The notes under the pieces were generated by a model that was not told the origin of the DNA, searched no databases, and worked only from the letters and a program-made list of their open reading frames with translations. Position numbers and translations under genes: made by a program. From the NCBI GenBank assembly GCA_019638775.1, contig JAHBTD010000001.1, positions 868,001 through 932,000 of the forward strand: a stretch of 64,000 nucleotides of DNA, written 5' to 3'. The stretch is from Fimbriimonadaceae bacterium. GTDB lineage: Bacteria > Armatimonadota > Fimbriimonadia > Fimbriimonadales > Fimbriimonadaceae. Shown here one piece after another: positions 1 through 64,000 of the stretch (its first letter is position 1; each line of letters starts with the position of its first letter).

Positions 1-603
1 ATCAGCGTTGCGGCTGTATGGGAGTCGATTGAGCGAGTTCGGGCGATTTATAAGTCCTCGGGAGACGAGTTCCAGCCCTCTGCCTTTACGATGTTCGCCT
101 ACGCGGTTGCTCAGGCCACCAAGAAGTTTCCGTCGTTCCGATCAACCCTGATCGGCAACGATGTACTGCGCACCTATCAGCACGTCAATATCGGCATTGC
201 GGTGGCGCTCCCTGGTGATGAACTGGTGCTGGCAGTGGTGCAGGAAGCCGACAAGATGGACTTCCGAACCTTTGGCGAAGAGTGCCGACGCGTTATCAAA
301 CTGGCCCGCGAAGGTCAGGACCAAGCCAACGAGTCGGTGACCATCAGCCTTACGAACATGCAGCACTACGGCTTGCGCGATGCGGTGCCGGTGGTCGTTC
401 CGCCATCGGTAGGAACGCTCTTCCTTGGCGAAGTCTATAACGGTCTCGACAACGATTCGGTCGATACGATCTCGATGAAGCGAACCGTGAACCTCGCGCT
501 CACCTTTGACCATCGTGTCATTAACGGCGTTGGTGCGGCGGAGTACCTGCAAGCGATCAAGACGAATGTCGAAACGGCCTTGTCGGTCGTGCCTGGACCA
601 TGA
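1..603 (+). CDS. 2-oxoacid dehydrogenase E2 (dihydrolipoamide acyltransferase), 3' part
   Basis: The reading frame is open from base 1, so the start and the lipoyl domain lie outside the window. The roughly 200 visible residues match the C-terminal catalytic domain of E2 acyltransferases of pyruvate, 2-oxoglutarate or branched-chain dehydrogenase complexes, with the usual FAYAVAQA, ISLTNMQHYG and LALTFDHRVINGVGAAEYL landmarks near the C-terminus. Family knowledge: E2 moves an acyl group from lipoyl-lysine to CoA using a histidine in an HxxxDG motif. Here that motif reads HRVING, with Asn in place of Asp. The stop codon overlaps the next ATG (ATGA at 600), so the gene is translationally coupled to the amidotransferase. 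The substrate cannot be told from this part. Confidence 0.85.
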   Translation: MSVAAVWESIERVRAIYKSSGDEFQPSAFTMFAYAVAQATKKFPSFRSTLIGNDVLRTYQHVNIGIAVALPGDELVLAVVQEADKMDFRTFGEECRRVIKLAREGQDQANESVTISLTNMQHYGLRDAVPVVVPPSVGTLFLGEVYNGLDNDSVDTISMKRTVNLALTFDHRVINGVGAAEYLQAIKTNVETALSVVPGP

Positions 604-1313
604 AGCCCATCATCGGAATCACTGTCGATTGCCGGTACAAACCCGAAGACGCTCGCACTCACGGCGACTTTAAGCAGAACTGGAACTATCCAGAGATGAT
701 CGCCGAGGCGGGCGGTGTCCCTTTTGTGATTCCCCCGATGGCGGACATGAACGAGGTCGCGCAAATCATCGACGGTTGGATGATCCCCGGTGGTGACGAT
801 ATGAACGCCAGTCGGTTTGGCGAGGAGAACCACCCTAAGGTTGTGCTCCAAGACCCGAAGCGATATGACGCCGAAGCCGCGCTTTGGGAGGCCGTCCCTT
901 CGGAGATGCCAGTGCTCGGGATCTGCTATGGATGTCAATTCCTGAATGTCGTTCGGGGCGGGACGCTGATACAGCACTTGCCCGACGTCGTCCATCACGA
1001 AAATCACTCGGGTGGGACGCTTGAAACGATCTCTTTGAAGGTGGGCTCCAAGACGGCTCAAGCTGTCGGCACAACGACCCCGAAGGGCAAGAGCTACCAC
1101 CATCAAGCCGTTGGCAGACTTGGCGAGGGTCTTGCCGTTTCGGGCTGTCACGAAGATGGAACGATTGAGGCGTTTGAAGCCACAGATCGGCCTTGGCTGA
1201 TCGCGGTGCAATGGCACCCTGAGCGAACCCCAGACGATGCGGAGACGAAGCATCTGTTCCGCGCTTTTGTGGAAGCGGCTATGGCTTATAAGACAGGCAA
1301 GGGGTCGGCATGA
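600..1313 (+). CDS. gamma-glutamyl-gamma-aminobutyrate hydrolase-like class I glutamine amidotransferase (peptidase C26)
   Basis: This 237-residue protein fits the PuuD-like peptidase C26 family, which hydrolyses gamma-glutamyl amides in the cytosol. It has an early PIIGIT strand, the WMIPGGDD turn (about 60-67), a nucleophile elbow LGICYG with Cys109, and the late pair His206/Glu208 in QWHPER. The length is normal for the family. The start overlaps the stop of the E2 gene by ATGA, and its own stop overlaps the biotin carrier start in the same way, so three genes form a tight operon. The real substrate is unknown. The partners (E2 and a biotin carrier) do not suggest putrescine breakdown, so the role in this operon is unclear. 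Confidence 0.85.
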   Translation: MKPIIGITVDCRYKPEDARTHGDFKQNWNYPEMIAEAGGVPFVIPPMADMNEVAQIIDGWMIPGGDDMNASRFGEENHPKVVLQDPKRYDAEAALWEAVPSEMPVLGICYGCQFLNVVRGGTLIQHLPDVVHHENHSGGTLETISLKVGSKTAQAVGTTTPKGKSYHHQAVGRLGEGLAVSGCHEDGTIEAFEATDRPWLIAVQWHPERTPDDAETKHLFRAFVEAAMAYKTGKGSA

Positions 1314-1744
1314 AGAGGATTGTCAACGAAGTGGAGATGGAGCTTGCCGAAGGCGCGAACATGACCGTCTCTCAAGCCACTGACCGATTGCTCGTCAAGA
1401 CACCCGAAGGCACATTTTCAGCGCTCGCTTCGACGGTTGGCGATACGACATACGTGTCTTATAAGGGCCGCCAGTACAAGGTCGAGAAAGCCACGCGAAG
1501 CCGTGCGCTGAAGAGCGCTGGCAACGGAGAGACACATGCACCGATGCCTGGGCTCATCGTCGAGGTCTTCGTTCAGGCAGGGCAGAGCGTGGTGAAAGGG
1601 GACAAACTGGTCGTGCTTGAGGCGATGAAGACGCAACAGACGTTCACGGCGGCTTTTGACGGCACCGTGTCTGAAGCTCCCGTTGGAGCGGGGGAACAGG
1701 TCGTCGAGGGCCAGCTTCTGGTCAAAGTCGAAGTGCCTTCATAA
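1310..1744 (+). CDS. biotin/lipoyl-attachment domain protein (biotin carboxyl carrier type)
   Basis: This 144-residue protein ends in a biotinyl domain with the biotinylation motif LEAMKTQ, Lys107 being the predicted attachment site. Residues 74-82 (THAPMPGLI) match the APMPG hinge typical of biotin domains of acyl-CoA carboxylases and oxaloacetate decarboxylases. The first 65 residues are a strand-rich region of the kind seen before the biotin domain in carboxylase alpha chains. It is the last gene of the E2-C26-biotin operon and starts in an ATGA overlap. No carboxylase or transferase subunit is visible here, so its enzyme partner may be encoded upstream of the window or elsewhere. Confidence 0.85.
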   Translation: MKRIVNEVEMELAEGANMTVSQATDRLLVKTPEGTFSALASTVGDTTYVSYKGRQYKVEKATRSRALKSAGNGETHAPMPGLIVEVFVQAGQSVVKGDKLVVLEAMKTQQTFTAAFDGTVSEAPVGAGEQVVEGQLLVKVEVPS

Positions 1745-1804
1745 TTTACTGTCCGCCTGCTGTTGCGCCCGTAAGCATCTTACTATGCATCAAATGGAAT
1801 ATCA

Positions 1805-2227
1805 ATGACCGTATTAAGGAGCAAAGTGTTCGTACCCTTAGATGTTGTGACTTTTTGTATACAGCTCTATCTTTGGCTCTATGTAAGCAGGGAATATGAA
1901 ATTGATGTATCGCTGTATTGCACTGCAATACTTTTCGTAGGATTCTTTGTGCTTATCAATAGCGTGTTGCGAGACTACTCACAATTATTGAGGTTTTTAT
2001 CAGCTTTGTTTCATTTTTCGGCGATAAATATTGCAACCTTCTTGGCAATTTATCCCTTGCTTTTCATATCGAAAAGTAGCGAATCCTTGACGAGAACGCT
2101 GTTTGGAAATCAGTCCGGTGATTTTGCCTTTGGCCTTATCTTGCTTTCCTTCCTTGCGTTACCGTTTTTTTCTATAGTTTGTTTGGTCGCATTTACAATG
2201 ATAAAGAACTTGGTCGGCTCCTCTTAA
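1805..2227 (+). CDS. AT-rich four-TM membrane protein of unknown function
   Basis: This 140-residue ORF has four hydrophobic segments, roughly residues 11-27, 40-51, 67-88 and 110-132, and no recognisable motif. Its DNA is clearly more AT-rich and its codons more A/T-ending than the genes on either side, which suggests recent acquisition or weak selection. A GGAA precedes the ATG, and TACTAT at 1783-1788 could be a -10 box. An intrinsic terminator follows directly, so it is a single-gene transcription unit. I do not recognise the family. Confidence 0.6.
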   Translation: MTVLRSKVFVPLDVVTFCIQLYLWLYVSREYEIDVSLYCTAILFVGFFVLINSVLRDYSQLLRFLSALFHFSAINIATFLAIYPLLFISKSSESLTRTLFGNQSGDFAFGLILLSFLALPFFSIVCLVAFTMIKNLVGSS

Positions 2228-2255
2228 CCGAAGCCATGCGCTTCGGTCTTTTTTT
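2227..2255 (+). terminator. intrinsic terminator of the AT-rich gene
   Basis: A perfect 8-bp stem, ACCGAAGC (2227-2234) and GCTTCGGT (2240-2247), with a 5-nt loop is followed by a T-rich tract through 2255. It overlaps the stop codon of the preceding gene. Confidence 0.85.
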
Positions 2256-2455
2256 GATGCCTAGTTAGATATTTTCGGGCATCAGGCTGACGAGGCGCAT
2301 TTACGATGCCGGGAGGTCTTGCGTCAGTCAGCTATCCCTTGGACTTTTGAGCCGATTTTGAGAATCGGTTCACCCTCCCTGTTCACTCCGATGAGCCAGA
2401 GCATGCGCTTCTCCGGAATGGCGAATGGCAAATATGCGCTACGCTATTTGGAAGG

Positions 2456-3619
2456 ATGCGGTCACAAACAGCGACTCTGCTTGAGCACTACTCCCCTTTC
2501 CAGCCCGGCAGTCGGCTGGAACGGTTGCTGCTGGTTCACTATTGGCTGTGCGTTCCGTTTGGCGCGTTGTGGGTGCTGTGGCCGCATACGTTTGGGAGAA
2601 CCCGCGACGTTGTCGAGATCGCGGCGATGCGGCACTTCTACATCATCGTCTTTATCACACTTTGTCTGCGCACGTATTTGAGCTATCGAAAAGTCAGTTG
2701 GCGAGGCTGGCTCTATATCTGGCCGGTGATCGATGCCGGGTTCATCACGGCAGCCAGCGTGATTGCCTACACCGAGCCGGACAGTTGGATCGTCGTTCTG
2801 TACATCCTGCCGATCCTCCAGGCTGCTGCCACGCTTGATCTGCGGTGGGCTTTGACGGTTGCCGTTCTGAGCGCCGTCTTTTGTGGCGGAGCGGTGGGGT
2901 TCAGCGACTTTCAGCATGTCTACTTTGCGTTTCGGCTCTTCTTCCTGATCTTGATGGCTTCCCTTTTTACGCGCCTGGTTCGGGAGATCGCCAAGGGGCG
3001 GCAGGAGCTGGCTGTATCGCAATACCGCAACGAGATGTCGGTGGAGATGCACGACGGGCTGCAGCAGTATTTGGGGGCGATATCGATGCGTCTGGAGTTC
3101 GCCCGCAGTTGGCTGAGCAAGGACCCGGCCAAGGCGGCAGAGATCGCCATTGAGCAACAGGAGGTTGCACGGCAGGCCTCTGACGAATTGCGGATGATGG
3201 TTCGACGGATGCGGACGCCGCTGCTCGGACAGGGTTTGGTTGAGGCGTTGCGCTATTTATGCTCCCTCTCGGCTCAGCGGTTGGACATCCCTGTAGACCT
3301 GGACACGCCTGCCGAGCTGCCGTCTATGCCCGCGCCGACTGAGCACGCCGCTTTGCGGATTGTTCAGGAGGCGCTGAATAATGCGGCCAAGTACGCTCAA
3401 GCCCATCGAATCGAGGTTAAGGTGCGGGCAACGGGCAGTTCAGTGGGCATCGAGATTCGGGATGATGGCGTGGGATATGACCCCAAGATCGCGACTGGCG
3501 ATAAGGGTATCGGGCTGCAAACGATGCGTGAACGTGCCGAGGCGGTTGGGGGAAGTTTGAAGATCGAAACGGCTCTGGGCAAGGGAACTTGCGTGCAGGT
3601 ACAGGTCCCTCTGGCCTGA
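2456..3619 (+). CDS. NarL-family sensor histidine kinase
   Basis: This 387-residue membrane kinase has about six hydrophobic segments in residues 24-172 with very short loops, so it may sense through the membrane itself. A HisKA_3 dimerisation/phosphoacceptor domain follows with EMHDGLQQYLG (His199 is the predicted phosphosite), then a HATPase_c domain with N-box QEALNNAAKYA (304-314), G1 DDGVGYD (336-342) and G2 GIGLQTMRERAE. Family members phosphorylate LuxR-type response regulators, and the next gene encodes one 30 bp downstream. GGAAGG abuts the chosen ATG directly, which is poor spacing for a Shine-Dalgarno, so the start could be slightly different. Confidence 0.9.
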   Translation: MRSQTATLLEHYSPFQPGSRLERLLLVHYWLCVPFGALWVLWPHTFGRTRDVVEIAAMRHFYIIVFITLCLRTYLSYRKVSWRGWLYIWPVIDAGFITAASVIAYTEPDSWIVVLYILPILQAAATLDLRWALTVAVLSAVFCGGAVGFSDFQHVYFAFRLFFLILMASLFTRLVREIAKGRQELAVSQYRNEMSVEMHDGLQQYLGAISMRLEFARSWLSKDPAKAAEIAIEQQEVARQASDELRMMVRRMRTPLLGQGLVEALRYLCSLSAQRLDIPVDLDTPAELPSMPAPTEHAALRIVQEALNNAAKYAQAHRIEVKVRATGSSVGIEIRDDGVGYDPKIATGDKGIGLQTMRERAEAVGGSLKIETALGKGTCVQVQVPLA

Positions 3620-3637
3620 CCGGCGCAGATCAGGCCC

Positions 3638-3643
3638 TATAAT
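3638..3643 (+). promoter_or_regulatory. -10 box TATAAT, leaderless arrangement
   Basis: A consensus TATAAT lies exactly 6 nt before the ATG at 3650 of the response regulator. Transcription should start at or next to the start codon. There is no Shine-Dalgarno. Confidence 0.6.
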
Positions 3644-3649
3644 ACGAGC

Positions 3650-4309
3650 ATGCCCGAAAAGATTCGCGTCGTGGTTGTCGAAGACGAACCGCTTTTGCGC
3701 ACCACCTTGGTTCAGCTCTTGGGGCAAGAGCCGGACATTGAGGTTCTCGCTTCGGTGTCGAACGGATTGGACGCGGAAAAGATGGTTGACGCGATCAAGC
3801 CGGACGTGGTTTTGATGGACCTCCAGCTCCCTGGACAGTCGGGAATCGAAGCTACTCGGAATCTGATCGAGAGCGGGTGCAAGGCCGCCATCGTTGTGCT
3901 GACGCACTTGAGCGATGACGACAGTCTGTTTTCTGCGATCAAAGCGGGGGCGGTCAGTTATGTGCTCAAAGACGCCAGCCTGCCGCAGATCGCCGAAGCT
4001 GTGCGCGGGGCAGCCACGGGAGAGGGTTTAATTTATCCGACGCTCGCGCCGAGAGTCCTTGCCGAATTTAGGCGAGTCGTCGACAAGCCAGAGAAGCAGC
4101 GAGAGATCTTTCAGGCGCTAAGCCGACGCGAGGTTGAAGTGCTGGAACTGATTGCTATGGGGAGGCGTAACAAGGAGATTGCCGATGCTCTCTTTTTGAG
4201 CGAGCGCACGGTGAAAAACCACGTTGGCAGCATCCTTCGCAAGCTGCAGGCCAATGACCGCACAGAGGCTGCGTTGATTGCCACTAAACACGGACTTGGA
4301 AAATCATGA
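3650..4309 (+). CDS. NarL/FixJ-type response regulator
   Basis: This 219-residue regulator has an N-terminal receiver domain with the acidic pair ED (11-12), phosphoacceptor Asp57 in VVLMDLQLPG, a conserved Thr in VVLTHLS and Lys in YVLKDA. A LuxR-type HTH follows (LSRREVEVLELIAMG to KNHVGSILRKL, about 150-200). It is the likely partner of the upstream kinase. It appears to have its own promoter, because a perfect TATAAT lies 6 nt before the ATG, so its mRNA is probably leaderless. Its stop overlaps the start of the lipoprotein gene (ATGA). Targets are unknown. Confidence 0.92.
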   Translation: MPEKIRVVVVEDEPLLRTTLVQLLGQEPDIEVLASVSNGLDAEKMVDAIKPDVVLMDLQLPGQSGIEATRNLIESGCKAAIVVLTHLSDDDSLFSAIKAGAVSYVLKDASLPQIAEAVRGAATGEGLIYPTLAPRVLAEFRRVVDKPEKQREIFQALSRREVEVLELIAMGRRNKEIADALFLSERTVKNHVGSILRKLQANDRTEAALIATKHGLGKS

Positions 4310-4746
4310 GAATCCTGACCTTTTTGTTTGCCATTGCTCTGCTGACCCTTTTTGTGGGCTGTGGCTCGGCCACCAAGGCCAGTAAGTCCACGCCAACCGC
4401 TGCCAAAGGGGATATCGTGGGAGAGTGGGTTGAAACGAGCCATCCCGAGCGCACACGCAACTTCGTCTTGCGTCCCGATGGAACCTACGATGAGAAGCTT
4501 GTGTTCAAGTCGGCTCCTGACGATATGCTGGAGATGGAGGGCACTTACGAGCTCACCGAAGATTCGCTCATTCTTACGGCGATTACAGGTCGGCGGACCG
4601 TCGCTGGGGCGCTGGAAGAGCGCAATCCCAACCCTACGCCATTCGGGGGCAAAATCGAGTGGAAGAATGAGGATGAAGTTGTCATTACCGTGGAAGGTGG
4701 CAATAAGATGGCCTGGAAACGCAAACCCAAGGCACCAGCGAATTAG
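4306..4746 (+). CDS. small lipoprotein, lipocalin/META-like fold possible
   Basis: This 146-residue protein has a lipoprotein signal peptide, a hydrophobic run from residue 3 and the lipobox LFVGC, with Cys19 as the predicted lipidated residue. The mature part reads like a small beta-barrel (IVGEWVETS, FVLRPDGTYDEK, EGTYELTEDSLILT, WKNEDEVVITVEGG), similar to proteins that score a GxW plus DGT pattern. It is coupled by ATGA to the response regulator, which suggests it is an envelope output or sensor accessory of that system. The function is unknown. Confidence 0.75.
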   Translation: MRILTFLFAIALLTLFVGCGSATKASKSTPTAAKGDIVGEWVETSHPERTRNFVLRPDGTYDEKLVFKSAPDDMLEMEGTYELTEDSLILTAITGRRTVAGALEERNPNPTPFGGKIEWKNEDEVVITVEGGNKMAWKRKPKAPAN

Positions 4747-4840
4747 CTAGCTTTTCAGCAATTCCGACAGGAACCCCTTCATAAGTTGGGCCGTCTATAC
4801 CGACAAATGCAGTATCCGACCGTGGCTTTGGAGGTTGGAA

Positions 4841-5365
4841 ATGAACCATGAGCACCACGACCATGAATTACTAACTGAGTTCTTCCGCGATGCGGTTCAC
4901 ACGTCGATGCACGAAAAGCTGGGCGTGACCGTTACGGAAGACCTTGAGAACTATGTCGCGCATATGTTGGCGAACTTTCTCCACCGCGACGATATCTTTG
5001 CCATCAAAGACGCCGCTGGGCGACGCCTTGAATCGCTTGCGGAAATGCTGGCTGAGGGCGATGTTCGCCTTAATGCAAACTCCTTCGACCGTGAACGGCA
5101 GGTTCACAAGCACATGGGGGACTTCTTGCTTTTCTGGTCCGGTTTGTTCCCGGAATCGTTGGACAAAATCCACGGCTTGCTCGGTGAGAACAAGGTTGTT
5201 GAGGCCGTCTCCCTGGGTCGGTTTAGCTATGATGTGGTGAGTTCTTTTGACCATAAGCCGTACGATGCCGAAGCGCCGACGTTTAAGCGTTTGAGTGATG
5301 AGTTTGAGATGTTGCGGCTTGGGCTATCTGTCCTGCGCAAAGACTTTAAGGGGTTTGCGGCTTAG
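4841..5365 (+). CDS. conserved-looking cytosolic protein of unknown function
   Basis: The ATG at 4841 is preferred over an in-frame TTG at 4835 because a strong GGAGG (4830-4834) lies 6 nt before it. The product has 174 residues, a His/Glu-rich N-terminus (NHEHHDHE), no signal peptide and no TM segment. The helical middle includes a notable HKHMGDFLLFWSGLFPESL stretch. I do not recognise the family. It stands alone between the two-component locus and a repeat region, and codon use resembles its neighbours. Confidence 0.75.
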   Translation: MNHEHHDHELLTEFFRDAVHTSMHEKLGVTVTEDLENYVAHMLANFLHRDDIFAIKDAAGRRLESLAEMLAEGDVRLNANSFDRERQVHKHMGDFLLFWSGLFPESLDKIHGLLGENKVVEAVSLGRFSYDVVSSFDHKPYDAEAPTFKRLSDEFEMLRLGLSVLRKDFKGFAA

Positions 5366-5985
5366 TAGATTTCTCACAGAGGCGTAGATGGTGTGGGAGA
5401 GCAACGCTCCGTCGTTGCCGTGCAGCCATACGACTGCGCAGGCAGTGATGCCTGCACCACAACCGGTTGGACAGGCTTTGCGACTTGGCGACTTTGCGAG
5501 AAAAGGAAAGTCACGCAGAGGCGCAGAGTTCGCAGAGACCTCAACCCAATCTTTGCGTCTTTTGCTTGCTTTGCGTGAATCAAGGATAGCCACTTCTCAC
5601 GAAGGCACCAAGAACCACAAAGGCTCAAAGAAGATTTTTGACGAGCGCGGGTGTAGGGGAGGGCAACGCTCTGTCGTTGCCGGACAACACTCAGCATAGT
5701 CTCCACCCTAAGGAGGGCGGAGACATGAAAGCGGATTTCTCACAGAGCGCACGGAGCACCACAGAAGCACAGAGAGTTTGGGAGGGCGACGCTCCGTCGT
5801 TGCCAAGCAACACTCAGCGTAGTCTCCACCCTATGGAGGGCGGAGACATGAAAAGGGATTTCTCTCAGAGCGCACGGAGTATCACAGAGACACAGAGGGT
5901 TTTGGGAGGGTGACACCACGACGGCACTGGCAGGGGCGCGGCTCCACATTCTGGCTCTGGATTTGTTTGTGGGGTAAAACCAGCC
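5366..5985. repeat. intergenic block of dispersed family-B repeats
   Basis: This 620-bp stretch has no convincing gene. It consists of imperfect copies of two units: an A-rich unit resembling TTCTCACAGAGNCACAGAG and a GC-rich unit resembling GGGAGGGCAACGCTCTGTCG followed by TTGCC. A further pair, ending in CTCCACCCTAAGGAGGGCGG near 5700 and CTCCACCCTATGGAGGGCGG near 5820, forms a local direct duplication of about 120 bp. The same units recur near 7700-7900, 20440-20560 and 59380-59935. The short open frames here follow the repeat sequence and are not annotated as genes. Confidence 0.8.
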
Positions 5986-6080
5986 GGGAGCGAATGGGTG
6001 CTGGTGTGCCCCGCGGTCTTCAAAACCGTTTGTGGCGTCTTTGGGCGCCGGGTGAGTTCGATTCTTACACGCTCCCGCCA
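5986..6080 (+). tRNA. selC: tRNA-Sec (anticodon TCA), selenocysteine
   Basis: The 95-nt gene, including an encoded CCA end, folds as a bacterial selenocysteine tRNA. The acceptor is GGGAGCG (5986-5992) with CGCTCCC (6070-6076), then discriminator G and CCA. The D arm is an extended 6-bp stem with a 4-nt loop. The anticodon arm is GCGGT, loop CTTCAAA (anticodon TCA) and ACCGT. A long variable arm, GGCGTC TTTG GGCGCC, is followed by a T arm with loop TTCGATT. The length equals that of the E. coli tRNA, and the CTTCAAA loop is identical. The eighth acceptor position is an A/A mismatch, a small departure from the usual 8-bp acceptor. selA, selB and selD are not in this window. Confidence 0.93.
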
Positions 6081-6126
6081 AAGCTCCTCTTGAATTGGGC
6101 AAGCCTATGCGCGACACAACTGCCTT

Positions 6127-6867
6127 CTAAGACTTTTCGTGGATGACATCGGTTGTCTCTACAGGCTCTGAGATGCGCGATTGGACCGACGCGGCAGTTT
6201 GCACGTTGGGCTCGACGACCACGCTGTCTTTTACCGCCGACTCTAGGTCGCTTGCTATCCTGTGCGCTTCGCGACGATTGGCTTTTAGCCCTCCGGCAAG
6301 CCAGCCGATACAGGCGGCGGCTCCAGCCGCGAGAATCCCAACTCCGACACCGGCAAGCTGCCCTTGGGCGACCATGATCGATCCGAAAACTCCGGTCGTG
6401 AATGCGGTGGTAAAGGCGTAGACCGCCGCTAAGGACGGCACGGAAGAGACCTTGATCCGCGTTCGGCCATTTCTTGACGAGACCGAGATGTTGGTCACCG
6501 AAGTCACGGAGGACACCTTGGCGGAGAGGGTTTTTCCGACCTGGGTTGGCAGGGGGTTTGCCCCAGGTTTCGGGAGTTTGGAAGCCACGATGTCAAAGTT
6601 TTGAGGGTCGATTTCGCCTTTGACGACCCAGTCGATGTCTGTGCCGAATCGCCACCGTTTCTCGCTTGTTTCGGACTTGCGCTGTGCCTCCGAGATCGCC
6701 TGTTCCAGGTAGATCGGCGAGACGCCAATCTCCTTGGCAACCTTTAAAAGCTCATCTTTGGTGACTCCTGGGGAGTAGCCCGCGCTGTCGCCCGCTTCTT
6801 GCATCTCGACCGCTCGCTGGACGATTTTTGTCACCTCGGATTCGCTGAAAATGTCGTTCTCACGCAC
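6127..6867 (-). CDS. two-TM protein with N-terminal helical SHOCT-like segment
   Basis: I chose GTG at 6867 because the frame upstream of it crosses a consensus promoter: TATAAT at 6879-6874 ends exactly 6 nt before the GTG. The 246-residue product starts with a helical segment (ESEVTKIVQRAVEMQE, then LLKVAKEIGVSPIYLEQAI), a pattern I have seen in front of membrane proteins and kinases in several phyla. A basic/beta middle and two adjacent TM segments follow (about residues 148-170 and 172-193), then an acidic tail. No enzyme motif is seen. It is divergent to the alpha/beta hydrolase. The function is unknown. Confidence 0.65.
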   Translation of the reverse strand: MRENDIFSESEVTKIVQRAVEMQEAGDSAGYSPGVTKDELLKVAKEIGVSPIYLEQAISEAQRKSETSEKRWRFGTDIDWVVKGEIDPQNFDIVASKLPKPGANPLPTQVGKTLSAKVSSVTSVTNISVSSRNGRTRIKVSSVPSLAAVYAFTTAFTTGVFGSIMVAQGQLAGVGVGILAAGAAACIGWLAGGLKANRREAHRIASDLESAVKDSVVVEPNVQTAASVQSRISEPVETTDVIHEKS

Positions 6868-6873
6868 GGTCTC

Positions 6874-6879
6874 ATTATA
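6874..6879 (-). promoter_or_regulatory. -10 box TATAAT, leaderless arrangement
   Basis: On the minus strand TATAAT is followed by 6 nt and then the GTG start at 6867. No ribosome binding site is present. Confidence 0.55.
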
Positions 6880-6954
6880 GCGGTGGGGGCCTAAGATTCG
6901 GGGCGAACTGCCTGCGGCGGCGAGTGACCCCAAGGACAAACCACAATAGAGTTC

Positions 6955-7695
6955 ATGCTGCTTGAGATGGCCCTTTCTCTCGTCCTTGGTGCGCCAACGC
7001 CCACCGCGGTGATGATCCACGGTGCAGGCGGGGGCGGCTGGGAATACATTCAGTGGAAGCCGGTTTTTGAGAAGGCCGGGTATCGGGTGGTGAGTCCTGA
7101 CCTTGTCCCTGTGAAAGGCGGCTATGCGAAGACGACCTTTGATGATTACGTTCGGCAAGTGGAGACTTGGTCCAAGGACGCCAAGGGTCCGGTGGTGCTG
7201 ATTGGCGCGAGCATGGGCGGTCCGCTAGCGCTGAAGGCCGCAGAGACGGTCAAGCCTGCGGCGGTCATCCTCATCAACGGGGTGGCTCCGGCGGGGGTTG
7301 GCCCAGCCCGCAAGCCAAGAAGTTTTCCGGCAATTGTGGAGTGGGAGGGCGGCCCGCGGCAAGACTCGGCGGACGCTATGCCCGACAGCACGGAGGAGAT
7401 GATTGACTACGCTTGGCCCCGATGGCGGAACGAGTCGGGTGCGGTGATGACGTCGCTGTCGGAGGGGGTTCCTTGTAAGAAGCCGAGGTGTCCGGTGCTC
7501 GTGATGATCGGGGAGAAGGATTCGGACATTCCTCCGGCAATGAGCCGGGCGGTGGCGAAGTGGGCGAAGGCAGATGCGAGGAGCTATGCTGGGATGTCGC
7601 ATGTGGGGCCGCTCTTGGGTAGGCGGGGTGCCGAGGTTGCGGGGGATGCGGTGGCGTGGTTGAAGAAGAAGGGCGTCCCGGCGAAGTCGCAGTGA
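6955..7695 (+). CDS. alpha/beta hydrolase
   Basis: This 246-residue enzyme shows the oxyanion loop MIHGAGGGGWEY (20-31), the nucleophile elbow IGASMGG with Ser87, a likely acid Asp in GEKDSDIPP and His in GMSHVGPLLG. This is the pattern of small esterase or lyase-type alpha/beta hydrolases. The first 15 residues are hydrophobic (MLLEMALSLVLGAPT) and may be a short signal peptide. CACAAT lies 7 nt before the ATG with no Shine-Dalgarno, so leaderless expression is possible. The substrate is unknown. Confidence 0.85.
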   Translation: MLLEMALSLVLGAPTPTAVMIHGAGGGGWEYIQWKPVFEKAGYRVVSPDLVPVKGGYAKTTFDDYVRQVETWSKDAKGPVVLIGASMGGPLALKAAETVKPAAVILINGVAPAGVGPARKPRSFPAIVEWEGGPRQDSADAMPDSTEEMIDYAWPRWRNESGAVMTSLSEGVPCKKPRCPVLVMIGEKDSDIPPAMSRAVAKWAKADARSYAGMSHVGPLLGRRGAEVAGDAVAWLKKKGVPAKSQ

Positions 7696-8025
7696 AAGGG
7701 CGTTCCTTTCACGCAAAGCTCGCAGAGTTTGGGCTGAGGTCTCTGCGAACTCTGCGCCTCTGCGGGAGCTTGCACTTTATTTCTCGCAAAGGCGCAAAGA
7801 CACAATGCGTGTCCAGTCGGTTGTGATGTAGGCGTCCTTGCCTGCACAGTTGTCTTGTTGAACGGCAACGACGAAGCGTTGCCTTCTCTGCCCGACGTCG
7901 GTCACAGTTGTGAAAGCCCGAATATATTCGAGCACTCCCAAAAACGGCATCAACGGAGTGATGCCCTCCCTGCGAAAGTCGCCGCTGTGAAAGCTCGAAT
8001 AAATTCGAGCACTCCCAAAAAGCGC
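7696..8025. repeat. intergenic repeats of families B and C
   Basis: No gene is seen. Positions 7706-7905 hold family-B text (CGCAGAGTT, CTCGCAAAGGCGCAAAGACA, AACGGCAACGACGAAGCGTTGCC). Two copies of a palindromic family-C element (about 7912-7942 and 7988-8020) follow, each with a CGAATANATTCG core and the constant tail GCACTCCCAAAA. Confidence 0.75.
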
Positions 8026-8712
8026 TCAAAGCTGCCAGGTCATCACTAATCGAAGGCGGTTGCCCTGTTTGTCTGTGCCGACTCCGTAAGTCGCCACGAA
8101 GCGAGAAGGGCCAAAATCGTAACCCACGGTCGGGCCGATCCAGTTCTCTTTGTCGGTGAAGCTGCCGAATGCTTCGCCCCCAAACCAATGGTTTCGCTCG
8201 GCAGTAAAGGCCGCGCCCAGGCTATAACCCCATTCCACCGGCTTCCTTTTGGCCATCGCACGCTCAGCGATCAGGTTTGCCGAGACAATAACATCTGCGT
8301 TCGGATGGTAAGAAAGGATCAGCTTGCCCTCAAGCTCATAAGGCTCGCCCTTCTCCTTTGTCACTTCGAAGTAAGCGGCGGGCATGATCTTGCCGATCTC
8401 GGCTTCGCCGAATCGATATCGGTTTTCGAGCTTCCAGCCCTTCACCTCGGTTTTACCGTCCGCCCTCTCAAAAAGAAGATACGGCGCGATCGTATATCGG
8501 TCGGTCACACCATATTCCAGTTCGGCGCGGCCCTTCCATCTGCCGCCGCTCCCGGTTTGCGTGTACCAAATCTCCAACTCCTTCATGCCTTGAGGAGTCG
8601 TGTACCACGAGTATGTAAAGGCGAAGCGCCGGACGTCGGCTTGGGACTTGGCGGAAAGCCCGCCCACAAATAGCGCCGCAATGATTGCGCCGAAAATAGT
8701 TGTTTTCCTCAT
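8026..8712 (-). CDS. outer-membrane beta-barrel-like protein
   Basis: The start at 8712 is chosen because a signal peptide follows at once (MRKTTIFGAIIAALFVGG, cleavage probably after SQA about residue 25). The 228-residue product then alternates hydrophobic and polar residues with many aromatic strand ends (FAFTYSWYTT, YTIAPYLLFE, WKLENRYRFG, IMPAAYFEVT, RFVATYGVG). This suggests a transmembrane barrel of about ten to twelve strands. Other ATGs upstream would bury the signal. The cargo or function is unknown, and proteins of this sort are often annotated as transporters by fold only. Confidence 0.7.
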   Translation of the reverse strand: MRKTTIFGAIIAALFVGGLSAKSQADVRRFAFTYSWYTTPQGMKELEIWYTQTGSGGRWKGRAELEYGVTDRYTIAPYLLFERADGKTEVKGWKLENRYRFGEAEIGKIMPAAYFEVTKEKGEPYELEGKLILSYHPNADVIVSANLIAERAMAKRKPVEWGYSLGAAFTAERNHWFGGEAFGSFTDKENWIGPTVGYDFGPSRFVATYGVGTDKQGNRLRLVMTWQL

Positions 8713-8886
8713 TTGCTTTTCACCGCCGAAGTTGGCGGACACCGGGGAGAATTGTGTCGGAGCGGGACTGGAGTGCATTTAACGATGCTAACGATCTCAA
8801 TCCATACATGACTTTTTTGTATAGATAATGAGGTTGAGCGTTTTCGTTGGAATGGGGGTCAATGGTGAGTCGGGCCAGTTGGACAA

Positions 8887-8935
8887 CCCCACCCCTTTAT
8901 CCCCTCCCCCTAAGACTTCGTCCATGGGGAGGGGA
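8887..8935 (+). repeat. family-A hairpin repeat, intergenic copy
   Basis: CCCCTCCCCC and GGGGAGGGG flank a core containing CTTCGTC, the same layout and much of the same sequence as the copies inside alaS at 56143-56195 and 57281-57332. It sits just upstream of the aldehyde dehydrogenase gene. The rest of 8713-9001 shows no gene. Confidence 0.75.
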
Positions 8936-9001
8936 GTGTGATCTGCACTCTCCCGAAACGCCAGAACGCCTAACGCTCAAGGCCTCTCCCCAGGTACACC
9001 T

Positions 9002-10516
9002 ATGAGCATGTCTGCACACCAAGACTTACTGAACCGCCTCATCCCCAACCTTTCCGCCTTTTCCGGCTCCGACCTGACCGTCACTTCTCCCATCGACGGC
9101 GCGGAGCTTGCCAGACTGAAGCTGGACACTAAGGCCGAGGTGGACGCCAAGATCGCCAAGAGCGTGGAAGCGTTCAAGGCTTGGCGCGAGGTTCCGGCTC
9201 CGCATCGGGGCGAACTGGTGCGGCGGCTTGGCGAGAAGCTAAGAGCACATAAAGAGGATTTGGCTGTTCTGGTCACGATGGAGTGTGGAAAGCTCCTTGA
9301 GGAGGGCCGGGGCGAAGTCCAGGAGATGATCGACATCTGCGACTTTGCCGTTGGGCTCAGCCGCCAGCTTTACGGCCTTACCATTCAAAGCGAGCGCAAA
9401 AACCATGCGATGCACGAGAATTGGCTCCCGCTCGGGCCGGTCGGGATCATCAGCGCGTTCAACTTCCCCGTCGCGGTGTGGTCGTGGAATGCAAGCTTGG
9501 CGCTGGTCTGCGGCGACTCCTGCCTTTGGAAGCCCAGCGAGAAAACTCCCCTCACGGCTCTTGCCTGCCAAAGCCTGTTCGACGAGGTTTGTCGCGGTTT
9601 TGAAGGGGCTCCAGACGCCTTGAGCCAAGTCATTCTTGGCGTTGCCGAGCAGGGCGCGCAAATGGTGGATGACCACCGAGTGCCGCTCATCAGCGCGACC
9701 GGATCGACCCGAATGGGCAGCATCGTCGGGCCGAAGGTTGCGGCGCGGTTTGGCCGTTCGCTGCTGGAGCTTGGCGGCAATAACGCGATCATCGTCACAC
9801 CATCGGCAGACCTGAACGTTGCGATTCCGTCGATCCTATTCGGTTCCGTCGGCACGGCGGGCCAGCGCTGCACCAGCACACGGCGCGTGATCGTCCACCG
9901 AAGCCTGATTGACAAGGTTTTTAGCACGCTCAAAGACGCCTATCTGCAGATCGGATCGACCAAGGTTGGGAATCCACTTGAAGCCGGAACGCTGGTGGGG
10001 CCGCTCATCGACAAAATGGCTTTTGACGGGATGCAGTCCGCCCTTGCGCGAATCCAGAATGAGGCGATGGAGGTTGTGGGCGGAGAGCGGGTCTTGAGCG
10101 ACAAATTCCCGAACGGCTACTACGTGCATCCCGCGCTGGTGCGGCTGGAGAAGCAGTCGGAAGCGGTCTTTGCCGAGACCTTCGCGCCGATCGCTTATGT
10201 GATCCCTTACGACACGCTTGAGGAGGCGCTTGAGATTCATAACGCTGTTCCGCAGGGGCTTAGTTCGGCGATCATGACGACGGACGTCCGCGACGCCGAA
10301 TACTTCAAACGCAACAGCGATTGCGGCATTGCGAATGTGAATATCGGTACGAGTGGAGCCGAGATCGGCGGGGCGTTTGGCGGGGAAAAAGAGACCGGCG
10401 GCGGGCGAGAGTCGGGCTCGGATGCGTGGAAGGCGTATATGCGACGGCAAACCAGCACGACGTTCTACGGTCGGGAGAAGCCTGCGCTGGCGCAGGGGAT
10501 TAAGTTTGAGGTGTAA
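9002..10516 (+). CDS. ALDH7-family aldehyde dehydrogenase (aminoadipate-semialdehyde dehydrogenase type)
   Basis: This 504-residue NAD-dependent aldehyde dehydrogenase has all catalytic landmarks: Asn154 in SAFNFPVAVW, Lys177 in LWKPSE, general base Glu256 in LLELGGNN and nucleophile Cys290 in GTAGQRCTSTRR. The C-terminal FGGEKETGGGRESGSDAWK is the signature of the antiquitin/ALDH7 group, whose members oxidise alpha-aminoadipate semialdehyde in lysine breakdown. The length is normal. Two ATGs (9002 and 9008) are possible starts. There is no close partner gene for lysine catabolism, so the assignment to that substrate rests on family alone. Confidence 0.92.
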   Translation: MSMSAHQDLLNRLIPNLSAFSGSDLTVTSPIDGAELARLKLDTKAEVDAKIAKSVEAFKAWREVPAPHRGELVRRLGEKLRAHKEDLAVLVTMECGKLLEEGRGEVQEMIDICDFAVGLSRQLYGLTIQSERKNHAMHENWLPLGPVGIISAFNFPVAVWSWNASLALVCGDSCLWKPSEKTPLTALACQSLFDEVCRGFEGAPDALSQVILGVAEQGAQMVDDHRVPLISATGSTRMGSIVGPKVAARFGRSLLELGGNNAIIVTPSADLNVAIPSILFGSVGTAGQRCTSTRRVIVHRSLIDKVFSTLKDAYLQIGSTKVGNPLEAGTLVGPLIDKMAFDGMQSALARIQNEAMEVVGGERVLSDKFPNGYYVHPALVRLEKQSEAVFAETFAPIAYVIPYDTLEEALEIHNAVPQGLSSAIMTTDVRDAEYFKRNSDCGIANVNIGTSGAEIGGAFGGEKETGGGRESGSDAWKAYMRRQTSTTFYGREKPALAQGIKFEV

Positions 10517-10520
10517 TTAA

Positions 10521-10571
10521 AGCCCCCTCCTTGTCAACGTCCGAGACTTCATGAGGAGGGGGTTGGGGGTG
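10521..10571 (-). repeat. family-A hairpin repeat, reverse orientation
   Basis: CCCCCTCCT and AGGAGGGGG flank a core with GAGACTTCATG, followed by TTGGGGGTG. Read on the minus strand it has the CACCCCCAACCCCCTCC beginning seen in the alaS copies. Confidence 0.65.
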
Positions 10572-10579
10572 AAGAGTAA

Positions 10580-10585
10580 TACAAT
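10580..10585 (+). promoter_or_regulatory. -10 box TACAAT, leaderless arrangement
   Basis: TACAAT is followed by exactly 6 nt and then GTG at 10592. No Shine-Dalgarno is seen. Confidence 0.5.
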
Positions 10586-10591
10586 GGTTGT

Positions 10592-11251
10592 GTGAACAAA
10601 AGACTGTCCCGCAATGACCGATGGCTTTTGGAGATGGTTCGTCGGGATAGCAACGAACTGTGGACTTTGGTGAACCTTCTGGGGCAGCTTCAGTACCGTC
10701 CAGTCATCCCACTCCTCATTCGAATCTACGAGCTTATGGATGGCACCGAAGGTCGTCCAGACATGCGCACCTATTGCCTGGAAAAGATCGGTTGTGTGGG
10801 TGGAAAGAAGGCTCGGGCGTTTCTGCACGATGTTCTGAAGAATCATAAGGGACATCCTTCGCTAGGCGATTGGGCGATCGTGGGGCTGTGCCGTTGGGGG
10901 ACTGAGTCCAAGCAAGACGCAGAAACGTTTCTTGCCTTGCTTGATGATCCTAAGGCGAGCGTCGAAACTAAGCACTCGGCTGTTCATGGTCTCGCGAACA
11001 TTGCTACCAAGCGCAGTTGGGGAGATAAATATCGGCTGGATGAGGAGATTGTCACTAAGATGATTCATGCTGCAGAGTTCGGTCTGAATCACGAACATCC
11101 TGAAATGCGCATTGCTGCTATCCAGCTTTCCTACCATCTGAATGCCCACCGGGATCGTGTGGAAGAACTTGCAAGAATCGACAACCGGAAAGGTGAGGTC
11201 ACCAAGGTTTCGACAGAGGCAAAGATCATTCTGGCAAGTTGGGAAGACTGA
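10592..11251 (+). CDS. HEAT-repeat-like helical protein
   Basis: This 219-residue protein is predicted all-helical with repeated helix pairs such as LLGQLQYRPVIPLLIRIYEL, CLEKIGCVGGKKARAFLHDVL, WAIVGLCRWG and HSAVHGLANIATKRS. The repeated position/length pattern is that of HEAT or PBS-lyase repeats. No signal peptide or TM is present. GTG is taken as start because TACAAT stands 6 nt before it. It overlaps no neighbour, and a second small gene follows within 25 bp, so the two may be related. The function is unknown. Confidence 0.7.
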   Translation: MNKRLSRNDRWLLEMVRRDSNELWTLVNLLGQLQYRPVIPLLIRIYELMDGTEGRPDMRTYCLEKIGCVGGKKARAFLHDVLKNHKGHPSLGDWAIVGLCRWGTESKQDAETFLALLDDPKASVETKHSAVHGLANIATKRSWGDKYRLDEEIVTKMIHAAEFGLNHEHPEMRIAAIQLSYHLNAHRDRVEELARIDNRKGEVTKVSTEAKIILASWED

Positions 11252-11262
11252 ACTTCTGCTCC

Positions 11263-11268
11263 CATAAT
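11263..11268 (+). promoter_or_regulatory. -10-like CATAAT, leaderless arrangement
   Basis: CATAAT is followed by 6 nt and ATG at 11275. This spacing matches the other leaderless starts in the window. Confidence 0.45.
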
Positions 11269-11274
11269 CACCGC

Positions 11275-11706
11275 ATGGCGTACTACATGCGCTTCTTTTC
11301 GGAATCTTCGCTGCCTGCGCTTAGTGAAATTCAGGCAGCATTTACTACGGTCAATAAGGAGTACTCCCTCACCACCGAGGAGCCGTTTGTCCTGAGCTTT
11401 GGTGAGTGCGAGATCGCGGTCTTGGAAATCTCTTGTCCGGGTGATGAAGTCTTTGAGGAAGAGATTGAAGAGTTTTTGGAGTCGCTCGAAGGTTCGTTTT
11501 TCAAACGTCGAAGAGTCGAGAAGTGTCTAAAGAACTGCGCAGGGATTCTTGCCGTTCAGGTTCTATTCGGTGGCAAGGATAGCAACGAGACTCTGGATCG
11601 TATCGCTCCACTTTGGCATTTCCTCATGAAGCGATCAAAAGGGCTGATTCAGGCTGACGGGGAGGGCTTTTATGCAGGCACGAAGCTCATCCTTGAGTTG
11701 GAATGA
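11275..11706 (+). CDS. small acidic protein of unknown function
   Basis: This 143-residue product starts MAYYMRFFSES. It contains a markedly acidic helix (EVFEEEIEEFLESLEG) and an alpha/beta pattern, with no signal peptide. It follows the HEAT-like gene closely. A TTG frame extension to 11239 exists but overlaps the upstream gene and has no ribosome binding site, so the ATG 6 nt after CATAAT is preferred. I do not recognise the family. It could be a small immunity-like or phage-derived protein, but nothing shows this. Confidence 0.6.
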   Translation: MAYYMRFFSESSLPALSEIQAAFTTVNKEYSLTTEEPFVLSFGECEIAVLEISCPGDEVFEEEIEEFLESLEGSFFKRRRVEKCLKNCAGILAVQVLFGGKDSNETLDRIAPLWHFLMKRSKGLIQADGEGFYAGTKLILELE

Positions 11707-11802
11707 TGCGTTTGTACCCTCCGTTGTGGAGGGATCAGAGCCCTTCCTCGTGCCACTGGTCGTGATGAGGATCGGACTGTAGGTGGACAGAGTCGTTCGG
11801 TC

Positions 11803-11857
11803 TCCCTCCCCTTAATCCCCTCCCTCATCAATCCTTCGGAGTTGACGAGGGAGGGGA
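11803..11857 (+). repeat. family-A hairpin repeat
   Basis: TCCCTCCCCTTAATCCCCTCC and GGGAGGGG flank a core with ATCCTTCGG. It sits between the small acidic gene and the AraC-DinB gene. The rest of 11707-11940 shows no gene. Confidence 0.7.
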
Positions 11858-11940
11858 AATCTGATCAGCCCCCACAACCTCCGCACAATCCGTCAAACTT
11901 TTCATCAGACCGTCATCGCACACTCTCTTTCGACAGTCCG

Positions 11941-12846
11941 ATGGAAGTACAGAACCTAGACCAATTGCTGCAGTGGATTCTCGACCGCGCCCCGAAAGTG
12001 AGGGAGCTGGCCGAGCAGGCCGCCTACAGCCGATCGCACTACTCGCGCTCTTTGAGTGAAGAGTTGGGCGAGCCGGTGCAGAGCATCCGCAAACGGCTGC
12101 TTTTGGAGCGGGCGGCATGGCAGTTGCGAACGAGCAAGCTCAGCGTAAGTGAGATCGCCATCGAAGCGGGTTATGACTCGCTGGAAGGCTTTTCTCGTGC
12201 GTTTCGAGCTGAGTTCGGGGTTTCGCCGAGCGAACACCGAACCGCGGATTTGCCTGCGTGGGCGCTGCCCAGCACGGCGGGGATTCACTTCCACCCTTAC
12301 GGACTGATCATCCGAAGAAAGGAGAGAATGAACATGAATATCACTGAACGCATGATGAGGCACCACGTATGGCACGTGGATCGCCTTATCCAGCTTGCCG
12401 GAACTTTATCTGACGAGCAACTTGATCAACCGACGATTGACCTTCCCCAGCCGGTCGTCTTCAACGACCCGCACCCCGATGTGCGGAGTACGCTCGACTG
12501 GATCATCTTCACACAGGAGGTTTGGCTTGCTGCTGTGAATGGGGAAAGCTGCATTCAGGAGGGGCGCGACACAACGCTTGCAGGCTTGAAGGAGCGGCAT
12601 CGCAAGTCGGGACAGGGATTGCTTACGTTACTAGAACGGATCGAAAGAGAGCGTCTGTATGACACCGAGTTTGTGGACGGGCTGTGCGATCCGCCACAGG
12701 CGTTCACCTTCGGCGGGATCATCGCGCACATCCTGACGTTCTCGGCAGCACGGCGGGTGTTGGCGCTTGCCGCGCTGAACAAGCTTGGAGTGGTCACGAA
12801 TGACTACGGCGATCCTTTGAACTGGGAACGGAGTGGCGGTTTGTAG
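11941..12846 (+). CDS. AraC-type HTH fused to DinB-like domain
   Basis: This 301-residue protein has two parts. Residues 1-100 carry an AraC/XylS double HTH (VRELAEQAAYSRSHYSRSL, then LSVSEIAIEAGYDSLEGFSR with FRAEFGVSPSEHR). After a linker, residues 120-300 resemble a DinB/YfiT four-helix domain (RMMRHHVWHVDRLIQLAG; TLDWIIFTQEVWLAAVNG; GGIIAHILTFSAARRVLAL), with His residues that could form the usual metal site. The ATG at 11941 is chosen because the frame before it lies in a low-complexity repeat-derived region. Such fusions suggest a regulator whose sensing module is the DinB fold. The ligand is unknown. Confidence 0.8.
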   Translation: MEVQNLDQLLQWILDRAPKVRELAEQAAYSRSHYSRSLSEELGEPVQSIRKRLLLERAAWQLRTSKLSVSEIAIEAGYDSLEGFSRAFRAEFGVSPSEHRTADLPAWALPSTAGIHFHPYGLIIRRKERMNMNITERMMRHHVWHVDRLIQLAGTLSDEQLDQPTIDLPQPVVFNDPHPDVRSTLDWIIFTQEVWLAAVNGESCIQEGRDTTLAGLKERHRKSGQGLLTLLERIERERLYDTEFVDGLCDPPQAFTFGGIIAHILTFSAARRVLALAALNKLGVVTNDYGDPLNWERSGGL

Positions 12847-12917
12847 TGAGTAGTGAGTAGTGAGTAGTGAGTAGTGAGTAGTGAATAGTGAGTGGTGAGG
12901 AGCGGGGAGCCGATCTC
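12847..12917 (+). repeat. GTGAGTA tandem array and 44-bp direct repeat, left copy
   Basis: A run of GTGAGTAGTGAGTAGTGAGT-like 10-bp repeats leads into a 44-bp block (12874-12917) that ends AGCGGGGAGCCGATCTC. The block recurs without change at 14024-14067 on the far side of the malate dehydrogenase gene. The remaining bases to 13093 show no gene, only CATAAT near 13049 as a possible promoter for mdh. Confidence 0.85.
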
Positions 12918-13093
12918 GGCTCTTGGCTTTTTGCCGTGGTTCTATGTGTGGCCAGCATCGAATCGCGGCAGGGCGGCTCATGTTTCTTGGATCGTTTGTC
13001 ACGGCGCAGCCCAAATCGGGCCCCATCCCGCCCACTGCCCGAGTGCCATAATTAGGCTAAGAAGGCACAGCGCCTACAAGGAATTCACCAGAA

Positions 13094-14017
13094 ATGAAAG
13101 TCAGTATCATCGGAGGAGGGGGCCGCGTCGGATCGGATGCGGCTTTTGTTTTGCAACTTGGCGGGATCGTGACCGAGATCGCCCTGATGGACATGAATCA
13201 GGACATGGCCGCCGGTGAGGCCCTGGACCTGCGCCACGGTTCGGCCCTGACGTCCAACCAGACGTTTACCAGCGGCGGCTATGAAGTCGTCGACGGCAGC
13301 GACTGTGTGGTCATCACCGCCGGTTTGCGCCGCAAGCCCGACGAGTCGCGCTTGGAGCTGATCAACCGCAACGTTGGATTGTTTCGAGGCATCCTCGACG
13401 AGCTCAAAAAGGTCAAGCTGAACGCGGGTGCGACGATCATCGTCGTCTCCAACCCGGTCGACATTTTGACGCAGCTCACCGTGGAGAGCGAGATCCTTCC
13501 CGTGAACCAGGTTCTTGGTCTGGGCACCGTGCTTGATACTTGCCGATTCCGCAGCCTCATCGCCGACCGCTTGAAGGTGGGTGCGCTGGACGTGGATGCT
13601 CTTATCCTCGGCGAGCATGGCGACTCGATGGTCCCGATTTGGTCGACGGCGAACATCAAGGGCGTTCCGTTTGCAAATATTCCCGGCTTTACTCCGGCGC
13701 TTGGCGACGAGATTTTCGACTTCACGAAGAAGTCGGGGGCGGAAGTGATTCGCTTGAAGGGTGGCGCGGGCCGCGCCGTCGGCGTTTCCATCGCCGAAGT
13801 GGTTCATGCCATTGCCAAGGATTCCAAAGAGGCACTTCCGGTATCCGCTTGGCAGACCGGAAAGCTGGGCATCAGCGACACCTGCCTTTCTCTTCCCACG
13901 CGGGTTGGTCGTGCGGGCGTGATTGAGATCCTTGAGCCGACCGTTACGGCGGAAGAGCGAGAAGGTCTGCACAAGTCGATGGAGAGGCTGAAAGAGACGC
14001 GGGCACAGATAGCGTAG
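13094..14017 (+). CDS. mdh: malate dehydrogenase (LDH/MDH family)
   Basis: This 307-residue NAD-dependent dehydrogenase has the Rossmann motif IIGGGGRVGS, Asp33 in LMDMN (NAD preference), the active-site pair Asp148/His175 (VLDTCRFRS and LGEHGDS) and substrate-binding Arg151. At the specificity position before KP it has Arg80 (GLRRKPDESR), the residue that selects oxaloacetate, so malate dehydrogenase is the likely activity. The following DES instead of GMS is closer to lactate dehydrogenases. AAGGA lies about 10 nt before the ATG. It is flanked by 44-bp direct repeats and followed by a strong terminator. Confidence 0.9.
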   Translation: MKVSIIGGGGRVGSDAAFVLQLGGIVTEIALMDMNQDMAAGEALDLRHGSALTSNQTFTSGGYEVVDGSDCVVITAGLRRKPDESRLELINRNVGLFRGILDELKKVKLNAGATIIVVSNPVDILTQLTVESEILPVNQVLGLGTVLDTCRFRSLIADRLKVGALDVDALILGEHGDSMVPIWSTANIKGVPFANIPGFTPALGDEIFDFTKKSGAEVIRLKGGAGRAVGVSIAEVVHAIAKDSKEALPVSAWQTGKLGISDTCLSLPTRVGRAGVIEILEPTVTAEEREGLHKSMERLKETRAQIA

Positions 14018-14023
14018 TGAGTC

Positions 14024-14067
14024 GTGAGTAGTGAATAGTGAGTGGTGAGGAGCGGGGAGCCGATCTC
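14024..14067 (+). repeat. 44-bp direct repeat, right copy
   Basis: Identical over 44 bp to 12874-12917, starting GTGAGTAGTGAATAGTGAGT and ending GAGCCGATCTC. It begins 6 bp after the mdh stop codon. A CCGATTT/CTGATCTCC low-complexity tract follows to about 14115. Confidence 0.85.
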
Positions 14068-14120
14068 TGAACGCTTATCTCCGATTTCCGATTTCTGATC
14101 TCCGATCTCTGATCACCCAA

Positions 14121-14156
14121 AAAAGCTCCCAAGTTGATTTCAACTTGGGAGCTTTT
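14121..14156. terminator. bidirectional intrinsic terminator
   Basis: A perfect 16-bp stem, AAAAGCTCCCAAGTTG and CAACTTGGGAGCTTTT, with a 4-nt loop, A-rich on one side and T-rich on the other. It can stop mdh transcripts and the convergent minus-strand mini-operon. Confidence 0.9.
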
Positions 14157-14208
14157 CGCATTCCGGGAAGTGGCGACAGCGCTTGGTTTGCGCCTCACCG
14201 CTCCATCA

Positions 14209-14574
14209 TCACGACGAGAACTTCGGGAAGGTCAAAGTTTCGCCTGGCTCGCCCTTGTTTTCAGAAGGCATGCTCGAGTGCTGTTTATTCGTTCCTATCA
14301 CGCCTTGTTCGGCGCGCAGTCTTCGACGCAACACGAGCGCTTCCTGAGCCTCGCTGAGGTGGAAGAGAGCAACTTTGTTCTCTTCACAGGACAACTTGCG
14401 GCCCTGGAAGTCCAAAATCTTCTGAATGAGGACTTCAATTACGTCTTCGATGGCACATCCATTTACGCCGACTTCGGCGGGATTGCCATGCTGCAGTTTG
14501 ATACGGATGTACTCTTTTTCGATGAGTGCTCCGCCGCCATCAATGTGACGCCACTGCTCCATGTTTTCGCTCAT
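14209..14574 (-). CDS. Acb2/Tad1-like hairpin-domain protein (anti-CBASS type)
   Basis: This 121-residue protein carries, at residues 22-97, the pattern I associate with the Acb2/Tad1 hairpin domain: IKLQHGNPAEVGVNGC, then IEVLIQKILDFQ, a CEEN turn, and two helices ending LRRRLRAEQGVIGT. Family knowledge: phage Acb2 and Tad1 are small oligomeric sponges that bind cyclic oligonucleotides or gcADPR made by CBASS and Thoeris defence systems. Here the gene is the last of three small minus-strand genes, with AAGGAAG before the ATG. No phage structural genes are near, so it is either a remnant or a host-kept copy. The assignment is by recalled sequence pattern. Confidence 0.7.
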   Translation of the reverse strand: MSENMEQWRHIDGGGALIEKEYIRIKLQHGNPAEVGVNGCAIEDVIEVLIQKILDFQGRKLSCEENKVALFHLSEAQEALVLRRRLRAEQGVIGTNKQHSSMPSENKGEPGETLTFPKFSS

Positions 14575-14589
14575 GCTGCACTTCCTTAG

Positions 14590-14865
14590 TTAGTTTTTTG
14601 CGGTTGCTGCTTTTGCATCCGAACAAACAAAGGCCAAGAATCTGCATTCCGATGCGAGTGATTCCAGGTAGTTGAGCGCTCGTTCTCGGGCTCGAGTCTT
14701 GAAGAGGTCTTGATTCTCTTCTGTCTTCGCCTGATCGCGAACGCGGCGAACGTACCGCTGAATCGCGAATCCTACGCCGTGAAGACGCTTGGCCTTCTCA
14801 ACGCCGGATTCTTCGGATGTCCAGATTTTGACGAGTGTTGTTTCGAATGTTTGGATCGGGTTCAC
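14590..14865 (-). CDS. small helical protein of the Acb2-like mini-operon
   Basis: This 91-residue protein starts at GTG with AGGAG 8-9 nt upstream. It is predicted fully helical, with an Arg/Lys-rich middle (RYVRRVRDQAKTEENQ) and a hydrophobic last helix (ALNYLESLASECRFLAFVC). There is no TM or signal. It lies 15 bp upstream of the Acb2-like gene and 69 bp downstream of the third small gene. I do not recognise the family. Size and context are those of small phage genes. Confidence 0.6.
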   Translation of the reverse strand: MNPIQTFETTLVKIWTSEESGVEKAKRLHGVGFAIQRYVRRVRDQAKTEENQDLFKTRARERALNYLESLASECRFLAFVCSDAKAATAKN

Positions 14866-14934
14866 TTAGTATTCTCCTATATTTCTACGCCGGGTCTGCA
14901 ACAACTTCGTTACAGACAAAGAACAAAAGAGTTC

Positions 14935-15321
14935 TCACGCCGAATCGACGCCTCCGGCATTGGAGGGAGGTTCTCCTTGCTTATCCCATCTGGGATGAGC
15001 CAAATAGCTGGGTTCATAATTGAAACCCACATGTCCTGCGTTCTTCCCGGCGATCCGCTTTGCGGTCGTCGTGACGAACTGCATGCTCCGTTTGAGGACT
15101 TCTTTGTACTTCTGGAGGGCTCTTGTACGCTTTCCACGGCCAAGCTGCTCTGCTTGTTCTAACTTGCTCATGCAAGCGGTGTATTCCCAATCGATGCCGC
15201 GTGCTATGGCGTCGAGTTTCTCCAGTTTTTCCTTGTTGCTGACGGGCTCGCCCCTGATAGAGCGAACACGCTTGATAAGGTCAGCCACAAACAGCCGATT
15301 GCTCATTGAATCGATATTCAA
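14935..15321 (-). CDS. first gene of the Acb2-like mini-operon, basic protein
   Basis: This 128-residue basic protein has helices through about residue 95 (NRLFVADLIKRVRSIRG; KEKLEKLDAIARGIDWEYT; ALQKYKEVLKRSMQFVTTTA) and a disordered polar tail. TTG at 15321 follows GGAGAGGTGA at good spacing; the ATG at 15306 is an alternative. It is preceded by a leader of about 185 nt from a TATAAT promoter. The family is not recognised. The many Lys/Arg residues allow nucleic acid binding, but this is only a guess. Confidence 0.6.
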   Translation of the reverse strand: MNIDSMSNRLFVADLIKRVRSIRGEPVSNKEKLEKLDAIARGIDWEYTACMSKLEQAEQLGRGKRTRALQKYKEVLKRSMQFVTTTAKRIAGKNAGHVGFNYEPSYLAHPRWDKQGEPPSNAGGVDSA

Positions 15322-15507
15322 TGGTCACCTCTCCAATTTGTCGGTCGGTGAGAAAGCCTCAAGCGACTGTGCTTCGAGCCTATCTCTTTCGATGTGTCTG
15401 CGAGGTTAGCTGGCGGATTAGAGCCGAAAGTACTCTTCCGATTAGATCGGATTCACCCCTATTGAGTGGGTCCCCCGCTCCGACGTGCGTCGGATTTGAC
15501 TAATTCA
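15322..15507 (-). promoter_or_regulatory. long structured 5' leader of the Acb2-like mini-operon
   Basis: Transcription from the TATAAT at 15513-15508 would give a leader of about 185 nt. It contains a perfect hairpin CCGACG-CA-CGTCGG (15493-15480) and a second stem CCGAT-CTA-ATCGG (about 15450-15438), followed by further paired-looking segments. No ORF of useful size is present. It does not match a riboswitch class I can recall. It may control the three small genes. Confidence 0.4.
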
Positions 15508-15513
15508 ATTATA
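15508..15513 (-). promoter_or_regulatory. -10 box TATAAT of the mini-operon
   Basis: Perfect TATAAT on the minus strand, about 185 nt before the first gene. No clear TTGACA is seen at the usual distance. Confidence 0.5.
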
Positions 15514-15585
15514 CCACATTTTCGCCACCCTGGCAGGTTCACCGGGACTCCAGCTTGACTCTGTGATGAGGCACAATAGATTACT

Positions 15586-16698
15586 TTGGCAAACGGGGCC
15601 GTGACAGAGAGCAAAGGGGAATCGGGTCTCGGCCCGCATACACTGCTTCGTCTGGACATCACTCGCAACGCCGCGACGACCGTTCCTTTCATTACGATGA
15701 ACGCGCTTGCAGCGGTTGTCGCATCCTACGGACTTCTTGCGGGCAGTTCCGCAGTTGTTATCGGAGCGATGATTATCGCCACGCTGCTTGGGCCGATCAC
15801 TGGGCTTGCGCTTGCGCTTGTGGATGGCAACAACAAACTTTTGCGCCGAGCCTTGGCTGCCGAGGCTGTGGGCGTTGCCGTTGTTCTGTCTATTTCTATC
15901 CTCATTGGGACGATTCATCAAGCCCTGCCTTTGACCGCCGAGATCCTTTCGCGCACCAAGCCGAATGTTCTTGATCTTGTCATCGCGCTTGCTGGCGGTG
16001 CGGCGGGGGCTTACGCAACCGTCTCGCCTCGGTTGAGCGTTGGGCTGGTGGGGGTGGCTATCTCAACCGCGCTCGTCCCGCCTCTCGCTACCTGCGGCAT
16101 CTGTCTCGCTCGGGGGGATACTCGTTTAGCCGTGGGCGGCTTCGTGCTTTTTCTGACGAACCTTGTCGCGATTCAGGTTGCGTCTTCGGCGGTGATGTGG
16201 CTGCATGGGCTCCACCAGATCACATCCAAGCGTGAGAATCGCCAATCCTATCTGGTCAGGAATGGTGTGAGCGGTGTCTTCCTTTTGATTCTTTTTGTTG
16301 TGCTTTCTGTCAACTTCGTCAACACGATCGCGGCTCAGCGCTATCAAGCTGAGATTCGAGATGAGCTTAATCGGTCCCTTGATGAGCTTCCGGGTGTCTA
16401 CCTTGCTGAACTACGGATCGCTTCTCATGCAGATATCACGACGATTACTGCCGTTATACGATCTCCGTACTCGTTTGATCCTGCAACCGTGAAGTCTATG
16501 CAAGACCGGCTTGCAAAACTCAGTGACCAAAAGATTGAGCTCCATGTTCGAGCCGTCCTCATCAAAGAAACGACCAGCGAGGGCTATCTGCACGAGATCA
16601 CACCACCGGCTACCGAAGAACCAGAGCCAACGCAACCTGTAACAAGCCCGACTACCAGTATCGACAATCCGGTGATCGGACCGATTTCGCCTCCCTAG
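15586..16698 (+). CDS. DUF389 family membrane protein
   Basis: This product of about 370 residues has six or seven TM segments and the conserved DUF389 signature near the first helices: LAAVVASYGLLAGSSAVVIG, MIIATLLGPITGLALAL, later AISTALVPPLATCG. A soluble C-terminal region (about 240-345) looks like a small alpha/beta domain, and the tail is Pro/Thr-rich. DUF389 proteins occur widely in bacteria and have no settled function; an ion or small-molecule transport role has been proposed from topology. The start is unsure: TTG at 15586 or GTG at 15601. No Shine-Dalgarno is visible. Confidence 0.85.
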   Translation: MANGAVTESKGESGLGPHTLLRLDITRNAATTVPFITMNALAAVVASYGLLAGSSAVVIGAMIIATLLGPITGLALALVDGNNKLLRRALAAEAVGVAVVLSISILIGTIHQALPLTAEILSRTKPNVLDLVIALAGGAAGAYATVSPRLSVGLVGVAISTALVPPLATCGICLARGDTRLAVGGFVLFLTNLVAIQVASSAVMWLHGLHQITSKRENRQSYLVRNGVSGVFLLILFVVLSVNFVNTIAAQRYQAEIRDELNRSLDELPGVYLAELRIASHADITTITAVIRSPYSFDPATVKSMQDRLAKLSDQKIELHVRAVLIKETTSEGYLHEITPPATEEPEPTQPVTSPTTSIDNPVIGPISPP

Positions 16699-16716
16699 GC
16701 GGCGTCCCGAACGCGT

Positions 16717-17892
16717 TTAACGAGCTTCGACGGGGATGCCCCCAACTGCTCCGACCGCAAACACATGATCGTCTTTGTTGATCCCTTTCACGGTGTAGGT
16801 TGACGCGGAGCCCGCATCGAAAGAACCCTGCCAGACCGGCGATGTCGTCTCTCGCCAGTAAACGACGTACTTTGTGTCCGGCGCTCCCCTCCAGTTGACG
16901 GTCGTGTCGTGACCTTGGCGCATGTCGATTCGCACATTTGTTGGCGGTTCTGCAGCGATTGCGAGTGTCGCCATGCCTACGAGGTTCAGTCGGACAACGT
17001 TCGCCAGATAGTTAAAGTCCATGTGCTTCGGAAGATCTTCGACGGTGTGCTGCCAAGCGTACTCTTCGTGCACCTCGATGAAGCGCACCGCGTTAAATCC
17101 CTGCTGGTTGAAGGGCGTGTGATCGCCACCCCTTCCAAAGCGGTCTTTTCGAAAGACGAGTTTGACGCCAAAGTCTTTCACTTTCCCTCGGGTCGCCCAC
17201 TCGATAAAGCGGGCGAGTTCGCGACTGTTATGGCGAACCTCCGCACCAGATGCGGTCTCTTCGCTGAAAACGCGAATCTCCTTGTCGTTCTTCTGCCCAG
17301 AGAGATTCCCTGACGAGCCAACCGTGTCGTTGCTGAATACGGCGTCGATTTTCCAGTTTTCGTCCTTCGCTCGCTTGGCCATCGCTCCCGAACCGAAGAG
17401 GCCCTGCTCTTCGCCACTCCAAGCCACAAAGCATAGCGTCTGCTCCCACTTTTGCCCGCTCATGATCCTTGCGAGTTCAAGCGCCAGGGCGACGCCGCTG
17501 GCGTCGTCGTTTGCACCAGGCGAACGCTCGGTGAGGGGGTCGGTTCCGGGGGAGACGTTGATGGTGTCGATATGTCCACCGACGATGATCCGGCGGTCGG
17601 TTTTGCCGGGGAGGGTGGCGATGACCTGCACAACCTCCTTGTCGGCGACAATCCTGCGCCCTTGCTTCACCGGATACTTCATGATCTCGACCTGCAGTCC
17701 GGGGATCTTCCGATACTCGTCGGCTAGCCATTCGACAGCTTGTGTGAGCGTGTCGGAGTTGGTGTTGCGGTTGGGATAAGAGGCCAGCTTTTCGACCGTG
17801 GCTTTGAGGCGATTTGCCTCAACCTGGGCGGTCATCGACTGGATATCGGCGGGTGTGTCTAACAGCATGAGAGCAAGTACCGGTAACAACAT
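16717..17892 (-). CDS. secreted M28 family zinc aminopeptidase with C-terminal FnIII-like domain
   Basis: ATG at 17892 is chosen because AAGGAA precedes it and a signal peptide follows (MLLPVLALMLL). The 391-residue protein has intact M28 metal ligands: His and Asp in GGHIDT, Asp in PGANDDASG, the Glu pair in SGEEQGLFGS, an Asp in SNDTVG and the late His in QHTVEDLP. Residues after about 300 read as a fibronectin-III-like domain (PPTNVRIDM, VNWRGAPDTKYVVYWRE, YTVKGINKDD). A TACAAT box lies at 17917-17912. The enzyme is likely periplasmic or extracellular and trims peptides for nutrition. Confidence 0.88.
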   Translation of the reverse strand: MLLPVLALMLLDTPADIQSMTAQVEANRLKATVEKLASYPNRNTNSDTLTQAVEWLADEYRKIPGLQVEIMKYPVKQGRRIVADKEVVQVIATLPGKTDRRIIVGGHIDTINVSPGTDPLTERSPGANDDASGVALALELARIMSGQKWEQTLCFVAWSGEEQGLFGSGAMAKRAKDENWKIDAVFSNDTVGSSGNLSGQKNDKEIRVFSEETASGAEVRHNSRELARFIEWATRGKVKDFGVKLVFRKDRFGRGGDHTPFNQQGFNAVRFIEVHEEYAWQHTVEDLPKHMDFNYLANVVRLNLVGMATLAIAAEPPTNVRIDMRQGHDTTVNWRGAPDTKYVVYWRETTSPVWQGSFDAGSASTYTVKGINKDDHVFAVGAVGGIPVEAR

Positions 17893-17944
17893 TGCAAGTC
17901 TTCCTTGCGATGATTGTACGCACAAATGTTAGACGAAAAGCGAG

Positions 17945-20017
17945 TTAGGCTGCCGTTTCGGCAAGACCGGAAGCACCGCTCACAATCCTTAGATTGTGCT
18001 CTGCTTGGCTATGTCCAGGCTGCAAGGATAGAGCCTGATGGTAAGAGGATTGAGCGGCGGCCAAAAGGTTAAGCTGGGCCAAGCAGTTGCCCATCACAAA
18101 CCATGCTTGCGCGTTTCCAGAGTCGATCCGAAGGCCGTTTTCATAAATCTGTGCCGCATCGGCGTACTGGCCAACTGAGTAAAGGAAATCGCCGAAATTG
18201 AAGTATGAGTTTGGATTTGCGGGGTCGCGCTTGATTGCTTCGGTGAAGCAATGCATCGCCTTTTCGTTGTCCCCTGTTGCGGCCAAAGCTCGTCCCCAAT
18301 TGATGAGGACATCGGTGTTTGGATCGTGGTGCTTCGAATAGGCCTCGTAGGCTCGAATCATGCTCTGAGCGTCGCCGCTTGCCTCGCAAATCTTCACCCA
18401 ACTGACCCACAGGCTGACATTTGCGGGATCGATTCTCCAGGCCGACTCAAAGTATTTGGCCGCATCGTCCGATCGACCGAGCTCATGCAGGCACTGCCCG
18501 ATAATGCTCATTGCAGGGACGGCCCAGAAAGCGTCGCATTCGAGCGACTTTAGAACCTGAACGGCCTCTTCGTAGCGGCCCAGCCGCTCCAGCGTCCATC
18601 CCTTCTGGTAGATGGCGATGGCAAAGCCGGGATCGACAGACAGGGCCTGCCCTATCCAGTCCAGCGCCTCTTCGTATCGCCCCATGCCGCCAAGGATTTT
18701 GCCCTTTAGCAGGTGGCTCTTGTAAGTTACGATGCCGTAATCGCCGGTCGAGCCTGCTTCCCAGGGCATCGCCATACATGCGTTGACAGCCGATAGGGCT
18801 CCCTCAAATCTTTCGAGCCGATAAAGGGCGTGGGCCTCCTCGAAGGCGTTGATGATGCTGAACTGTCCGGCCTGTTTGGCCTCCTGACAGACGGCGAGGG
18901 CCTCTTCTGGGCGGCCGAGCGCGGTGAGCGACCCGGCGTAAAGCTGATACACGAGGCCGATGAATCCGTTGCCGGGGTGCATGAACCGCAGGCTCATCTT
19001 GGCGGCTTGGACGGCGTTTTCGTGCTTCTGTCCAACGTGATAGGCGTTGGCGAGGTTAAACCAATGGAACGCATCGTTCGGGCTTTCGCGAACTTCTTGC
19101 TCAAGCATCCGGATCGTTCGCTCGGCTTTGTTTCGCTCCTCCATCATGGAAGGGACATAGCCGTAGTGGTTCATCCGTGCGTTTTCGAGCCGTGCGTTGG
19201 GCAGTCCGAGTTCGTCGAGCGCGGGTGTAACTTGCTCGTGAATTCGACCTGTAAACTTGATTCCATCCACGAGGCGGAACAGGCGAACGGGACAGTGTGT
19301 AAATCGGTCGGCTTCAGAATTATCGCGGATAAAGTTGACGATCTCGATGAAGTAGCCGCCGAATTGGGGCCTTGTCAGCGCTTCTGAAATCGTTTTCCAG
19401 CTCTTGGGGTCTACCTCTTCGTCGGCGTCGATCCAGAGCGCCCAGTCTCCTGTAGCCAGTTTGAGACTTTCGTTTCTGGCAGCTGAGAAGTCGTCGCACC
19501 ACTCGAAGTGTCCGATCTTTGCACCGAACGATTCGGCAATCTCAACGGTACGATCGGTTGAGCCAGTGTCCACTACGACGATCTCATCGACGTGGCCTTC
19601 GATGCTCTTTAAGCAGCGTTCCAGGTGGTTCTCTTCGTTCTTGACAATGAGGCAGGCGCTGAGCTTGATGCCCACGCCTGTGGGCTTTGCAGGGGCAAAT
19701 TTTCGTATGCGGGCTTCGATCTTGTCTGCGCCTTTGTCGCTTGCTCCAAGCTTGGAGACCATCAGTCGGCGGCAGTGATAGTAGTCGGAAAGAAGCTTTG
19801 CGAGTTCGGGGGCCAGGGCAGAGTCTGCGCCATTCTCTAGACAGTCAACAGCCTCGTTCTCCTTTTGCGTATAGCAATGGAGCATCCCTTGCAGGATATG
19901 AAGATCGGGCAGATCGGGGTACTCGTTCAATGCTTGCAGCAGCAGTTCCTGCGCCGCCAGCATATTTTGGTTGCGGATGAGTTCGCGTATCTCTTGAACG
20001 AGCGTTTCCGTTTTCAT
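17945..20017 (-). CDS. TPR-repeat glycosyltransferase family 2
   Basis: This 690-residue protein starts with a TPR-like region (1-110). A GT-A glycosyltransferase domain follows (about 115-330): SACLIVKNEENHLERCLKS, IVVVDTGSTDRTVEIAES, and the metal/nucleotide motif WIDADEE. The last 350 residues are at least eight further TPRs (for example YEEALDWIGQALSVDPGFA, EKAMHCFTEAIKRDPANPN). This is the usual layout of SunS-like or flagellin/S-layer type glycosyltransferases with TPRs that hold the acceptor. It lies 3 bp downstream of a MerR gene. The acceptor is unknown; the flagellin at 51247 is one possibility. Confidence 0.88.
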   Translation of the reverse strand: MKTETLVQEIRELIRNQNMLAAQELLLQALNEYPDLPDLHILQGMLHCYTQKENEAVDCLENGADSALAPELAKLLSDYYHCRRLMVSKLGASDKGADKIEARIRKFAPAKPTGVGIKLSACLIVKNEENHLERCLKSIEGHVDEIVVVDTGSTDRTVEIAESFGAKIGHFEWCDDFSAARNESLKLATGDWALWIDADEEVDPKSWKTISEALTRPQFGGYFIEIVNFIRDNSEADRFTHCPVRLFRLVDGIKFTGRIHEQVTPALDELGLPNARLENARMNHYGYVPSMMEERNKAERTIRMLEQEVRESPNDAFHWFNLANAYHVGQKHENAVQAAKMSLRFMHPGNGFIGLVYQLYAGSLTALGRPEEALAVCQEAKQAGQFSIINAFEEAHALYRLERFEGALSAVNACMAMPWEAGSTGDYGIVTYKSHLLKGKILGGMGRYEEALDWIGQALSVDPGFAIAIYQKGWTLERLGRYEEAVQVLKSLECDAFWAVPAMSIIGQCLHELGRSDDAAKYFESAWRIDPANVSLWVSWVKICEASGDAQSMIRAYEAYSKHHDPNTDVLINWGRALAATGDNEKAMHCFTEAIKRDPANPNSYFNFGDFLYSVGQYADAAQIYENGLRIDSGNAQAWFVMGNCLAQLNLLAAAQSSYHQALSLQPGHSQAEHNLRIVSGASGLAETAA

Positions 20018-20020
20018 GGC

Positions 20021-20296
20021 TTAGGCCGCCTGGGATCGGGCCAGTCTTGCCAAGTGCCGCTTTGCGCCCGCAATGCTGAACATGTCGTCTCTCAACAATT
20101 TCTTGATGAGAAAGACCGTCTGAATGTCTTCAGGGCGGTACCGGCGTTGGCCACCGTCAGTGCGAATGGGTTCCAGGAAAGGGAGGAATTCACTCTCCCA
20201 ATAGCGCAAAGTGTGTACTTCGACTCCCGTAATCTCACTCGCCACGCTGATACTTACAGCGCGTTCGGTACGATTTGTCTTTCGTTCAGCCGGCAT
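20021..20296 (-). CDS. small MerR-family HTH protein
   Basis: This 91-residue protein is a stand-alone MerR-type winged helix: VSISVASEITGVEVHTLRYW, ESEFLPFLEPIRTDGGQRRY, then DIQTVFLIKKLLRDD. It has no effector domain or cysteines, which is typical of the CarA/HspR-like or truncated MerR proteins that act by protein contacts. It ends 3 bp before the glycosyltransferase and is probably co-transcribed. AAGGAG lies upstream of the ATG. A role in control of the downstream gene is an inference from position. Confidence 0.85.
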   Translation of the reverse strand: MPAERKTNRTERAVSISVASEITGVEVHTLRYWESEFLPFLEPIRTDGGQRRYRPEDIQTVFLIKKLLRDDMFSIAGAKRHLARLARSQAA

Positions 20297-20589
20297 CCTT
20301 GGGGTGCTTCTCCTTAATGAGGGACCTGGGAAGGGTCCACTGTAATGGTTCGGCAGGTTCCTGGCAATTTTGCAGGGTATAGGTAGGAAATTGGGTTTTA
20401 GAAGGCTTTTCTAAGCCCAAACAGCTTGTCGTTTCTCGTTTCTCGCAAAGACGCGAAGCCTGAGCGTTGGTGTTGCTGGGGTTGCCTCTGCTTTGGTGTG
20501 AGTTGTTGGCTCTCTTAGTTTCTCGCAAAGGCGGTAAGACGCAAAGCCCGTGCGTGGTGTTGCCCTCTGGCCTCGCACAACTACTGGAT
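20297..20589. repeat. intergenic segment with family-B repeat text
   Basis: No gene is seen. CTCGCAAAGACGCGAAGCC and TTCTCGCAAAGGCGGTAAGA match the A-rich unit of family B. Confidence 0.6.
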
Positions 20590-20765
20590 TCTCACGCTTA
20601 GAAAGGCGGACTTGTTGTACATACCGTCAAATGGCACGGGGCTTGAAGAGAACGCATAGCAACAACATCTTCGAGACTGCACAGACGGCGCCTTGGCGGC
20701 TGAATCTAAGGAGAGCCTCTGTTATATCCCCCCTGAGAACCCCCGCGCGGCAGAGCGGGGGTTTC
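20590..20765 (+). ncRNA. possible small RNA ending in a terminator
   Basis: The segment lacks an ORF but ends in a strong GC hairpin with a T-rich tail, and no plus-strand gene lies upstream that would need it. TACATA near 20619 could be a -10 box. It does not match tmRNA, 4.5S RNA or RNase P RNA by eye. The proposal is weak. Confidence 0.25.
20733..20765 (+). terminator. intrinsic terminator, plus strand
   Basis: GAACCCCCGC and GCGGGGGTTTC form the stem around a loop of about 8 nt, followed by TCTCTATTT. On the minus strand no T tract follows, so it is unlikely to serve pyrG. Confidence 0.55.
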
Positions 20766-20766
20766 T

Positions 20767-20845
20767 CTATTTGGCGATCAGCGGTCAGCTATCGGCTATC
20801 GGCTATCAGCTATCGGCGATCAGAGATCGGAGATCGATGGACGAT
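20767..20845. repeat. CTATCGG/GATCGG low-complexity repeat
   Basis: Imperfect tandem units of GCTATCGGCTATCAGC and AGATCGGAGATCG. Similar text lies at 14068-14113, after mdh. Confidence 0.6.
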
Positions 20846-20871
20846 GGCTGGTTGAACCGCGTTGATCGTTC

Positions 20872-22491
20872 CTACTGCACACTGACCCGGCTCTTATGCC
20901 GGATAGCTGCTTCGACCAGTCCTCGGAACAGAGGGTGTGGGCGATTGGGGCGGCTCTTAAACTCTGGGTGAGCTTGGGTACCCACAAAGAACGGATGCCC
21001 GGGCACCTCAATCATTTCGACGAGACGATAATCGGGCGACACGCCGGAGATCACCATCCCCGCTTCAGCGAGCTTCTCACGGAAGTCGTTATTAACTTCG
21101 TAGCGATGGCGGTGGCGCTCTTCGATTCGTGTGGAGCCGTAGAGCTTGTGAGCAAGCGTCCCGTTCACCAGGTTGCAGGGCCATGAGCCGAGACGCATGG
21201 TCGCGCCCTTGTCAGAAATGTTTTTCTGCTCGGGCAAGATGTGGATGACCGGGAAGGGTGGGTTCTCGAACATCTCTTCGGAGTTCGCGCCTTCGAGCCC
21301 GCACACGTTTCGTGCATATTCGATGACCGCCATTTGCATTCCAAGACAGATGCCGAAGAACGGCAAGCCGGTCTCGCGTGCGTATTGGATCGCGCTGATT
21401 TTTCCTTCGATGCCGCGACCACCGAAGCCGGGGCCAACGATGAGTCCATCCATGCCTTGCAGAAAATCTTCTGGCGGTCGACCATCTTCCAAGGAGTCGC
21501 TTTCGATCCACTCGATATCGACCCGCGCATGATTCGGTATGCCCGCGTGGATCAAGGCTTCGCCAATCGACTTATAAGCGTCGCCGTTGCTGGTGTACTT
21601 TCCTACCATCGCAATGCGGCAGGTCGACTTGGGGTTTTTGAGTGTGTCCACCAGGCTGGACCACTCCGCCAGATTGCTCGGGCGGGGCTCCAGGCCAAGG
21701 CGCTCCACTACAAAATCACCAAGTCCCATCGCATCGTATCGGAGCGGGACTTCATAAATCGTCTCGACATTGAGCGATTCGATCACAGCTCGCTCCTGAA
21801 CATCGCAGAAGAGGCTGATCTTCTCTTTGACGTCTTGGGGGAGCGGGACTTCGCTTCGGCAGATCAGGACATCTGGGGAGAGGCCGATCTCGCGCATTTT
21901 GATAACGCTGTGCTGCGTTGGCTTGGTTTTGATTTCGTCCCAAGGTCCAACTGTTGGGATGAGCGTCACATGGACGTACATCGTGTTCTCGGGGCCGACG
22001 TCCTTGCGCATCTGTCGAATGGCTTCCATAAACGGAAGAGATTCGATGTCACCAACGGTGCCGCCGATCTCGGCGATGACGATGTCGGCTTCTTGCTGCT
22101 TGCCGATATCGACGATGCCTTTTTTAATGGCGTTCGTGACGTGGGGGATCACTTGAACGGTGCCGCCGAGATAGTCGCCTCTGCGTTCGGCTTGGATGAC
22201 CGAGAGATAAACCTTGCCTGTGGTGATCGAGGAGCCTGACGAGCAGTTCACATCGATAAAGCGCTCGTAGTGACCGAGGTCGAGATCGGTCTCGGCGCCG
22301 TCTTCTGTGACAAAAACTTCGCCGTGCTGGTAGGGGTTCATCGTTCCAGCATCGACGTTGATATAGGGATCGAGCTTGAGGGGCGCGACCGTGTAGCCGC
22401 GATTACGCAGCAGTCGCCCAAGACTTGCTGTGGCAATCCCTTTTCCGATGGAACTCACCACACCGCCTGTCACGAAGATGTATTTCGTCAT
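20872..22491 (-). CDS. pyrG: CTP synthase
   Basis: This 539-residue enzyme converts UTP to CTP using glutamine and ATP. The N-terminal synthase domain begins with the near-invariant KYIFVTGGVVSSIGKGI and includes LKLDPYINVDAGTMNPYQHG. The glutaminase domain has Cys in FFGICLGMQM and the His-Glu pair in QAHPEFKSRP. Length and order are typical. AAAGG precedes the ATG. The leader is about 190 nt from a TATAAT at 22694-22689 and holds a short ORF (22523-22488) whose TGA overlaps the pyrG ATG. The long leader hints at control before or at translation. Confidence 0.97.
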   Translation of the reverse strand: MTKYIFVTGGVVSSIGKGIATASLGRLLRNRGYTVAPLKLDPYINVDAGTMNPYQHGEVFVTEDGAETDLDLGHYERFIDVNCSSGSSITTGKVYLSVIQAERRGDYLGGTVQVIPHVTNAIKKGIVDIGKQQEADIVIAEIGGTVGDIESLPFMEAIRQMRKDVGPENTMYVHVTLIPTVGPWDEIKTKPTQHSVIKMREIGLSPDVLICRSEVPLPQDVKEKISLFCDVQERAVIESLNVETIYEVPLRYDAMGLGDFVVERLGLEPRPSNLAEWSSLVDTLKNPKSTCRIAMVGKYTSNGDAYKSIGEALIHAGIPNHARVDIEWIESDSLEDGRPPEDFLQGMDGLIVGPGFGGRGIEGKISAIQYARETGLPFFGICLGMQMAVIEYARNVCGLEGANSEEMFENPPFPVIHILPEQKNISDKGATMRLGSWPCNLVNGTLAHKLYGSTRIEERHRHRYEVNNDFREKLAEAGMVISGVSPDYRLVEMIEVPGHPFFVGTQAHPEFKSRPNRPHPLFRGLVEAAIRHKSRVSVQ

Positions 22492-22875
22492 GCTCTAACC
22501 TTTGCCACGTCTTCTCGGCGCATGGCGTTCCCCACCCAGAATTTACAAACAGAAACCCCTTGCAGCATCAACGGGAATGCGTGGAACGGCTTGATCCCAC
22601 CCAGCCATTCGAACGACTCTTTTCCTCAGACGCAGATAGCCCGGCACAAGTCGCTCGTTTCGCGAGTTCACTGGGGGACTAACTGAGAATTATACGCCAG
22701 TGGGGGGCGATGAAGGCGGTCTTTTTGCAGGAATTGAGGCACACCGAATCTGCCTTAATCCAAAGCCCTTGTTGGATCCTTCATGCAGTTTCTCTCGAAC
22801 GAACAGCCAAGTCGCGCGATAAGAAGGGTATTTTCATGGAACAGGAATCCCAGCAATTTTGGAGAACAATAAACC
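22492..22875. other. intergenic region: pyrG leader and promoter
   Basis: The left half is the pyrG leader with a minus-strand TATAAT at 22694-22689. The right half precedes the M28 gene and shows GGAGAA before its ATG. No further gene is supported. Confidence 0.5.
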
Positions 22876-24456
22876 ATGAAACGTTCACTTATACTCGTGG
22901 CGATGGCTTGCGCAGCCATTGGATTCAGCCAATCGAGCGACCCGACAATCGACAGGATTATCAACGAGGGGAAGAATCGAAACCAGTCTATGGTTCACTT
23001 GAACCATCTCACAAAGAAGATCGGTTCACGCCTTACCGGTTCGATCAGCGCTCAAAAAGCATGCGAATGGGCAGCAGAGCAGTTTAAGAAGTTCGGCTGC
23101 GAAAACGTTCATCTGGAGCAATGGGGCGAGATGGCGGTTTCGTTCCAACGTGGCAAACGACAATCGGCGAAGATGGTCGCTCCTTACGAGGCCGAAATGG
23201 TCTTTACGACACCTTCATGGTCGCCGGGAACCGACGGCCCCCTGCGTGGAAAGGCCGTGATGGAGCCCCAGACCGAGGAAGAGTTTGAGAAGGTGAAGGA
23301 TCAGCTCAAGGGCGCTTGGGTTGTTTCGCGAAGCCGATGGGGCATGCGCGCGCCGCAAGCCGGAGCGGGCAATGACCTGAAGACCAAGATTGATAACGCG
23401 GGCATTCACGGACGGGTGTATGGAGCGGCTGATGAGCGGGTTCATACGAGTGGACGCTTTGTTGGCTTGGACTGGGACAACCTGCCGACCGAGCGACGCA
23501 TCGGCATTCGAAAGTCGGACTATGATCGGATCACGGGCTACCTTGTGTTCAACACGAACGTCGAGCTTGAATTCGACATGGAGAACCGTTTCATCAAGGG
23601 CCCGACGAAGATGTACAACGTCATCGCCGAGATTCCTGGAACCGAGAAGCCCGACGAAGTGGTGATCATCTGTGGGCACCTAGACAGCTGGGACGGCCCG
23701 GGCTCGATGGGCGCTAATGACAACGGAACAGGCACCACCGTCACGCTGGAAGCCGCCCGAATCCTGAATGCCGTCGGGGCAAAGCCGAAGCGAACGATTC
23801 GCTTCATTCTGTGGACGGGTGAAGAGCAGGGTCTGCTAGGATCGCGCGCTTATGCTGAGAAGCACAAGGACACGATGACGAAGGTCTCTGCCGTTCTCAA
23901 CGACGACGGTGGCACCAACTATCAGGGCGGATACTCCTGCTTAGCCGAGCATGAGAAGATGCTTTCCGAAGCCATTGCGCCTGTGCAAAAGGCCTTCCCT
24001 GATATGCCGATGAGGCTCAACGTCGTTGCGAACTTCCCACGCGGCGGTTCCTCTGACCACGCGTCGTTCATCCCGTATGGCGTTCCTGGGTTCTTCACGA
24101 TGGAAGCAGGCAAGGCCGACTACGGATTCGTGTGGCACACACAGAACGACCGACCCGAGTATTCGGTTGCGGAGTATCTGGCGCAGTCCTCGACAAACCA
24201 TGCGGCGGTGTCGTACTACCTGGCAAACGCACCCGAGCTGTTGGCTCGTATTCCTCAGCGCGGCGGCGAAGGCACCATCAAGGAGATGCTTGCCAACATG
24301 GAACCCCCGATGGGTGGTTGGAGAAACTACATCACCAGCCGCGAGTTCCATATCGACAGTCAGCCCGACGGACATGACCACGACGACGACTACGTCGCTT
24401 ACATGATCGAGACGATCACACGGGCGATTCTTCGAGCGTTTGGCCTCGGCGGATAA
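22876..24456 (+). CDS. secreted M28 family peptidase
   Basis: This 526-residue protein has a signal peptide (KRSLILVAMACAAIGFSQ) and a PA-type insert. The M28 zinc site is intact: CGHLDSWDG, MGANDNGTG, WTGEEQGLLGSRA, NDDGGTNYQGG, and a late HTQNDRPEYS. Family members are di-zinc aminopeptidases or carboxypeptidases (plasma glutamate carboxypeptidase-like) acting outside the cytosol. The C-terminus is His/Asp-rich (DGHDHDDD), which may bind metal. GGAGAA stands at good distance from the ATG, and a terminator follows. It is one of three M28-related genes in the window. Confidence 0.9.
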   Translation: MKRSLILVAMACAAIGFSQSSDPTIDRIINEGKNRNQSMVHLNHLTKKIGSRLTGSISAQKACEWAAEQFKKFGCENVHLEQWGEMAVSFQRGKRQSAKMVAPYEAEMVFTTPSWSPGTDGPLRGKAVMEPQTEEEFEKVKDQLKGAWVVSRSRWGMRAPQAGAGNDLKTKIDNAGIHGRVYGAADERVHTSGRFVGLDWDNLPTERRIGIRKSDYDRITGYLVFNTNVELEFDMENRFIKGPTKMYNVIAEIPGTEKPDEVVIICGHLDSWDGPGSMGANDNGTGTTVTLEAARILNAVGAKPKRTIRFILWTGEEQGLLGSRAYAEKHKDTMTKVSAVLNDDGGTNYQGGYSCLAEHEKMLSEAIAPVQKAFPDMPMRLNVVANFPRGGSSDHASFIPYGVPGFFTMEAGKADYGFVWHTQNDRPEYSVAEYLAQSSTNHAAVSYYLANAPELLARIPQRGGEGTIKEMLANMEPPMGGWRNYITSREFHIDSQPDGHDHDDDYVAYMIETITRAILRAFGLGG

Positions 24457-24474
24457 GGCCGGAGATCATCGACA

Positions 24475-24509
24475 AAAGAGCGGCGCGAATGTTCTTCGCA
24501 CCGCTCTTT
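24475..24509 (+). terminator. intrinsic terminator after the M28 gene
   Basis: AAAGAGCGG-C-GCGAA pairs with TTCGC-A-CCGCTCTTT with one internal mismatch and a 5-nt loop, followed by GACTTTTG. Confidence 0.75.
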
Positions 24510-24596
24510 GACTTTTGTCTCGAACAATCTGGCTGGAAATCGATTCTTTCTCTATGTTCGAGCAAGATCGCCATTACAATGAACTTGGGAGTACTG

Positions 24597-26219
24597 ATGT
24601 TGCGGAGGCTTGTTTATCTCATCACGCTGGCATTCTCGGCTTGTGCTCAGGCCCAATCGCCGGGTGCGCGGTATATGCCGGGCGAGGTGTTGGTGAAGTT
24701 CAAGCCTGGCACTTCGCTTGTTCAGACTGCGTTTAGCGCTCGTTATAGGGTCCAGTCGGCAAGTGTGATCTCCAGACTTGGCGTCACCCGAATGACGCTT
24801 GCGCCAAGCATGACGCCTACGCAGGCGCTCCATGAGCTTCGAAAATTGAAGGCCGCGGTTGTTTACGCTGAGCCCAACTATATCAACGACTACAGCTACA
24901 TTCCGAACGACCCGGGATTTGCGCTCCAATACCATCATCAAAATGTGCGCAGTCCGCAGGCGTGGGACGTCAGCTTTGGCTCTATCGGTGTGACGGTGGC
25001 GATCTGCGATTCCGGCGTGCAACTGAATCACGAGGACCTCGCACCGAAGCTTTTGGCTGGAACAGACACATTCGATCACGATAGCGACCCGAGCGACGAA
25101 CTGGGGCACGGCACTTTTGTCGCCGGTTTGGCAGCAGCCGCAACGGATAACGGTGTCGGAATCTCTGGGACCGGATTCAACTGCCGCATCCTTCCCGTTC
25201 GCGTTGGCGGAAACTTTGGAGTGCCGAACTCGTCGGCGGCAGAGGGGATTGCGTGGGCGGCCGACAACGGGGCAAACGTTATCAATTTGAGCTTTGGTGG
25301 ATCGATCCCGAGTTTGACGATGAAGGACGCCATTGATTATGCGACGACAGTCAAGAACGCGGTTGTTGTGGGCTCGGCGGGCAACAGCAATACCAGCCTT
25401 CCCCTGTATCCTGCTGCATTTCCGAATGTGATTTCGGTTGGTGCCACCGACGAAAACGATGAACGTGCGGAATTCAGCAACTTTGGAACTTGGGTGGATG
25501 TTGCGGCCCCCGGTCTTGACGTTTACAGCACGGAGTTTGGGGGCGGCTATGCCACCCATAGCGGCACATCCTACTCCGCTCCCATTGTGAGCGGCATTGC
25601 TGGGCTGGTGTGGAGTCGGGCAGGGCTGTCGGCGACGAGTGTCGAGATCAGGAGTTACCTTGAGCAATCGTGTGACAACGTTGGAACGTGGGTGAACTTT
25701 GGACGTGTCAATGCGCTTGCCGCGCTCGATGCTGTCACACAAATTGATGAGATCGACTTCGACGTAGAAACGGCAAGCGTGTTCACGGGCAACTTCGGTG
25801 GGGGGAATATCGGAAGTTTGCGCACCACGGATGGCTCTATGTACTTTGTGTTTGGCGCGCCGTTTCCTTCACTCGGACTGGTTGCGGCTCTACAGGGCGA
25901 GTTTTCGGTGCCGGACGATCCCGACGACGTGAACTCCTTGAGCGTCACATTCGCCACCGCTGGACCACCGCGAACGACGCAATTCGTCTACGTTTGGAAT
26001 TGGCAAACGAGTGGCTATGAACTTGTGAAAACCCTGCCGATCTCACAGACCGTCAAGGATACGGAAGCGATTTTGAGCCGCCCGTATGGACGGTATATCA
26101 ACCCAACCACAAACAAAGTTCGTGTGCTGTTACGGGCGGTAGGCCCTGCCCGATACGTGAAGCAGATGGTCTACTCGGTTGATCGCCTCCAACTCAAAGC
26201 TTTTGTTCGCACTCATTAG
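24597..26219 (+). CDS. secreted subtilisin-like serine protease (S8)
   Basis: ATG at 24597 is preferred: GGGAG lies 5 nt upstream, a TACAAT box (24575-24580) places transcription start near 24587, and a signal peptide follows (LRRLVYLITLAFSACAQAQ). The 540-residue protein has an inhibitor-type propeptide (about 20-95; GEVLVKFKPGTS, VVYAEPNY). The S8 domain has Asp138 (AICDSGVQ), His171 (LGHGTFVAG), oxyanion Asn263 (SAGNS) and Ser325 (HSGTSYSAPI). The last 140 residues form a beta-rich domain seen in Armatimonadota or planctomycetal secreted proteins. It probably degrades extracellular protein. Confidence 0.92.
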   Translation: MLRRLVYLITLAFSACAQAQSPGARYMPGEVLVKFKPGTSLVQTAFSARYRVQSASVISRLGVTRMTLAPSMTPTQALHELRKLKAAVVYAEPNYINDYSYIPNDPGFALQYHHQNVRSPQAWDVSFGSIGVTVAICDSGVQLNHEDLAPKLLAGTDTFDHDSDPSDELGHGTFVAGLAAAATDNGVGISGTGFNCRILPVRVGGNFGVPNSSAAEGIAWAADNGANVINLSFGGSIPSLTMKDAIDYATTVKNAVVVGSAGNSNTSLPLYPAAFPNVISVGATDENDERAEFSNFGTWVDVAAPGLDVYSTEFGGGYATHSGTSYSAPIVSGIAGLVWSRAGLSATSVEIRSYLEQSCDNVGTWVNFGRVNALAALDAVTQIDEIDFDVETASVFTGNFGGGNIGSLRTTDGSMYFVFGAPFPSLGLVAALQGEFSVPDDPDDVNSLSVTFATAGPPRTTQFVYVWNWQTSGYELVKTLPISQTVKDTEAILSRPYGRYINPTTNKVRVLLRAVGPARYVKQMVYSVDRLQLKAFVRTH

Positions 26220-26267
26220 TTTTACAAGCAGGAAGAAGGCCTTTTCGGGCCGAATTAGAGATACGAA

Positions 26268-26669
26268 ATGTCCGACGAACATAAGCCGGAAGAATCGGGA
26301 CAACAAGCCCCGCCCGTACAGAGCCATGGTGGCACCGATTGGAGCCGTCCACCCGAACAAGCACCGATCCACGGACAAGGCCAATATCAGCGTGGCCCAA
26401 ACGATGGGATGCAGACACTCATTCCAACCAAAAATGCGAATGCGCTGGCAGCCTACTACTGCGCCGTTTTTGCGCTTGTGCCATGCTTCACGATCTTCTT
26501 GGCACCAACCGCGATCGTCCTTGGCGTCAAGGGCCTCAAAAACATTAAGGAGAACCCCGGCCTGCCTGGCGCCGCTCATGCCTGGGTTGGGATTATTGGC
26601 GGCACAGGATTGCTGCTTTTGATTCTGATTGGCTTCGCTATCTGGGCGGTTATTCAAGCCGCGGGATAA
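26268..26669 (+). CDS. DUF4190-like small membrane protein
   Basis: This 133-residue protein has a polar Gln/Pro/Gly-rich N-terminus (1-55) and two TM segments (about 60-84 and 107-130) around a basic loop with the pattern [17 protein letters not shown]. This matches the DUF4190 architecture of Gram-positive and other bacteria, where the role is unknown. A short hairpin GGCCTTTTCGGGCC lies just before the gene and may end the protease transcript. The start has no clear Shine-Dalgarno. Confidence 0.75.
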
Positions 26670-26709
26670 ATGCTGTCGCGGGCGGCTCTCCACCGGTAAA
26701 CTGAGCCCA

Positions 26710-28158
26710 ATGCAGACCTGGATTCCGAGCGTGGGCATTGAAGTTCACGCTGAGCTCAATACCGAGTCTAAGATGTTTTGCCGCTGTCCGGTGGCGTTTG
26801 GCGGCGAGCCTAACACACGGACTTGTCCGGTATGCCTCGGTCTGCCTGGGGCGCTCCCGGTCCCAAATAAGGCTGCCATTGAGAAGGTGCTGCGAACGGC
26901 GTTAGCCCTGAACTGCAAGATCGCGATGGATTCGTTCTTCCATAGAAAGAACTACTTCTATCCCGACCTGTCCAAGGGCTATCAGATCAGCCAGTATGGT
27001 GAGACCAACCCTCTTGGTTATTACGGCTACCTTGAGATTCCCACTCCTGATGGGGGCACCAAGAAGATACGGATTCGGCGCGTCCACCTTGAGGAGGACA
27101 CCGGAAAGCTGCTGCACTTGCCGACTGGGGGCAGCGGCGTGGATTTCAACCGCTCGGGGGTTCCTTTGATGGAGGTTGTGACGGACTTCCCGCCCGACGT
27201 TTCGTCCAGTGATGAAGCTAAAGAGTATCTTGTCCAGCTTCGGCAACTGCTGCTTTACCTTGATGTTTGCGATGGAAAGATGGAGGAGGGCTCGCTGCGA
27301 TGCGAACCCAACATTTCGGTGCGAAAGGCTGACTCGGAGACTTACGGCACGAAGACCGAACTGAAGAACCTTGGCAGCTTTCGTGCGATGCAGCTTGGCG
27401 TTCAGTACGAAGTTAAGCGGCAAACGGCTTTGCTTGAGGCAGGAGAGGCGATCAAGCAAGAGACCCGGGGATGGAACGAAGCTAAAGAGGCGAGCTATCT
27501 TATGCGCGTCAAGGAGCAGGAGAACGATTATCGTTACTTCCCGGATCCTGACCTTGTGCCGATGAAGTTTGACGAGGAGTACATCGAGTCTCTGCGCAAG
27601 TCGATCCCGGAACTGCCCTTAACAAAGCAATTGCGCTATCAGCGCGATTACGGCTTTGAAGCTAAAGAGGCGGCTGAACTTGTTGCCGATAAGGCTTGGG
27701 CGGCCTACTTTGAAGACTGCGTTCAGGCTGGGGGCGAAGCGAAGACCGTGTCTAACTGGATGCGTTCGGATTTTGCAAAACTCCTCAACGAAACGGGCCT
27801 GTCGCCACGTCAAAGCAAGGTAAGTCCAGCGCATCTTGTAGACCTTACAAAGCTGATCGCGGCAGGCGAGATCAGCGGCAAAATGGCAAAAGAGATGTTT
27901 GCCGAGGTGTTTGAGTCGGGCAAGATGCCGACTGAGATTTTGAGGGCGAGCGGCAAGTCGATGATCACCGATCGAGGTGTGATTGAGGCTCTTTGCGCAA
28001 AAGTCCTATCGGAAAACCAGGGACCTGTCGAAAAATACAAAGCAGGACAAACAAACGTCATCGGGTTCTTTGTGGGGCAGGTGATGAAAATGAGCCAGGG
28101 TCAGGCCAAGCCCGACCTTGTTCAGGAGATCGTTCGGGAAGCGTTGGATAAGCAATGA
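26710..28158 (+). CDS. gatB: aspartyl/glutamyl-tRNA(Asn/Gln) amidotransferase subunit B
   Basis: This 482-residue subunit, with GatA and GatC, converts Glu-tRNA(Gln) or Asp-tRNA(Asn) to the amidated form. The start at 26710 gives the family's N-terminus ([15 protein letters not shown]). Zinc-site cysteines ([19 protein letters not shown]), [10 protein letters not shown], and the helical and YqeY-like tail ([20 protein letters not shown]) are all present. TAAACT stands 7 nt before the ATG and there is no Shine-Dalgarno, so the mRNA may be leaderless. gatA and gatC are not beside it. The stop overlaps the start of the TPR gene (ATGA). Confidence 0.96.
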
Positions 28159-28712
28159 ATCGTTTGTGTCTGGCAGTACTGTTCATCGTGGTCGCTCTAC
28201 CGGTGGCCGCGCAAAACCGTGTCGAAGAGATTTGGGATACGGCTGCCAATCGCATGTCCAACCAGAACGACAAGTGGTTTAAGGATGGTGATTTCCCGAA
28301 ATGCATCCAATCGCTGAGGATGCTCAACCTGCTCTTCCCCAAGGATGAGGATATCGCCACGAATTTGGGATGGCTGCTTGAAAGCACCGAGCAGCAGACA
28401 GAAGCCCTTGCCGTCTACGTCAGATTCCGTAATCAGAACCCGACTGATCCTAACGCCACCTACCCGGAAGCGAACTTTTACTTCATGAAGAAGGCGTATG
28501 CCAAGGTTCCTCCTCTCCTGGAGAAGTCGATCAAGCGCAGCCCGACGCCTCACGCAAACACTTACCGGATTCTTGCCCACTCCTACGATCGACTTGGTAG
28601 GCTCACCGACGCTAAACGCGTATGGCAGGCCTATCTCAAAATCAATCCCAGCGATGAGGCTGCCAAGGCCAATCTGCGCAAAGTGGAAAACAAAATCAAA
28701 GACGGAAAGTGA
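28155..28712 (+). CDS. secreted TPR protein
   Basis: This 185-residue protein has a signal peptide ([19 protein letters not shown]) and three or four TPR-like helix pairs ([58 protein letters not shown]). It is coupled to gatB by ATGA but is unlikely to share its task. Periplasmic TPR proteins often help assemble envelope complexes. The partner is unknown. Confidence 0.8.
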
Positions 28713-28754
28713 GAAAACAGTAAAATAGGGTCGGGGGAGGCGCTGGGGCCTATC

Positions 28755-29267
28755 ATGAATTCCGATCTATCAAGCGCAAACTCCTTGCCGCGTGCCTTTC
28801 GTGGCTACCGCCGCGATGCCGTGGAAACCCTTATCAAGGATTACGAATCCCAAATTGGAGCCCTTGCTGATCGGGTGCGCGCTCTGGAGGGTGAGCTCGC
28901 GGGGTTTAAGTCTCAGGAGCAAACTTTGAAGGATGCCGTGATTCGCGCACAGCGCGAATATGATGACGCATTGGTCGAGGCTCGACAAGAGTCGGAGCGG
29001 ATTCTTGAGGAGACGCGACGACACGCTGCCGAGATTGAGGAGCAGCACGAGGCGAGGCTTTTGGACCTTCGGTGGGGCATCGAGAAATTGCAGCTTGAGA
29101 AGAAGCGGTACTTGAGCAAATTCCGTACGCTCTTGGAAGATCAGCTTTCGACGGTCCTTGCCGAGCAAACACCTACTCCCACCCATGCGATTGTCCACGG
29201 CTCTGAGGAGATTGTTCTCACTGAGGCACAGCTTGACCAAGGCTCCGCGTCTGCCTCTGGCGAGTAA
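28755..29267 (+). CDS. DivIVA-like coiled-coil protein
   Basis: This 170-residue protein begins with the DivIVA-type motif LPRAFRGYRRDAVETLIKDY and continues as a long charged coiled coil to about residue 135, ending in a polar tail. DivIVA proteins bind curved membrane and recruit division or cell-wall proteins; many relatives act elsewhere. YggU follows 2 bp downstream, an arrangement reminiscent of the ylm/divIVA/yggU neighbourhood. TAAAAT at about 28717-28722 is a possible -10 box, and GGGGGAGG lies upstream of the start. Confidence 0.8.
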   Translation: MNSDLSSANSLPRAFRGYRRDAVETLIKDYESQIGALADRVRALEGELAGFKSQEQTLKDAVIRAQREYDDALVEARQESERILEETRRHAAEIEEQHEARLLDLRWGIEKLQLEKKRYLSKFRTLLEDQLSTVLAEQTPTPTHAIVHGSEEIVLTEAQLDQGSASASGE

Positions 29268-29269
29268 CG

Positions 29270-29539
29270 ATGCCTGATGAAGTCTTCTGCGAGTTCGACG
29301 TTAAGGTCATTCCTCGCAGCAGTCGGAACAAGGTGGAGTCTCCGGATGGCGTAACGCTTAAGGTTTGGGTTACTGCGGCTCCTACCGACGGTCAGGCCAA
29401 TGAGGCAGTGATCGATGTTCTTGCCAAGCAGTTAAAGATCTCTAAGAGCAGTGTCACCCTCGTTCGGGGGCACACGGCAAGGAATAAGCGAGTGCGCCTG
29501 CAAGGACTAAGCCACGCGGAAGCAATAGCGAAGCTATAA
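29270..29539 (+). CDS. YggU/DUF167 family protein
   Basis: This 89-residue protein has the DUF167 core: VKVIPRSSRNKV, LKVWVTAAPTDGQANEAVID, LAKQLKISKSSVTLVRGHTA, RNKRVRL. Family members are small conserved alpha/beta proteins with no fixed biochemical role, often near cell division or Yggs/Ylm genes. It lies 2 bp after the DivIVA-like stop, so the pair is one transcription unit. Confidence 0.9.
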   Translation: MPDEVFCEFDVKVIPRSSRNKVESPDGVTLKVWVTAAPTDGQANEAVIDVLAKQLKISKSSVTLVRGHTARNKRVRLQGLSHAEAIAKL

Positions 29540-29554
29540 ATCCACGAAAGCAGG

Positions 29555-29929
29555 TTAGGCTCCCGCTGACTCATAAAGCATCAGCCGATTTCCATCAGGA
29601 TCGAAGAAGGTTGCAAGCTTGACCATCCCGCCGAATTCACGCGTTGGTCCGTCGAATGCAACGCTTCTCTCCTCAAGCAGCTGCCTCGCCGAGCCAATAT
29701 CCTTGACGGACCAGACAAGCGTGGCTCCGCCTCGTGTTTGTGGCTCTTCGACCTGCGAGATGTCGAGGTGAACCCCTTCGACCGGGGTTTTGATGAAGCA
29801 CATCCCCATCTCTTCGTTCTCCCAGGAGACCTCAAATCCAAGCACATCGCGATACCAGGCCGCCGAGGCCTTGTAATCCTTGACTTCTAACGAACAAACT
29901 AACTTTCCGAGATAACCTAAATCGTTCAC
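29555..29929 (-). CDS. VOC (glyoxalase/bleomycin resistance) family protein
   Basis: GTG at 29929 is chosen because AGGAGGTGG lies just upstream; the frame continues further but has no such site. The 124-residue product has one VOC module of two beta-alpha-beta-beta-beta units: LVCSLEVKDYKASAAWYRDV, LGFEV, and TFFDPDGNRLMLYES. His residues and the last Glu could form a metal site. It is divergent from an HxlR-type regulator across a symmetric promoter, which suggests that the regulator controls it. The substrate is unknown. Confidence 0.88.
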   Translation of the reverse strand: MNDLGYLGKLVCSLEVKDYKASAAWYRDVLGFEVSWENEEMGMCFIKTPVEGVHLDISQVEEPQTRGGATLVWSVKDIGSARQLLEERSVAFDGPTREFGGMVKLATFFDPDGNRLMLYESAGA

Positions 29930-29964
29930 TGAACCACCTCCTGCCGGTGGGAGACCCACAAGCA

Positions 29965-30004
29965 TTGACATAATAAAATATATCAAATATATTTATATTG
30001 TCAA
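29965..30004. promoter_or_regulatory. symmetric divergent promoter with palindromic operator
   Basis: TTGACA at 29965-29970 (plus) and its mirror TGTCAA at 29999-30004 (minus) face inward. Between them is a perfect palindrome AAATATAT-CAA-ATATATTT (29976-29994). The plus -10 TATATT (29988-29993) lies at 17-bp spacing and overlaps the palindrome. A bound dimer would block both promoters. Confidence 0.65.
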
Positions 30005-30017
30005 GTCCTTTCGTCAA

Positions 30018-30584
30018 ATGATGCAGAACCCCGAACTTCTTCTCGCTCTTACCCATCACCGTCACGCGATAGGCATCATTGCGGAGTTGTGGGGGTCTGA
30101 GGGCGCCAAGCTGGTCACGCTAGTCTACCGAACGGGTGCGAGCGAGGGAGCGACGAAGCAAACGCTGAGTTATCTGATTGAACGGGGATGGGTTGTCAAG
30201 AATCCAGGCTACGGGCATCCTTGGCGTCCCGAGTATCTGCTGACGCCTCAGGGGGAGGTTTTTGGAGCAGCTTGTGCCCGTGTGGTTGAACTTGCGCGAG
30301 AGCAGATGGCTCAGGATGTGGCCTTTGACAAGTGGTCTCTTCCCGCTCTTTACAGCGTTCTTTCGGGTGCGCGGAGGCACAAAGAGGTTAAAGCGTCGCT
30401 GCCCTCCATCACTCCGCGAGCGCTCTCGCAGTCTTTGGCGAACCTTGAGGGCGTGGGCTGGATCGAGAAAGCGGTCATCTCCGTTACACCCTTGCGCATC
30501 GAATATCGGCCTACCCCAATCGGCGAATCGTGGCAAGAATCACTGCAACACTTTGTGGAATTGCTCAAAACAAACAACGGGTAA
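30018..30584 (+). CDS. tandem HxlR-like winged-helix regulator
   Basis: This 188-residue protein appears to hold two winged-helix modules. The second, about 98-180, is a clear HxlR domain (DKWSLPALYSVLSGARRH, ITPRALSQSLANLEGVGWIE, IEYRPTPIGES). The first, about 8-85, is a divergent copy (TKQTLSYLIERGWVVKNPGY, WRPEYLLTPQG). HxlR proteins bind DNA as dimers and often respond to aldehydes or quinones, but no Cys sensor is obvious. The operator palindrome at 29976-29994 is a likely target, giving autoregulation and control of the VOC gene. Confidence 0.85.
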   Translation: MMQNPELLLALTHHRHAIGIIAELWGSEGAKLVTLVYRTGASEGATKQTLSYLIERGWVVKNPGYGHPWRPEYLLTPQGEVFGAACARVVELAREQMAQDVAFDKWSLPALYSVLSGARRHKEVKASLPSITPRALSQSLANLEGVGWIEKAVISVTPLRIEYRPTPIGESWQESLQHFVELLKTNNG

Positions 30585-30774
30585 CCGAGATCATGCCGTC
30601 GTGCGGTTACAGTCACCAATTTGGAGTTTTGACGAGTTGCGGTTAAACTAAGTCCGCTTCCAAATTGGAGCATGTGCCTTGAAAGCATGGGAAGGCTGTG
30701 CAAGTGAGGGTGCGCAAAAACAATGTATCCGAGGTCTTTTGATCTCTGACAGGGATACTGCGCGAGGTGAGAAA

Positions 30775-31578
30775 ATGCGTCGCCGTAAGGCATTTACTTT
30801 GATTGAACTGCTGGTCGTCATTGCAATCATTGCGATCTTGGCAGCGATTATGTTCCCCGTCTTTGCTCAAGCGAAGGAGACCGCCAAGCAAGTCGTTTGC
30901 ATCAGTAATATGAGGCAGTTCGGCATGGCATTCATGATGTACAAGACCGACTGGGACGACAGTTGGGTGCCTGCTTCCTCGGAGACGGACGCCGGACCGC
31001 AGTTCAACCAGCAACAGATGTGGATCGGCTACGACAACAACAACGACCCCGGAACGGGCACGTTTTTAGGCGACGTCAACAAGCCTGCGACGGGACCGGA
31101 GCGGCCCGGTGGGCTTGATCCTTACATTAAAAGTCGCGGGCTCAAGCGCTGCCCGAGTATGCCTTCGGAATGGCAAACGGCGATGGCCTACAACTACTTT
31201 TCGTCCACGAATGCAAGCAAGTACTACGTCACAAACCCGTTGGCAAGTGGGCAGGAGTACGGTCCTGGAGCGAGGAGCATCACGACCAGCCTGGCGGGCT
31301 TTGCCGTGACAACCGGTGTTAACGATTCGGAAGTGGAGGAACCGGCCTATACCCTTGCGGCGTGGGAGCACAAGTTCCCTGCCCCAGTGTGCAACTTCTT
31401 GCAGGGGCCAGATTGGCTTGATCACGCCCCCATCAACCCCGACACCTATATCAAGCATTTCAATCTGCTCCACCGAGGCGGCTCGAACTTGCTGTGGTGT
31501 GACGGGCACTCCAAGCGGCTCCATTTTCAGCAGCTCAACCGCAGGATGTTCTCGGTTCAGAAGAGCATCTATCCCTGA
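30775..31578 (+). CDS. DUF1559-type prepilin pseudopilin
   Basis: ATG at 30775 is chosen: GAGGTGAG lies just before it and the class III signal follows directly. The 267-residue protein has the prepilin peptidase site KA/FTLIELLVVIAIIAI, a hydrophobic helix through about residue 30, and the typical CISNMRQFGMAFMMYKTDWD continuation. Near the C-terminus it has the H-x9-DG motif region (HRGGSNLLWCDGHSKR). These proteins are abundant in Armatimonadota and Planctomycetes; their role is thought to be in type IV pilus- or type II secretion-like fibres. A terminator follows. Confidence 0.92.
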   Translation: MRRRKAFTLIELLVVIAIIAILAAIMFPVFAQAKETAKQVVCISNMRQFGMAFMMYKTDWDDSWVPASSETDAGPQFNQQQMWIGYDNNNDPGTGTFLGDVNKPATGPERPGGLDPYIKSRGLKRCPSMPSEWQTAMAYNYFSSTNASKYYVTNPLASGQEYGPGARSITTSLAGFAVTTGVNDSEVEEPAYTLAAWEHKFPAPVCNFLQGPDWLDHAPINPDTYIKHFNLLHRGGSNLLWCDGHSKRLHFQQLNRRMFSVQKSIYP

Positions 31579-31595
31579 TCTTTCGGCCTTACATG

Positions 31596-31629
31596 AATAG
31601 CGGTCTTGGGACCAAGGCCGCTATTTTTG
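31596..31629 (+). terminator. intrinsic terminator after the prepilin gene
   Basis: AATAGCGGTCTTGG (31596-31609) pairs with CCAAGGCCGCTATT (31612-31625) with one G-T pair and a 2-nt loop (probably opened to 4), followed by TTTTT. Confidence 0.85.
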
Positions 31630-31682
31630 CTTGAACATCCGTGACTTTCGGTTGCACTGAAACCTAATATCGTGCATTTGTG

Positions 31683-31688
31683 TATTAA
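31683..31688 (+). promoter_or_regulatory. -10-like TATTAA, leaderless arrangement
   Basis: TATTAA ends exactly 6 nt before the ATG at 31695 of the TetR gene. No Shine-Dalgarno is present. Confidence 0.4.
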
Positions 31689-31694
31689 TGAGTC

Positions 31695-32327
31695 ATGGCA
31701 GTTCTCCCTGCGGCTCGGGCATCCACACCGGATGTGATCCTCGATGCGACCGATCGGCTTATGGCCCGGTATGGCTTTCGCAAGATGACGATGGACGACC
31801 TCGCTAAAGAGGCGGGCATCGGCAAGCGAACGATCTACCTCCACTTTCGAAGCAAAGAGGATGTCGGACTCTCCTCAATTGGGCGAGTCGTTGAGCAGGT
31901 TCATCGGGAGCTTAGGGAGATCGCTGACGCAAACGAGCCTGCTTCGATTCGGCTTAGGAAGATGCTTTATCGGAGGGTGATGGGAAGGATAGAGCAAGTC
32001 AAGGACTATGCTCACAGCCTAAACGAGCTCTTTGAAGTGGTGCGACCCTCGTACATGGCGCGGCGCGCCGAGTACTTCGAAGAGGAGAAGCGCTTGTTGT
32101 CCCGTGTCCTGCTTGAAGGTGCGCGGGCGACAGAAGATTGCGAGCGTCGTGCCGACAGCATCGCCGAGTCGATGCTTCTGGCCACCAACGCGTTTCTGCC
32201 GTATAGCCTTACCGTTCGCGAAATCGGAACTCCGGAAGCGATCGGCATGAAGCTTAGCGCGATGATTGACCTCTTGCTAAAGGGGATCACCACCGGACCT
32301 GTTCATAACACTAAGGAAAAACCATGA
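31695..32327 (+). CDS. TetR-family regulator
   Basis: This 210-residue protein has an N-terminal TetR HTH (ILDATDRLMARYGFRKMTMD, DLAKEAGIGKRTIYLHFRSK) and a helical ligand-binding/dimer domain. It is joined to the S41 peptidase gene by an ATGA overlap, so both are expressed together. It probably controls its own unit and perhaps a remote target. The ligand is unknown. Confidence 0.92.
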   Translation: MAVLPAARASTPDVILDATDRLMARYGFRKMTMDDLAKEAGIGKRTIYLHFRSKEDVGLSSIGRVVEQVHRELREIADANEPASIRLRKMLYRRVMGRIEQVKDYAHSLNELFEVVRPSYMARRAEYFEEEKRLLSRVLLEGARATEDCERRADSIAESMLLATNAFLPYSLTVREIGTPEAIGMKLSAMIDLLLKGITTGPVHNTKEKP

Positions 32328-33439
32328 TGATTTCGACACTTATCGCTTTGGCCTTAATAACTGGCGTGCAGACGGACGCGCCATCGTACGTCCCCTCTGA
32401 CGCCCTGCTCCGTTATCAAGGAGGCGCCACCCAAGCGAAGGCTTTTGAATTGACCAACGAAGTCAAAAACCAGACGCTTGAAACCCTCATTCGAGAGATG
32501 AACCAAACCTATGTCATGCCCGACATCGCCAAGAAGATTGAAGCCGAGCTTCGGAAATGGATGGCGGGAAGTGACTACAAAGCGCAGACCGATCCCGTTC
32601 AGTTCGCGGCACACGTCAATGAGATCATCAAGGGGCAGGTCACTGACGCGCATCTGAGGTTTCGATACTCGCCCAACGTACTGCCGACACGGTCAAGCCC
32701 AAGGGAACCTTCGGCTGAGGAGATTAAGCGGGCAGAAGCCTCCGTGCGATTTCGGAATGCAGAGTTCACGAAGGTCGAGCGCTTAACGGGGAATATCGGA
32801 TACATCGCCTTCAACGGGTTCATGGGACCAGAGGATATGGCCCGTCCGGTTGAAGGGGCGATGAGGTTCCTAGCCAATACCGACGCGATGATCGTCGACC
32901 TTCGGCAAAACGGTGGTGGTGATCCGAGAGGCGTACAGCTCTTTTGCAGCTACTTCTTTGACGAGAAGCCGGTTCATTTGAACAGCATCTACTTCCGCAA
33001 TGGCAATAAGGGAGAAACTATTGAGTTTTGGACGCTGAAGAAAGTTGCAGGGCCGCGTTATCTCAACAAGCCGCTTTACATTCTGACGAGCAAGCGGACG
33101 GGTTCTGGCGCGGAAGAGTGTGCTTACAACTTCCAGCAGCTCAAGCGCGGCACAACGGTTGGAAGCTCGACTTGGGGCGGGGCCAACCCCGGTGGGGTGG
33201 CGCGGCTGAGTGATCACTTTTCCTGCTTTATCCCGGGCGGACGAGCGATCAATCCGTACACGAAGACTAACTGGGAAGGCACAGGCGTAAAGCCCGATGT
33301 CGAAATTGATCCGAGCAAGGCGCTCAAGCATGCCCAGCTTATGGCGATCAAGCTGCTGATGCTCAAGGAGACCGATCCAGAGATGAAAGCGGACTACGAG
33401 ACCATGTACAAACAGGTCGAAAGCGAGCCGGATCGCTAA
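32324..33439 (+). CDS. secreted S41 family (tail-specific protease/IRBP-like) peptidase
   Basis: This 371-residue protein has a short hydrophobic N-terminus (MISTLIALALITGVQ) likely to act as signal peptide. An S41 core follows, without a PDZ domain: GNIGYIAFNGFMGPEDMARP, DAMIVDLRQNGGGDP, and the serine motif SKRTGSGAEE with FQQLKRGTTVGSSTWGGANP. This is the retinol-binding-protein/tricorn-like subgroup. It is coupled to a TetR gene and followed by a strong terminator. Function outside the cytosol is likely; the substrate is unknown. Confidence 0.88.
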   Translation: MMISTLIALALITGVQTDAPSYVPSDALLRYQGGATQAKAFELTNEVKNQTLETLIREMNQTYVMPDIAKKIEAELRKWMAGSDYKAQTDPVQFAAHVNEIIKGQVTDAHLRFRYSPNVLPTRSSPREPSAEEIKRAEASVRFRNAEFTKVERLTGNIGYIAFNGFMGPEDMARPVEGAMRFLANTDAMIVDLRQNGGGDPRGVQLFCSYFFDEKPVHLNSIYFRNGNKGETIEFWTLKKVAGPRYLNKPLYILTSKRTGSGAEECAYNFQQLKRGTTVGSSTWGGANPGGVARLSDHFSCFIPGGRAINPYTKTNWEGTGVKPDVEIDPSKALKHAQLMAIKLLMLKETDPEMKADYETMYKQVESEPDR

Positions 33440-33460
33440 GCCCACTCCCTGCAAAAGACC

Positions 33461-33496
33461 GTACCGGCTCGGACATGGCGTCCGAGCCGGTACTCT
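33461..33496 (+). terminator. intrinsic terminator after the S41 gene
   Basis: A perfect 14-bp stem, GTACCGGCTCGGAC (33461-33474) and GTCCGAGCCGGTAC (33480-33493), with loop ATGGC and then TCTTT. Confidence 0.85.
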
Positions 33497-33508
33497 TTAC
33501 GCGCGTTC

Positions 33509-34777
33509 ATGGCCGTTCTCTATAACCTGTTGCTCCTCATTCTGAGCCCCTTCTGGGTGCCGTGGATGCTTTGGCGCAGTTCGCGGCGCAAGGAGAGTCC
33601 GAACTGGCGTGAGCGCTTTGGCCGGTACTCGTTTGGGCCGCGCAAAGATGGCAAGCGAATCTGGATCCACGCCGTTTCGGTCGGGGAGGTCGTTGCCGTG
33701 TTGCCCATCCTTCGCGAAGTACGCAAGCTCCTGCCGGATCATGAAATCATCCTGAGCGTGACCACCAGTAGCGGACATCAAACCGCCCGAGAGAAGGCGG
33801 AGGGTCTGTTCGACCATCTCGTCTACTTCCCTATCGACCTGATGCGGTTTCAGTTCAACGCGATGATGCGTGTTCAGCCTGCGGTCGTCGCGGTGATGGA
33901 GACGGAGTTGTGGATGAGCTTCTTGTGGCAGGCGAAGGCTTTCAGAGCCTCCACGTTGCTGATCAATGGACGCATCAGCGACCGCAGTTTCCCACGATCT
34001 CAAAAGATTGCGTTTTTCTATCGCCCGTTGCTCGGCTATGTGGATCACTGCTTGATGCAGAGCGAAGTCGATGCCGAGCGCATTAAGGCTCTTGGTGGGC
34101 AGAACGTGGAAGTGCTGGGCAACTGCAAATTCGATGAGGCAGTGGAAGGACTGGATGCGAATGCGGCGGAATGGAGGCGTGAACTGAAGCTGCCGGACGG
34201 AAAGCCGGTTCTCGTCATCGGGTCCACACGGGGGGAGATGGAGGAGAAGTTTGTGCTGGAGGCGATTGCCAGCGTTGGGCTTGACCGCGTCTCCGTCGTG
34301 CATGCCCCTCGGCACATGGAGAGGGTGCCTGCTCTTGCCGAGCAGGTTCAGGCGGCATTTGGGAGTGTGGCGCTGCGATCAAAGGGTGAGGGCGGTTCCT
34401 ACGTGCTGCTGGATACGTACGGCGAATTGAGCAAGGTCTATTCTGTGGCGGACATCGTGGTTGTCGGCGGGGGCTTTGACAACCTGGGCGGGCAGAATAT
34501 CCTGCAGCCGTTGGCGCATGGGAAGCCGGTTCTTCACGGACCACATATGCAGAACTTTCGTGCGGTAGCGGATGCAGCGCAGGCTGCGGGCGCTTCCCAA
34601 ACCTGCGGATCGCCCGAAGAGTTAGCGGCGGCGATCAACGAGCTGCTCGAGGATTCGGTTAAGCGGGAGAGCATGGGGGCTGCGGCGGCGAAACTGGTGC
34701 AGGGCAATCTAGGAGCGAGCGAGCGATACGCGCGGGTGATAATCGATGCGGCTTGTGATGGGGGAGTTTCTCACTAA
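33509..34777 (+). CDS. waaA: 3-deoxy-D-manno-octulosonic acid (Kdo) transferase
   Basis: This 422-residue GT30 enzyme adds Kdo from CMP-Kdo to lipid A precursors at the inner membrane. The N-terminal membrane anchor (AVLYNLLLLILSPFWVPWML) is followed by the Kdo transferase domain (RFGRY, IWIHAVSVGEV, LSVTTSSGHQTA, METELW with the catalytic Glu). The GT-B C-terminal half contains VIGSTRGEMEE, VHAPRHMER and GGGFDNLGGQNILQPLAHGK. It shows that the organism makes LPS, hence is diderm. Other lpx/waa genes are not nearby. Confidence 0.96.
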   Translation: MAVLYNLLLLILSPFWVPWMLWRSSRRKESPNWRERFGRYSFGPRKDGKRIWIHAVSVGEVVAVLPILREVRKLLPDHEIILSVTTSSGHQTAREKAEGLFDHLVYFPIDLMRFQFNAMMRVQPAVVAVMETELWMSFLWQAKAFRASTLLINGRISDRSFPRSQKIAFFYRPLLGYVDHCLMQSEVDAERIKALGGQNVEVLGNCKFDEAVEGLDANAAEWRRELKLPDGKPVLVIGSTRGEMEEKFVLEAIASVGLDRVSVVHAPRHMERVPALAEQVQAAFGSVALRSKGEGGSYVLLDTYGELSKVYSVADIVVVGGGFDNLGGQNILQPLAHGKPVLHGPHMQNFRAVADAAQAAGASQTCGSPEELAAAINELLEDSVKRESMGAAAAKLVQGNLGASERYARVIIDAACDGGVSH

Positions 34778-34813
34778 GGCACTAAGCATAAGCTATGAGT
34801 TGATCGCTTCCTG

Positions 34814-35034
34814 TCTGCAGATATGGAGGGTAAATCCGAAGGTTGGTACCCTCCAGAACGGCAGTTCTGGAGGGATCGACGCTTACATATCTGCAGATAT
34901 GGAGGGTAAATCTGAGAGTTGGCACCCTCCAAAACGGCAGTTCTGGAGGGATCGACGCTTACATATCTGCAGATATGGAGGGTAAATCTGAGGGTTGGTA
35001 CGCTCCAGAACGGCAGTTCTGGAGGGATCAAAGC
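34814..35034 (+). repeat. 76-bp tandem repeat, about 2.9 copies, with internal palindromes
   Basis: Copies begin at 34814, 34890 and 34966. Each has a 14-bp palindrome ATATCTGCAGATAT (incomplete in copy 1), then GGAGGGTAAATC, then a hairpin CTCCAGAAC-GGCA-GTTCTGGAG, and GGATCGACGCTTAC. Copies differ at only a few bases. The unit length is not a multiple of three and carries no stop in several frames, which makes spurious ORFs. There are no spacers, so it is not a CRISPR array. Confidence 0.92.
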
Positions 35035-35070
35035 TAAGAAGTTCTCTGGCACGGGAACGGGTTCAAGAAG

Positions 35071-35125
35071 CCCCACCCCCTACACCCCCTCCCCATCTTC
35101 GCTACGCTCAGACAAGGAGGGGGAA
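35071..35125 (+). repeat. family-A hairpin repeat
   Basis: CCCCACCCCCTACACCCCCT at the left and GGAGGGGGAAG at the right surround a core with CTTCGCTACG. It lies just after the 76-bp array and next to the end of the repeat-protein gene. Confidence 0.7.
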
Positions 35126-35131
35126 GACCGC

Positions 35132-37120
35132 TCACCGATCCCAGAATATGCCTAACTGCCCCTCTTGCGGGGTTAAGCCCTTGTCAGTCCAGTTGGCGGT
35201 GCGGGTAGCGTTTGCGGTCCAGGGGGTTGAGGGTGGATAGAGGTCTTCTCCACCCAGGTCCATGAATACACCCAGGCACAAGCAACGCGACCGAAGGCTG
35301 CCTTTTGGCGCTTCGGCGGCTTTCCCGAGGGTTATGCCTTGACTGTCGTACTTGTCGTTCCCGCCAAACTCCACAAAGATGCCAATGCCGTTGGCATTGC
35401 CCGAGCCAAGGCTCAGGTTAGGCGCTTTATAGGTGTCCGTTCCGGCTCGATCTAATAGACAACCGATGGCAAAATCGTGCCCTGCACCTTGCGCCATGTT
35501 CATGACCGCGATATAAGAGTCGTCTCCTTTCTCATCATCCAAGACTCCAATTGCGTAGTGTGCCGAAGCTCCTTGAACGTACCACTGTCCGTAATAGCTG
35601 TCTTTCCCGGCGAGATCCCACAAGAACCCGACGCCGCGACCGTAGCCCACACCCTGTCCGAAGACCCCACAGCTGTACTTGTCGTCGCCCTCCTGGTCGA
35701 GCAAGATGCCGACGCCGCCTGCGAGTGTGTGCCCGTCGAGGTAGTCGGCGCGGCGGCCATTGCCTGCGCCTTGAGCCATGCTGACGTTGTGCTCTGCGGA
35801 CTGTGGTGAAGCGAAGTCGATCACCTGGTCATTCGCCACATAGGCATCGTCACCGGCGCGGTCGGCAAGGTAGCCGAAGCCTTCCGTTTGCCCGCAACCC
35901 TGTACTTGGTTGAACCCGAAGTACTTGTCGTTCCCACGGACATCCTCTAGAATCCCTGCACCGAAGTTGCCGAACCCTTCACTGTCCACGTAAGCATCGT
36001 AAATGTCATCGCCATCGAGGTCGATCGTTGCCGCCATCCCCATCCGCCCTGAACCTATCCCTGGCCGGTGGGTTCGATAGACATCGTTTCCACCGCTATC
36101 AAGGAGTACCGCATAGCCAAAAAGCGCGCCGCCGGGACCGGGTTCGTTTGTGCCTTTCTTTCGTTGATCCCATCCAACGAGGTTCATATTTCCTAAAACT
36201 TCGTGGCTAAGATACTGATCGTTGCCTTTGCTGTCCAGCACGACGCTGGCCCAGTTCGATGCGCTCTGATTTGCCGGGCAGTTTATGTATGTGTCGTTGC
36301 CGCCCGTGTCGATGATAAGGAGAGTGGGGCGGTCGGGGTGCTTCGTGTCGCTCCCGCCGGTCAGCCGGATGACTCCCCAAGCCGTTGGGATCTGCACGTC
36401 ATATTCGGCGCCGTCCGGCACGATTCCGAGATACACGCCGGCAGCCTGCACCGCCAAAAACAGATCGTATGCCCCGGCTGCAAGGTAGGCCATTTCTACA
36501 CCGCGATAGGCTTGGAGTTTGTCGTTAAACGAACTGCCGAACTCATCGCTGGGCGCTCTTTGAGCGAAGCGTGTGTACTGTGGATTGAGGTCGCCAAGCT
36601 TGAGAAAGGCCGCCTTGCGCATCTCCAGCGAGCGTGGGATGACACTTAGGATCAGAGCGGCAGCCTTTTGAACCTCCGCAGGGACCGAATCGAGACGGGG
36701 TACAGGACCGCTCACAACTCCCTTTGCGGCGAGGTCATCCAAGACTCGTTTGAGCGCCCCAGTTTCCTTTGCGCTTCCCTCTTCTGCGGCGTTTGGATTG
36801 CCAAGGAGCGAGCGTCGAATCGGAAATCCGGTGAGGTGCGCGCCGGATTGAAGACCCGCTGCCGCCGAGCCGATCTGGGTGGACATCTCATCTCGGAACG
36901 TTTTTGAGAAGAACGGAATCCGCCAAGGATTTTCGTCGCATGCGTCATAGATAGTTGTGCTAAATTCGCCAAGTCTATAAAACTGGGCGAGGTTCTGGTC
37001 GAAGCGTGCGGTTTTGGTCGATAAACCCGCCGTACCCAATGCGGTTTCAAACTCTGAGTCCGGCGTCGCGGTAACCTGAGCACCGACAAACATGATTGAA
37101 AGAGCGGCGACGAAAATCAT
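35132..37120 (-). CDS. secreted GDDxY-repeat protein of unknown function
   Basis: This 662-residue protein starts at ATG 37120 with GAGGAA 7 nt upstream and a short hydrophobic signal (IFVAALSIMFVGAQ). Residues about 270-610 are at least ten imperfect repeats of 30-42 residues built on GVGILLDQEGDDKY or LLDSGGNDVYRTHR, each with a G[DN]DxY turn and often a Gly-rich QGxGYG segment. Such repeats could form a beta-roll or beta-helix with Asp/Asn turns that may bind Ca2+, like RTX or hemolysin-type repeats, but spacing differs. Its 5' end overlaps that of the plus-strand esterase gene by 29 bp. Confidence 0.8.
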   Translation of the reverse strand: MIFVAALSIMFVGAQVTATPDSEFETALGTAGLSTKTARFDQNLAQFYRLGEFSTTIYDACDENPWRIPFFSKTFRDEMSTQIGSAAAGLQSGAHLTGFPIRRSLLGNPNAAEEGSAKETGALKRVLDDLAAKGVVSGPVPRLDSVPAEVQKAAALILSVIPRSLEMRKAAFLKLGDLNPQYTRFAQRAPSDEFGSSFNDKLQAYRGVEMAYLAAGAYDLFLAVQAAGVYLGIVPDGAEYDVQIPTAWGVIRLTGGSDTKHPDRPTLLIIDTGGNDTYINCPANQSASNWASVVLDSKGNDQYLSHEVLGNMNLVGWDQRKKGTNEPGPGGALFGYAVLLDSGGNDVYRTHRPGIGSGRMGMAATIDLDGDDIYDAYVDSEGFGNFGAGILEDVRGNDKYFGFNQVQGCGQTEGFGYLADRAGDDAYVANDQVIDFASPQSAEHNVSMAQGAGNGRRADYLDGHTLAGGVGILLDQEGDDKYSCGVFGQGVGYGRGVGFLWDLAGKDSYYGQWYVQGASAHYAIGVLDDEKGDDSYIAVMNMAQGAGHDFAIGCLLDRAGTDTYKAPNLSLGSGNANGIGIFVEFGGNDKYDSQGITLGKAAEAPKGSLRSRCLCLGVFMDLGGEDLYPPSTPWTANATRTANWTDKGLTPQEGQLGIFWDR

Positions 37121-38303
37121 CTTAGCGTTCCTCGCTGTTTTAGGCAGCTCCTTGACTTTGGCTCAGGGGCCCGACTTGAAGCAACCTCCCCCGGCAACGA
37201 CTTTCTCCGCGTGGACCAAAGTCGCAGAGGAGAACACGCTGTCGGAGTACACCGTGACGCTGCCTAGTGCCGTCGAGAGTCCTTTCCCAGAGAATAACGC
37301 GATTCCGTTGAATGTCTTCGTGCCTGCTCGAACTGTGCAGGCCACCCCAGTTGTTATCATCCTGCATTATTGGGGGGCAACCGATCAACGCGCGGAGCGC
37401 AACCAAGCTCAGGACCTCGCTCGACGAGGCATTGCATCGGTCCTTATGCCGCTGCCCTATCACCTCGCGCGAACGCCCAAGGGCTCGCGCTCAGGCGAAC
37501 TGGCGATTGTAGCGGACCCGCAAAAGCTGGTCGAGACGATGACGCAGTGCGTCCTCGACGTTCGGCGGACCATCGACTGGATCGCGACGCGACCGGAATT
37601 CGACAGTTCGAGGGTCGGGATCGCGGGCACATCGCTCGGCTCCTTGGTCGCGACCATCACCTGCGGGGTTGATAAGCGGCTTACTCACGGGGCATTTGTG
37701 CTTGCGGGCGCTGACATCGCCGGGATTCTGTGGAAATCGTCCCGAGTGGTGAAGCAAAGAGAGCAGTTCCGAAAGGACGGTTACACCGAGGAATCCTTGC
37801 GCAAGGCTCTGCAGTCGATTGAACCTTTGAACTATCTCGCTGGACGCGGGCTGCAGTCATCTCTGATCATCGGTGCCAAGTACGATACGGTTATCCCCCC
37901 TGATTCCACCGACAAGCTCATCTCCGCGCTCGACGGAGCCAAAACGGTTTGGCTCGACACCGGCCACTACGGTGGATTCTTCATTCAAAAGAAGGTCCAG
38001 AACACAGTCGGGGCGTATTTTGAAGCTGAGTTTGCCGGTTTGGATTACACTCCGCCGAGTTCACTGACCGCCCCAACTATCCGCATTGGAGTTCTTGGCG
38101 ACACCGAAGACGGCCTTCAGGTTGCGGTTGGCTTGGACGTGTGGAGATCGAACAGCAAATCGGAATTCTTTGCCAGCGCCATTGCAACTCCTCGGGGTTT
38201 GCGTGGATTTGTCGGATTTCGGCTCGACAAGGGGCTGAGCCTCGGCGCGGGGATTCATCCCAAAGGTGTGCGCCCGGGGGTGTTTTGGAGCATCGTACTC
38301 TGA
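37092..38303 (+). CDS. secreted alpha/beta hydrolase (dienelactone hydrolase/esterase-like)
   Basis: This 403-residue protein has a signal peptide (ATKIILAFLAVLGSSLTLAQ). The hydrolase domain (about 55-310) includes VVIILHYWGATDQRAERN, the nucleophile elbow GIAGTSLGS with its Ser, AKYDTVIPP with the acid Asp and DTGHYGG with His. The last 85 residues are a beta-rich tail (IRIGVLGDTEDG, LSLGAGIHPKG) resembling a barrel piece. The gene is divergent to the GDDxY protein and overlaps it at the 5' ends. No Shine-Dalgarno is seen. Its stop overlaps the GNAT start (TGATG). Confidence 0.85.
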   Translation: MIERAATKIILAFLAVLGSSLTLAQGPDLKQPPPATTFSAWTKVAEENTLSEYTVTLPSAVESPFPENNAIPLNVFVPARTVQATPVVIILHYWGATDQRAERNQAQDLARRGIASVLMPLPYHLARTPKGSRSGELAIVADPQKLVETMTQCVLDVRRTIDWIATRPEFDSSRVGIAGTSLGSLVATITCGVDKRLTHGAFVLAGADIAGILWKSSRVVKQREQFRKDGYTEESLRKALQSIEPLNYLAGRGLQSSLIIGAKYDTVIPPDSTDKLISALDGAKTVWLDTGHYGGFFIQKKVQNTVGAYFEAEFAGLDYTPPSSLTAPTIRIGVLGDTEDGLQVAVGLDVWRSNSKSEFFASAIATPRGLRGFVGFRLDKGLSLGAGIHPKGVRPGVFWSIVL

Positions 38304-39046
38304 TGGATGCACATGCCGTAGCCGCAATCGACAATCTCAAGAAAACCTATCTGTCGATTGGGTTGGCAACAACAGGCGCAAAGAAGATTGAACAGGAGGG
38401 TTGTGTGATCTGCGTGAGCGGGCACGATCATCCGGTTGGGAATTTCGCGGTGGTGGACTTTTGCGACGACCTTGGCGCGAAGGACCTTGCCCTTTATGCG
38501 GGGGCGAAGGAAACTTTCCACCTTTATGTCAGTCCCGATGCGGCTCAGAACGGGACAGCGGTTGCCTTGACAAAGCGCGGTTTCCGTTCTGTTCACACCT
38601 TGCAGGCGATGTGGGTTGAAGGATTGGAGGATACGCAGCCCGACTTGATCGAACTGGTGCAGAAGGATGAACTGCGGTCGAGCATTGCCCATTACATGGC
38701 GGACCAATTCTTCGGGCGACGAGGCGGAGATATTGCGCGCAGCGTGGCTGAAGCGACCTTGCACTCGGGTCTGGACCTCTACGAGATTCGAGTCGGTCAC
38801 GACCGAGTTGGGGTTGTGATGCTCACCGATGAGGAAAAGTCCATTGGAATTTACAACCTTGTTGTGGCACCAAATTTGCGAAAAAGGGGTTACGGAGCTA
38901 GGACGCTACGCGAAATTCGAAAAAAAGCACAATTAAGCAAAAAAGCGGTCACATTGCAGTGTGAGAAGTCACTTTCAGCCTGGTATCGAGGCAACGATTT
39001 TGCTTCTTGTGGCGAAATTAGTGTATACGTTTTAGAACGGCGTTAA
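38303..39046 (+). CDS. GNAT-like N-acetyltransferase
   Basis: This 247-residue protein has a degenerate N-terminal GNAT-like half and a complete C-terminal GNAT fold (about 135-247). The acetyl-CoA loop is APNLRKRGYGARTLREI, preceded by GIYNLVV. Start and upstream stop overlap as TGATG, so translation is coupled to the esterase. Tandem GNAT proteins of this size acetylate small molecules or peptides. The substrate is unknown. Confidence 0.8.
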   Translation: MDAHAVAAIDNLKKTYLSIGLATTGAKKIEQEGCVICVSGHDHPVGNFAVVDFCDDLGAKDLALYAGAKETFHLYVSPDAAQNGTAVALTKRGFRSVHTLQAMWVEGLEDTQPDLIELVQKDELRSSIAHYMADQFFGRRGGDIARSVAEATLHSGLDLYEIRVGHDRVGVVMLTDEEKSIGIYNLVVAPNLRKRGYGARTLREIRKKAQLSKKAVTLQCEKSLSAWYRGNDFASCGEISVYVLERR

Positions 39047-39071
39047 GGTTCTTGTTATAATAGAAACAACG

Positions 39072-39938
39072 GTGCGGAAATCTGATCGAGCATTTACCCT
39101 GCCAGAACTGGCAGTGGTGATCGCAATTATCGCGATCCTCGGGGCAATTCTATTGCCCATTTTCCGCGCTGCCAAAATGGCGGCTCAGCGCACCGTCTGC
39201 GCGAGCAACATCCGCAACACCCAAGCCGCCGTGATGATGTACTTGTCGGATTACGACGAGCATTTCATGCTTGTGAACCAAAGTCCAGCCGGGCCATACA
39301 CCCCAGATAAGGACCGGACCTGGGTTCAGATTCTGCTGCCGTACACCCACTCCTTCAATACTTTCTTCTGCCCGTCGGACCATGCGTCACGCGATGAGAA
39401 GGAGAGCTGGGTGGATGCCGATGCCGTCCCCGGGGATGCCGATGCGCGCTATTACAACGCCTCGCTCCACGTGGACCAAGGTTACAACTACCTTTATTTC
39501 GCGCCCGTGGTTTGGCAGAGCGGCACCTGGGTTTCGGTTCCGCGTGGGTTTAGCGAGATCGCCGAGCCCGCGACTGCGCTTTTGTTTGTCGACTCCGTTC
39601 ATTCGCGAAACGGACAAGGGAATCCCGAAGATGGGGGCAGCTATATCGTCATCCCGCCGTGCCGGTACGCCATGCGGTCGGGCCAGCGCATTGATACTTT
39701 CGGCTTTGCCGGGGCCGGGGTTTTGACCCCACGCAAAGGCTGGAGCCCGCAAGACCCGCTTTCGAAGTTCCGATACGGCTTGGCTTGGCCTTGGCACGAC
39801 AAGCGTATGAATATCGGGCGGGCGATGGGCGGTTCAAAGTCGGTAGCTATCACACAACTTTCTGAAGGCTGTGATGTGAGGCCGGAGTGGGCAGGCTTCA
39901 TCAACGACGCGAGCAAGTACACCTGGGACGTCAATTAG
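39072..39938 (+). CDS. DUF1559-type prepilin pseudopilin
   Basis: This 288-residue protein starts at GTG, 10 nt after a perfect TATAAT (39056-39061). It has the class III signal DRA/FTLPELAVVIAIIAI with the conserved Glu at +5, then RTVCASNIRNTQAAVMMYLS. The C-terminal part has prepilin-like GLAWPWHDKRMN but no clear H-x9-DG. It is the second pseudopilin in the window, 8 kb from the first, with no pilus assembly genes nearby. It may be a minor pilin or secreted fibre subunit. Confidence 0.9.
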   Translation: MRKSDRAFTLPELAVVIAIIAILGAILLPIFRAAKMAAQRTVCASNIRNTQAAVMMYLSDYDEHFMLVNQSPAGPYTPDKDRTWVQILLPYTHSFNTFFCPSDHASRDEKESWVDADAVPGDADARYYNASLHVDQGYNYLYFAPVVWQSGTWVSVPRGFSEIAEPATALLFVDSVHSRNGQGNPEDGGSYIVIPPCRYAMRSGQRIDTFGFAGAGVLTPRKGWSPQDPLSKFRYGLAWPWHDKRMNIGRAMGGSKSVAITQLSEGCDVRPEWAGFINDASKYTWDVN

Positions 39939-39986
39939 TCCACTTACAAATCTCTCCAAATGCAGGATTCGCGGCATGCTTTCGCG

Positions 39987-39992
39987 TATCTT
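39987..39992 (+). promoter_or_regulatory. -10-like TATCTT, leaderless arrangement
   Basis: TATCTT is followed by exactly 6 nt and then ATG at 39999. No Shine-Dalgarno is present. Confidence 0.45.
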
Positions 39993-39998
39993 TAAGAC

Positions 39999-42900
39999 AT
40001 GTCCAAGCGTCTGCTCACGGTGTTGGCTTGCTTGGGCGCTCTGCTCACAGCCGGACCGGCGCAGACACCATCTCAGAACGACTACACCCCTATCTACAAG
40101 GCGATTCGAGAGAACATTCGCGAAAGCGAGATCCAAAAGCACCTCGATCAGATTACGAAAGCGCCTTCCCGATTGGCAGGCTCTGAGGGCGAGCGCAGGG
40201 CCTTGGAGTATGCCGAAGGCATCTTCAATCGCCTCGGCTTCGTCAACATCCGCAAGCAGCCGTTTTCGGTCACCGTGCCCGACCCTGAAGCTGTGGGGAC
40301 GCTATCCATTACGGGCGGGGAAAACGTCACTGCCTATCCACTCTGGCCCAACCTCGTGCGGACCTCAACCTGTGACGTTTCGGGACCGATCGTGTATGGC
40401 GGGATGGGGTCGCTCGATGATCTTAAGGGGCTTGACGTCGCGGGGTCAATTGTCATTCTTGAGTTCAACACCGGTACTCGGTGGCGCAACGCTGCCAAGT
40501 TGGGCGCAAAGGCGATTGTCTTTATTGAGCCGAGCGACACCGACCGTGTGCAGGCTGAAGACACCTTCAGCAGCGTTCCTCTTGGAGTCCCCCGATTTTG
40601 GCTACCCCTGCGCGACATCGCGCCGGTGCTGCAGGCTGCAAGAGACGGCAAGAGTGTCCGCCTTTCGTGCAAGCAGAACTGGGTGCTTCGGGAGACGTAC
40701 AACCTCCTTGCCGACCTTCCTGGATCGGTTCCGGCTGCCAAGGACGAACGCATCCTGCTGAGCGCGTATGCCGATTCGATGTCGGCAGTGCCGGGGCTCG
40801 CGCCGGGAGCGGATAGTGCGAGTGGGTTGGCGGCTTTGCTGGAGTTGGCAAGACTATCGAAAGAAAGGTCGCAACGTCGCCCGATGACGTTTATGGTGAC
40901 CTCGGCGCACTTTATTGCCCTCCAAGGTGAGCGCGAGTGGGTGGAACATCAACAGCAGGCGGGAAAGCCGGATGCCCTGCTCACAATCTCACTCGACTTG
41001 AGCTCTACCCGAGCATCTCTCGCCGGGTTCTCTCGTGGCTGGTTTTACAACTACCGCAACGAAACCACTGACACCATACGACCACTATCGCGCATTTTGC
41101 GCGACCACGCGAATCGCATCGCTGAGACCTATGGGCTTGCGAGCGGGCGCGATGTGTATATCGATGCGGTCAACGACAGCGACAACAGAACCTGGAAGAA
41201 CAACATCCCTGGCAAGTTCGCTATGAGCTGCGAACCGATGATCCAGGCGACGCTGAATGCGCTCACCTTCGCGACGGTCGATACGCCTCGGCCCTACCTG
41301 GACACTCCGCTCGACACGTTAGATAGGGTGAACGTACGTGCGATTGCGGATCAAACACGGAGCATCGGGTGTCTTCTTGCGCACCTGCGTCGGGACTCGC
41401 TTAGCCGGACTGAGACATCCCCCTATCGAGTCCCCCTTCAGCCAACGACAATGCGACGGCTGACCACGGTCGGTGGCTTTGGAGAGATTGAGGGCCGCGT
41501 CGTCGTCTTCGATGCGAGCAAGAGTTTTATTCCTGATGTGCCGGTAGAGGGGTCTGTGGCGACTCTGCTGCACGAGAACAAAACGCTGCTGGGGGTTCGG
41601 GCGCCCATGATTCAACTCACCGAACCCAAGACGGCGCACTACAGCTTCATCGGGGTTTCACCAGTGAGCGCGCGGTTTGTGCGCGATCGTAGACCACTCA
41701 GGATTGCCGCGTTTCGGATGGATCCAGACTCGGGCAATATCGACTACGGTCCGGCAGAGGGCGTTCTGGCGAATTATTACTCGACGATGTTTATGATGAC
41801 GTCGTCGCACAAGTCCACTCCCATCGTGGCCTTTCCGTGCGTTTCGCAGGACATTTACGATCTGAGCGACCCGCAGGACTTTCAAGCCCTTCCTTTTGTG
41901 ATGGCGCTTGAGGCAAGGTCGGAGGCCGTGCCGAAGATGTACGGCCTATTCATCGCCGAGCAAGACTTTTTCCTCGCCGACGACATTGAGGACACTGCTG
42001 TACTCTTTGCCCCCCCAAACATGCGCTACAAGCTCATCGGCATGTCGATGGCGGGCGAAGTGCGGATGACTCTGACGAACAGCTCGGACTCGGAACCTAC
42101 CGGAACGGGCTTTGGCATGCCTGGAAGCGAAGATGCGGACACGCTGCATTTGCCCGCGCTTCAAGCCGCGAGGGATATGATTCGCCTCAATGAATCGAGG
42201 ATCAAGAACTTTGCCAAGTACAAGATTTTGAGCGACAGCGTGCTTGACCTTCAGGCCAAAGCTAAAGAGGAGTTGGGGCTTGCCGACCAAGCCGTTCTGG
42301 ACAAAGATTGGGCAGCGGTCGAGAGGCATTCGCGAACGGCTTGGGCGTACGCCTTGCGGGCACATCCCGTCATCCAGGGCACGAATTCGGATGTTATCAA
42401 TGGGGTGATTTTTTATCTGTTTCTGCTCCTTCCCTTCAGTTTCTTCTTAGAAAGGCTTCTGATCGCGGCGAAGCTGCTGACCAAGCAGATCATGTGGTCG
42501 ACGATCTTCTTTATCGCGTCGTTTGCGCTGATCTACTCAATTCACCCCGCTTTTGAGATCATCTACAACCCGGCGGTCATCTTTGTCGCGTTCGTCATGG
42601 GGACGCTGAGTTTGGTTGTCGGCGGGTTCATCGTCGGGAAGTTCGAGACATCGCTCAAGGCGCTCAAGGCGGCTGAGAGTGGGGTTAAGGAGATTGATCT
42701 TTCTCGGGGCACGGTGGCTTTTGCGGCCTTCTCGCTTGGGATTAGCAATATGCGTCGTCGCAAAGCCCGAACCATCTTGACTACGCTCACGCTGGTGGTT
42801 CTCACCTTCATCGTCCTTAGCTTTACGTCTATCGTCCCGGACCTCAAAGTTTACGAAACCGCGAGCCCGAATCAAGCAACCTACTCCGGCATCCTCGTGC

Positions 42901-44426
42901 GTGATCCCGGGCTGAACCCGATCCAGCGCACCACGACGCGCATCCTCAACAATCTGTATGAGGGTAAGGCGACTTTGGCGAGCCGGGCGTTTTTCTATGG
43001 GGCTGAGTTTAGCGAGACCCCGCCACTCTCGATCTACCGGGGAGAAAAGACAACCGATGTACGGGCTGTGCTGGGGTTAGAGTCGGGCGAAGCCAAGATC
43101 ACACGCCCGCAAGACGCGCTTCTACCGGGAGGCAGATGGTTCAATCCTGGCGAGCGGGGAGTGATCGTTTTGACACGTTCGATGGCGGATAAACTCGGCG
43201 TCGGCTCTTTAAGACCTGGGGCGGATACGATTCGCTTTGCGGGAATGCCTTTCAAAGTCGTGGGCGTAATCGAAGATGACGCTCTGCGTGCTATTCGCGA
43301 CTTGGATGGCGATGGCGTTTTGCCTGCGGACCTCACGATTACGCGGAGGTTCCAAACCGAATCTCGGTCCATCAATGCCGCGTTCAGGAGCTTTTTGAGG
43401 CTCGACCCAGAGGTTTGTGTGATCATCCCAACGGAAGATGCGCTCAGCCTGGGCGGGCAGATTCGATCGGTTGCCGTTCACTTCGACAACCCAGAGGACA
43501 CACGCAAGGCCTTGGATGAGCTGATGCCTCGCATTCGCATGAATGTTTATGCGGCGGTGCCGGAGGGTGACGGGCTCTCGGTCAAGACCTTTAGCACCCT
43601 GCAAGGCTCGAAGAGCACGGGCCTTGGTTTGGTCGTCGTGCAAATGCTCCTGGCTGCGGTGTTCATCCTGAACACGATGATCGCGAGCGTTTATGAGCGC
43701 AAACGCGACATCTCGATCTTCAGCGCCATTGGCTTGGCCCCCAATCATATCGCCGCACTATTCTTTGCCGAGTCGTTGGTTTACGGGGTCTTTGGCACGG
43801 TGATGGGTTACTTCCTGGCTCAGGGTGTTTCTCGTCTTGTCCTCATCACAGGGATTCTCCCTGGCCTTAACCTGAATTTCAGCGCATCCTCGGCGGTGAT
43901 GGCTGCCGTGCTCGTCATGGCTCTCGTGCTCCTGAGCACGATCTATCCGGCAAAGGTTGCGGCACGGATTGCAGCCCCGGCGCTGCAGGATGACTTTGCC
44001 GATGAACCGCCCGAAGGTGACGAATGGGAACTTGTTCTTCCCTTTAGGCTCTCGGAGGACGAAGCTCCGTCGCTGATCGCCTTCTTTGCCGATTGGTTCA
44101 AAGCCTATGAGGAGTTTACGATTGGTTCGTTTGTGACCAGCGGCACGACCATACAAGAAGATGCGCTTGACGGCTGCTTATGCCGCACCCATACGACCGC
44201 TTGGCTTGCCCCGTTTGACCTTGGCGTTTCTCAAGAGATTAACCTTGCCGCGCATCGGAGCGAGCTTCCGGGAGTGTGCAAAATCGTGCTTACGATTCGG
44301 CGCGAAAGCGGCGAACACGCCTACTGGCTCAACGTCAACAAGCGATTCTTGCCAAATATCCGCAAGCAGTTCCTTGCCTGGCGCACCAGTCGAGAGTCGG
44401 TGGATGCCCAACTTGCCGCCGTGTAA
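39999..44426 (+). CDS. M28-like domain fused to FtsX-type ABC permease, 1475 residues
   Basis: The protein has a signal peptide or anchor (SKRLLTVLACLGALLTAGPA), a PA-like insert, and an M28 peptidase-like domain (about 40-480). After a long extracytoplasmic region (500-800) come two TM helices (about 804-850), more TM segments to 895, an FtsX-type periplasmic domain, and an FtsX permease core (about 1205-1320; VFILNTMIASVYERKRDISI). A cytosolic C-terminal domain follows. In the M28 part the usual His-x-Asp is AYADS and the Glu-Glu pair is replaced (ALQGERE), so zinc catalysis is doubtful. No ATPase gene is adjacent. It may export or sense peptides or lipoproteins. Confidence 0.82.
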   Translation: MSKRLLTVLACLGALLTAGPAQTPSQNDYTPIYKAIRENIRESEIQKHLDQITKAPSRLAGSEGERRALEYAEGIFNRLGFVNIRKQPFSVTVPDPEAVGTLSITGGENVTAYPLWPNLVRTSTCDVSGPIVYGGMGSLDDLKGLDVAGSIVILEFNTGTRWRNAAKLGAKAIVFIEPSDTDRVQAEDTFSSVPLGVPRFWLPLRDIAPVLQAARDGKSVRLSCKQNWVLRETYNLLADLPGSVPAAKDERILLSAYADSMSAVPGLAPGADSASGLAALLELARLSKERSQRRPMTFMVTSAHFIALQGEREWVEHQQQAGKPDALLTISLDLSSTRASLAGFSRGWFYNYRNETTDTIRPLSRILRDHANRIAETYGLASGRDVYIDAVNDSDNRTWKNNIPGKFAMSCEPMIQATLNALTFATVDTPRPYLDTPLDTLDRVNVRAIADQTRSIGCLLAHLRRDSLSRTETSPYRVPLQPTTMRRLTTVGGFGEIEGRVVVFDASKSFIPDVPVEGSVATLLHENKTLLGVRAPMIQLTEPKTAHYSFIGVSPVSARFVRDRRPLRIAAFRMDPDSGNIDYGPAEGVLANYYSTMFMMTSSHKSTPIVAFPCVSQDIYDLSDPQDFQALPFVMALEARSEAVPKMYGLFIAEQDFFLADDIEDTAVLFAPPNMRYKLIGMSMAGEVRMTLTNSSDSEPTGTGFGMPGSEDADTLHLPALQAARDMIRLNESRIKNFAKYKILSDSVLDLQAKAKEELGLADQAVLDKDWAAVERHSRTAWAYALRAHPVIQGTNSDVINGVIFYLFLLLPFSFFLERLLIAAKLLTKQIMWSTIFFIASFALIYSIHPAFEIIYNPAVIFVAFVMGTLSLVVGGFIVGKFETSLKALKAAESGVKEIDLSRGTVAFAAFSLGISNMRRRKARTILTTLTLVVLTFIVLSFTSIVPDLKVYETASPNQATYSGILVRDPGLNPIQRTTTRILNNLYEGKATLASRAFFYGAEFSETPPLSIYRGEKTTDVRAVLGLESGEAKITRPQDALLPGGRWFNPGERGVIVLTRSMADKLGVGSLRPGADTIRFAGMPFKVVGVIEDDALRAIRDLDGDGVLPADLTITRRFQTESRSINAAFRSFLRLDPEVCVIIPTEDALSLGGQIRSVAVHFDNPEDTRKALDELMPRIRMNVYAAVPEGDGLSVKTFSTLQGSKSTGLGLVVVQMLLAAVFILNTMIASVYERKRDISIFSAIGLAPNHIAALFFAESLVYGVFGTVMGYFLAQGVSRLVLITGILPGLNLNFSASSAVMAAVLVMALVLLSTIYPAKVAARIAAPALQDDFADEPPEGDEWELVLPFRLSEDEAPSLIAFFADWFKAYEEFTIGSFVTSGTTIQEDALDGCLCRTHTTAWLAPFDLGVSQEINLAAHRSELPGVCKIVLTIRRESGEHAYWLNVNKRFLPNIRKQFLAWRTSRESVDAQLAAV

Positions 44427-44430
44427 ATAA

Positions 44431-44468
44431 GAACGACCCTTGAGAGCGTGAGCCTTCAAGGGTCGTTC
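44431..44468. terminator. bidirectional terminator between convergent genes
   Basis: GAACGACCCTTGA (44431-44443) pairs with TCAAGGGTCGTTC (44456-44468). It serves the giant permease on one strand and the minus-strand secreted gene on the other, though T tracts are short. Confidence 0.7.
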
Positions 44469-44476
44469 GGCAAAGA

Positions 44477-45064
44477 CTACTTACTTAGGGCAACCAAGAG
44501 ATCGTAGGCAAGCGGATCGAGGATGACGTCGCGAATGAAGTACTTGATCTTCTCGTCGTCGCTCATCTTGTCGGGCTCAGCCTTGGGATTGTAAACCTTG
44601 ATGTCGAGAGATTTTGACGCGGTTTTGAGCTGGCCTTCGTTGAGCGCACTCTTCATCACCGCCAATACGTCGTCTGCGTTTTCTGAGGCAGCGGCATCTC
44701 TGAGGATCGCAAACCCGATGAACAGTCGATTGAGTTTGTTGAGGAGTTCTTTGGAGGGAACGGCGCCCTTCTTCACGCCATCCTCGTAGGCTCTGTCGAT
44801 CTCAATCTCGACGAGCTTGAGATTGTCGGCCTCACGCTGGATGACCTGTTTCACCTTCGCCCGACATTTTTCAATCGCGGGCAGAAGCTGCTTGATCTGG
44901 TCCTTGGTCATCACCAAAGGCAAGATGTGATTCAACAAATCGAGCTGTCGAGCCCTCGACAAGATGGCATCGGAGCGTTTTGCGGTTGCATCGGGGACCG
45001 TTTGCGCGGGGGCAGCGGCGACGATTGAGACAATAAGGAGTACTGCTAAGAGGACGCGTTTCAT
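44477..45064 (-). CDS. secreted helical protein of unknown function
   Basis: This 195-residue protein has a signal peptide (KRVLLAVLLIVSIVAAAPAQ) and a fully helical, Lys-rich mature part (QIKQLLPAIEKCRAKVKQVI; EIEIDRAYEDGVKKGAVPSK). Its 5' end overlaps the stop of the upstream membrane protein by ATGA. The two genes form a small operon. I do not recognise the family. Confidence 0.75.
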   Translation of the reverse strand: MKRVLLAVLLIVSIVAAAPAQTVPDATAKRSDAILSRARQLDLLNHILPLVMTKDQIKQLLPAIEKCRAKVKQVIQREADNLKLVEIEIDRAYEDGVKKGAVPSKELLNKLNRLFIGFAILRDAAASENADDVLAVMKSALNEGQLKTASKSLDIKVYNPKAEPDKMSDDEKIKYFIRDVILDPLAYDLLVALSK

Positions 45065-45444
45065 GATTCCAAACCTTCTTTTTCCTGAATTGTGGACGAT
45101 TGGGGAGCAACTGACGTTACTTCACGTTCCATCAACGTTGTCATGATGGCGGCCGCCAACGTTTGTGCGTGGACGAATACACATCCTACCGCCGCCACGA
45201 TCAGCCAACCCACCGGACTTAACGACCCTTCGGCAGTCCCTGCAAATTGCGATGCGCCGTACATGCCGAACATCAGCACGATCAACCCACCGATCATCAG
45301 CCAGATTGAGGCAAGAATTCGCTTGTTTTTCTCAATCTGTCCGTACTTCTTTCGAATCTGAGGACCTCGGCGCCAAACTGTCCAGCCGTACGCCACCCAG
45401 ACCACGAAGCTCACAACTGCTTCCAGGGTAACCACCGTCCGCAT
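45061..45444 (-). CDS. three-TM membrane protein
   Basis: This 127-residue protein has TM segments at about 5-23, 45-63 and 76-103, a basic loop after the first (RRGPQIRKKYGQIEKNKR) and a polar tail. It is the first gene of a two-gene unit with the secreted helical protein. It is divergent from the PfkB gene; the two 5' ends are about 40 bp apart. The function is unknown. Confidence 0.7.
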   Translation of the reverse strand: MRTVVTLEAVVSFVVWVAYGWTVWRRGPQIRKKYGQIEKNKRILASIWLMIGGLIVLMFGMYGASQFAGTAEGSLSPVGWLIVAAVGCVFVHAQTLAAAIMTTLMEREVTSVAPQSSTIQEKEGLES

Positions 45445-45481
45445 GTTACTCGCTTCGCGGCATTCGGGTAGATTCGGCGGG

Positions 45482-46387
45482 TTGATTCTCGTTTACGGAA
45501 CGATATGTATCGACCAAATGCGCACGATTAAACAACTCCCACCGAGCGGGGGCTACGTGGAGATTCTTGAGGAGCGCATTTTACTTGGCGGCGAAGCCGC
45601 GAACACCGCGTATGCGCTGATGCAGTGGGACGCGGACATGCGTCTTGCCGGAAATCCCCTCGGGCTTGACGCGGATGGAAGACAACTTGCCGATCTTGTC
45701 CGGAAGAGCGGCCTGCCGATGCAGGACTTGCAAGAACGTGATGCGACCACGCCTGTTTGCGACATCTACGTGACGCCCAACGGCGAGCGGACAATGTTCG
45801 GGAAGGGCTTTGCCACGATCACCGACTCGCTTGATCCCCCCTCCGCGCCTTTCGCAGCGGAAGGCTGGTTCACACTTGACTCCAACTTGCGTGAATCGGG
45901 CGACGATGCCCTGCGGCTTGCAAAAGGGGCGGGGATGCACCTCTATGTGATGGACATTCTAGACCCCTCCATCGAATTTGCTGCGACCGATGTTTGGCAG
46001 TGCAGTACCGATTGGGCGGGAGTTCGGGGCGATGTCGCTGGAAACTTGGAGTGGGTTCGGAGGTGGGGGGATCGGCACGGATGTGCGGCGATTCTCACCG
46101 ATGGTTCCAACGGCTTTGTCGCTGGTGGCCCCGGACAGGCTCCCAAGCACTTTTTCCCATATCCATGTCCAAAAGTCGTGGACTCCACCGGTGCGGGCGA
46201 TATGTTTAGAGCGGGGATGCTGTTTGGGCTGGACCAAGGCTGGCCCTTCTCTCAGTGCTTGAGCTTTGCTGCGGCGGCGGGGAGTTTAAAGTGTCAGGCG
46301 TTGGGGGCGATGACCTACGTGCCAACTTTGGATGAAGTGCAAGCCCACATCTCAGCGCATCCTGATGTCGCTGAGCAATACATCTGA
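45482..46387 (+). CDS. PfkB-family carbohydrate kinase
   Basis: TTG at 45482 is preferred because it gives the normal family N-terminus (ILVYGTICIDQM); TAGATT lies 7 nt before it, again leaderless-like. The 301-residue product has the substrate loop GGEAANTAYALMQWD, NGERTMFGKG, and the anion hole/catalytic base motif DSTGAGDMFRAGMLFGL with Asp at the GAGD. PfkB kinases phosphorylate sugars or nucleosides with ATP. The sugar cannot be told. It ends 2 bp from the candidate selenoprotein gene on the other strand. Confidence 0.9.
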   Translation: MILVYGTICIDQMRTIKQLPPSGGYVEILEERILLGGEAANTAYALMQWDADMRLAGNPLGLDADGRQLADLVRKSGLPMQDLQERDATTPVCDIYVTPNGERTMFGKGFATITDSLDPPSAPFAAEGWFTLDSNLRESGDDALRLAKGAGMHLYVMDILDPSIEFAATDVWQCSTDWAGVRGDVAGNLEWVRRWGDRHGCAAILTDGSNGFVAGGPGQAPKHFFPYPCPKVVDSTGAGDMFRAGMLFGLDQGWPFSQCLSFAAAAGSLKCQALGAMTYVPTLDEVQAHISAHPDVAEQYI

Positions 46388-46389
46388 CA

Positions 46390-46524
46390 TCAGTCTCTAT
46401 CTTTGTGCTTCGGATCCACCGAGCAAGAGCCTGTCCATCACGTAGGAACGCCGAGCTTGGGGCCAAGCCAAAGCTGCCAGATGACGTAGAGAGCGAAAAA
46501 GCCTCCGACAATCCAGGGGTTCAT
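46390..46524 (-). CDS. candidate small membrane selenoprotein (in-frame UGA = Sec29)
   Basis: Read with UGA at 46440-46438 as selenocysteine, the frame gives 44 residues. A single hydrophobic segment comes first (NPWIVGGFFALYVIWQLWLG), then a short linker PKLGVPT, then U-WTGSC with Cys34 five positions on, and a polar charged tail. Just after the UGA, a hairpin TGC-TCGG-TGGAT-CCGA-A-GCA has its apical loop about 19 nt downstream and a G in the first two loop bases, matching the usual bacterial SECIS rules. tRNA-Sec lies in the same window. Codons before the UGA look coding. No Shine-Dalgarno is present. Without recoding the ORF would be only 28 codons. Confidence 0.55.
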
Positions 46525-46616
46525 ACTTCTATAAGACGACCTTGGGACGGAAAGCTCCCGGATTCATAGCGAAGTCCCACTGGGGCCGCCTCCAGTGGGT
46601 TTGCAATTGGACGGGA

Positions 46617-47132
46617 TTAGTCTGCTCGACGCATCCAAACTTCGATATCGCCTTCGCGAACAGCTCCTTCGAAGTGATACGTTACGTCAGACTCATTCGC
46701 GCGAAAACTCACGCTGATTTTGTCGCGTCGGTCGGAATTCGGGCGAGAGTTCTTCGCCTTAAAATCTCCAACCCGAACTACAAGCGGTCCGTGGAACCGA
46801 TGTCGCTCGTTGTTTCGCATAACCACCATGACAGCAGGACCGCCAAACGCGGCTGTGTCTCCGTCCTTGGCAAATTCACGGCACTCCGGCATTTCGATGC
46901 GAACAGCTGTGTTATTGCTCGGGATCCGGGCCTCCCACACAAACTTTCCATCGACAACCGGCTCCCCATTACGCCGCATAGCTTTACGGACCTCGAAGTT
47001 GAACGATCCGTGGAGTTGATCGTTGTTCACGGCAACTCCTCTTCCTTTCGCGCCGGCAACTCCCGCGTGCTGCGCTAAGGCGAGCGATGCGAGCACAACC
47101 GACAAAACAATCATTAGCTTCTTTGCTAACAT
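46617..47132 (-). CDS. secreted beta-rich protein of unknown function
   Basis: ATG at 47132 follows GGAGGT at good spacing and opens a signal peptide (LAKKLMIVLSVVLASLALAQ). The 171-residue product is beta-strand rich and basic (HGSFNFEVRKAMRRNGEP, VMVVMRNNERHRFHG, ISVSFRANESDVTYHFEG), perhaps a small jelly-roll. It has no cysteines that would form a domain signature. I do not recognise it. A CCCACTGG/CCAGTGGG hairpin (about 46573-46596) lies past its 3' end and may be its terminator. Confidence 0.7.
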   Translation of the reverse strand: MLAKKLMIVLSVVLASLALAQHAGVAGAKGRGVAVNNDQLHGSFNFEVRKAMRRNGEPVVDGKFVWEARIPSNNTAVRIEMPECREFAKDGDTAAFGGPAVMVVMRNNERHRFHGPLVVRVGDFKAKNSRPNSDRRDKISVSFRANESDVTYHFEGAVREGDIEVWMRRAD

Positions 47133-47306
47133 GACATACCTCCATAAGGTTAAAGTCGAAGCCGCAAACATGCGGCCTCAGAGCGAGTGGACCGCGAGCC
47201 TATAGTGATTGTTCAGTGAACTGTTATTTTTGCCAGTCGCACCGCTTGACGTGAACGAATGGGCTTATGGAGTTCGCAAAGCCAGAATCTGCGGCGACTA
47301 CTGGTG

Positions 47307-48233
47307 TTAAGGAAGCTCGTAACGCCAGTAAGCTGGCTGCCCATCGATCGACCAAAGCGCATCGCTTTCGGAAAGGTAAACCTTGCGACCGTCGAAGTTG
47401 TATTCGATCCGACCCGATTTCAGCGCATGGCGAGCGGCTTTAAGCATTCTGCTGTGGCGGCGCCATGTTCGTATCTGAGGAATTGCGGCGAGCCCAAATC
47501 CGAGGGTCATAAGGGTGATCAGATAAACATCCTCTGGCTTAAATCCAACTCTCATAGGGAACGTCACGCAAACTATGATAAAAAATGGCATCACGAGAGA
47601 TGCGATCAAACCAAGTCCATTGTTTCGATAAGTCTGCAGTTCGGACTTTTCCGTTGGTGTCAGAGACCGCTCACGCACGCCTTCCGCTTGTGGAATTGGC
47701 GCAAACCTTCGGATGCTCAACCTCCGAAAGAGCCCATGCGCGGACAAGCCTTGAATGCGGACAATCCGCCCATCGGCAAAGCACTCGACAAAAAACTCAC
47801 CGAGCGGTTGGCTCATTGTCATGGCGAGGCGGGCGATCTTGCGATGCTGACTGGTCCAATGTCGCCTATCCGGCAGCCAACCTTGGAACTGATAGATGTA
47901 TCCATGCCTTTGTATGATCCTTAGGTTGGAGAATGATATGAACTGGTTGAAGGCAAGACAGGCAGCCACGAAGCTCGCTATGAAAAGTGTGCAAGAGCTC
48001 ACCGTCGACAATAATCTGCCGTTTGTAAACTGCCACGACGAACTAAGGATGAGCAAGATTGGGGCGGTGACGAAGCCAAGCAACATATAAAAGATCGCTC
48101 TGCGAATGCTTGCTGTCAGCAAGGTCGATTCTTCCGTCGTCATCAGCCGCATCCCAACAAGCTTCAGGCCCCCAACACAGAGGTCCCAACCCATGTTGCG
48201 CTGATGTTCGATCAGAGGCCACGAATACGGCAT
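47307..48233 (-). CDS. membrane protein of unknown function
   Basis: This product of about 308 residues has TM segments near residues 45-70, 78-98, 215-238 and 243-262, with a soluble loop of about 110 residues between pairs 2 and 3. The loop holds a PH-like or bPH-like pattern (IIQRHGYIYQFQGWLPDRRH, FADGRIVRIQG). The C-terminus continues with a YNFDGRKVYLSESDALWSI segment. The start is unsure: ATG at 48233 has TATCAA 7 nt upstream; ATG at 48143 would give a shorter form. The function is unknown. Confidence 0.65.
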   Translation of the reverse strand: MPYSWPLIEHQRNMGWDLCVGGLKLVGMRLMTTEESTLLTASIRRAIFYMLLGFVTAPILLILSSSWQFTNGRLLSTVSSCTLFIASFVAACLAFNQFISFSNLRIIQRHGYIYQFQGWLPDRRHWTSQHRKIARLAMTMSQPLGEFFVECFADGRIVRIQGLSAHGLFRRLSIRRFAPIPQAEGVRERSLTPTEKSELQTYRNNGLGLIASLVMPFFIIVCVTFPMRVGFKPEDVYLITLMTLGFGLAAIPQIRTWRRHSRMLKAARHALKSGRIEYNFDGRKVYLSESDALWSIDGQPAYWRYELP

Positions 48234-48298
48234 TGTCCTGTTGATATTCTACAACGAGTTCGGCGGGTTCACATTCCCGGGTAAACATACGAACGCCG

Positions 48299-49054
48299 AT
48301 GAAACTTGCTGAAATGACTTGGAAAGAGGTCGATGCGATCTCACGCGACGTGGTTGTTCTGATCCCTACTGGATCGCTTGAGCAGCACGGCCCTCATCTG
48401 ACCCTGTTTACCGACTCGCTTTTGGCGACTTCGGCGGGTGAGGCGGTTGAACGCAATCTTCCCAGCAAAGTCTTGCTAACGCCGACGCTGTGGCTGGGCG
48501 CTTCGGGGCATCATCTCAAGTTCTCGGGGACGTTAAGCGCGTCGTTTGAAGCGTACATGGGGGCGATTGAGAGTGTTGTGGAGTCGCTCATCCCTCACGG
48601 GTTCCACAAGTTTTACGTGATCAATGGGCACGGGGGAAACACGGAACCGAACGGGATGGTGATGCGCACTTTGAAGGCGCGGCACCCAGAGATGACTTTT
48701 GGCCACTCGGGCTACTTCGGGTTTATTAAGCCTGAGGATTGTGCGGCGGTGATGGAGGGGCCACTCAAGCACATCAAGCACTCCTGCGAAGCAGAGGTCA
48801 GTCTGATCATGCACCTGCATCCGGATCGCGTCCGCCCCGATCAGCTGCGCAACGACGGCTTGAAGTCGAGCCCGTCGCTGCAGGGCGTCATCCACCACTT
48901 TGATGAGATGACGGAAGAGGGGTCGCTCGGCTACGCCAAGCTTGGCACGGCAGAAAAGGGGCGCAAGCTGTTCGAGCTCGCCATCGTGGGCGCAACCAAA
49001 GAGATCGAAACGATCGCCGATGGCTACGTGCTTGTCCAAGACTTTACGCCTTAA
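48299..49054 (+). CDS. creatininase family amidohydrolase
   Basis: This 251-residue enzyme has the creatininase/MftE-type metal motifs: Glu-x-His in GSLEQHGPHL, Asp in FTDSLL, His in ASGHHLKFSGT, and GHGGNTE with its His and Glu. Family members hydrolyse cyclic or linear amides (creatinine, formamidopyrimidines, mycofactocin intermediates). No mycofactocin or creatine genes are near. The stop overlaps the 3' end of the convergent DUF6614-like gene by 4 bp. The substrate is unknown. Confidence 0.92.
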   Translation: MKLAEMTWKEVDAISRDVVVLIPTGSLEQHGPHLTLFTDSLLATSAGEAVERNLPSKVLLTPTLWLGASGHHLKFSGTLSASFEAYMGAIESVVESLIPHGFHKFYVINGHGGNTEPNGMVMRTLKARHPEMTFGHSGYFGFIKPEDCAAVMEGPLKHIKHSCEAEVSLIMHLHPDRVRPDQLRNDGLKSSPSLQGVIHHFDEMTEEGSLGYAKLGTAEKGRKLFELAIVGATKEIETIADGYVLVQDFTP

Positions 49055-49389
49055 GCGTCGTAGCGTATGGAATCGGGGAAATCGCGATAGAGTCCGGCCT
49101 TATAGTCCACGACGCGCGAGTAGACCGCACGGTGAAGCTCTTCAACATCGGGCGCGCGAGTCGCTGCGATGTTAAAGGCGGCGTCGAGATCGGCAAGCTT
49201 GTGGAAGTCGATCTGGACATGGAACTCACCCAATAGCTCCGGCCCGAATCCGAACTTTCGGCGCTGTATCCGATACCCGCTCACCGTTCCTGCATTCTTC
49301 AAATGGTCAAGGTAAGTCTGAATAGCCCTGACCAGTTCCAAATCCTTCGCGCCAGGAGCAAGGTTTACCCAGATATGGTAGGTGTCCAT
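49051..49389 (-). CDS. DUF6614-like small protein
   Basis: This 112-residue protein has the alpha/beta layout YHIWVNLAPGAKDLELVRAI, FGFGPELLGEFHVQIDF and LYRDFPDSIRYDA. I associate this with small ferredoxin-like-fold proteins annotated DUF6614, of unknown role. It is convergent with the creatininase gene and overlaps it by 4 bp at the 3' ends. The assignment is from recall of pattern. Confidence 0.65.
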   Translation of the reverse strand: MDTYHIWVNLAPGAKDLELVRAIQTYLDHLKNAGTVSGYRIQRRKFGFGPELLGEFHVQIDFHKLADLDAAFNIAATRAPDVEELHRAVYSRVVDYKAGLYRDFPDSIRYDA

Positions 49390-49465
49390 ATCGCAAGGCT
49401 ACTCGACTAGATTCCCCTCTCCCCAGCAAGAGACTCACTGTACAATAGCAAAGAGAGAGGTTACG

Positions 49466-50137
49466 ATGTTTTCGCAGCTTAACACTCAGCAGAAGTTCAG
49501 TTATGTGGTGATCTCGGCATTGGCGCTTGGGGCGATGGCGTTTGCGGGAGCGAGGCAGATTCGTTCCACGCAAGAGATCAAACTAACACCCATCGCTGTG
49601 GAGGAGCCTAGTGCGGCAACGCAGCCTGGGCCAAGCGTGCCTGTTGAGTTGGTTGTGGATGTTACGGGCGAAGTCGCCAAGCCGGGAGTTTATAAGTTTG
49701 GTGCGTCGGACAGGGTGCTTGATGCCATCGCAAAGGCGGGTGGATCCAAACCGGAAGCGGACATCGAGGCGCTGAACCAGGCCGCACCGCTGATTGATGG
49801 AACTCAGCTATATGTGCCCAAGAGGCAATCCTCGGATGAATCCAAGGTTGCCGAATCCTACTCGGGAAGAAACGCGAGCGCTGGCTCAAGCTATCAAAAG
49901 GCATCACGGGGGCAAGGCTCGAAGAAGCCAAAACTCCCCGCCCCGAACTCTATCAGCATCAATTCTGCAACGGCGGCACAACTCGAAACGCTGCCGGGTA
50001 TTGGGCCGGTGACAGCGGCAAAGATCATCGAATACCGCAAAGCGAACGGCTCCTTCAAGTCGATCGACGAACTGGAGAAGGTTAAAGGGATCGGGCCAAA
50101 GAAGCTGGAAGCGGTCCGCAAGTATGTCCGACTCTAA
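49466..50137 (+). CDS. comEA: ComEA-like DNA-binding protein (SLBB + helix-hairpin-helix)
   Basis: ATG at 49466 is chosen because GAGAGAGG precedes it and TACAAT (49440-49445) lies upstream. The 223-residue protein has one N-terminal TM anchor (about 11-29). An SLBB domain (about 60-118; VVDVTGEVAKPGVYKF, VLDAIAKAGG) is followed by a linker and a ComEA-type double HhH (ISINSATAAQLETLPGIGPV, IDELEKVKGIGPKKLEAV). ComEA binds incoming double-stranded DNA at the outer face of the inner membrane during transformation. This suggests natural competence; comEC is not in the window. Confidence 0.92.
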   Translation: MFSQLNTQQKFSYVVISALALGAMAFAGARQIRSTQEIKLTPIAVEEPSAATQPGPSVPVELVVDVTGEVAKPGVYKFGASDRVLDAIAKAGGSKPEADIEALNQAAPLIDGTQLYVPKRQSSDESKVAESYSGRNASAGSSYQKASRGQGSKKPKLPAPNSISINSATAAQLETLPGIGPVTAAKIIEYRKANGSFKSIDELEKVKGIGPKKLEAVRKYVRL

Positions 50138-50143
50138 GACTGG

Positions 50144-50149
50144 CATAAT
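50144..50149 (+). promoter_or_regulatory. -10-like CATAAT upstream of a mini-ORF
   Basis: CATAAT lies exactly 6 nt before an ATG at 50156, which opens a 16-codon frame ending at the amine oxidase start. Confidence 0.45.
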
Positions 50150-50155
50150 GAACCT

Positions 50156-50206
50156 ATGCAGGCTTGGGCAACGGAGTGCAATGGGCGGGGAGAGGCTCGC
50201 ACATGA
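50156..50206 (+). CDS. possible 16-codon leader peptide coupled to the amine oxidase gene
   Basis: ATG at 50156 has the leaderless layout (CATAAT plus 6 nt). The frame gives MQAWATECNGRGEART and its TGA overlaps the ATG of the next gene (ATGA at 50203). It could deliver ribosomes to the main gene by termination-reinitiation, helped by the GGGGAGAGG just before 50203. The peptide itself may have no role. Confidence 0.3.
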   Translation: MQAWATECNGRGEART

Positions 50207-51189
50207 AGGTCTGTATCGTTGGCGCGGGGGTATCGGGATTAGCCGCGGCACGCGCCCTTAAGCAGGCCGGCCTTGAGTCTGTGGTTTATGAAAAATCGGA
50301 TATCCCCGGGGGGCGTGTCGCCACCGTGGAGGAGTCTAGCTACCTTTTCGATTCTGGGGCGACCTCGGTCGCTCCTCGAGGCAAGCACATCGAAAGAGCG
50401 ATGCTTGAGGAGCTTGACCTCACAGATCTCGTCCGCGTCGCGTTGCCGATCTTCACTCACTCGTCCTTGCGAGTTATCGCAGGCGACTCCAAAAAGAACG
50501 CGATCCCTCGGTATGCGTATGCGAAGGGGCTTATCACTCTGCCCAAGCTCCTGGCGAAGGACCTGGATATCCGATTTGGCATCGAGGTTGAGTCGATTTA
50601 TCGCAACGGGACCAAGGTTTACCGAGTGGCAGGGGAGGACTATGACGCCGTCATTCTCACGCCCCCTATTCCACAGGTGCGAGAGCTGCTAGCTTCGGCG
50701 GGAGAGAGTCGCCCTTTGGCGAATACGTCGTTCCGGTCGTGCTTGAGCATCTGCCTCGGATACCGAAGAGTGCTGCCAGAAGTGGGCTATCACGCGCTCC
50801 TCGACCCCGATCAGCGACACCCGCTTACCTGGCTCAGCCTGGAGTCTGTGAAGTGCCCCTATTATGCGCCCAAGGGGTGTACGTCTTTGGTCGCGCAGAT
50901 GAGCCCACAATTCAGCCGAATCAATTTCGAGAACTCCGACGAGCAGATCGTCGAGCCGACGATTGAGTTCATCAAGCGCTTGTATGGGCAGGATTGGGAT
51001 CAGCCGGAGGTGGCTCTCGTTCGGCGTTGGCGCTATAGCCAGCCGGAGATAACGGCGATGTTTGAGAATGTGAATCATCCCTCAGCGCGGCTGCTCATCG
51101 CGGGCGACGGAGTGATGGGGGGGCGTGTGGAGTACGCCTATGAGGCGGGATATCTTGCGGCTCAAATTCTTATCGAGCAGGCAAAATAA
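50203..51189 (+). CDS. FAD-dependent amine oxidase/protoporphyrinogen oxidase-like protein
   Basis: This 328-residue flavoprotein begins with the FAD Rossmann motif KVCIVGAGVSGLAAARAL and the acidic end YEKSDIPGGRVATVEE, with GGR contacting FAD. It ends with RLLIAGDGVMGGRVEYAYEA, the second FAD site. The middle has the substrate-domain pattern of NAD(P)/FAD amine oxidase-like proteins (RenA-type). GGGGAGAGG precedes ATG 50203. The natural substrate is unknown; it is too short for a true protoporphyrinogen oxidase. Confidence 0.88.
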   Translation: MKVCIVGAGVSGLAAARALKQAGLESVVYEKSDIPGGRVATVEESSYLFDSGATSVAPRGKHIERAMLEELDLTDLVRVALPIFTHSSLRVIAGDSKKNAIPRYAYAKGLITLPKLLAKDLDIRFGIEVESIYRNGTKVYRVAGEDYDAVILTPPIPQVRELLASAGESRPLANTSFRSCLSICLGYRRVLPEVGYHALLDPDQRHPLTWLSLESVKCPYYAPKGCTSLVAQMSPQFSRINFENSDEQIVEPTIEFIKRLYGQDWDQPEVALVRRWRYSQPEITAMFENVNHPSARLLIAGDGVMGGRVEYAYEAGYLAAQILIEQAK

Positions 51190-51221
51190 AAAGGTCCGGG
51201 CAACCACTCCCGGACCTTTAT
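51190..51221. terminator. bidirectional terminator
   Basis: AAAGGTCCGGG (51190-51200) and CCCGGACCTTT (51209-51219) pair perfectly around an 8-nt loop. It lies 1 bp after the amine oxidase stop and before the end of the convergent flagellin gene. Confidence 0.85.
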
Positions 51222-51246
51222 TCGTCTCACGGAACCGCTAAGGAAC

Positions 51247-52689
51247 TTAGCGGAGAAGCGACAGAACCGACTGCGGAGCGCTGTTCGCCTGAGCGAGCAT
51301 GCTCAGACCGCTCTGCTGCAGAATCTGAAGTTTCGTGAACTTCGACATCTCTGCGGCTACATCCACGTCGCGGATTGCGCTTTCCGAAGCCGACAGGTTC
51401 TCCTTGGCGACGCCGAGAGCTCGAATGTTCGACTCAAGAACGTTGCGCTGGAACGAACCCATTTCGCCTCGCGACTTGGCAACCTGGTTGATCGCCGCGT
51501 CGATGACGCTCAGTGCGTTGGTGGCGCCGGAAGCGGTCGTGATGTCCAGGTTGCTCAAGTTGAGACCCGAAACAGCGCCCGATCCAAGCTGCGAAGCCGA
51601 GAAGTTGCCGAGCGAGAGGTTTGCCGTCTGGTTGGCGTTTCCACCGACCTGGAACTGAGCAGAGCCCACGCTGGCGTAACCGATGGCAGTTGCCGATGTC
51701 GATGCACCCGGGGTGATCTTGATCGAGTTGCCGTCGTTGTCTGTAAGGAAGAGACCGCTCTGTCCACCGCGTCCACCGGTGAAGGTGACTGTGGTGACAC
51801 CACCAGCTGTTGCGCCGTTCGTGTCGATGGACACGGTTGCGACAGCGTTGGTTCCGGTAGCGGTTGCAGTTCCGGCAGTATTCAAGATACCGCTGGCATC
51901 CGAAAGGACGATGTTGCCTCGGGTGCCGTACTCCGTGGAGGTGAGCGAAACGCCTGTGCCGCTGGTCAGATCGGCGGTAACGCCTGTCTGAGCGGAGACG
52001 CTGTTGATCTGATTGATCAGGTCGCCAACCGTCGTCGAAGATGTGGTGTTGAACGTGTAGCCGTTGATCGAGAGCTGACCTGCAGCAACCGTATCGGAGG
52101 TTGCCGTATAGATCGTTGCGCCAGCGATGGTTGCCTGGCTTGCGCTCGTCGTGACGGTCATCGTTACAACGGAGTTTGTCGTCAAAGCAGCGCTGTTGAA
52201 CTGGCCGCTAAAGTACATCGAGCTAACGTTGCCCGTGCTGGTCACGGAAGCGGAAACGCCTGCGCTACCATCAAGCAACTTCTTGTTACCAAACTGAGTC
52301 GTCGAAGCAATTCGGTTGATGGAATTGACGATCGAGTTCAGCTGGCTCTGGTTTGCCTGGAGCTGGTCGGCGCTGAGCGTACCGGTGTTACCGGAAGCAA
52401 CGGAAAGGCCACGAGCGTCGCGAAGAAGTCGGTTGACCTCGTCGAGAGCGCCTTCTGCGGTCTTTGTATAGTTGAGCGCGTCCTGGTTGTTTCGGACTGC
52501 CTGGTCGATACCCGAGATCTGAGCTCGGAAGTTCTCGGAAATAATCAAGCCGGCGGGATCGTCCGCAGCTGAGTTAATGCGAAGACCCGTCGATAGGGCC
52601 GTCATCGACTTCGAAAATTCTGCACTGGTCGATGTAAGGTTGCGCAGAGCATTCATAGCCTGCACGTTTGTATTCACGCGAAATGACAT
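51247..52689 (-). CDS. fliC: flagellin
   Basis: This 480-residue flagellin has the conserved N-terminal D0/D1 helices (RVNTNVQAMNALRNL, LSTGLRINSAADDPAGL, ISGIDQAVRNNQDALNYTKT) and the C-terminal D1/D0 (IDAAINQVAKSRGEMGSFQR, MSKFTKLQILQQSGLSMLAQ, SAPQSVLSLLR). The middle (about 140-390) is Ser/Thr/Gly-rich and beta-forming, the variable surface domain and a possible glycosylation target. GGGAGGATC lies before the ATG. An ACGAAC-GAAA-GTTCGT hairpin lies in the leader (about 52708-52722). No other flagellar genes are nearby. Confidence 0.97.
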   Translation of the reverse strand: MSFRVNTNVQAMNALRNLTSTSAEFSKSMTALSTGLRINSAADDPAGLIISENFRAQISGIDQAVRNNQDALNYTKTAEGALDEVNRLLRDARGLSVASGNTGTLSADQLQANQSQLNSIVNSINRIASTTQFGNKKLLDGSAGVSASVTSTGNVSSMYFSGQFNSAALTTNSVVTMTVTTSASQATIAGATIYTATSDTVAAGQLSINGYTFNTTSSTTVGDLINQINSVSAQTGVTADLTSGTGVSLTSTEYGTRGNIVLSDASGILNTAGTATATGTNAVATVSIDTNGATAGGVTTVTFTGGRGGQSGLFLTDNDGNSIKITPGASTSATAIGYASVGSAQFQVGGNANQTANLSLGNFSASQLGSGAVSGLNLSNLDITTASGATNALSVIDAAINQVAKSRGEMGSFQRNVLESNIRALGVAKENLSASESAIRDVDVAAEMSKFTKLQILQQSGLSMLAQANSAPQSVLSLLR

Positions 52690-52819
52690 TTAAGTTGATC
52701 CTCCCTGAGTAACGAACTTTCGTTCGTGGTTGCCTGGGCCACCCTCCATCGGTTCGCCCCAAGGTCATCCTGACTTGGCTTCCGTTTCTGTTTTTCCTAT
52801 TTGTGAAGGAATACCGGCT

Positions 52820-52859
52820 CGCAGGATTACCAGGGTGTGGAAAACCCGGTAATCCTGCG
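52820..52859. terminator. long hairpin after the MFS gene
   Basis: CGCAGGATTACC and GGTAATCCTGCG form a 12-bp stem, with GGGT/ACCC extending it inward. It lies 16 bp past the MFS stop on the minus strand. No T tract follows, so it may act as an mRNA 3'-end hairpin. Confidence 0.55.
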
Positions 52860-52875
52860 GAGTATCGCGAAAGTG

Positions 52876-54183
52876 TTAGGAGGCTTCTGCGGTACTTGGT
52901 TCAAGCGGCGTTGACGCCAACTTCTCAGACTCAGGATCCGTCCCTATAGACTCGGTTTCGGGCAAAACCGTGGTCCTGAACGGCTTGGATGTATAGCCCA
53001 ACAGACCGGTGGCAACAGACGATAACCCCATGATCAAGAATGTGACGGCAAGGCCTATCGCTTGGATGATCGCGCCGCCGAGAATCTGTCCCACGGGCAT
53101 GACACCCATCCCCAACATGCTAAAGCAACTGTTGACACGGCCCCGGAAGTTGTCGGGGACTGTCAGCTGCGAATAGGTGTTGATGGGAATTTGGAAGACC
53201 GGCATGATGATGCCTGCCGCAAGATTCCAGAACGCAAACATGTATATGTTCTTCGAGAAAGCCATTGCGGCAATCGTCACACCAATTGCGGCGATGCCCC
53301 AGATAAACGACATCCCTACCCTTACCAGTTTCAGCCTGCTCACCAGTGCGCTGCCAAGAACCATCCCGGCAAAGTAGGACAGCTCGCAGAAGGCAAGAGT
53401 CCCCGGTTTGCCGCCAAACCATTCGTCGTTTGCAGCCACGTAGGTGACCATAAACGGCGCGAAAATGAGGCTTGTGAGCACACTCAAATACAGCAGCATC
53501 ATGAGTTCGCTGCGACTCTTGAGGTAGCGGATGCCCTCTACGAATTCGGCGAGCGGATGCTTGACGGCGGCGCCTTCAGGCACGATCGTCGGCAACTGCC
53601 TTGTGTAGAGCGTGGAGATCAAGAACGTCAGGCCGTTTACCGTCACCGCAGTGAGGAAGAACCACTTTTGCGACACACCCCACAGTGCGCTTAGAACCGT
53701 CGCTGACAAAGCCAGGCTCGCCATCGGCACGATGTTTCGGAACATCGCAAAGATCGCGTTCGCCTCCAGCAAATGCTCTTTGGGCACCAATCGCGGCATC
53801 GCTGCGCTTCGGGCCGGGAGCATAAATGCAGTGGCGATAGACAAACATGGCGCAACGACAAACAGCAGCCAAATGGGCGGAGTGCCCATGGTTGCGATGA
53901 CCACCGCGAACATGGCGAGAATTGCAAACGGCGCGAGGTCCGCAATGAGCATGATTTTTCGCCGGTCGAACTTGTCGGCAACCACACCTGCATAGGCGCT
54001 GAAAATCAGAAACGGCAACGACTCGGCCGCACCGATAAGGCCGACCATTGTGTTCGAGCCCGTCATCTTCTTGACCATGAAGAGGAACAGGACATAGTAC
54101 ATCGTGTCGCCAAAAAACGACACAAGCTGGCCGATCAGCAGTAAACGAAATGGGCGTATGGATAATGCGCGGGATCGAAACAT
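52876..54183 (-). CDS. MFS transporter (MFS_3-type efflux)
   Basis: This 435-residue protein has twelve predicted TM segments. It shows the early MFS features FRLLLIGQLVSFFGDTMYYV and loop 2-3 GVVADKFDRRKIMLIAD, then a mid-protein second half starting about residue 225. Members of this group (MFS_3, enterobactin or macrolide exporters) move small molecules outward with protons. The C-terminal 35 residues are polar and acidic. GGAGG lies before the ATG. The substrate is unknown. Confidence 0.92.
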   Translation of the reverse strand: MFRSRALSIRPFRLLLIGQLVSFFGDTMYYVLFLFMVKKMTGSNTMVGLIGAAESLPFLIFSAYAGVVADKFDRRKIMLIADLAPFAILAMFAVVIATMGTPPIWLLFVVAPCLSIATAFMLPARSAAMPRLVPKEHLLEANAIFAMFRNIVPMASLALSATVLSALWGVSQKWFFLTAVTVNGLTFLISTLYTRQLPTIVPEGAAVKHPLAEFVEGIRYLKSRSELMMLLYLSVLTSLIFAPFMVTYVAANDEWFGGKPGTLAFCELSYFAGMVLGSALVSRLKLVRVGMSFIWGIAAIGVTIAAMAFSKNIYMFAFWNLAAGIIMPVFQIPINTYSQLTVPDNFRGRVNSCFSMLGMGVMPVGQILGGAIIQAIGLAVTFLIMGLSSVATGLLGYTSKPFRTTVLPETESIGTDPESEKLASTPLEPSTAEAS

Positions 54184-54532
54184 GGGGCCTCCGGGAAAGA
54201 GGGTCGGGCTTGCCTATCTCTCAACGCCTCCGATTCAGTTACGGCGTTAAGGCTTGGCCTGCGATTGTCGAGCCGGGAAGGAGATCGGCTCATCCCGGGG
54301 GTTATAGCTTAATCATGCTGTCCATCATGTTAGCCGGAGGTTGGGCCCTAGAGCGTGGGACCTGGGGCGTTAGGCCCGGGGATTGCGGAGAGGACTTATA
54401 AGACGGATACGACGTGTAGGACCTATAACCCTATTGCCCCAGACCTCACGCCCAACGCCCGAATGCCTGAACGCCCCAACGCCCCAACGCCCCAACGCCC
54501 CAACGCCCCAACGCCCCAACGCCCCAATCGTG
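54184..54532. repeat. intergenic region with CCCCAACG minisatellite
   Basis: No gene is supported. About seven copies of an 8-bp unit CCCCAACG occupy about 54474-54528; the unit gives a spurious open frame. Earlier text (GCGTGGGACCTGGGGCGTTAG) resembles degenerate units. Confidence 0.75.
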
Positions 54533-54538
54533 CATTAT
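54533..54538 (+). promoter_or_regulatory. -10-like CATTAT, leaderless arrangement
   Basis: CATTAT is followed by 6 nt and then ATG at 54545. This start also leaves the minisatellite outside the protein. Confidence 0.4.
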
Positions 54539-54544
54539 TCAACC

Positions 54545-55054
54545 ATGATCCGTCCATTCGAAGACCGTGACGCCGGGGCTGTGACCGCCATCGAGAACTA
54601 CTCGATCCTCCATTCTCCCGCGCACTTCGGCATTACCCCGATTACCGCATCGGATACGCTGGACGCTTATCATGTGGGGCAAGGGCGGTATCCGTGGTTT
54701 GTGGCGGAGGAGGACGGCCGGGTGGTGGGGTTTGCGCGGGGCGGGCCTTGGAAGGCGCGGGAGGCTTACGCTCCGGCTGTGGCGGTCGGAGTTTATGTGG
54801 ATGCGGAGTATCAGGGGAAGGGGATCGGGCGGCAGCTTTATGAAGAGCTTTTTAGGGCACTGCGGGAGGCGGGGACGTTTCACTGTGTGATCGCGGGGAT
54901 CACGCTGCCGAACGAGGCGAGCGTGCGGCTGCACGAAGCGTTCGGGATGAAGTACATCGGGACGTTTCCGAACGTTGGCTATAAGTTCGGCAAGTGGTGG
55001 GATACGGGCTATTGGGTGCTGGAGATCGGGGAGATAGAAGTAGGCACAACCTAA
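54545..55054 (+). CDS. GNAT acetyltransferase, phosphinothricin acetyltransferase-like
   Basis: This 169-residue enzyme matches the PAT/Bar group: IRPFEDRDAGAVTAIENYSI, GFARGGPWKAREAYA, SVYV-like VGVYVDAEYQGKGIGRQLYE (acetyl-CoA loop QGKGIG), and NEASVRLHEAFGMKYIG. Such enzymes acetylate amino groups of phosphinothricin, methionine sulfoximine or related amino acids. ATG at 54545 is chosen because the longer frame is minisatellite. alaS follows 38 bp downstream. Confidence 0.9.
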   Translation: MIRPFEDRDAGAVTAIENYSILHSPAHFGITPITASDTLDAYHVGQGRYPWFVAEEDGRVVGFARGGPWKAREAYAPAVAVGVYVDAEYQGKGIGRQLYEELFRALREAGTFHCVIAGITLPNEASVRLHEAFGMKYIGTFPNVGYKFGKWWDTGYWVLEIGEIEVGTT

Positions 55055-55092
55055 GTTCAAACCCAGCCTGCCGGGTACCCTAATGAGCGCTC

Positions 55093-58000
55093 ATGACCGC
55101 TTCCGAGCTGCGCAGGAAATATCTGGAATTTTTTCAGTCGAAGGGCCACACTTTGTACCCTTCTGGCTCGCTCATTCCGTTCGACGTGACGGGGCGTTTG
55201 GACGAGTCGCTGCTCTTCAACGGCGCGGGCATGGTGCAGTTCAAGCCGTTCTTTCGGGGCGTCGCCGAGCCCCCCAGCCGCCGACTGACGAACGTCCAAA
55301 AATGCGTCAGGACGGGCGACATTGAAGAGGTCGGAAATCTCTCTCACCTCACCTTCTTTGAGATGCTGGGCAACTTCAGCTTTGGCGACTATTTCAAGGA
55401 AGAAGCGATCGCCTACTCTTGGGAGTTTTTGACTTCGCCGCAGTGGTTGGGACTGGACCCCAAGCGGCTAAGCTTTACGGTTTTTGAAGAGGATGACGAG
55501 GCTTACGATTGCTGGGCAAAGCATGTGAGCAGCGTTGGCATCGACCCGGAAACGCGCGTCTTTCGGCTTGGCGAAGAGACCAACTATTGGCCAGCCGGAG
55601 CGTTCAGCAAAGGGCCTCCCGGACCGTGTGGTCCGAACTCGGAGATGTTCTACTGGACGTCTACCGATGTCCCCGTTCCCGGCATATCGGCAGGCGATTA
55701 TTCACGCGAGCAGTGGCTTCACGACGACGAGGTGAAGAACTGGCTGGAGATCTGGAACGACGTCTTCATCCAGTTTGAATGGCAGGGGCAACTGCGCAAT
55801 CCGGAGCGGCCTTCAGACGGTTTTGAGAAGTCGGGAATGCCGAACTTGCCGTTTAAGTCGGTGGATACCGGGATGGGGCTTGAAAGGACGGCGACCGTGC
55901 TTGCCGGGTTGAAATCGGTTTACGACACGGACGTTTTTGCGCCGATTATTCGGAAGATTGAGGAGATTGGGGGCAGCGGTGAAGCGGGGGGCCACCCCCA
56001 CCCCGAACCCCTCCCCCGTCAAGGGGGAGGGGACCTTGCTGCGTCGGGAGAGGGTGATGCAAGTCTGCAGCCAGGCGATGATCGTCACCCCCACCCTGTT
56101 CGCTCCGCTCACAGCCTCCCCCCTCAAGGGGGAGGGGACTCAACCCCCACCCCTCAATCCCCTCCCCCTACTCCTTCGTCGCATGGGGAGGGGAATTCCT
56201 ACCCCACCCCCAACCCCTTCCCCACCACGGCTTCGCTGGGGCAAGGAGGGGGCTATCGGTACGGCACCGACCCGGACAAAGACCGCGCTACCCGGATCAT
56301 TTGTGACCACATCCGCACCGCATGTTTCTGTATCGCCGACGGCATTCTCCCCGGCAACACGGGTCGCGGATATGTGCTGCGGCGGCTAATCCGTCGGGCG
56401 GTGTTGAAGGGTCAGCGGGCGTTGGGGTTTGAGCAGCCGTTCTTTCACTTGGTTTATGAGGGCGTTGTGGAGGCGATGGGGGATCACTACGGTCAGCTCA
56501 CCGAGCGGCGAGATGTGATTGTGGAGACGCTGAAGAGTGAGGAGGCGCTGTTTAGGCGAAGTCTAAATCTGGGGTTAGAAGTTTTCATTGAACATCTGCG
56601 AGAGGTTGCTCGCTCACAGGAGTTTGAGATTTCCCCTGCTACCTACTTAATTGCCACGGGAAGCGAAGAAGTTGAGATCGATCACATGTCTCTCGAAAAG
56701 GAGACAAGCTACGTTCGTAGGTTGAGTACAGTTCAAGACTTCAAGACATATTTTGAGGAACGTCACCTTGACCAGCGGTTAGAGGCAATGGCCCCTCCTG
56801 TTCCAATACTACGCGGCGAGTCAGCTTTCCAGCTCTACGACACCTACGGCTTCCCCCTTGAAGTCACTCAAGAGCTTTGCGAAGAAGCGGGCGTTTCCGT
56901 TGACATCGAAGGCTATGAGCGGGCGTTGAAAGAGGCTCAAGAGCGGTCGCGCGGGGCGTCGGGAATGGACTCCGTTTATGGCGGGGTAGAGATCACATTC
57001 CAAGTGCTGATTCAGACCGACGACGGCAATGCAACACCCACAGTGTTTCGGGGGTATGAGGAGACTGCGGTGCGGGCGAAGATCGTGGGGGCGATTGCGG
57101 TTGTTGAGGGGGCTGGCGGCGAGGCCGGGGACCACCCCCACCCCGAACCCCTCCCCCGTCAAGGGGGAGGGGACCCTGTTGCGTCGGGAGAGGGTGATGC
57201 AGGTCAGGGGGCAGATAACCCCACCCCCAACCCCCTCCCCACCACGACTTCGTCGAGGGAAGGAGGGGGCTCAGAAGAAACCCCCACCCCTCAATCCCCT
57301 CCCCCTACTCCTTCGTCGCATGGGGAGGGGAGCATGTTGATCGCCATCGCCCTTGACCAAACTCCGTTCTATGCCGAATCCGGTGGACAAGTCAGTGATG
57401 AAGGCACCATCGACGCCGGGAAATATCAATTCCGTGTCATAGACGTAACGAAACAGGATGGCGTGTGGGTTCATCTGACCGAGCCAGTGAATTTCGAGGA
57501 CGACCTTGGCGCGGACATGGACGAAATCAACGCGAGCGTGCAGAAGCTGCTTTTTGGGCTGGACGCACAGGCACGGGTGGACGAAAGCCGACGCCGCGCT
57601 ATCATTCGCAATCATACGGCGACGCATTTGCTCCATGCCGCGTTGAGGGAGGTTCTCGGAAAGCATGTCACCCAGGCGGGATCCTATGTCGGGCCGGACC
57701 GTTTGCGGTTTGACTTTACGCACGGCAAGGCCCTAACGCCGGACGAGCTTTCGACCGTCGAGCGCATGGTCAACGAGAAGGCCTTGCTGGCAAGCGAGGT
57801 GGTCATCCACAACGATGTGCCAATCGACATCGCCCGGTCGATGGGCGCGATGGCGCTCTTTGGCGAGAAGTACGGCGACCATGTGCGCGTGGTCGAGGTC
57901 CCCGGCTACAGTATTGAACTTTGCGGTGGCATCCACGTTCGCAATACCGCCGAGGTCGGCATGTTTAAGATACTGCACGAAGCAAGCGCAGCAAGTGGCG

Positions 58001-58551
58001 TACGGCGGATTGAAGCCGTCACCGGCGAAGGCGCTTACGACTGGGCCAAGCATCAAGAATTTATCCTGCGCGAGGCGGCGACGCTGCTCAAGAGCAACCC
58101 GCATGATCTGATCAACGCAGTGCAGAAGAGCATCGACCAACTCCGCGAAGAGCGCAAACGCTCGGAGCGAATGCGAACGCAATCCGCAGACGCAAGCCAA
58201 GGCCAAACGGTGATGCTGGGCGAGGTCGAGCTTGCCAGCCAAACGCTCACTGATGGCGACGTGAAGGACGCCAACTTGATCGTGGATAAGCTGATTGACG
58301 GGCACCCGAACCGGGTCGCGCTGGTGGGATTGAGCGCAGAGGGCAAGGTCACTTTTGTGTGCAAAGTTGGCGAAGAGGCGAAGGCGAAGGGCGCTCACGC
58401 GGGCAACTTGGTGAAGGCTTTGGCGGCAATTGTTGGCGGGGGCGGAGGCGGCCGGCCGGACTTTGCGACTGCTGGAGGCCGCGACCCTGGGAAGCTTCTG
58501 GAGGCGATGGCCGAGGCACAGAAGGTCGTGGCTGGCATGGTCGGAGGCTAA
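55093..58551 (+). CDS. alaS: alanyl-tRNA synthetase with two in-frame repeat insertions
   Basis: The 1152-residue product is about 270 longer than usual. Class II motifs are intact (GNFSFGDYFKEEAIAYSWEF; PPGPCGPNSEMFYW; VDTGMGLER). The editing domain keeps HTATHLLHAAL and ELCGGIHVRNT, and a C-Ala-type tail with GGGGGGRPDFA follows. Extra segments are: about 296-388, encoded by family-A repeats (HPHPEPLPRQGGG, PTPQSPPPTPSSHGEG); about 505-575, not repeat-like and lower in GC; and about 674-747, again family-A repeats in the same order. The two repeat segments fall in loops between conserved blocks, and the frame stays open. It is probably functional, since the motifs are unbroken. Confidence 0.95.
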   Translation: MTASELRRKYLEFFQSKGHTLYPSGSLIPFDVTGRLDESLLFNGAGMVQFKPFFRGVAEPPSRRLTNVQKCVRTGDIEEVGNLSHLTFFEMLGNFSFGDYFKEEAIAYSWEFLTSPQWLGLDPKRLSFTVFEEDDEAYDCWAKHVSSVGIDPETRVFRLGEETNYWPAGAFSKGPPGPCGPNSEMFYWTSTDVPVPGISAGDYSREQWLHDDEVKNWLEIWNDVFIQFEWQGQLRNPERPSDGFEKSGMPNLPFKSVDTGMGLERTATVLAGLKSVYDTDVFAPIIRKIEEIGGSGEAGGHPHPEPLPRQGGGDLAASGEGDASLQPGDDRHPHPVRSAHSLPPQGGGDSTPTPQSPPPTPSSHGEGNSYPTPNPFPTTASLGQGGGYRYGTDPDKDRATRIICDHIRTACFCIADGILPGNTGRGYVLRRLIRRAVLKGQRALGFEQPFFHLVYEGVVEAMGDHYGQLTERRDVIVETLKSEEALFRRSLNLGLEVFIEHLREVARSQEFEISPATYLIATGSEEVEIDHMSLEKETSYVRRLSTVQDFKTYFEERHLDQRLEAMAPPVPILRGESAFQLYDTYGFPLEVTQELCEEAGVSVDIEGYERALKEAQERSRGASGMDSVYGGVEITFQVLIQTDDGNATPTVFRGYEETAVRAKIVGAIAVVEGAGGEAGDHPHPEPLPRQGGGDPVASGEGDAGQGADNPTPNPLPTTTSSREGGGSEETPTPQSPPPTPSSHGEGSMLIAIALDQTPFYAESGGQVSDEGTIDAGKYQFRVIDVTKQDGVWVHLTEPVNFEDDLGADMDEINASVQKLLFGLDAQARVDESRRRAIIRNHTATHLLHAALREVLGKHVTQAGSYVGPDRLRFDFTHGKALTPDELSTVERMVNEKALLASEVVIHNDVPIDIARSMGAMALFGEKYGDHVRVVEVPGYSIELCGGIHVRNTAEVGMFKILHEASAASGVRRIEAVTGEGAYDWAKHQEFILREAATLLKSNPHDLINAVQKSIDQLREERKRSERMRTQSADASQGQTVMLGEVELASQTLTDGDVKDANLIVDKLIDGHPNRVALVGLSAEGKVTFVCKVGEEAKAKGAHAGNLVKALAAIVGGGGGGRPDFATAGGRDPGKLLEAMAEAQKVVAGMVGG
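55978..56256 (+). repeat. family-A repeat cluster inside alaS, first insertion
   Basis: At least four tandem hairpin elements of the type CCCCTCCCC(N)GGGGAGGGG. It includes a segment ending GCGTCGGGAGAGGGTGATGC and one with CTCCTTCGTCGCATGGGGAG, both nearly identical to parts of the second insertion. It encodes about 93 residues rich in Pro, His, Gly and Ser. Confidence 0.88.
57112..57333 (+). repeat. family-A repeat cluster inside alaS, second insertion
   Basis: The same elements in the same order as the first insertion, but one unit shorter. Blocks of about 50 bp match the first insertion with no or few changes. It encodes about 74 residues, again Pro/Gly/Ser-rich. Confidence 0.88.
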
Positions 58552-58573
58552 CTTATGCCTGAGCTTTGTTGTC

Positions 58574-58628
58574 ACCCCTCCCTCTGTTCACTACGTTCAC
58601 AGTTCCCTCCCCCTCAAGGGGCGGGAAC
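58574..58628 (+). repeat. family-A repeat after alaS
   Basis: CACCCCTCCCTCTG, a core with CACTACGTTCACAG, then CCCTCCCCCTCAAGGGGCGGG. It lies between alaS and the next gene. Confidence 0.7.
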
Positions 58629-58638
58629 TTAACCCCCA

Positions 58639-59337
58639 ATGGCCGATAGCTCTGCAACTCAGCCTTGGTCGCTCAGACAGGCGATCGAACCCGGTCGCCG
58701 TGCTGTCATCGCCCACTTCAAGCCGATCCTGCTCATCCAGTTTCTGCTCATCATTGTCGTTGTTGCCTACTACGCCTTCCCCGAAGTTCGCGAATTCAGC
58801 CGGTCCTTATCTCAACTTCGGGACCGTGGCGGAACCCTCTTTGCCGCCGCAATGTCAGGGTTTGCGGGAACGGTTGTGCCCGAACTTGCCAAGTTCCTCG
58901 CCGACCGAGGCAATTACAAGCCGACCAAGCCTGCCGATCACCTTTTTAACTTCCTGTTCTTTGCTTTCATCGGCGCGATGGTGGTGAATCTGTTTTATGT
59001 GCTCGCGATCCTCTTTGGCGATAAGCAGGACCCGCTCACCGTGGTCATCAAGGTTGCGGTGGATATGCTCATTTTCAGCGCGCTTATCTCTGCGCCAATC
59101 AGCATCACTTTGCAGCAGTGGAGGCTCGATGGCTATAAGATGCGAAAGACGCTGAGTCGGCTGAGTTTTGTCTTTTTCCGCGACCGGGTTTTGCCGTTGA
59201 TCTTGGTGATTTGGGCGTATTGGGGGCCGGTGGGGCTGTGCAGCTATGCCATGCCACTGTCGTTGCAGCTGTGGGTTTATCTGTTCGCCCAAGCAGCCTA
59301 TAGCTTTATGATCTTGCATATTGCAAGGGGAACGTAG
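58639..59337 (+). CDS. polytopic membrane protein of unknown function
   Basis: This 232-residue protein has about five TM segments (28-48, 68-80 weak, 105-127, 140-160, 180-225) and a cytosolic N-terminus (MADSSATQPWSLRQAIEPGR). The layout (VVPELAKFLADRGNYK, ITLQQWRLDGYKMRKTLSR, FFRDRVLPLILVIWAYWGPV) brings to mind Mpv17/PMP22-type proteins, but the match is only loose. No Shine-Dalgarno is seen. The function is unknown. Confidence 0.7.
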   Translation: MADSSATQPWSLRQAIEPGRRAVIAHFKPILLIQFLLIIVVVAYYAFPEVREFSRSLSQLRDRGGTLFAAAMSGFAGTVVPELAKFLADRGNYKPTKPADHLFNFLFFAFIGAMVVNLFYVLAILFGDKQDPLTVVIKVAVDMLIFSALISAPISITLQQWRLDGYKMRKTLSRLSFVFFRDRVLPLILVIWAYWGPVGLCSYAMPLSLQLWVYLFAQAAYSFMILHIARGT

Positions 59338-59966
59338 ATAACGATGAGTGAGGAACGATGAAGGATGAATTGGGAAGGGACACGGGAGGGCAACGCTCTG
59401 CGTGAAACAAAGAAACTTATTTCTCACAGAGACACAAAGAATCACAAAGGCACAGAGTGGGAGGGCAACGCTTCGTCGTTGCCGTACAACACCGCGCATG
59501 CAAGGATTCCTGCACCACAACTGATGCGCAGGCTTTGCGAGTTAGCGAGATAGAAAAGCCACGTCACGCAGAGGTGCCGAGTCCGCAGAGTTCGCAGAGG
59601 ACTCAACCCCATCTCTGCGCTTTTTGCGAGCTCTGCGTGAAACAAAGAAACGCAGTTCTCACAGAGACACAGAGGACCACAGAGGCACAGAGTGGGAGGG
59701 CGGACCCGTGCAACACCGCACAGCGCAGGCAAGGATGCCTGCACCACAACTGATGCGCAGGCATTGCGACTTTGCGTGAATAAAAGGCCAAGTCACGCAG
59801 AGTTCGCAGAGGCCTTAACCCAATCTCTGCGCTTTTTGCGAGCTCTGCGTGAAACAAAGAAACGCAGTTCTCACAGAGACACAAAGAACCACAAAGGCAC
59901 AGAGTGGGAGGGCAACGCTCTGTCGTTGCCGTTTTGGAGTGCGACGATTTACCGTTACCCTCCCGA
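59338..59966. repeat. intergenic block of family-B repeats
   Basis: No gene is supported. About 600 bp are built from repeated units: TTCTCACAGAGACACAAAGA, CACAAAGGCACAGAGTGGGAG, GGCAACGCTCTGTCGTTGCC, ACTGATGCGCAGGCTTTGCG and GAGCTCTGCGTGAAACAAAG. The last two recur about 240 bp apart with few changes, so part of the block is a tandem duplication. Confidence 0.85.
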
Positions 59967-60950
59967 CTAACTTCCGACCTTCACTGGTGCGCCGCCCTGC
60001 TCAGATGACTTGTACGCTGCTTCGCTAAGCTCCATCACCCTCAGGCCTGACTCAAATGCGGCGGCAATCGTGTCCTTCCCGAGCACCGTATCGACAAAGT
60101 TCCGGTCTTGGTCCGTCTGCCGGGGAAGGTTTTCGCAGGTCAGTTTGCTGCTGTCGTTTTCTCGAATAGTCAACTTGCCGTCGCGCACAAAGAAGGCCCC
60201 ACGCTCGCAGAAAATGGTGATGTCTTCGTGCCAGTTTGGCGCGTCGCCATTGATGGTGATCGTGCCCATCGCGCCGTTTGTGAATTTGACGCTGATGGCG
60301 GAATCGATGTCAACGGGCGTGCCTCGATTGTCGATAAAGGCATTCACCGACTCGGCTTTCAGGCCCGTGCACCAAAGCAAAATGTCCACCATGTGGCTGC
60401 CCGAATCCAACATCATCCCTCCGCCAGAAAGAGCCGGGTCTTGCCTCCAAGTGCCGGTTGTGAATCGCTTCCACTCTTGGCTCAGCAGGGCGGAAACCAT
60501 CGTCACTTCGCCGTATTGACCGCTGTCGATCTCCCGTTTGATGCGGATGAATTCGGGTTGCGTGTGCCGCTGATAGGCGATCCCGCCAACTTTGCCGCTC
60601 GTTTCGCGCGCCTGAATGCACCGGTGGCAATCTTCGACGCTGGTGACAAACGGCTTCTCGGTGAAGACATGGAGTCCGGCGCTGAAGCTATCGAGAATCT
60701 GATCGACGTGCTGCGTGTGAGGCGTGTTGATATGGGTGGCATCGAGCCCGCCCTCGGCGAGCATATGCTCGTAATCGCAATAGACGCGGGCGTTGGCTAG
60801 GTGAGGGAAATCCCGCTTGGCGCGCTGGATCATGTCGTCGTTCGGGTCGGTGAGGGCGACCACCTCTGCGCCTTCCACTTTGCTCAGGAGGTCAAAATGC
60901 CATCGGGCGATGCCCCCGCAACCGATGAATCCGATCCGAACCTTTTCCAT
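59967..60950 (-). CDS. Gfo/Idh/MocA family oxidoreductase
   Basis: This 327-residue NAD(P)-dependent enzyme has an N-terminal Rossmann fold (VRIGFIGCGGIARWHFDLLS), the EKPF motif (HVFTEKPFVTS) with the catalytic Lys, and the C-terminal beta-sheet domain (GGGMMLDSGSHMVDILLWCT, with the Asp/His pair). Family members oxidise or reduce sugars and cyclitols. The ATG at 60950 is preceded by TAGCAT at exactly 6 nt, so leaderless expression is likely. There is no sugar operon around it. The substrate is unknown. Confidence 0.94.
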   Translation of the reverse strand: MEKVRIGFIGCGGIARWHFDLLSKVEGAEVVALTDPNDDMIQRAKRDFPHLANARVYCDYEHMLAEGGLDATHINTPHTQHVDQILDSFSAGLHVFTEKPFVTSVEDCHRCIQARETSGKVGGIAYQRHTQPEFIRIKREIDSGQYGEVTMVSALLSQEWKRFTTGTWRQDPALSGGGMMLDSGSHMVDILLWCTGLKAESVNAFIDNRGTPVDIDSAISVKFTNGAMGTITINGDAPNWHEDITIFCERGAFFVRDGKLTIRENDSSKLTCENLPRQTDQDRNFVDTVLGKDTIAAAFESGLRVMELSEAAYKSSEQGGAPVKVGS

Positions 60951-60956
60951 GGGTCG

Positions 60957-60962
60957 ATGCTA
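60957..60962 (-). promoter_or_regulatory. -10-like TAGCAT, leaderless arrangement
   Basis: On the minus strand TAGCAT is followed by 6 nt and ATG at 60950. No Shine-Dalgarno is present. Confidence 0.45.
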
Positions 60963-61027
60963 CCCCTGTAAACGATAAACGAGGAAGTAGGAGCGATGAA
61001 TACGAAGGCCGAGAGTCGCTGCACTCC

Positions 61028-61056
61028 AAAGCGCGAATGAATTCACGCACTCCCAA
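61028..61056 (+). repeat. family-C palindromic repeat
   Basis: AAAGCGCGAATGAATTCACGCACTCCCAAA-type element: a CGAATNAATTCG-like core followed by GCACTCCCAA. It is the third of four copies. Confidence 0.7.
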
Positions 61057-61180
61057 AACTCTCCTCAAAAGCCACGAACGAAGCATTGCCCTTCCATGCT
61101 TCTTAACAATCTTAATCACGTCTTAACATTCAGCTACAACCCACCCTGCCCGAACTCTGTATCAGCTAGCGGAGGACAAA

Positions 61181-62008
61181 ATGACGGAAAAGCAAACACA
61201 GCTTTATCAATCCATCCAGACCTTCGACATCGACGGAGGTCCCGTCCAATTCTCTTTCGCCCAACGGCTCGCCCGAGAGAACGGCTGGAGCCGGGATTAC
61301 ACCCAGCGTGCCATCGACGAATACAGAAAATTCCTCTTTCTATCGGCGGAGGCCGGACACCCGATCACACCGTCCGACGAGGTGGACCAGGTGTGGCACC
61401 TACACCTCACCTACTCCGACTCCTACTGGAACCGGCTCTGCAAGGAGGTCTTGCCGAGGCCGCTGCTCCACGGACCGACCAAGGGTGGCAAAGCCGAAGG
61501 CGAGAAGTTTCACGACTGGTACGCAAAGACCCTTGAGAGCTATCGCGGATTCTTCGGCGAGCCGTCCGCCGACATCTGGCCGGAAGCCAGAATTCGGTTT
61601 GGAGATGCCCCTTTCTATCAGCGTGTGAACGTGCGGGATAATTGGGTGATCCCGAAAGCCAGAGTCAAGCGCGGGGTTCGTGTTGGGCTGGCTTCGGTTG
61701 GCGGGATGATCTTGCTGGCGGGGTGCAACGCCCTCAGTGGTCCTTTGGGGGCGTTCCTGCTCGTGGGAGGATTCTTGGTGATCCTCTTCATCGTTATGCT
61801 CATCAACTTGGTCTTCCAATCGAGCGCGGCGGGCCGTCGAAACGACCCCAACCGGTCGGGACACGCGGGATGTGGAGGCTCGGGCTGCTCCTCAAGCTCT
61901 AGTGACAGCGGGCACTCGGGATGCGGTGGAGCGTCGGGATGCGGAAGCTCCGGTTGCGGAGGTGGAGGCTGCGGTGGGGGTTGTGGAGGAGGATGTGGCG
62001 GGGGCTGA
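61181..62008 (+). CDS. GRDP-like protein with Gly/Cys-rich C-terminus
   Basis: This 275-residue protein starts with GGAGGA 6 nt upstream. Residues 15-125 carry a glycine-rich domain-containing-protein (DUF1399-like) module with the conserved PSDEVDQVWHLHLTYSDSYW and a second YAKTLESYRGFFGE helix. Two TM segments follow (about 166-200). The last 60 residues are a Gly/Cys/Ser repeat (GCGGGGCGGGCGGG type), reminiscent of TIGR04222-type proteins. Cysteines recur every 3-5 residues and could bind metal. It is the first of two plus-strand genes; cytochrome P460 follows. The function is unknown. Confidence 0.82.
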   Translation: MTEKQTQLYQSIQTFDIDGGPVQFSFAQRLARENGWSRDYTQRAIDEYRKFLFLSAEAGHPITPSDEVDQVWHLHLTYSDSYWNRLCKEVLPRPLLHGPTKGGKAEGEKFHDWYAKTLESYRGFFGEPSADIWPEARIRFGDAPFYQRVNVRDNWVIPKARVKRGVRVGLASVGGMILLAGCNALSGPLGAFLLVGGFLVILFIVMLINLVFQSSAAGRRNDPNRSGHAGCGGSGCSSSSSDSGHSGCGGASGCGSSGCGGGGCGGGCGGGCGGG

Positions 62009-62081
62009 TTCTCACCCACGATGAACAAAAACGCTTGCCAACCACACCTAATTCTATGTGGGAGTATTGGAGAGTGTTGCG

Positions 62082-62681
62082 ATGAAAATTCAAACACAAA
62101 CATTGATTCCGGCAGCGCTGGCAATAGTTGCTGTCACGATTGCAGGCTGGGGTTGGCCGGAACGAGGCAAGAGCACGACATCAGCCCAAAAAGAGCCTGA
62201 GTTGTTGGCTGCTGTCCGAGAGTATCAGCAGTGGACAGTGGCAAACAAGGAGCCAAAAGTGATGGCTCGAGCCATCGATCTTCTCTGCCGAATGCCCACT
62301 CCCGAGGAGCTAAAGAAGGCCGAACAAGATCCTCATTACCAAAAGTTCATCAAGGTCTTTGTGAACTCGATTGGGGAAAAGGCGATGTTCAACACGTTAG
62401 AGATGCCGCCCGGCACACGCATCAGTGGGGCCGCATTCCCGGTTGGTTCGATCATCGTGAAGGAAAAACGCATCGGCAAGGAAGGGGAGATCGAGCTCTT
62501 TACGGTCATGCGAAAGCGTGAGAAAGGCTATAACCCCGAGTGTGGCGACTGGGAGTTTGCGACCGTCGATCCAAAGATGGCCAAGCTCACGAGTCAGGGG
62601 AAGATTGAGCTTTGTATGTCTTGCCACCAAGAGCAATCGAAGTTCGATTACACCTTCCGGACGTATTTTGATAAGAAGTGA
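62082..62681 (+). CDS. cytochrome P460-family c-type cytochrome
   Basis: ATG at 62082 is chosen, with GGAGAG upstream and a signal peptide after it (TLIPAALAIVAVTIAGWGW). The 199-residue protein has the P460-type beta domain (FVNSIGEKAM, PPGTRISGAAFPVGSIIVKE, IELFTVMRKREKGYNPECGD WEFATV) and a single C-terminal haem site CMSCH (Cys178, Cys181, His182). P460 cytochromes oxidise hydroxylamine or NO. Many distant family members lack proof of this. No other nitrogen-cycle genes are near. Confidence 0.88.
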   Translation: MKIQTQTLIPAALAIVAVTIAGWGWPERGKSTTSAQKEPELLAAVREYQQWTVANKEPKVMARAIDLLCRMPTPEELKKAEQDPHYQKFIKVFVNSIGEKAMFNTLEMPPGTRISGAAFPVGSIIVKEKRIGKEGEIELFTVMRKREKGYNPECGDWEFATVDPKMAKLTSQGKIELCMSCHQEQSKFDYTFRTYFDKK

Positions 62682-62773
62682 GTAGGCGAGCAGGGGGTGA
62701 ATCCACAAGCTCAAGCAGTCCCCCTGACACGATGCCTCAGCCCTTCGGGTTAAGGCTATTTTGATTGCTTTTA

Positions 62774-62801
62774 GCCTCAACCCTAAGGGGAGGGTTGAGG
62801 C
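62774..62801 (+). terminator. hairpin after the P460 gene
   Basis: GCCTCAACCCT and AGGGTTGAGGC pair perfectly over 11 bp around AAGGGG. A short T tract (TCCTTTT) follows about 12 nt later. A weaker TTCG-loop hairpin lies just upstream at 62733-62754. Confidence 0.6.
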
Positions 62802-62815
62802 ATGTTAGAGTCCTT

Positions 62816-63037
62816 TTAAAGCCACCTTAGCCATTCGATGGTGCTAAAAGTTTGATGGCATGCGTTGCAGTGGCGTGAGGTTCTGTATTTCAGAATGACA
62901 AGCGCAAAGAAGACCCAGTGAATGAAGATGTCGATCAGGTTCGCGTGAGTCATTAGCGAGTGGTCGCGCCAGCGAACTTTTCGCAGGTTTGTAGACCCGC
63001 AAAGTGGGCAGTTCTGCGTGAGTTGAGGGCGTCGCAC
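62816..63037 (-). CDS. small zinc-ribbon membrane protein
   Basis: This 73-residue ORF (GTG start) has two CxxC pairs, CPLCGS at 10-15 and CNACHQ at 57-62, placed on the two sides of a hydrophobic stretch (IDIFIHWVFFALVILKY). The CxxC-TM-CxxC layout is like small zinc-ribbon proteins. Nothing supports the start beyond the frame, and TAAGAC lies 8 nt upstream. The nearby sequence is repeat-rich, so it could be spurious. Confidence 0.45.
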   Translation of the reverse strand: MRRPQLTQNCPLCGSTNLRKVRWRDHSLMTHANLIDIFIHWVFFALVILKYRTSRHCNACHQTFSTIEWLRWL

Positions 63038-63324
63038 CGTTGTCAGTCTTACGCAACAGAGTCGTAGAGGTTGCGACTCTCTGCTCCTCCACTTTCGAAA
63101 TCACGGTCGGTACCTTGCTTTGTGTGGCGTTGACCAGAGGTGGGCTCGCATTGGAGGGCCACTGTCCTCAGTGACCATTCTTGGACCCTTGGACATTGAG
63201 GACAATGTCCCTCCAGCCCCGAAACAAACTTACACCTCGATCAATAGAACTGACCACTCTTGGACTGGCGGCGATAAATCGCCGCTATTCAAAGCGCGAA
63301 TAAATTCGCGCACTCCCAAGAGGG
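63038..63324. repeat. intergenic segment with hairpins and a family-C element
   Basis: No gene is seen. A perfect hairpin GGACATTG-AGGA-CAATGTCC lies at about 63190-63210, near a related CCACTGTCCTCAGTGACC text at 63161. A family-C element (CGCGAATAAATTCGCG then CACTCCCAA) is at 63294-63320. Confidence 0.6.
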
Positions 63325-64000
63325 CTATGCACCGATCAGATTCAAAATCTCCTGCGTTCGCCGGACCATTAGATCGTGGTCGCCCCGGGTCTCCACATTC
63401 AGCCGGAGCAGCGGTTCCGTATTCGATCCCCTCAGGTTGAACCGCCACAGCGGAAACTCCACCGACAGCCCGTCAAGCTTATCCACCGTGCCACCAAGCG
63501 GGCCGTAATGGGCCTCGACTTTGGCAAGCGTTGACTGCACGTCGTCGACCTTCGTGTTCACCTCTCCGCTGCAAGGATACGCCGCGATCATCGCCCCGAC
63601 CAGCTCACCAAGCGACTTCCCGGTCGAGGACACAAGCTGGGCGATCAGCAGCAGCGGGATCATGCCGCTGTCGCAATACCAGTGACTCTTGAAATAGTGG
63701 TGGGCGCTCATTTCGCCGCCGTAGGTGGCGTCTTCGGCGCGCATCTTTTCCTTGATGAAAGCATGCCCCGATTTGCATACAACTCCCCGCCCGCCGTACT
63801 GCTTGATGATGTCCAGCGTGTTCCAAGTGAGGCGTGGATCGTAGATGATCGTCTGGTCGGGATCGACACTGAGCAAGGCTTGCGTAAGCACGCCAACGAT
63901 GTAATAGCCCTCGATGAACGCACCGTTTTCGTCAAGGAAGAAACAGCGGTCGTAGTCGCCGTCCCACGCCACCCCAAAGTCGAACTTCTCGGCCTGCATC
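63325..64000 (-). CDS. phosphomannomutase/phosphoglucomutase, C-terminal part
   Basis: The frame is open to the window edge, so the N-terminus with the phosphoserine loop is missing. The visible 225 residues contain the metal-binding loop (WDGDYDRCFFLDENG), the sugar-binding GEMSAHHYF (a phosphomannomutase/phosphoglucomutase pattern) and the phosphate-binding loop RGSNTEPLLRLNVE in domain 4. The enzyme interconverts hexose 1- and 6-phosphates for glycan or LPS precursor synthesis. It ends right next to a family-C repeat. Confidence 0.93.
   Translation of the reverse strand, partial: MQAEKFDFGVAWDGDYDRCFFLDENGAFIEGYYIVGVLTQALLSVDPDQTIIYDPRLTWNTLDIIKQYGGRGVVCKSGHAFIKEKMRAEDATYGGEMSAHHYFKSHWYCDSGMIPLLLIAQLVSSTGKSLGELVGAMIAAYPCSGEVNTKVDDVQSTLAKVEAHYGPLGGTVDKLDGLSVEFPLWRFNLRGSNTEPLLRLNVETRGDHDLMVRRTQEILNLIGA

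Follow-up and report, generated by a model that had tools for sequence, protein, structure and literature searches.

A predicted family of small single-pass membrane selenoproteins from Fimbriimonadaceae and many other bacteria, matching no library searched

In eukaryotes, SELENOK and SELENOS are small single-pass membrane proteins with selenocysteine (Sec) near the C-terminus. The protein described here, encoded in a Fimbriimonadaceae genome on a stretch of 64,000 nucleotides (hereafter the window, i.e., the whole stretch of DNA analyzed), shares with them the layout alone: its Sec stands right past the helix in an LPxxGVPTU motif, and its SECIS element is of the bacterial, in-frame type. The original prediction claimed no closer likeness, and indeed the members scanned gave no significant Pfam match of the SELENOK/SELENOS kind. 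Thioredoxin-fold selenoproteins are recognized by a thioredoxin-like fold with UxxC or CxxU; here, a single helix with a low-confidence tail and a U-x4-C spacing are found instead. The UGSC-containing selenoprotein (NF041046) also combines Sec with a nearby G-S-C, but its UGSC is contiguous, whereas the Cys of our protein follows five residues past Sec (U-W-T-G-S-C), and the NF041046 model does not match the family. DUF6132 (PF19628), a small membrane protein with Cys-x-S-G-x-Cys that adjoins some family members, has no corresponding Sec position, and its Pfam model does not match the family either. The Tso selenoproteins TsoA, TsoB, TsoC, TsoX and TsoY (Haft and Tolstoy 2025, as listed in PMC13188914) are likewise bacterial and of unknown function, and a TsoR-like ArsR-type regulator adjoins some members of the family studied here. 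However, the Tso motifs given in that listing (LULAxC, GxxU, UxxC and others) differ from the family motif, and the NCBIfam models for TsoA, TsoB, TsoC, TsoX and TsoY found no match in 57 member scans. The same 2026 catalogue of 119 prokaryotic selenoprotein families (PMC13188914) describes the Sec insertion machinery and bSECIS model that apply here as well, and none of its listed Sec motifs fits LPxxGVPTUxSxxC.

Searches of general libraries gave a similar picture. Member scans against Pfam returned nothing significant (the best value, E 0.001, was for a membrane protein of mycobacterial arabinan synthesis; it comes nowhere near any cut-off and is due to the hydrophobic helix), and neither did the 57 member scans against NCBIfam release 20 (June 2026) or the search of the PDB with the family; Rfam holds no family for the element following the UGA. 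In the literature searched, GVPTU was not found paired with a selenoprotein, although an earlier mention is possible. The original prediction knew of no bacterial family of this kind, and none emerged from Pfam, NCBIfam, Rfam, the PDB or the catalogue. The machinery for Sec insertion is the usual one; what none of the libraries searched contains is the protein family.

The gene (46390..46524, minus strand) starts with ATG at 46524, passes an in-frame TGA at 46440-46438 and terminates with TGA at 46392-46390, as read from the window and in agreement to the base with the frame originally proposed. It translates as MNPWIVGGFFALYVIWQLWLGPKLGVPT-U-WTGSCSVDPKHKDRD, that is, 44 residues with Sec at residue 29. 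The frame had been said to fit the gap next to the stop of a PfkB-family gene; this convergent gene stops at 46387, 2 bases from the end of the selenoprotein frame. A scan for promoters and terminators around the selenoprotein gene found none. The upstream gene (46617-47129, minus strand) encodes a protein of 170 residues whose N-terminus resembles a signal peptide and which belongs to no clear family.

The genome possesses what Sec insertion requires. The tRNA-Sec gene (selC) predicted for the same window lies at 5986..6080 on the plus strand and was detected by both ARAGORN and Rfam (RF01852, 70.8 bits), and selA, selB and selD, on which the original prediction depended, are all present above curated cut-offs. 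Furthermore, selD (L186, G000:C3:202514-203419, minus strand) contains an in-frame UGA of its own (NCAG-U-ASKLGP) followed by a hairpin of -9.1 kcal/mol. SelD is thus itself a predicted selenoprotein in this genome, which argues that the genome uses Sec. Taken as a whole, the locus very likely encodes a 44-residue single-pass membrane selenoprotein of an uncatalogued family, with Sec inserted at residue 29 through SelB, tRNA-Sec and the hairpin.

A first search of 61 relatives gave two clear homologues that have TGA at the corresponding codon. Among its weak matches (L004-L030, E 0.007-1), none of those inspected (L004, L005, L012, L016 and L021) was homologous, and the others were left out; L034 and L035 were also discarded as members. 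The profile was extended stepwise from the first homologues and then run on 291 Armatimonadota genomes, which yielded 30 members; of these, 28 have TGA at exactly this codon and two a Cys codon. Homologues conserved beyond the UGA thus exist, as do the Cys forms looked for at position 29 (L036, L055 and others), and P22, G25, T28 and U/C29 are invariant in the 30-member alignment. Note that one member (L039, G012:C3) has a second UGA six residues past Sec, inside the hairpin loop; its protein would end in MSSAPT without the second Cys, and a variant, a further recoding or an assembly error are all possible.

The family extends far beyond this phylum. Loci with the conserved recoded stop codon can be found in well over 150 bacterial genomes of many phyla, and a search of plasmids with the family gave no match. 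A degenerate codon pattern, run over 84,980 genomes, detected at least 117 loci, all but one (L180) reading as true members; the taxa among the matches listed include Acidobacteria, Geobacter, other Deltaproteobacteria, Thermodesulfobacteria, Planctomycetes, KSB1, Spirochaetes, Gemmatimonadetes, Zixibacteria, Krumholzibacteria, Myxococcota, Akkermansiaceae, Anaerolineae and Solincola, among others. Accordingly, what had been described as a lone candidate stands as a predicted selenoprotein but not as a lone one. In the non-redundant set of 141 members (among the matches listed), the codon corresponding to 46438..46440 (minus strand) is TGA in 130 and TGC or TGT in 11. As the pattern demands TGA, TGC or TGT at the Sec place and Cys at +5, its counts are biased at +5 and blind to Trp, and profile searches were therefore used for these questions. 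Automatic reading was possible for 48 of the unbiased profile matches; the Sec place holds TGA in 45 of them and Cys in three, and Cys stands at +5 in 45; neither Trp nor any other sense codon was seen at the Sec place in the profile matches inspected. In a sample of Geobacter's phylum, 122 of 297 genomes (~40%) match the profile at E 0.001 or better, and in all 30 top matches inspected the UGA occupies the same position between conserved flanks. The phylum of a Planctomycetales genome gave 19 matching genomes of 199 at E 1e-5 or better. One Planctomycetales genome (G292) carries both a Cys and a Sec copy (L217, L236), a natural Sec/Cys comparison. The family is Sec-dominant, and it is either ancient or widely transferred.

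The members share a simple architecture: a few residues that are mostly acidic or neutral, a single membrane helix, the Sec motif and a charged low-complexity tail, with a total length of 44-73 residues in the Armatimonadota set. The single helix predicted before the UGA appears in the AlphaFold2 model at residues 3-23 (46456..46518, minus strand) and is hydrophobic in all homologues; pLDDT is 93 and 86 in the first two ten-residue blocks, and confidence is low beyond the helix. The mean net charge is -0.6 before the helix and +0.9 after it (higher after the helix in 75% of members), and this difference weakly favours an N-out/C-in orientation with Sec on the cytoplasmic face. The helix is followed by the family motif [ILV]LP[KR]xG[VI][PS]T-U-M-S-x-[SA]-C, relaxed across phyla to LP[KR]xG[VI][PS]T-U-xSxxC and represented in the window's protein by LGPKLGVPT-U-WTGSC (residues 20-34; 46423..46467, minus strand). 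Past the UGA, Ser at +2 and Cys at +5 are conserved.

These features suggest how the protein might work. SelB, tRNA-Sec and the hairpin following the UGA would insert Sec at residue 29, directly past the membrane helix, and the conserved LPxxGVPT turn would hold it at the membrane surface. Sec could then pair with the Cys at +5 (U-x4-C) in a selenenylsulfide, and electrons or sulfane sulfur could be exchanged with a thiol partner that is either soluble or in the membrane. The second Cys is absent in a few members (L039, L057, L064, L065), so such a selenenylsulfide cannot be universal. We tentatively infer a membrane-tethered selenol/thiol redox carrier as the most economical reading.

The genomic neighbourhoods are consistent with this reading. 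The commonest co-directional Pfam neighbours are ArsR-family regulators (7), DUF302 (5), rhodanese, OsmC and DUF6132 (4 each) and thioredoxin (3), and the sulfur/thiol-redox types also include CcdA/DsbD; the neighbouring regulators resemble BigR, TsoR and CmtR. Of 39 cases of thiol/sulfur-type clusters, 31 are close to the gene, as compared with 43% of all neighbouring frames (binomial p = 3e-6), a modest excess, since other recurring clusters are also found near the gene (60 of 110). In Geobacter-type genomes, the gene often faces a convergent operon for a CcdA-like membrane protein and a TlpA-like thioredoxin (loci facing such an operon are L237, L239, L245, L254, L068, L073 and L175). At L249, L251 and L267, in three genomes, a sigma-factor-like gene starts almost immediately past the selenoprotein gene. 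Throughout Geobacter's phylum, contexts vary and the gene stands mostly alone with no constant partner; because of this, and because neighbourhoods differ between phyla, they point to a function weakly.

Two other roles for a selenoprotein of this kind have to be considered. It could serve a larger membrane complex, either as a small accessory subunit or as an assembly factor, with a Sec that is structural or needed for maturation. The small size, single helix, invariant P-x-x-G turn and low-confidence tail are typical of small subunits, but no genes for such a complex were found to be constant neighbours, and we regard this role as unlikely. Alternatively, the Sec-Cys pair may bind a soft metal or metalloid (As, Hg, Cu or Se species) and serve in resistance or trafficking rather than as a redox carrier. 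ArsR/SmtB-type regulators, including TsoR-, BigR- and CmtR-like ones, are located near several loci, and RND efflux genes at some. However, most members lack such a neighbour, many ArsR proteins respond to redox or sulfur signals, and the association of RND transporters with the family is not significant (p = 0.2); metal binding therefore appears improbable, and the redox carrier remains the reading that we tentatively prefer.

Whatever its role, the presence of Sec in the protein depends on how the UGA is decoded. Right after this codon lies a hairpin (46406..46425, minus strand) pairing as TGC-TCGG-[TGGAT]-CCGA-(A)-GCA, just as originally drawn, with the loop TGGAT starting after 19 nt from the UGA and a folding energy of -8.0 kcal/mol under the published bSECIS constraints, which it fits (G within the first two loop bases; 16-37 nt from the UGA). 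Taken alone, it does not differ significantly from shuffles (z -0.73). The significance comes from the family, i.e., from the conserved UGA, the protein conservation on both sides of it and covariation, rather than from a single hairpin. Of the UGA members, 90% have a hairpin that meets the bSECIS rules with -7.5 kcal/mol or better, compared with 33% of dinucleotide shuffles and 33% of shuffles among synonymous codons, which leave the protein unchanged. The corresponding values for the Cys members (55% vs 47% and 40%) show no clear excess in only 11 sequences. In the part of the alignment that follows the UGA, which is free of gaps, the pairs with the highest APC-corrected mutual information fall mostly on the anti-diagonals i+j = 50 and 44. 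These correspond to two registers of a single hairpin; in the Cys members, several of the i+j = 44 pairs close to the loop are missing. Among the UGA members, the SECIS hairpin thus occurs in two registers within one homologous family. Substitutions after the UGA, counted in close member pairs, are far from random (54, 46 and 118 at codon positions 1, 2 and 3), and this third-position bias argues that the downstream part evolves as coding sequence.

UGA forms of the gene also track the Sec machinery. SelB above its curated cut-off was detected in all 23 genomes with UGA members in the cross-phylum comparison, but in only three of nine with Cys members (Fisher p = 9e-5), and one of these three also has a Sec copy. 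Within Armatimonadota, SelB is present in 24 of 28 genomes with UGA members as compared with 117 of 261 genomes in which the family is absent (p = 3e-5); it is missing from both genomes with Cys members. In four UGA-carrying Armatimonadota genomes, SelB was not found above the cut-off; three of them are 72-88% complete, and G172, the remaining one, has 92% completeness and 7% contamination.

These data bear on whether the UGA could simply be a true stop. The product would then be a 28-residue membrane peptide, and the conservation downstream would reflect an RNA element or chance. Such a single-helix peptide could exist, and the hairpin of the window is not significant by itself. Nevertheless, the Cys-form genes read through at the same codon, Ser and Cys are conserved beyond it, downstream substitutions are biased towards third positions and the UGA forms follow SelB, so that this explanation is strongly disfavoured and very improbable. 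Decoding of the UGA as another amino acid such as Trp, by a code change or leaky readthrough, is hardly credible: the frame is also open under a UGA=Trp code, but the alternative residue of the homologues is Cys, with no Trp or other sense codon among the profile matches inspected, and SECIS hairpins follow the UGA with no clear excess after Cys codons, while SelB co-occurs with the UGA forms. On these computational grounds, the family is almost certainly a selenoprotein family.

Very probably, the databases have missed it because a genuine gene of this type resembles a useless fragment ending at a stop. The likely causes are that the frame before the UGA has only ~30 codons, which gene callers skip, and that Cys homologues are rare. 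According to its authors, deep-Sep may miss selenoproteins without Cys homologues, and a read-through method reportedly lost a Geobacter selenoprotein with Sec near the C-terminus; methods based on Cys homologues or on read-through similarity thus struggle, by their papers' own account, with the tiny Sec-dominant type. It is quite possible that an overlooked membrane selenol relay of less than 8 kDa is among the commonest selenoproteins of Geobacter's phylum and occurs in Acidobacteriota, Armatimonadota and others as well, and that Sec-dominant genes with short frames before the UGA form a systematic blind spot of selenoprotein discovery. The family would add a large group of tiny, single-pass, Sec-dominant proteins to the bacterial selenoproteome, and many genomes, including those of cultured Geobacter relatives, would gain a directly testable selenoprotein. 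Since the family so strongly prefers Sec to Cys, one may ask which chemistry at the membrane surface needs selenium.

Elsewhere in the window, a c-di-AMP riboswitch (ydaO/yuaA, RF00379, 82 bits) is located at 15381-15511 on the minus strand.
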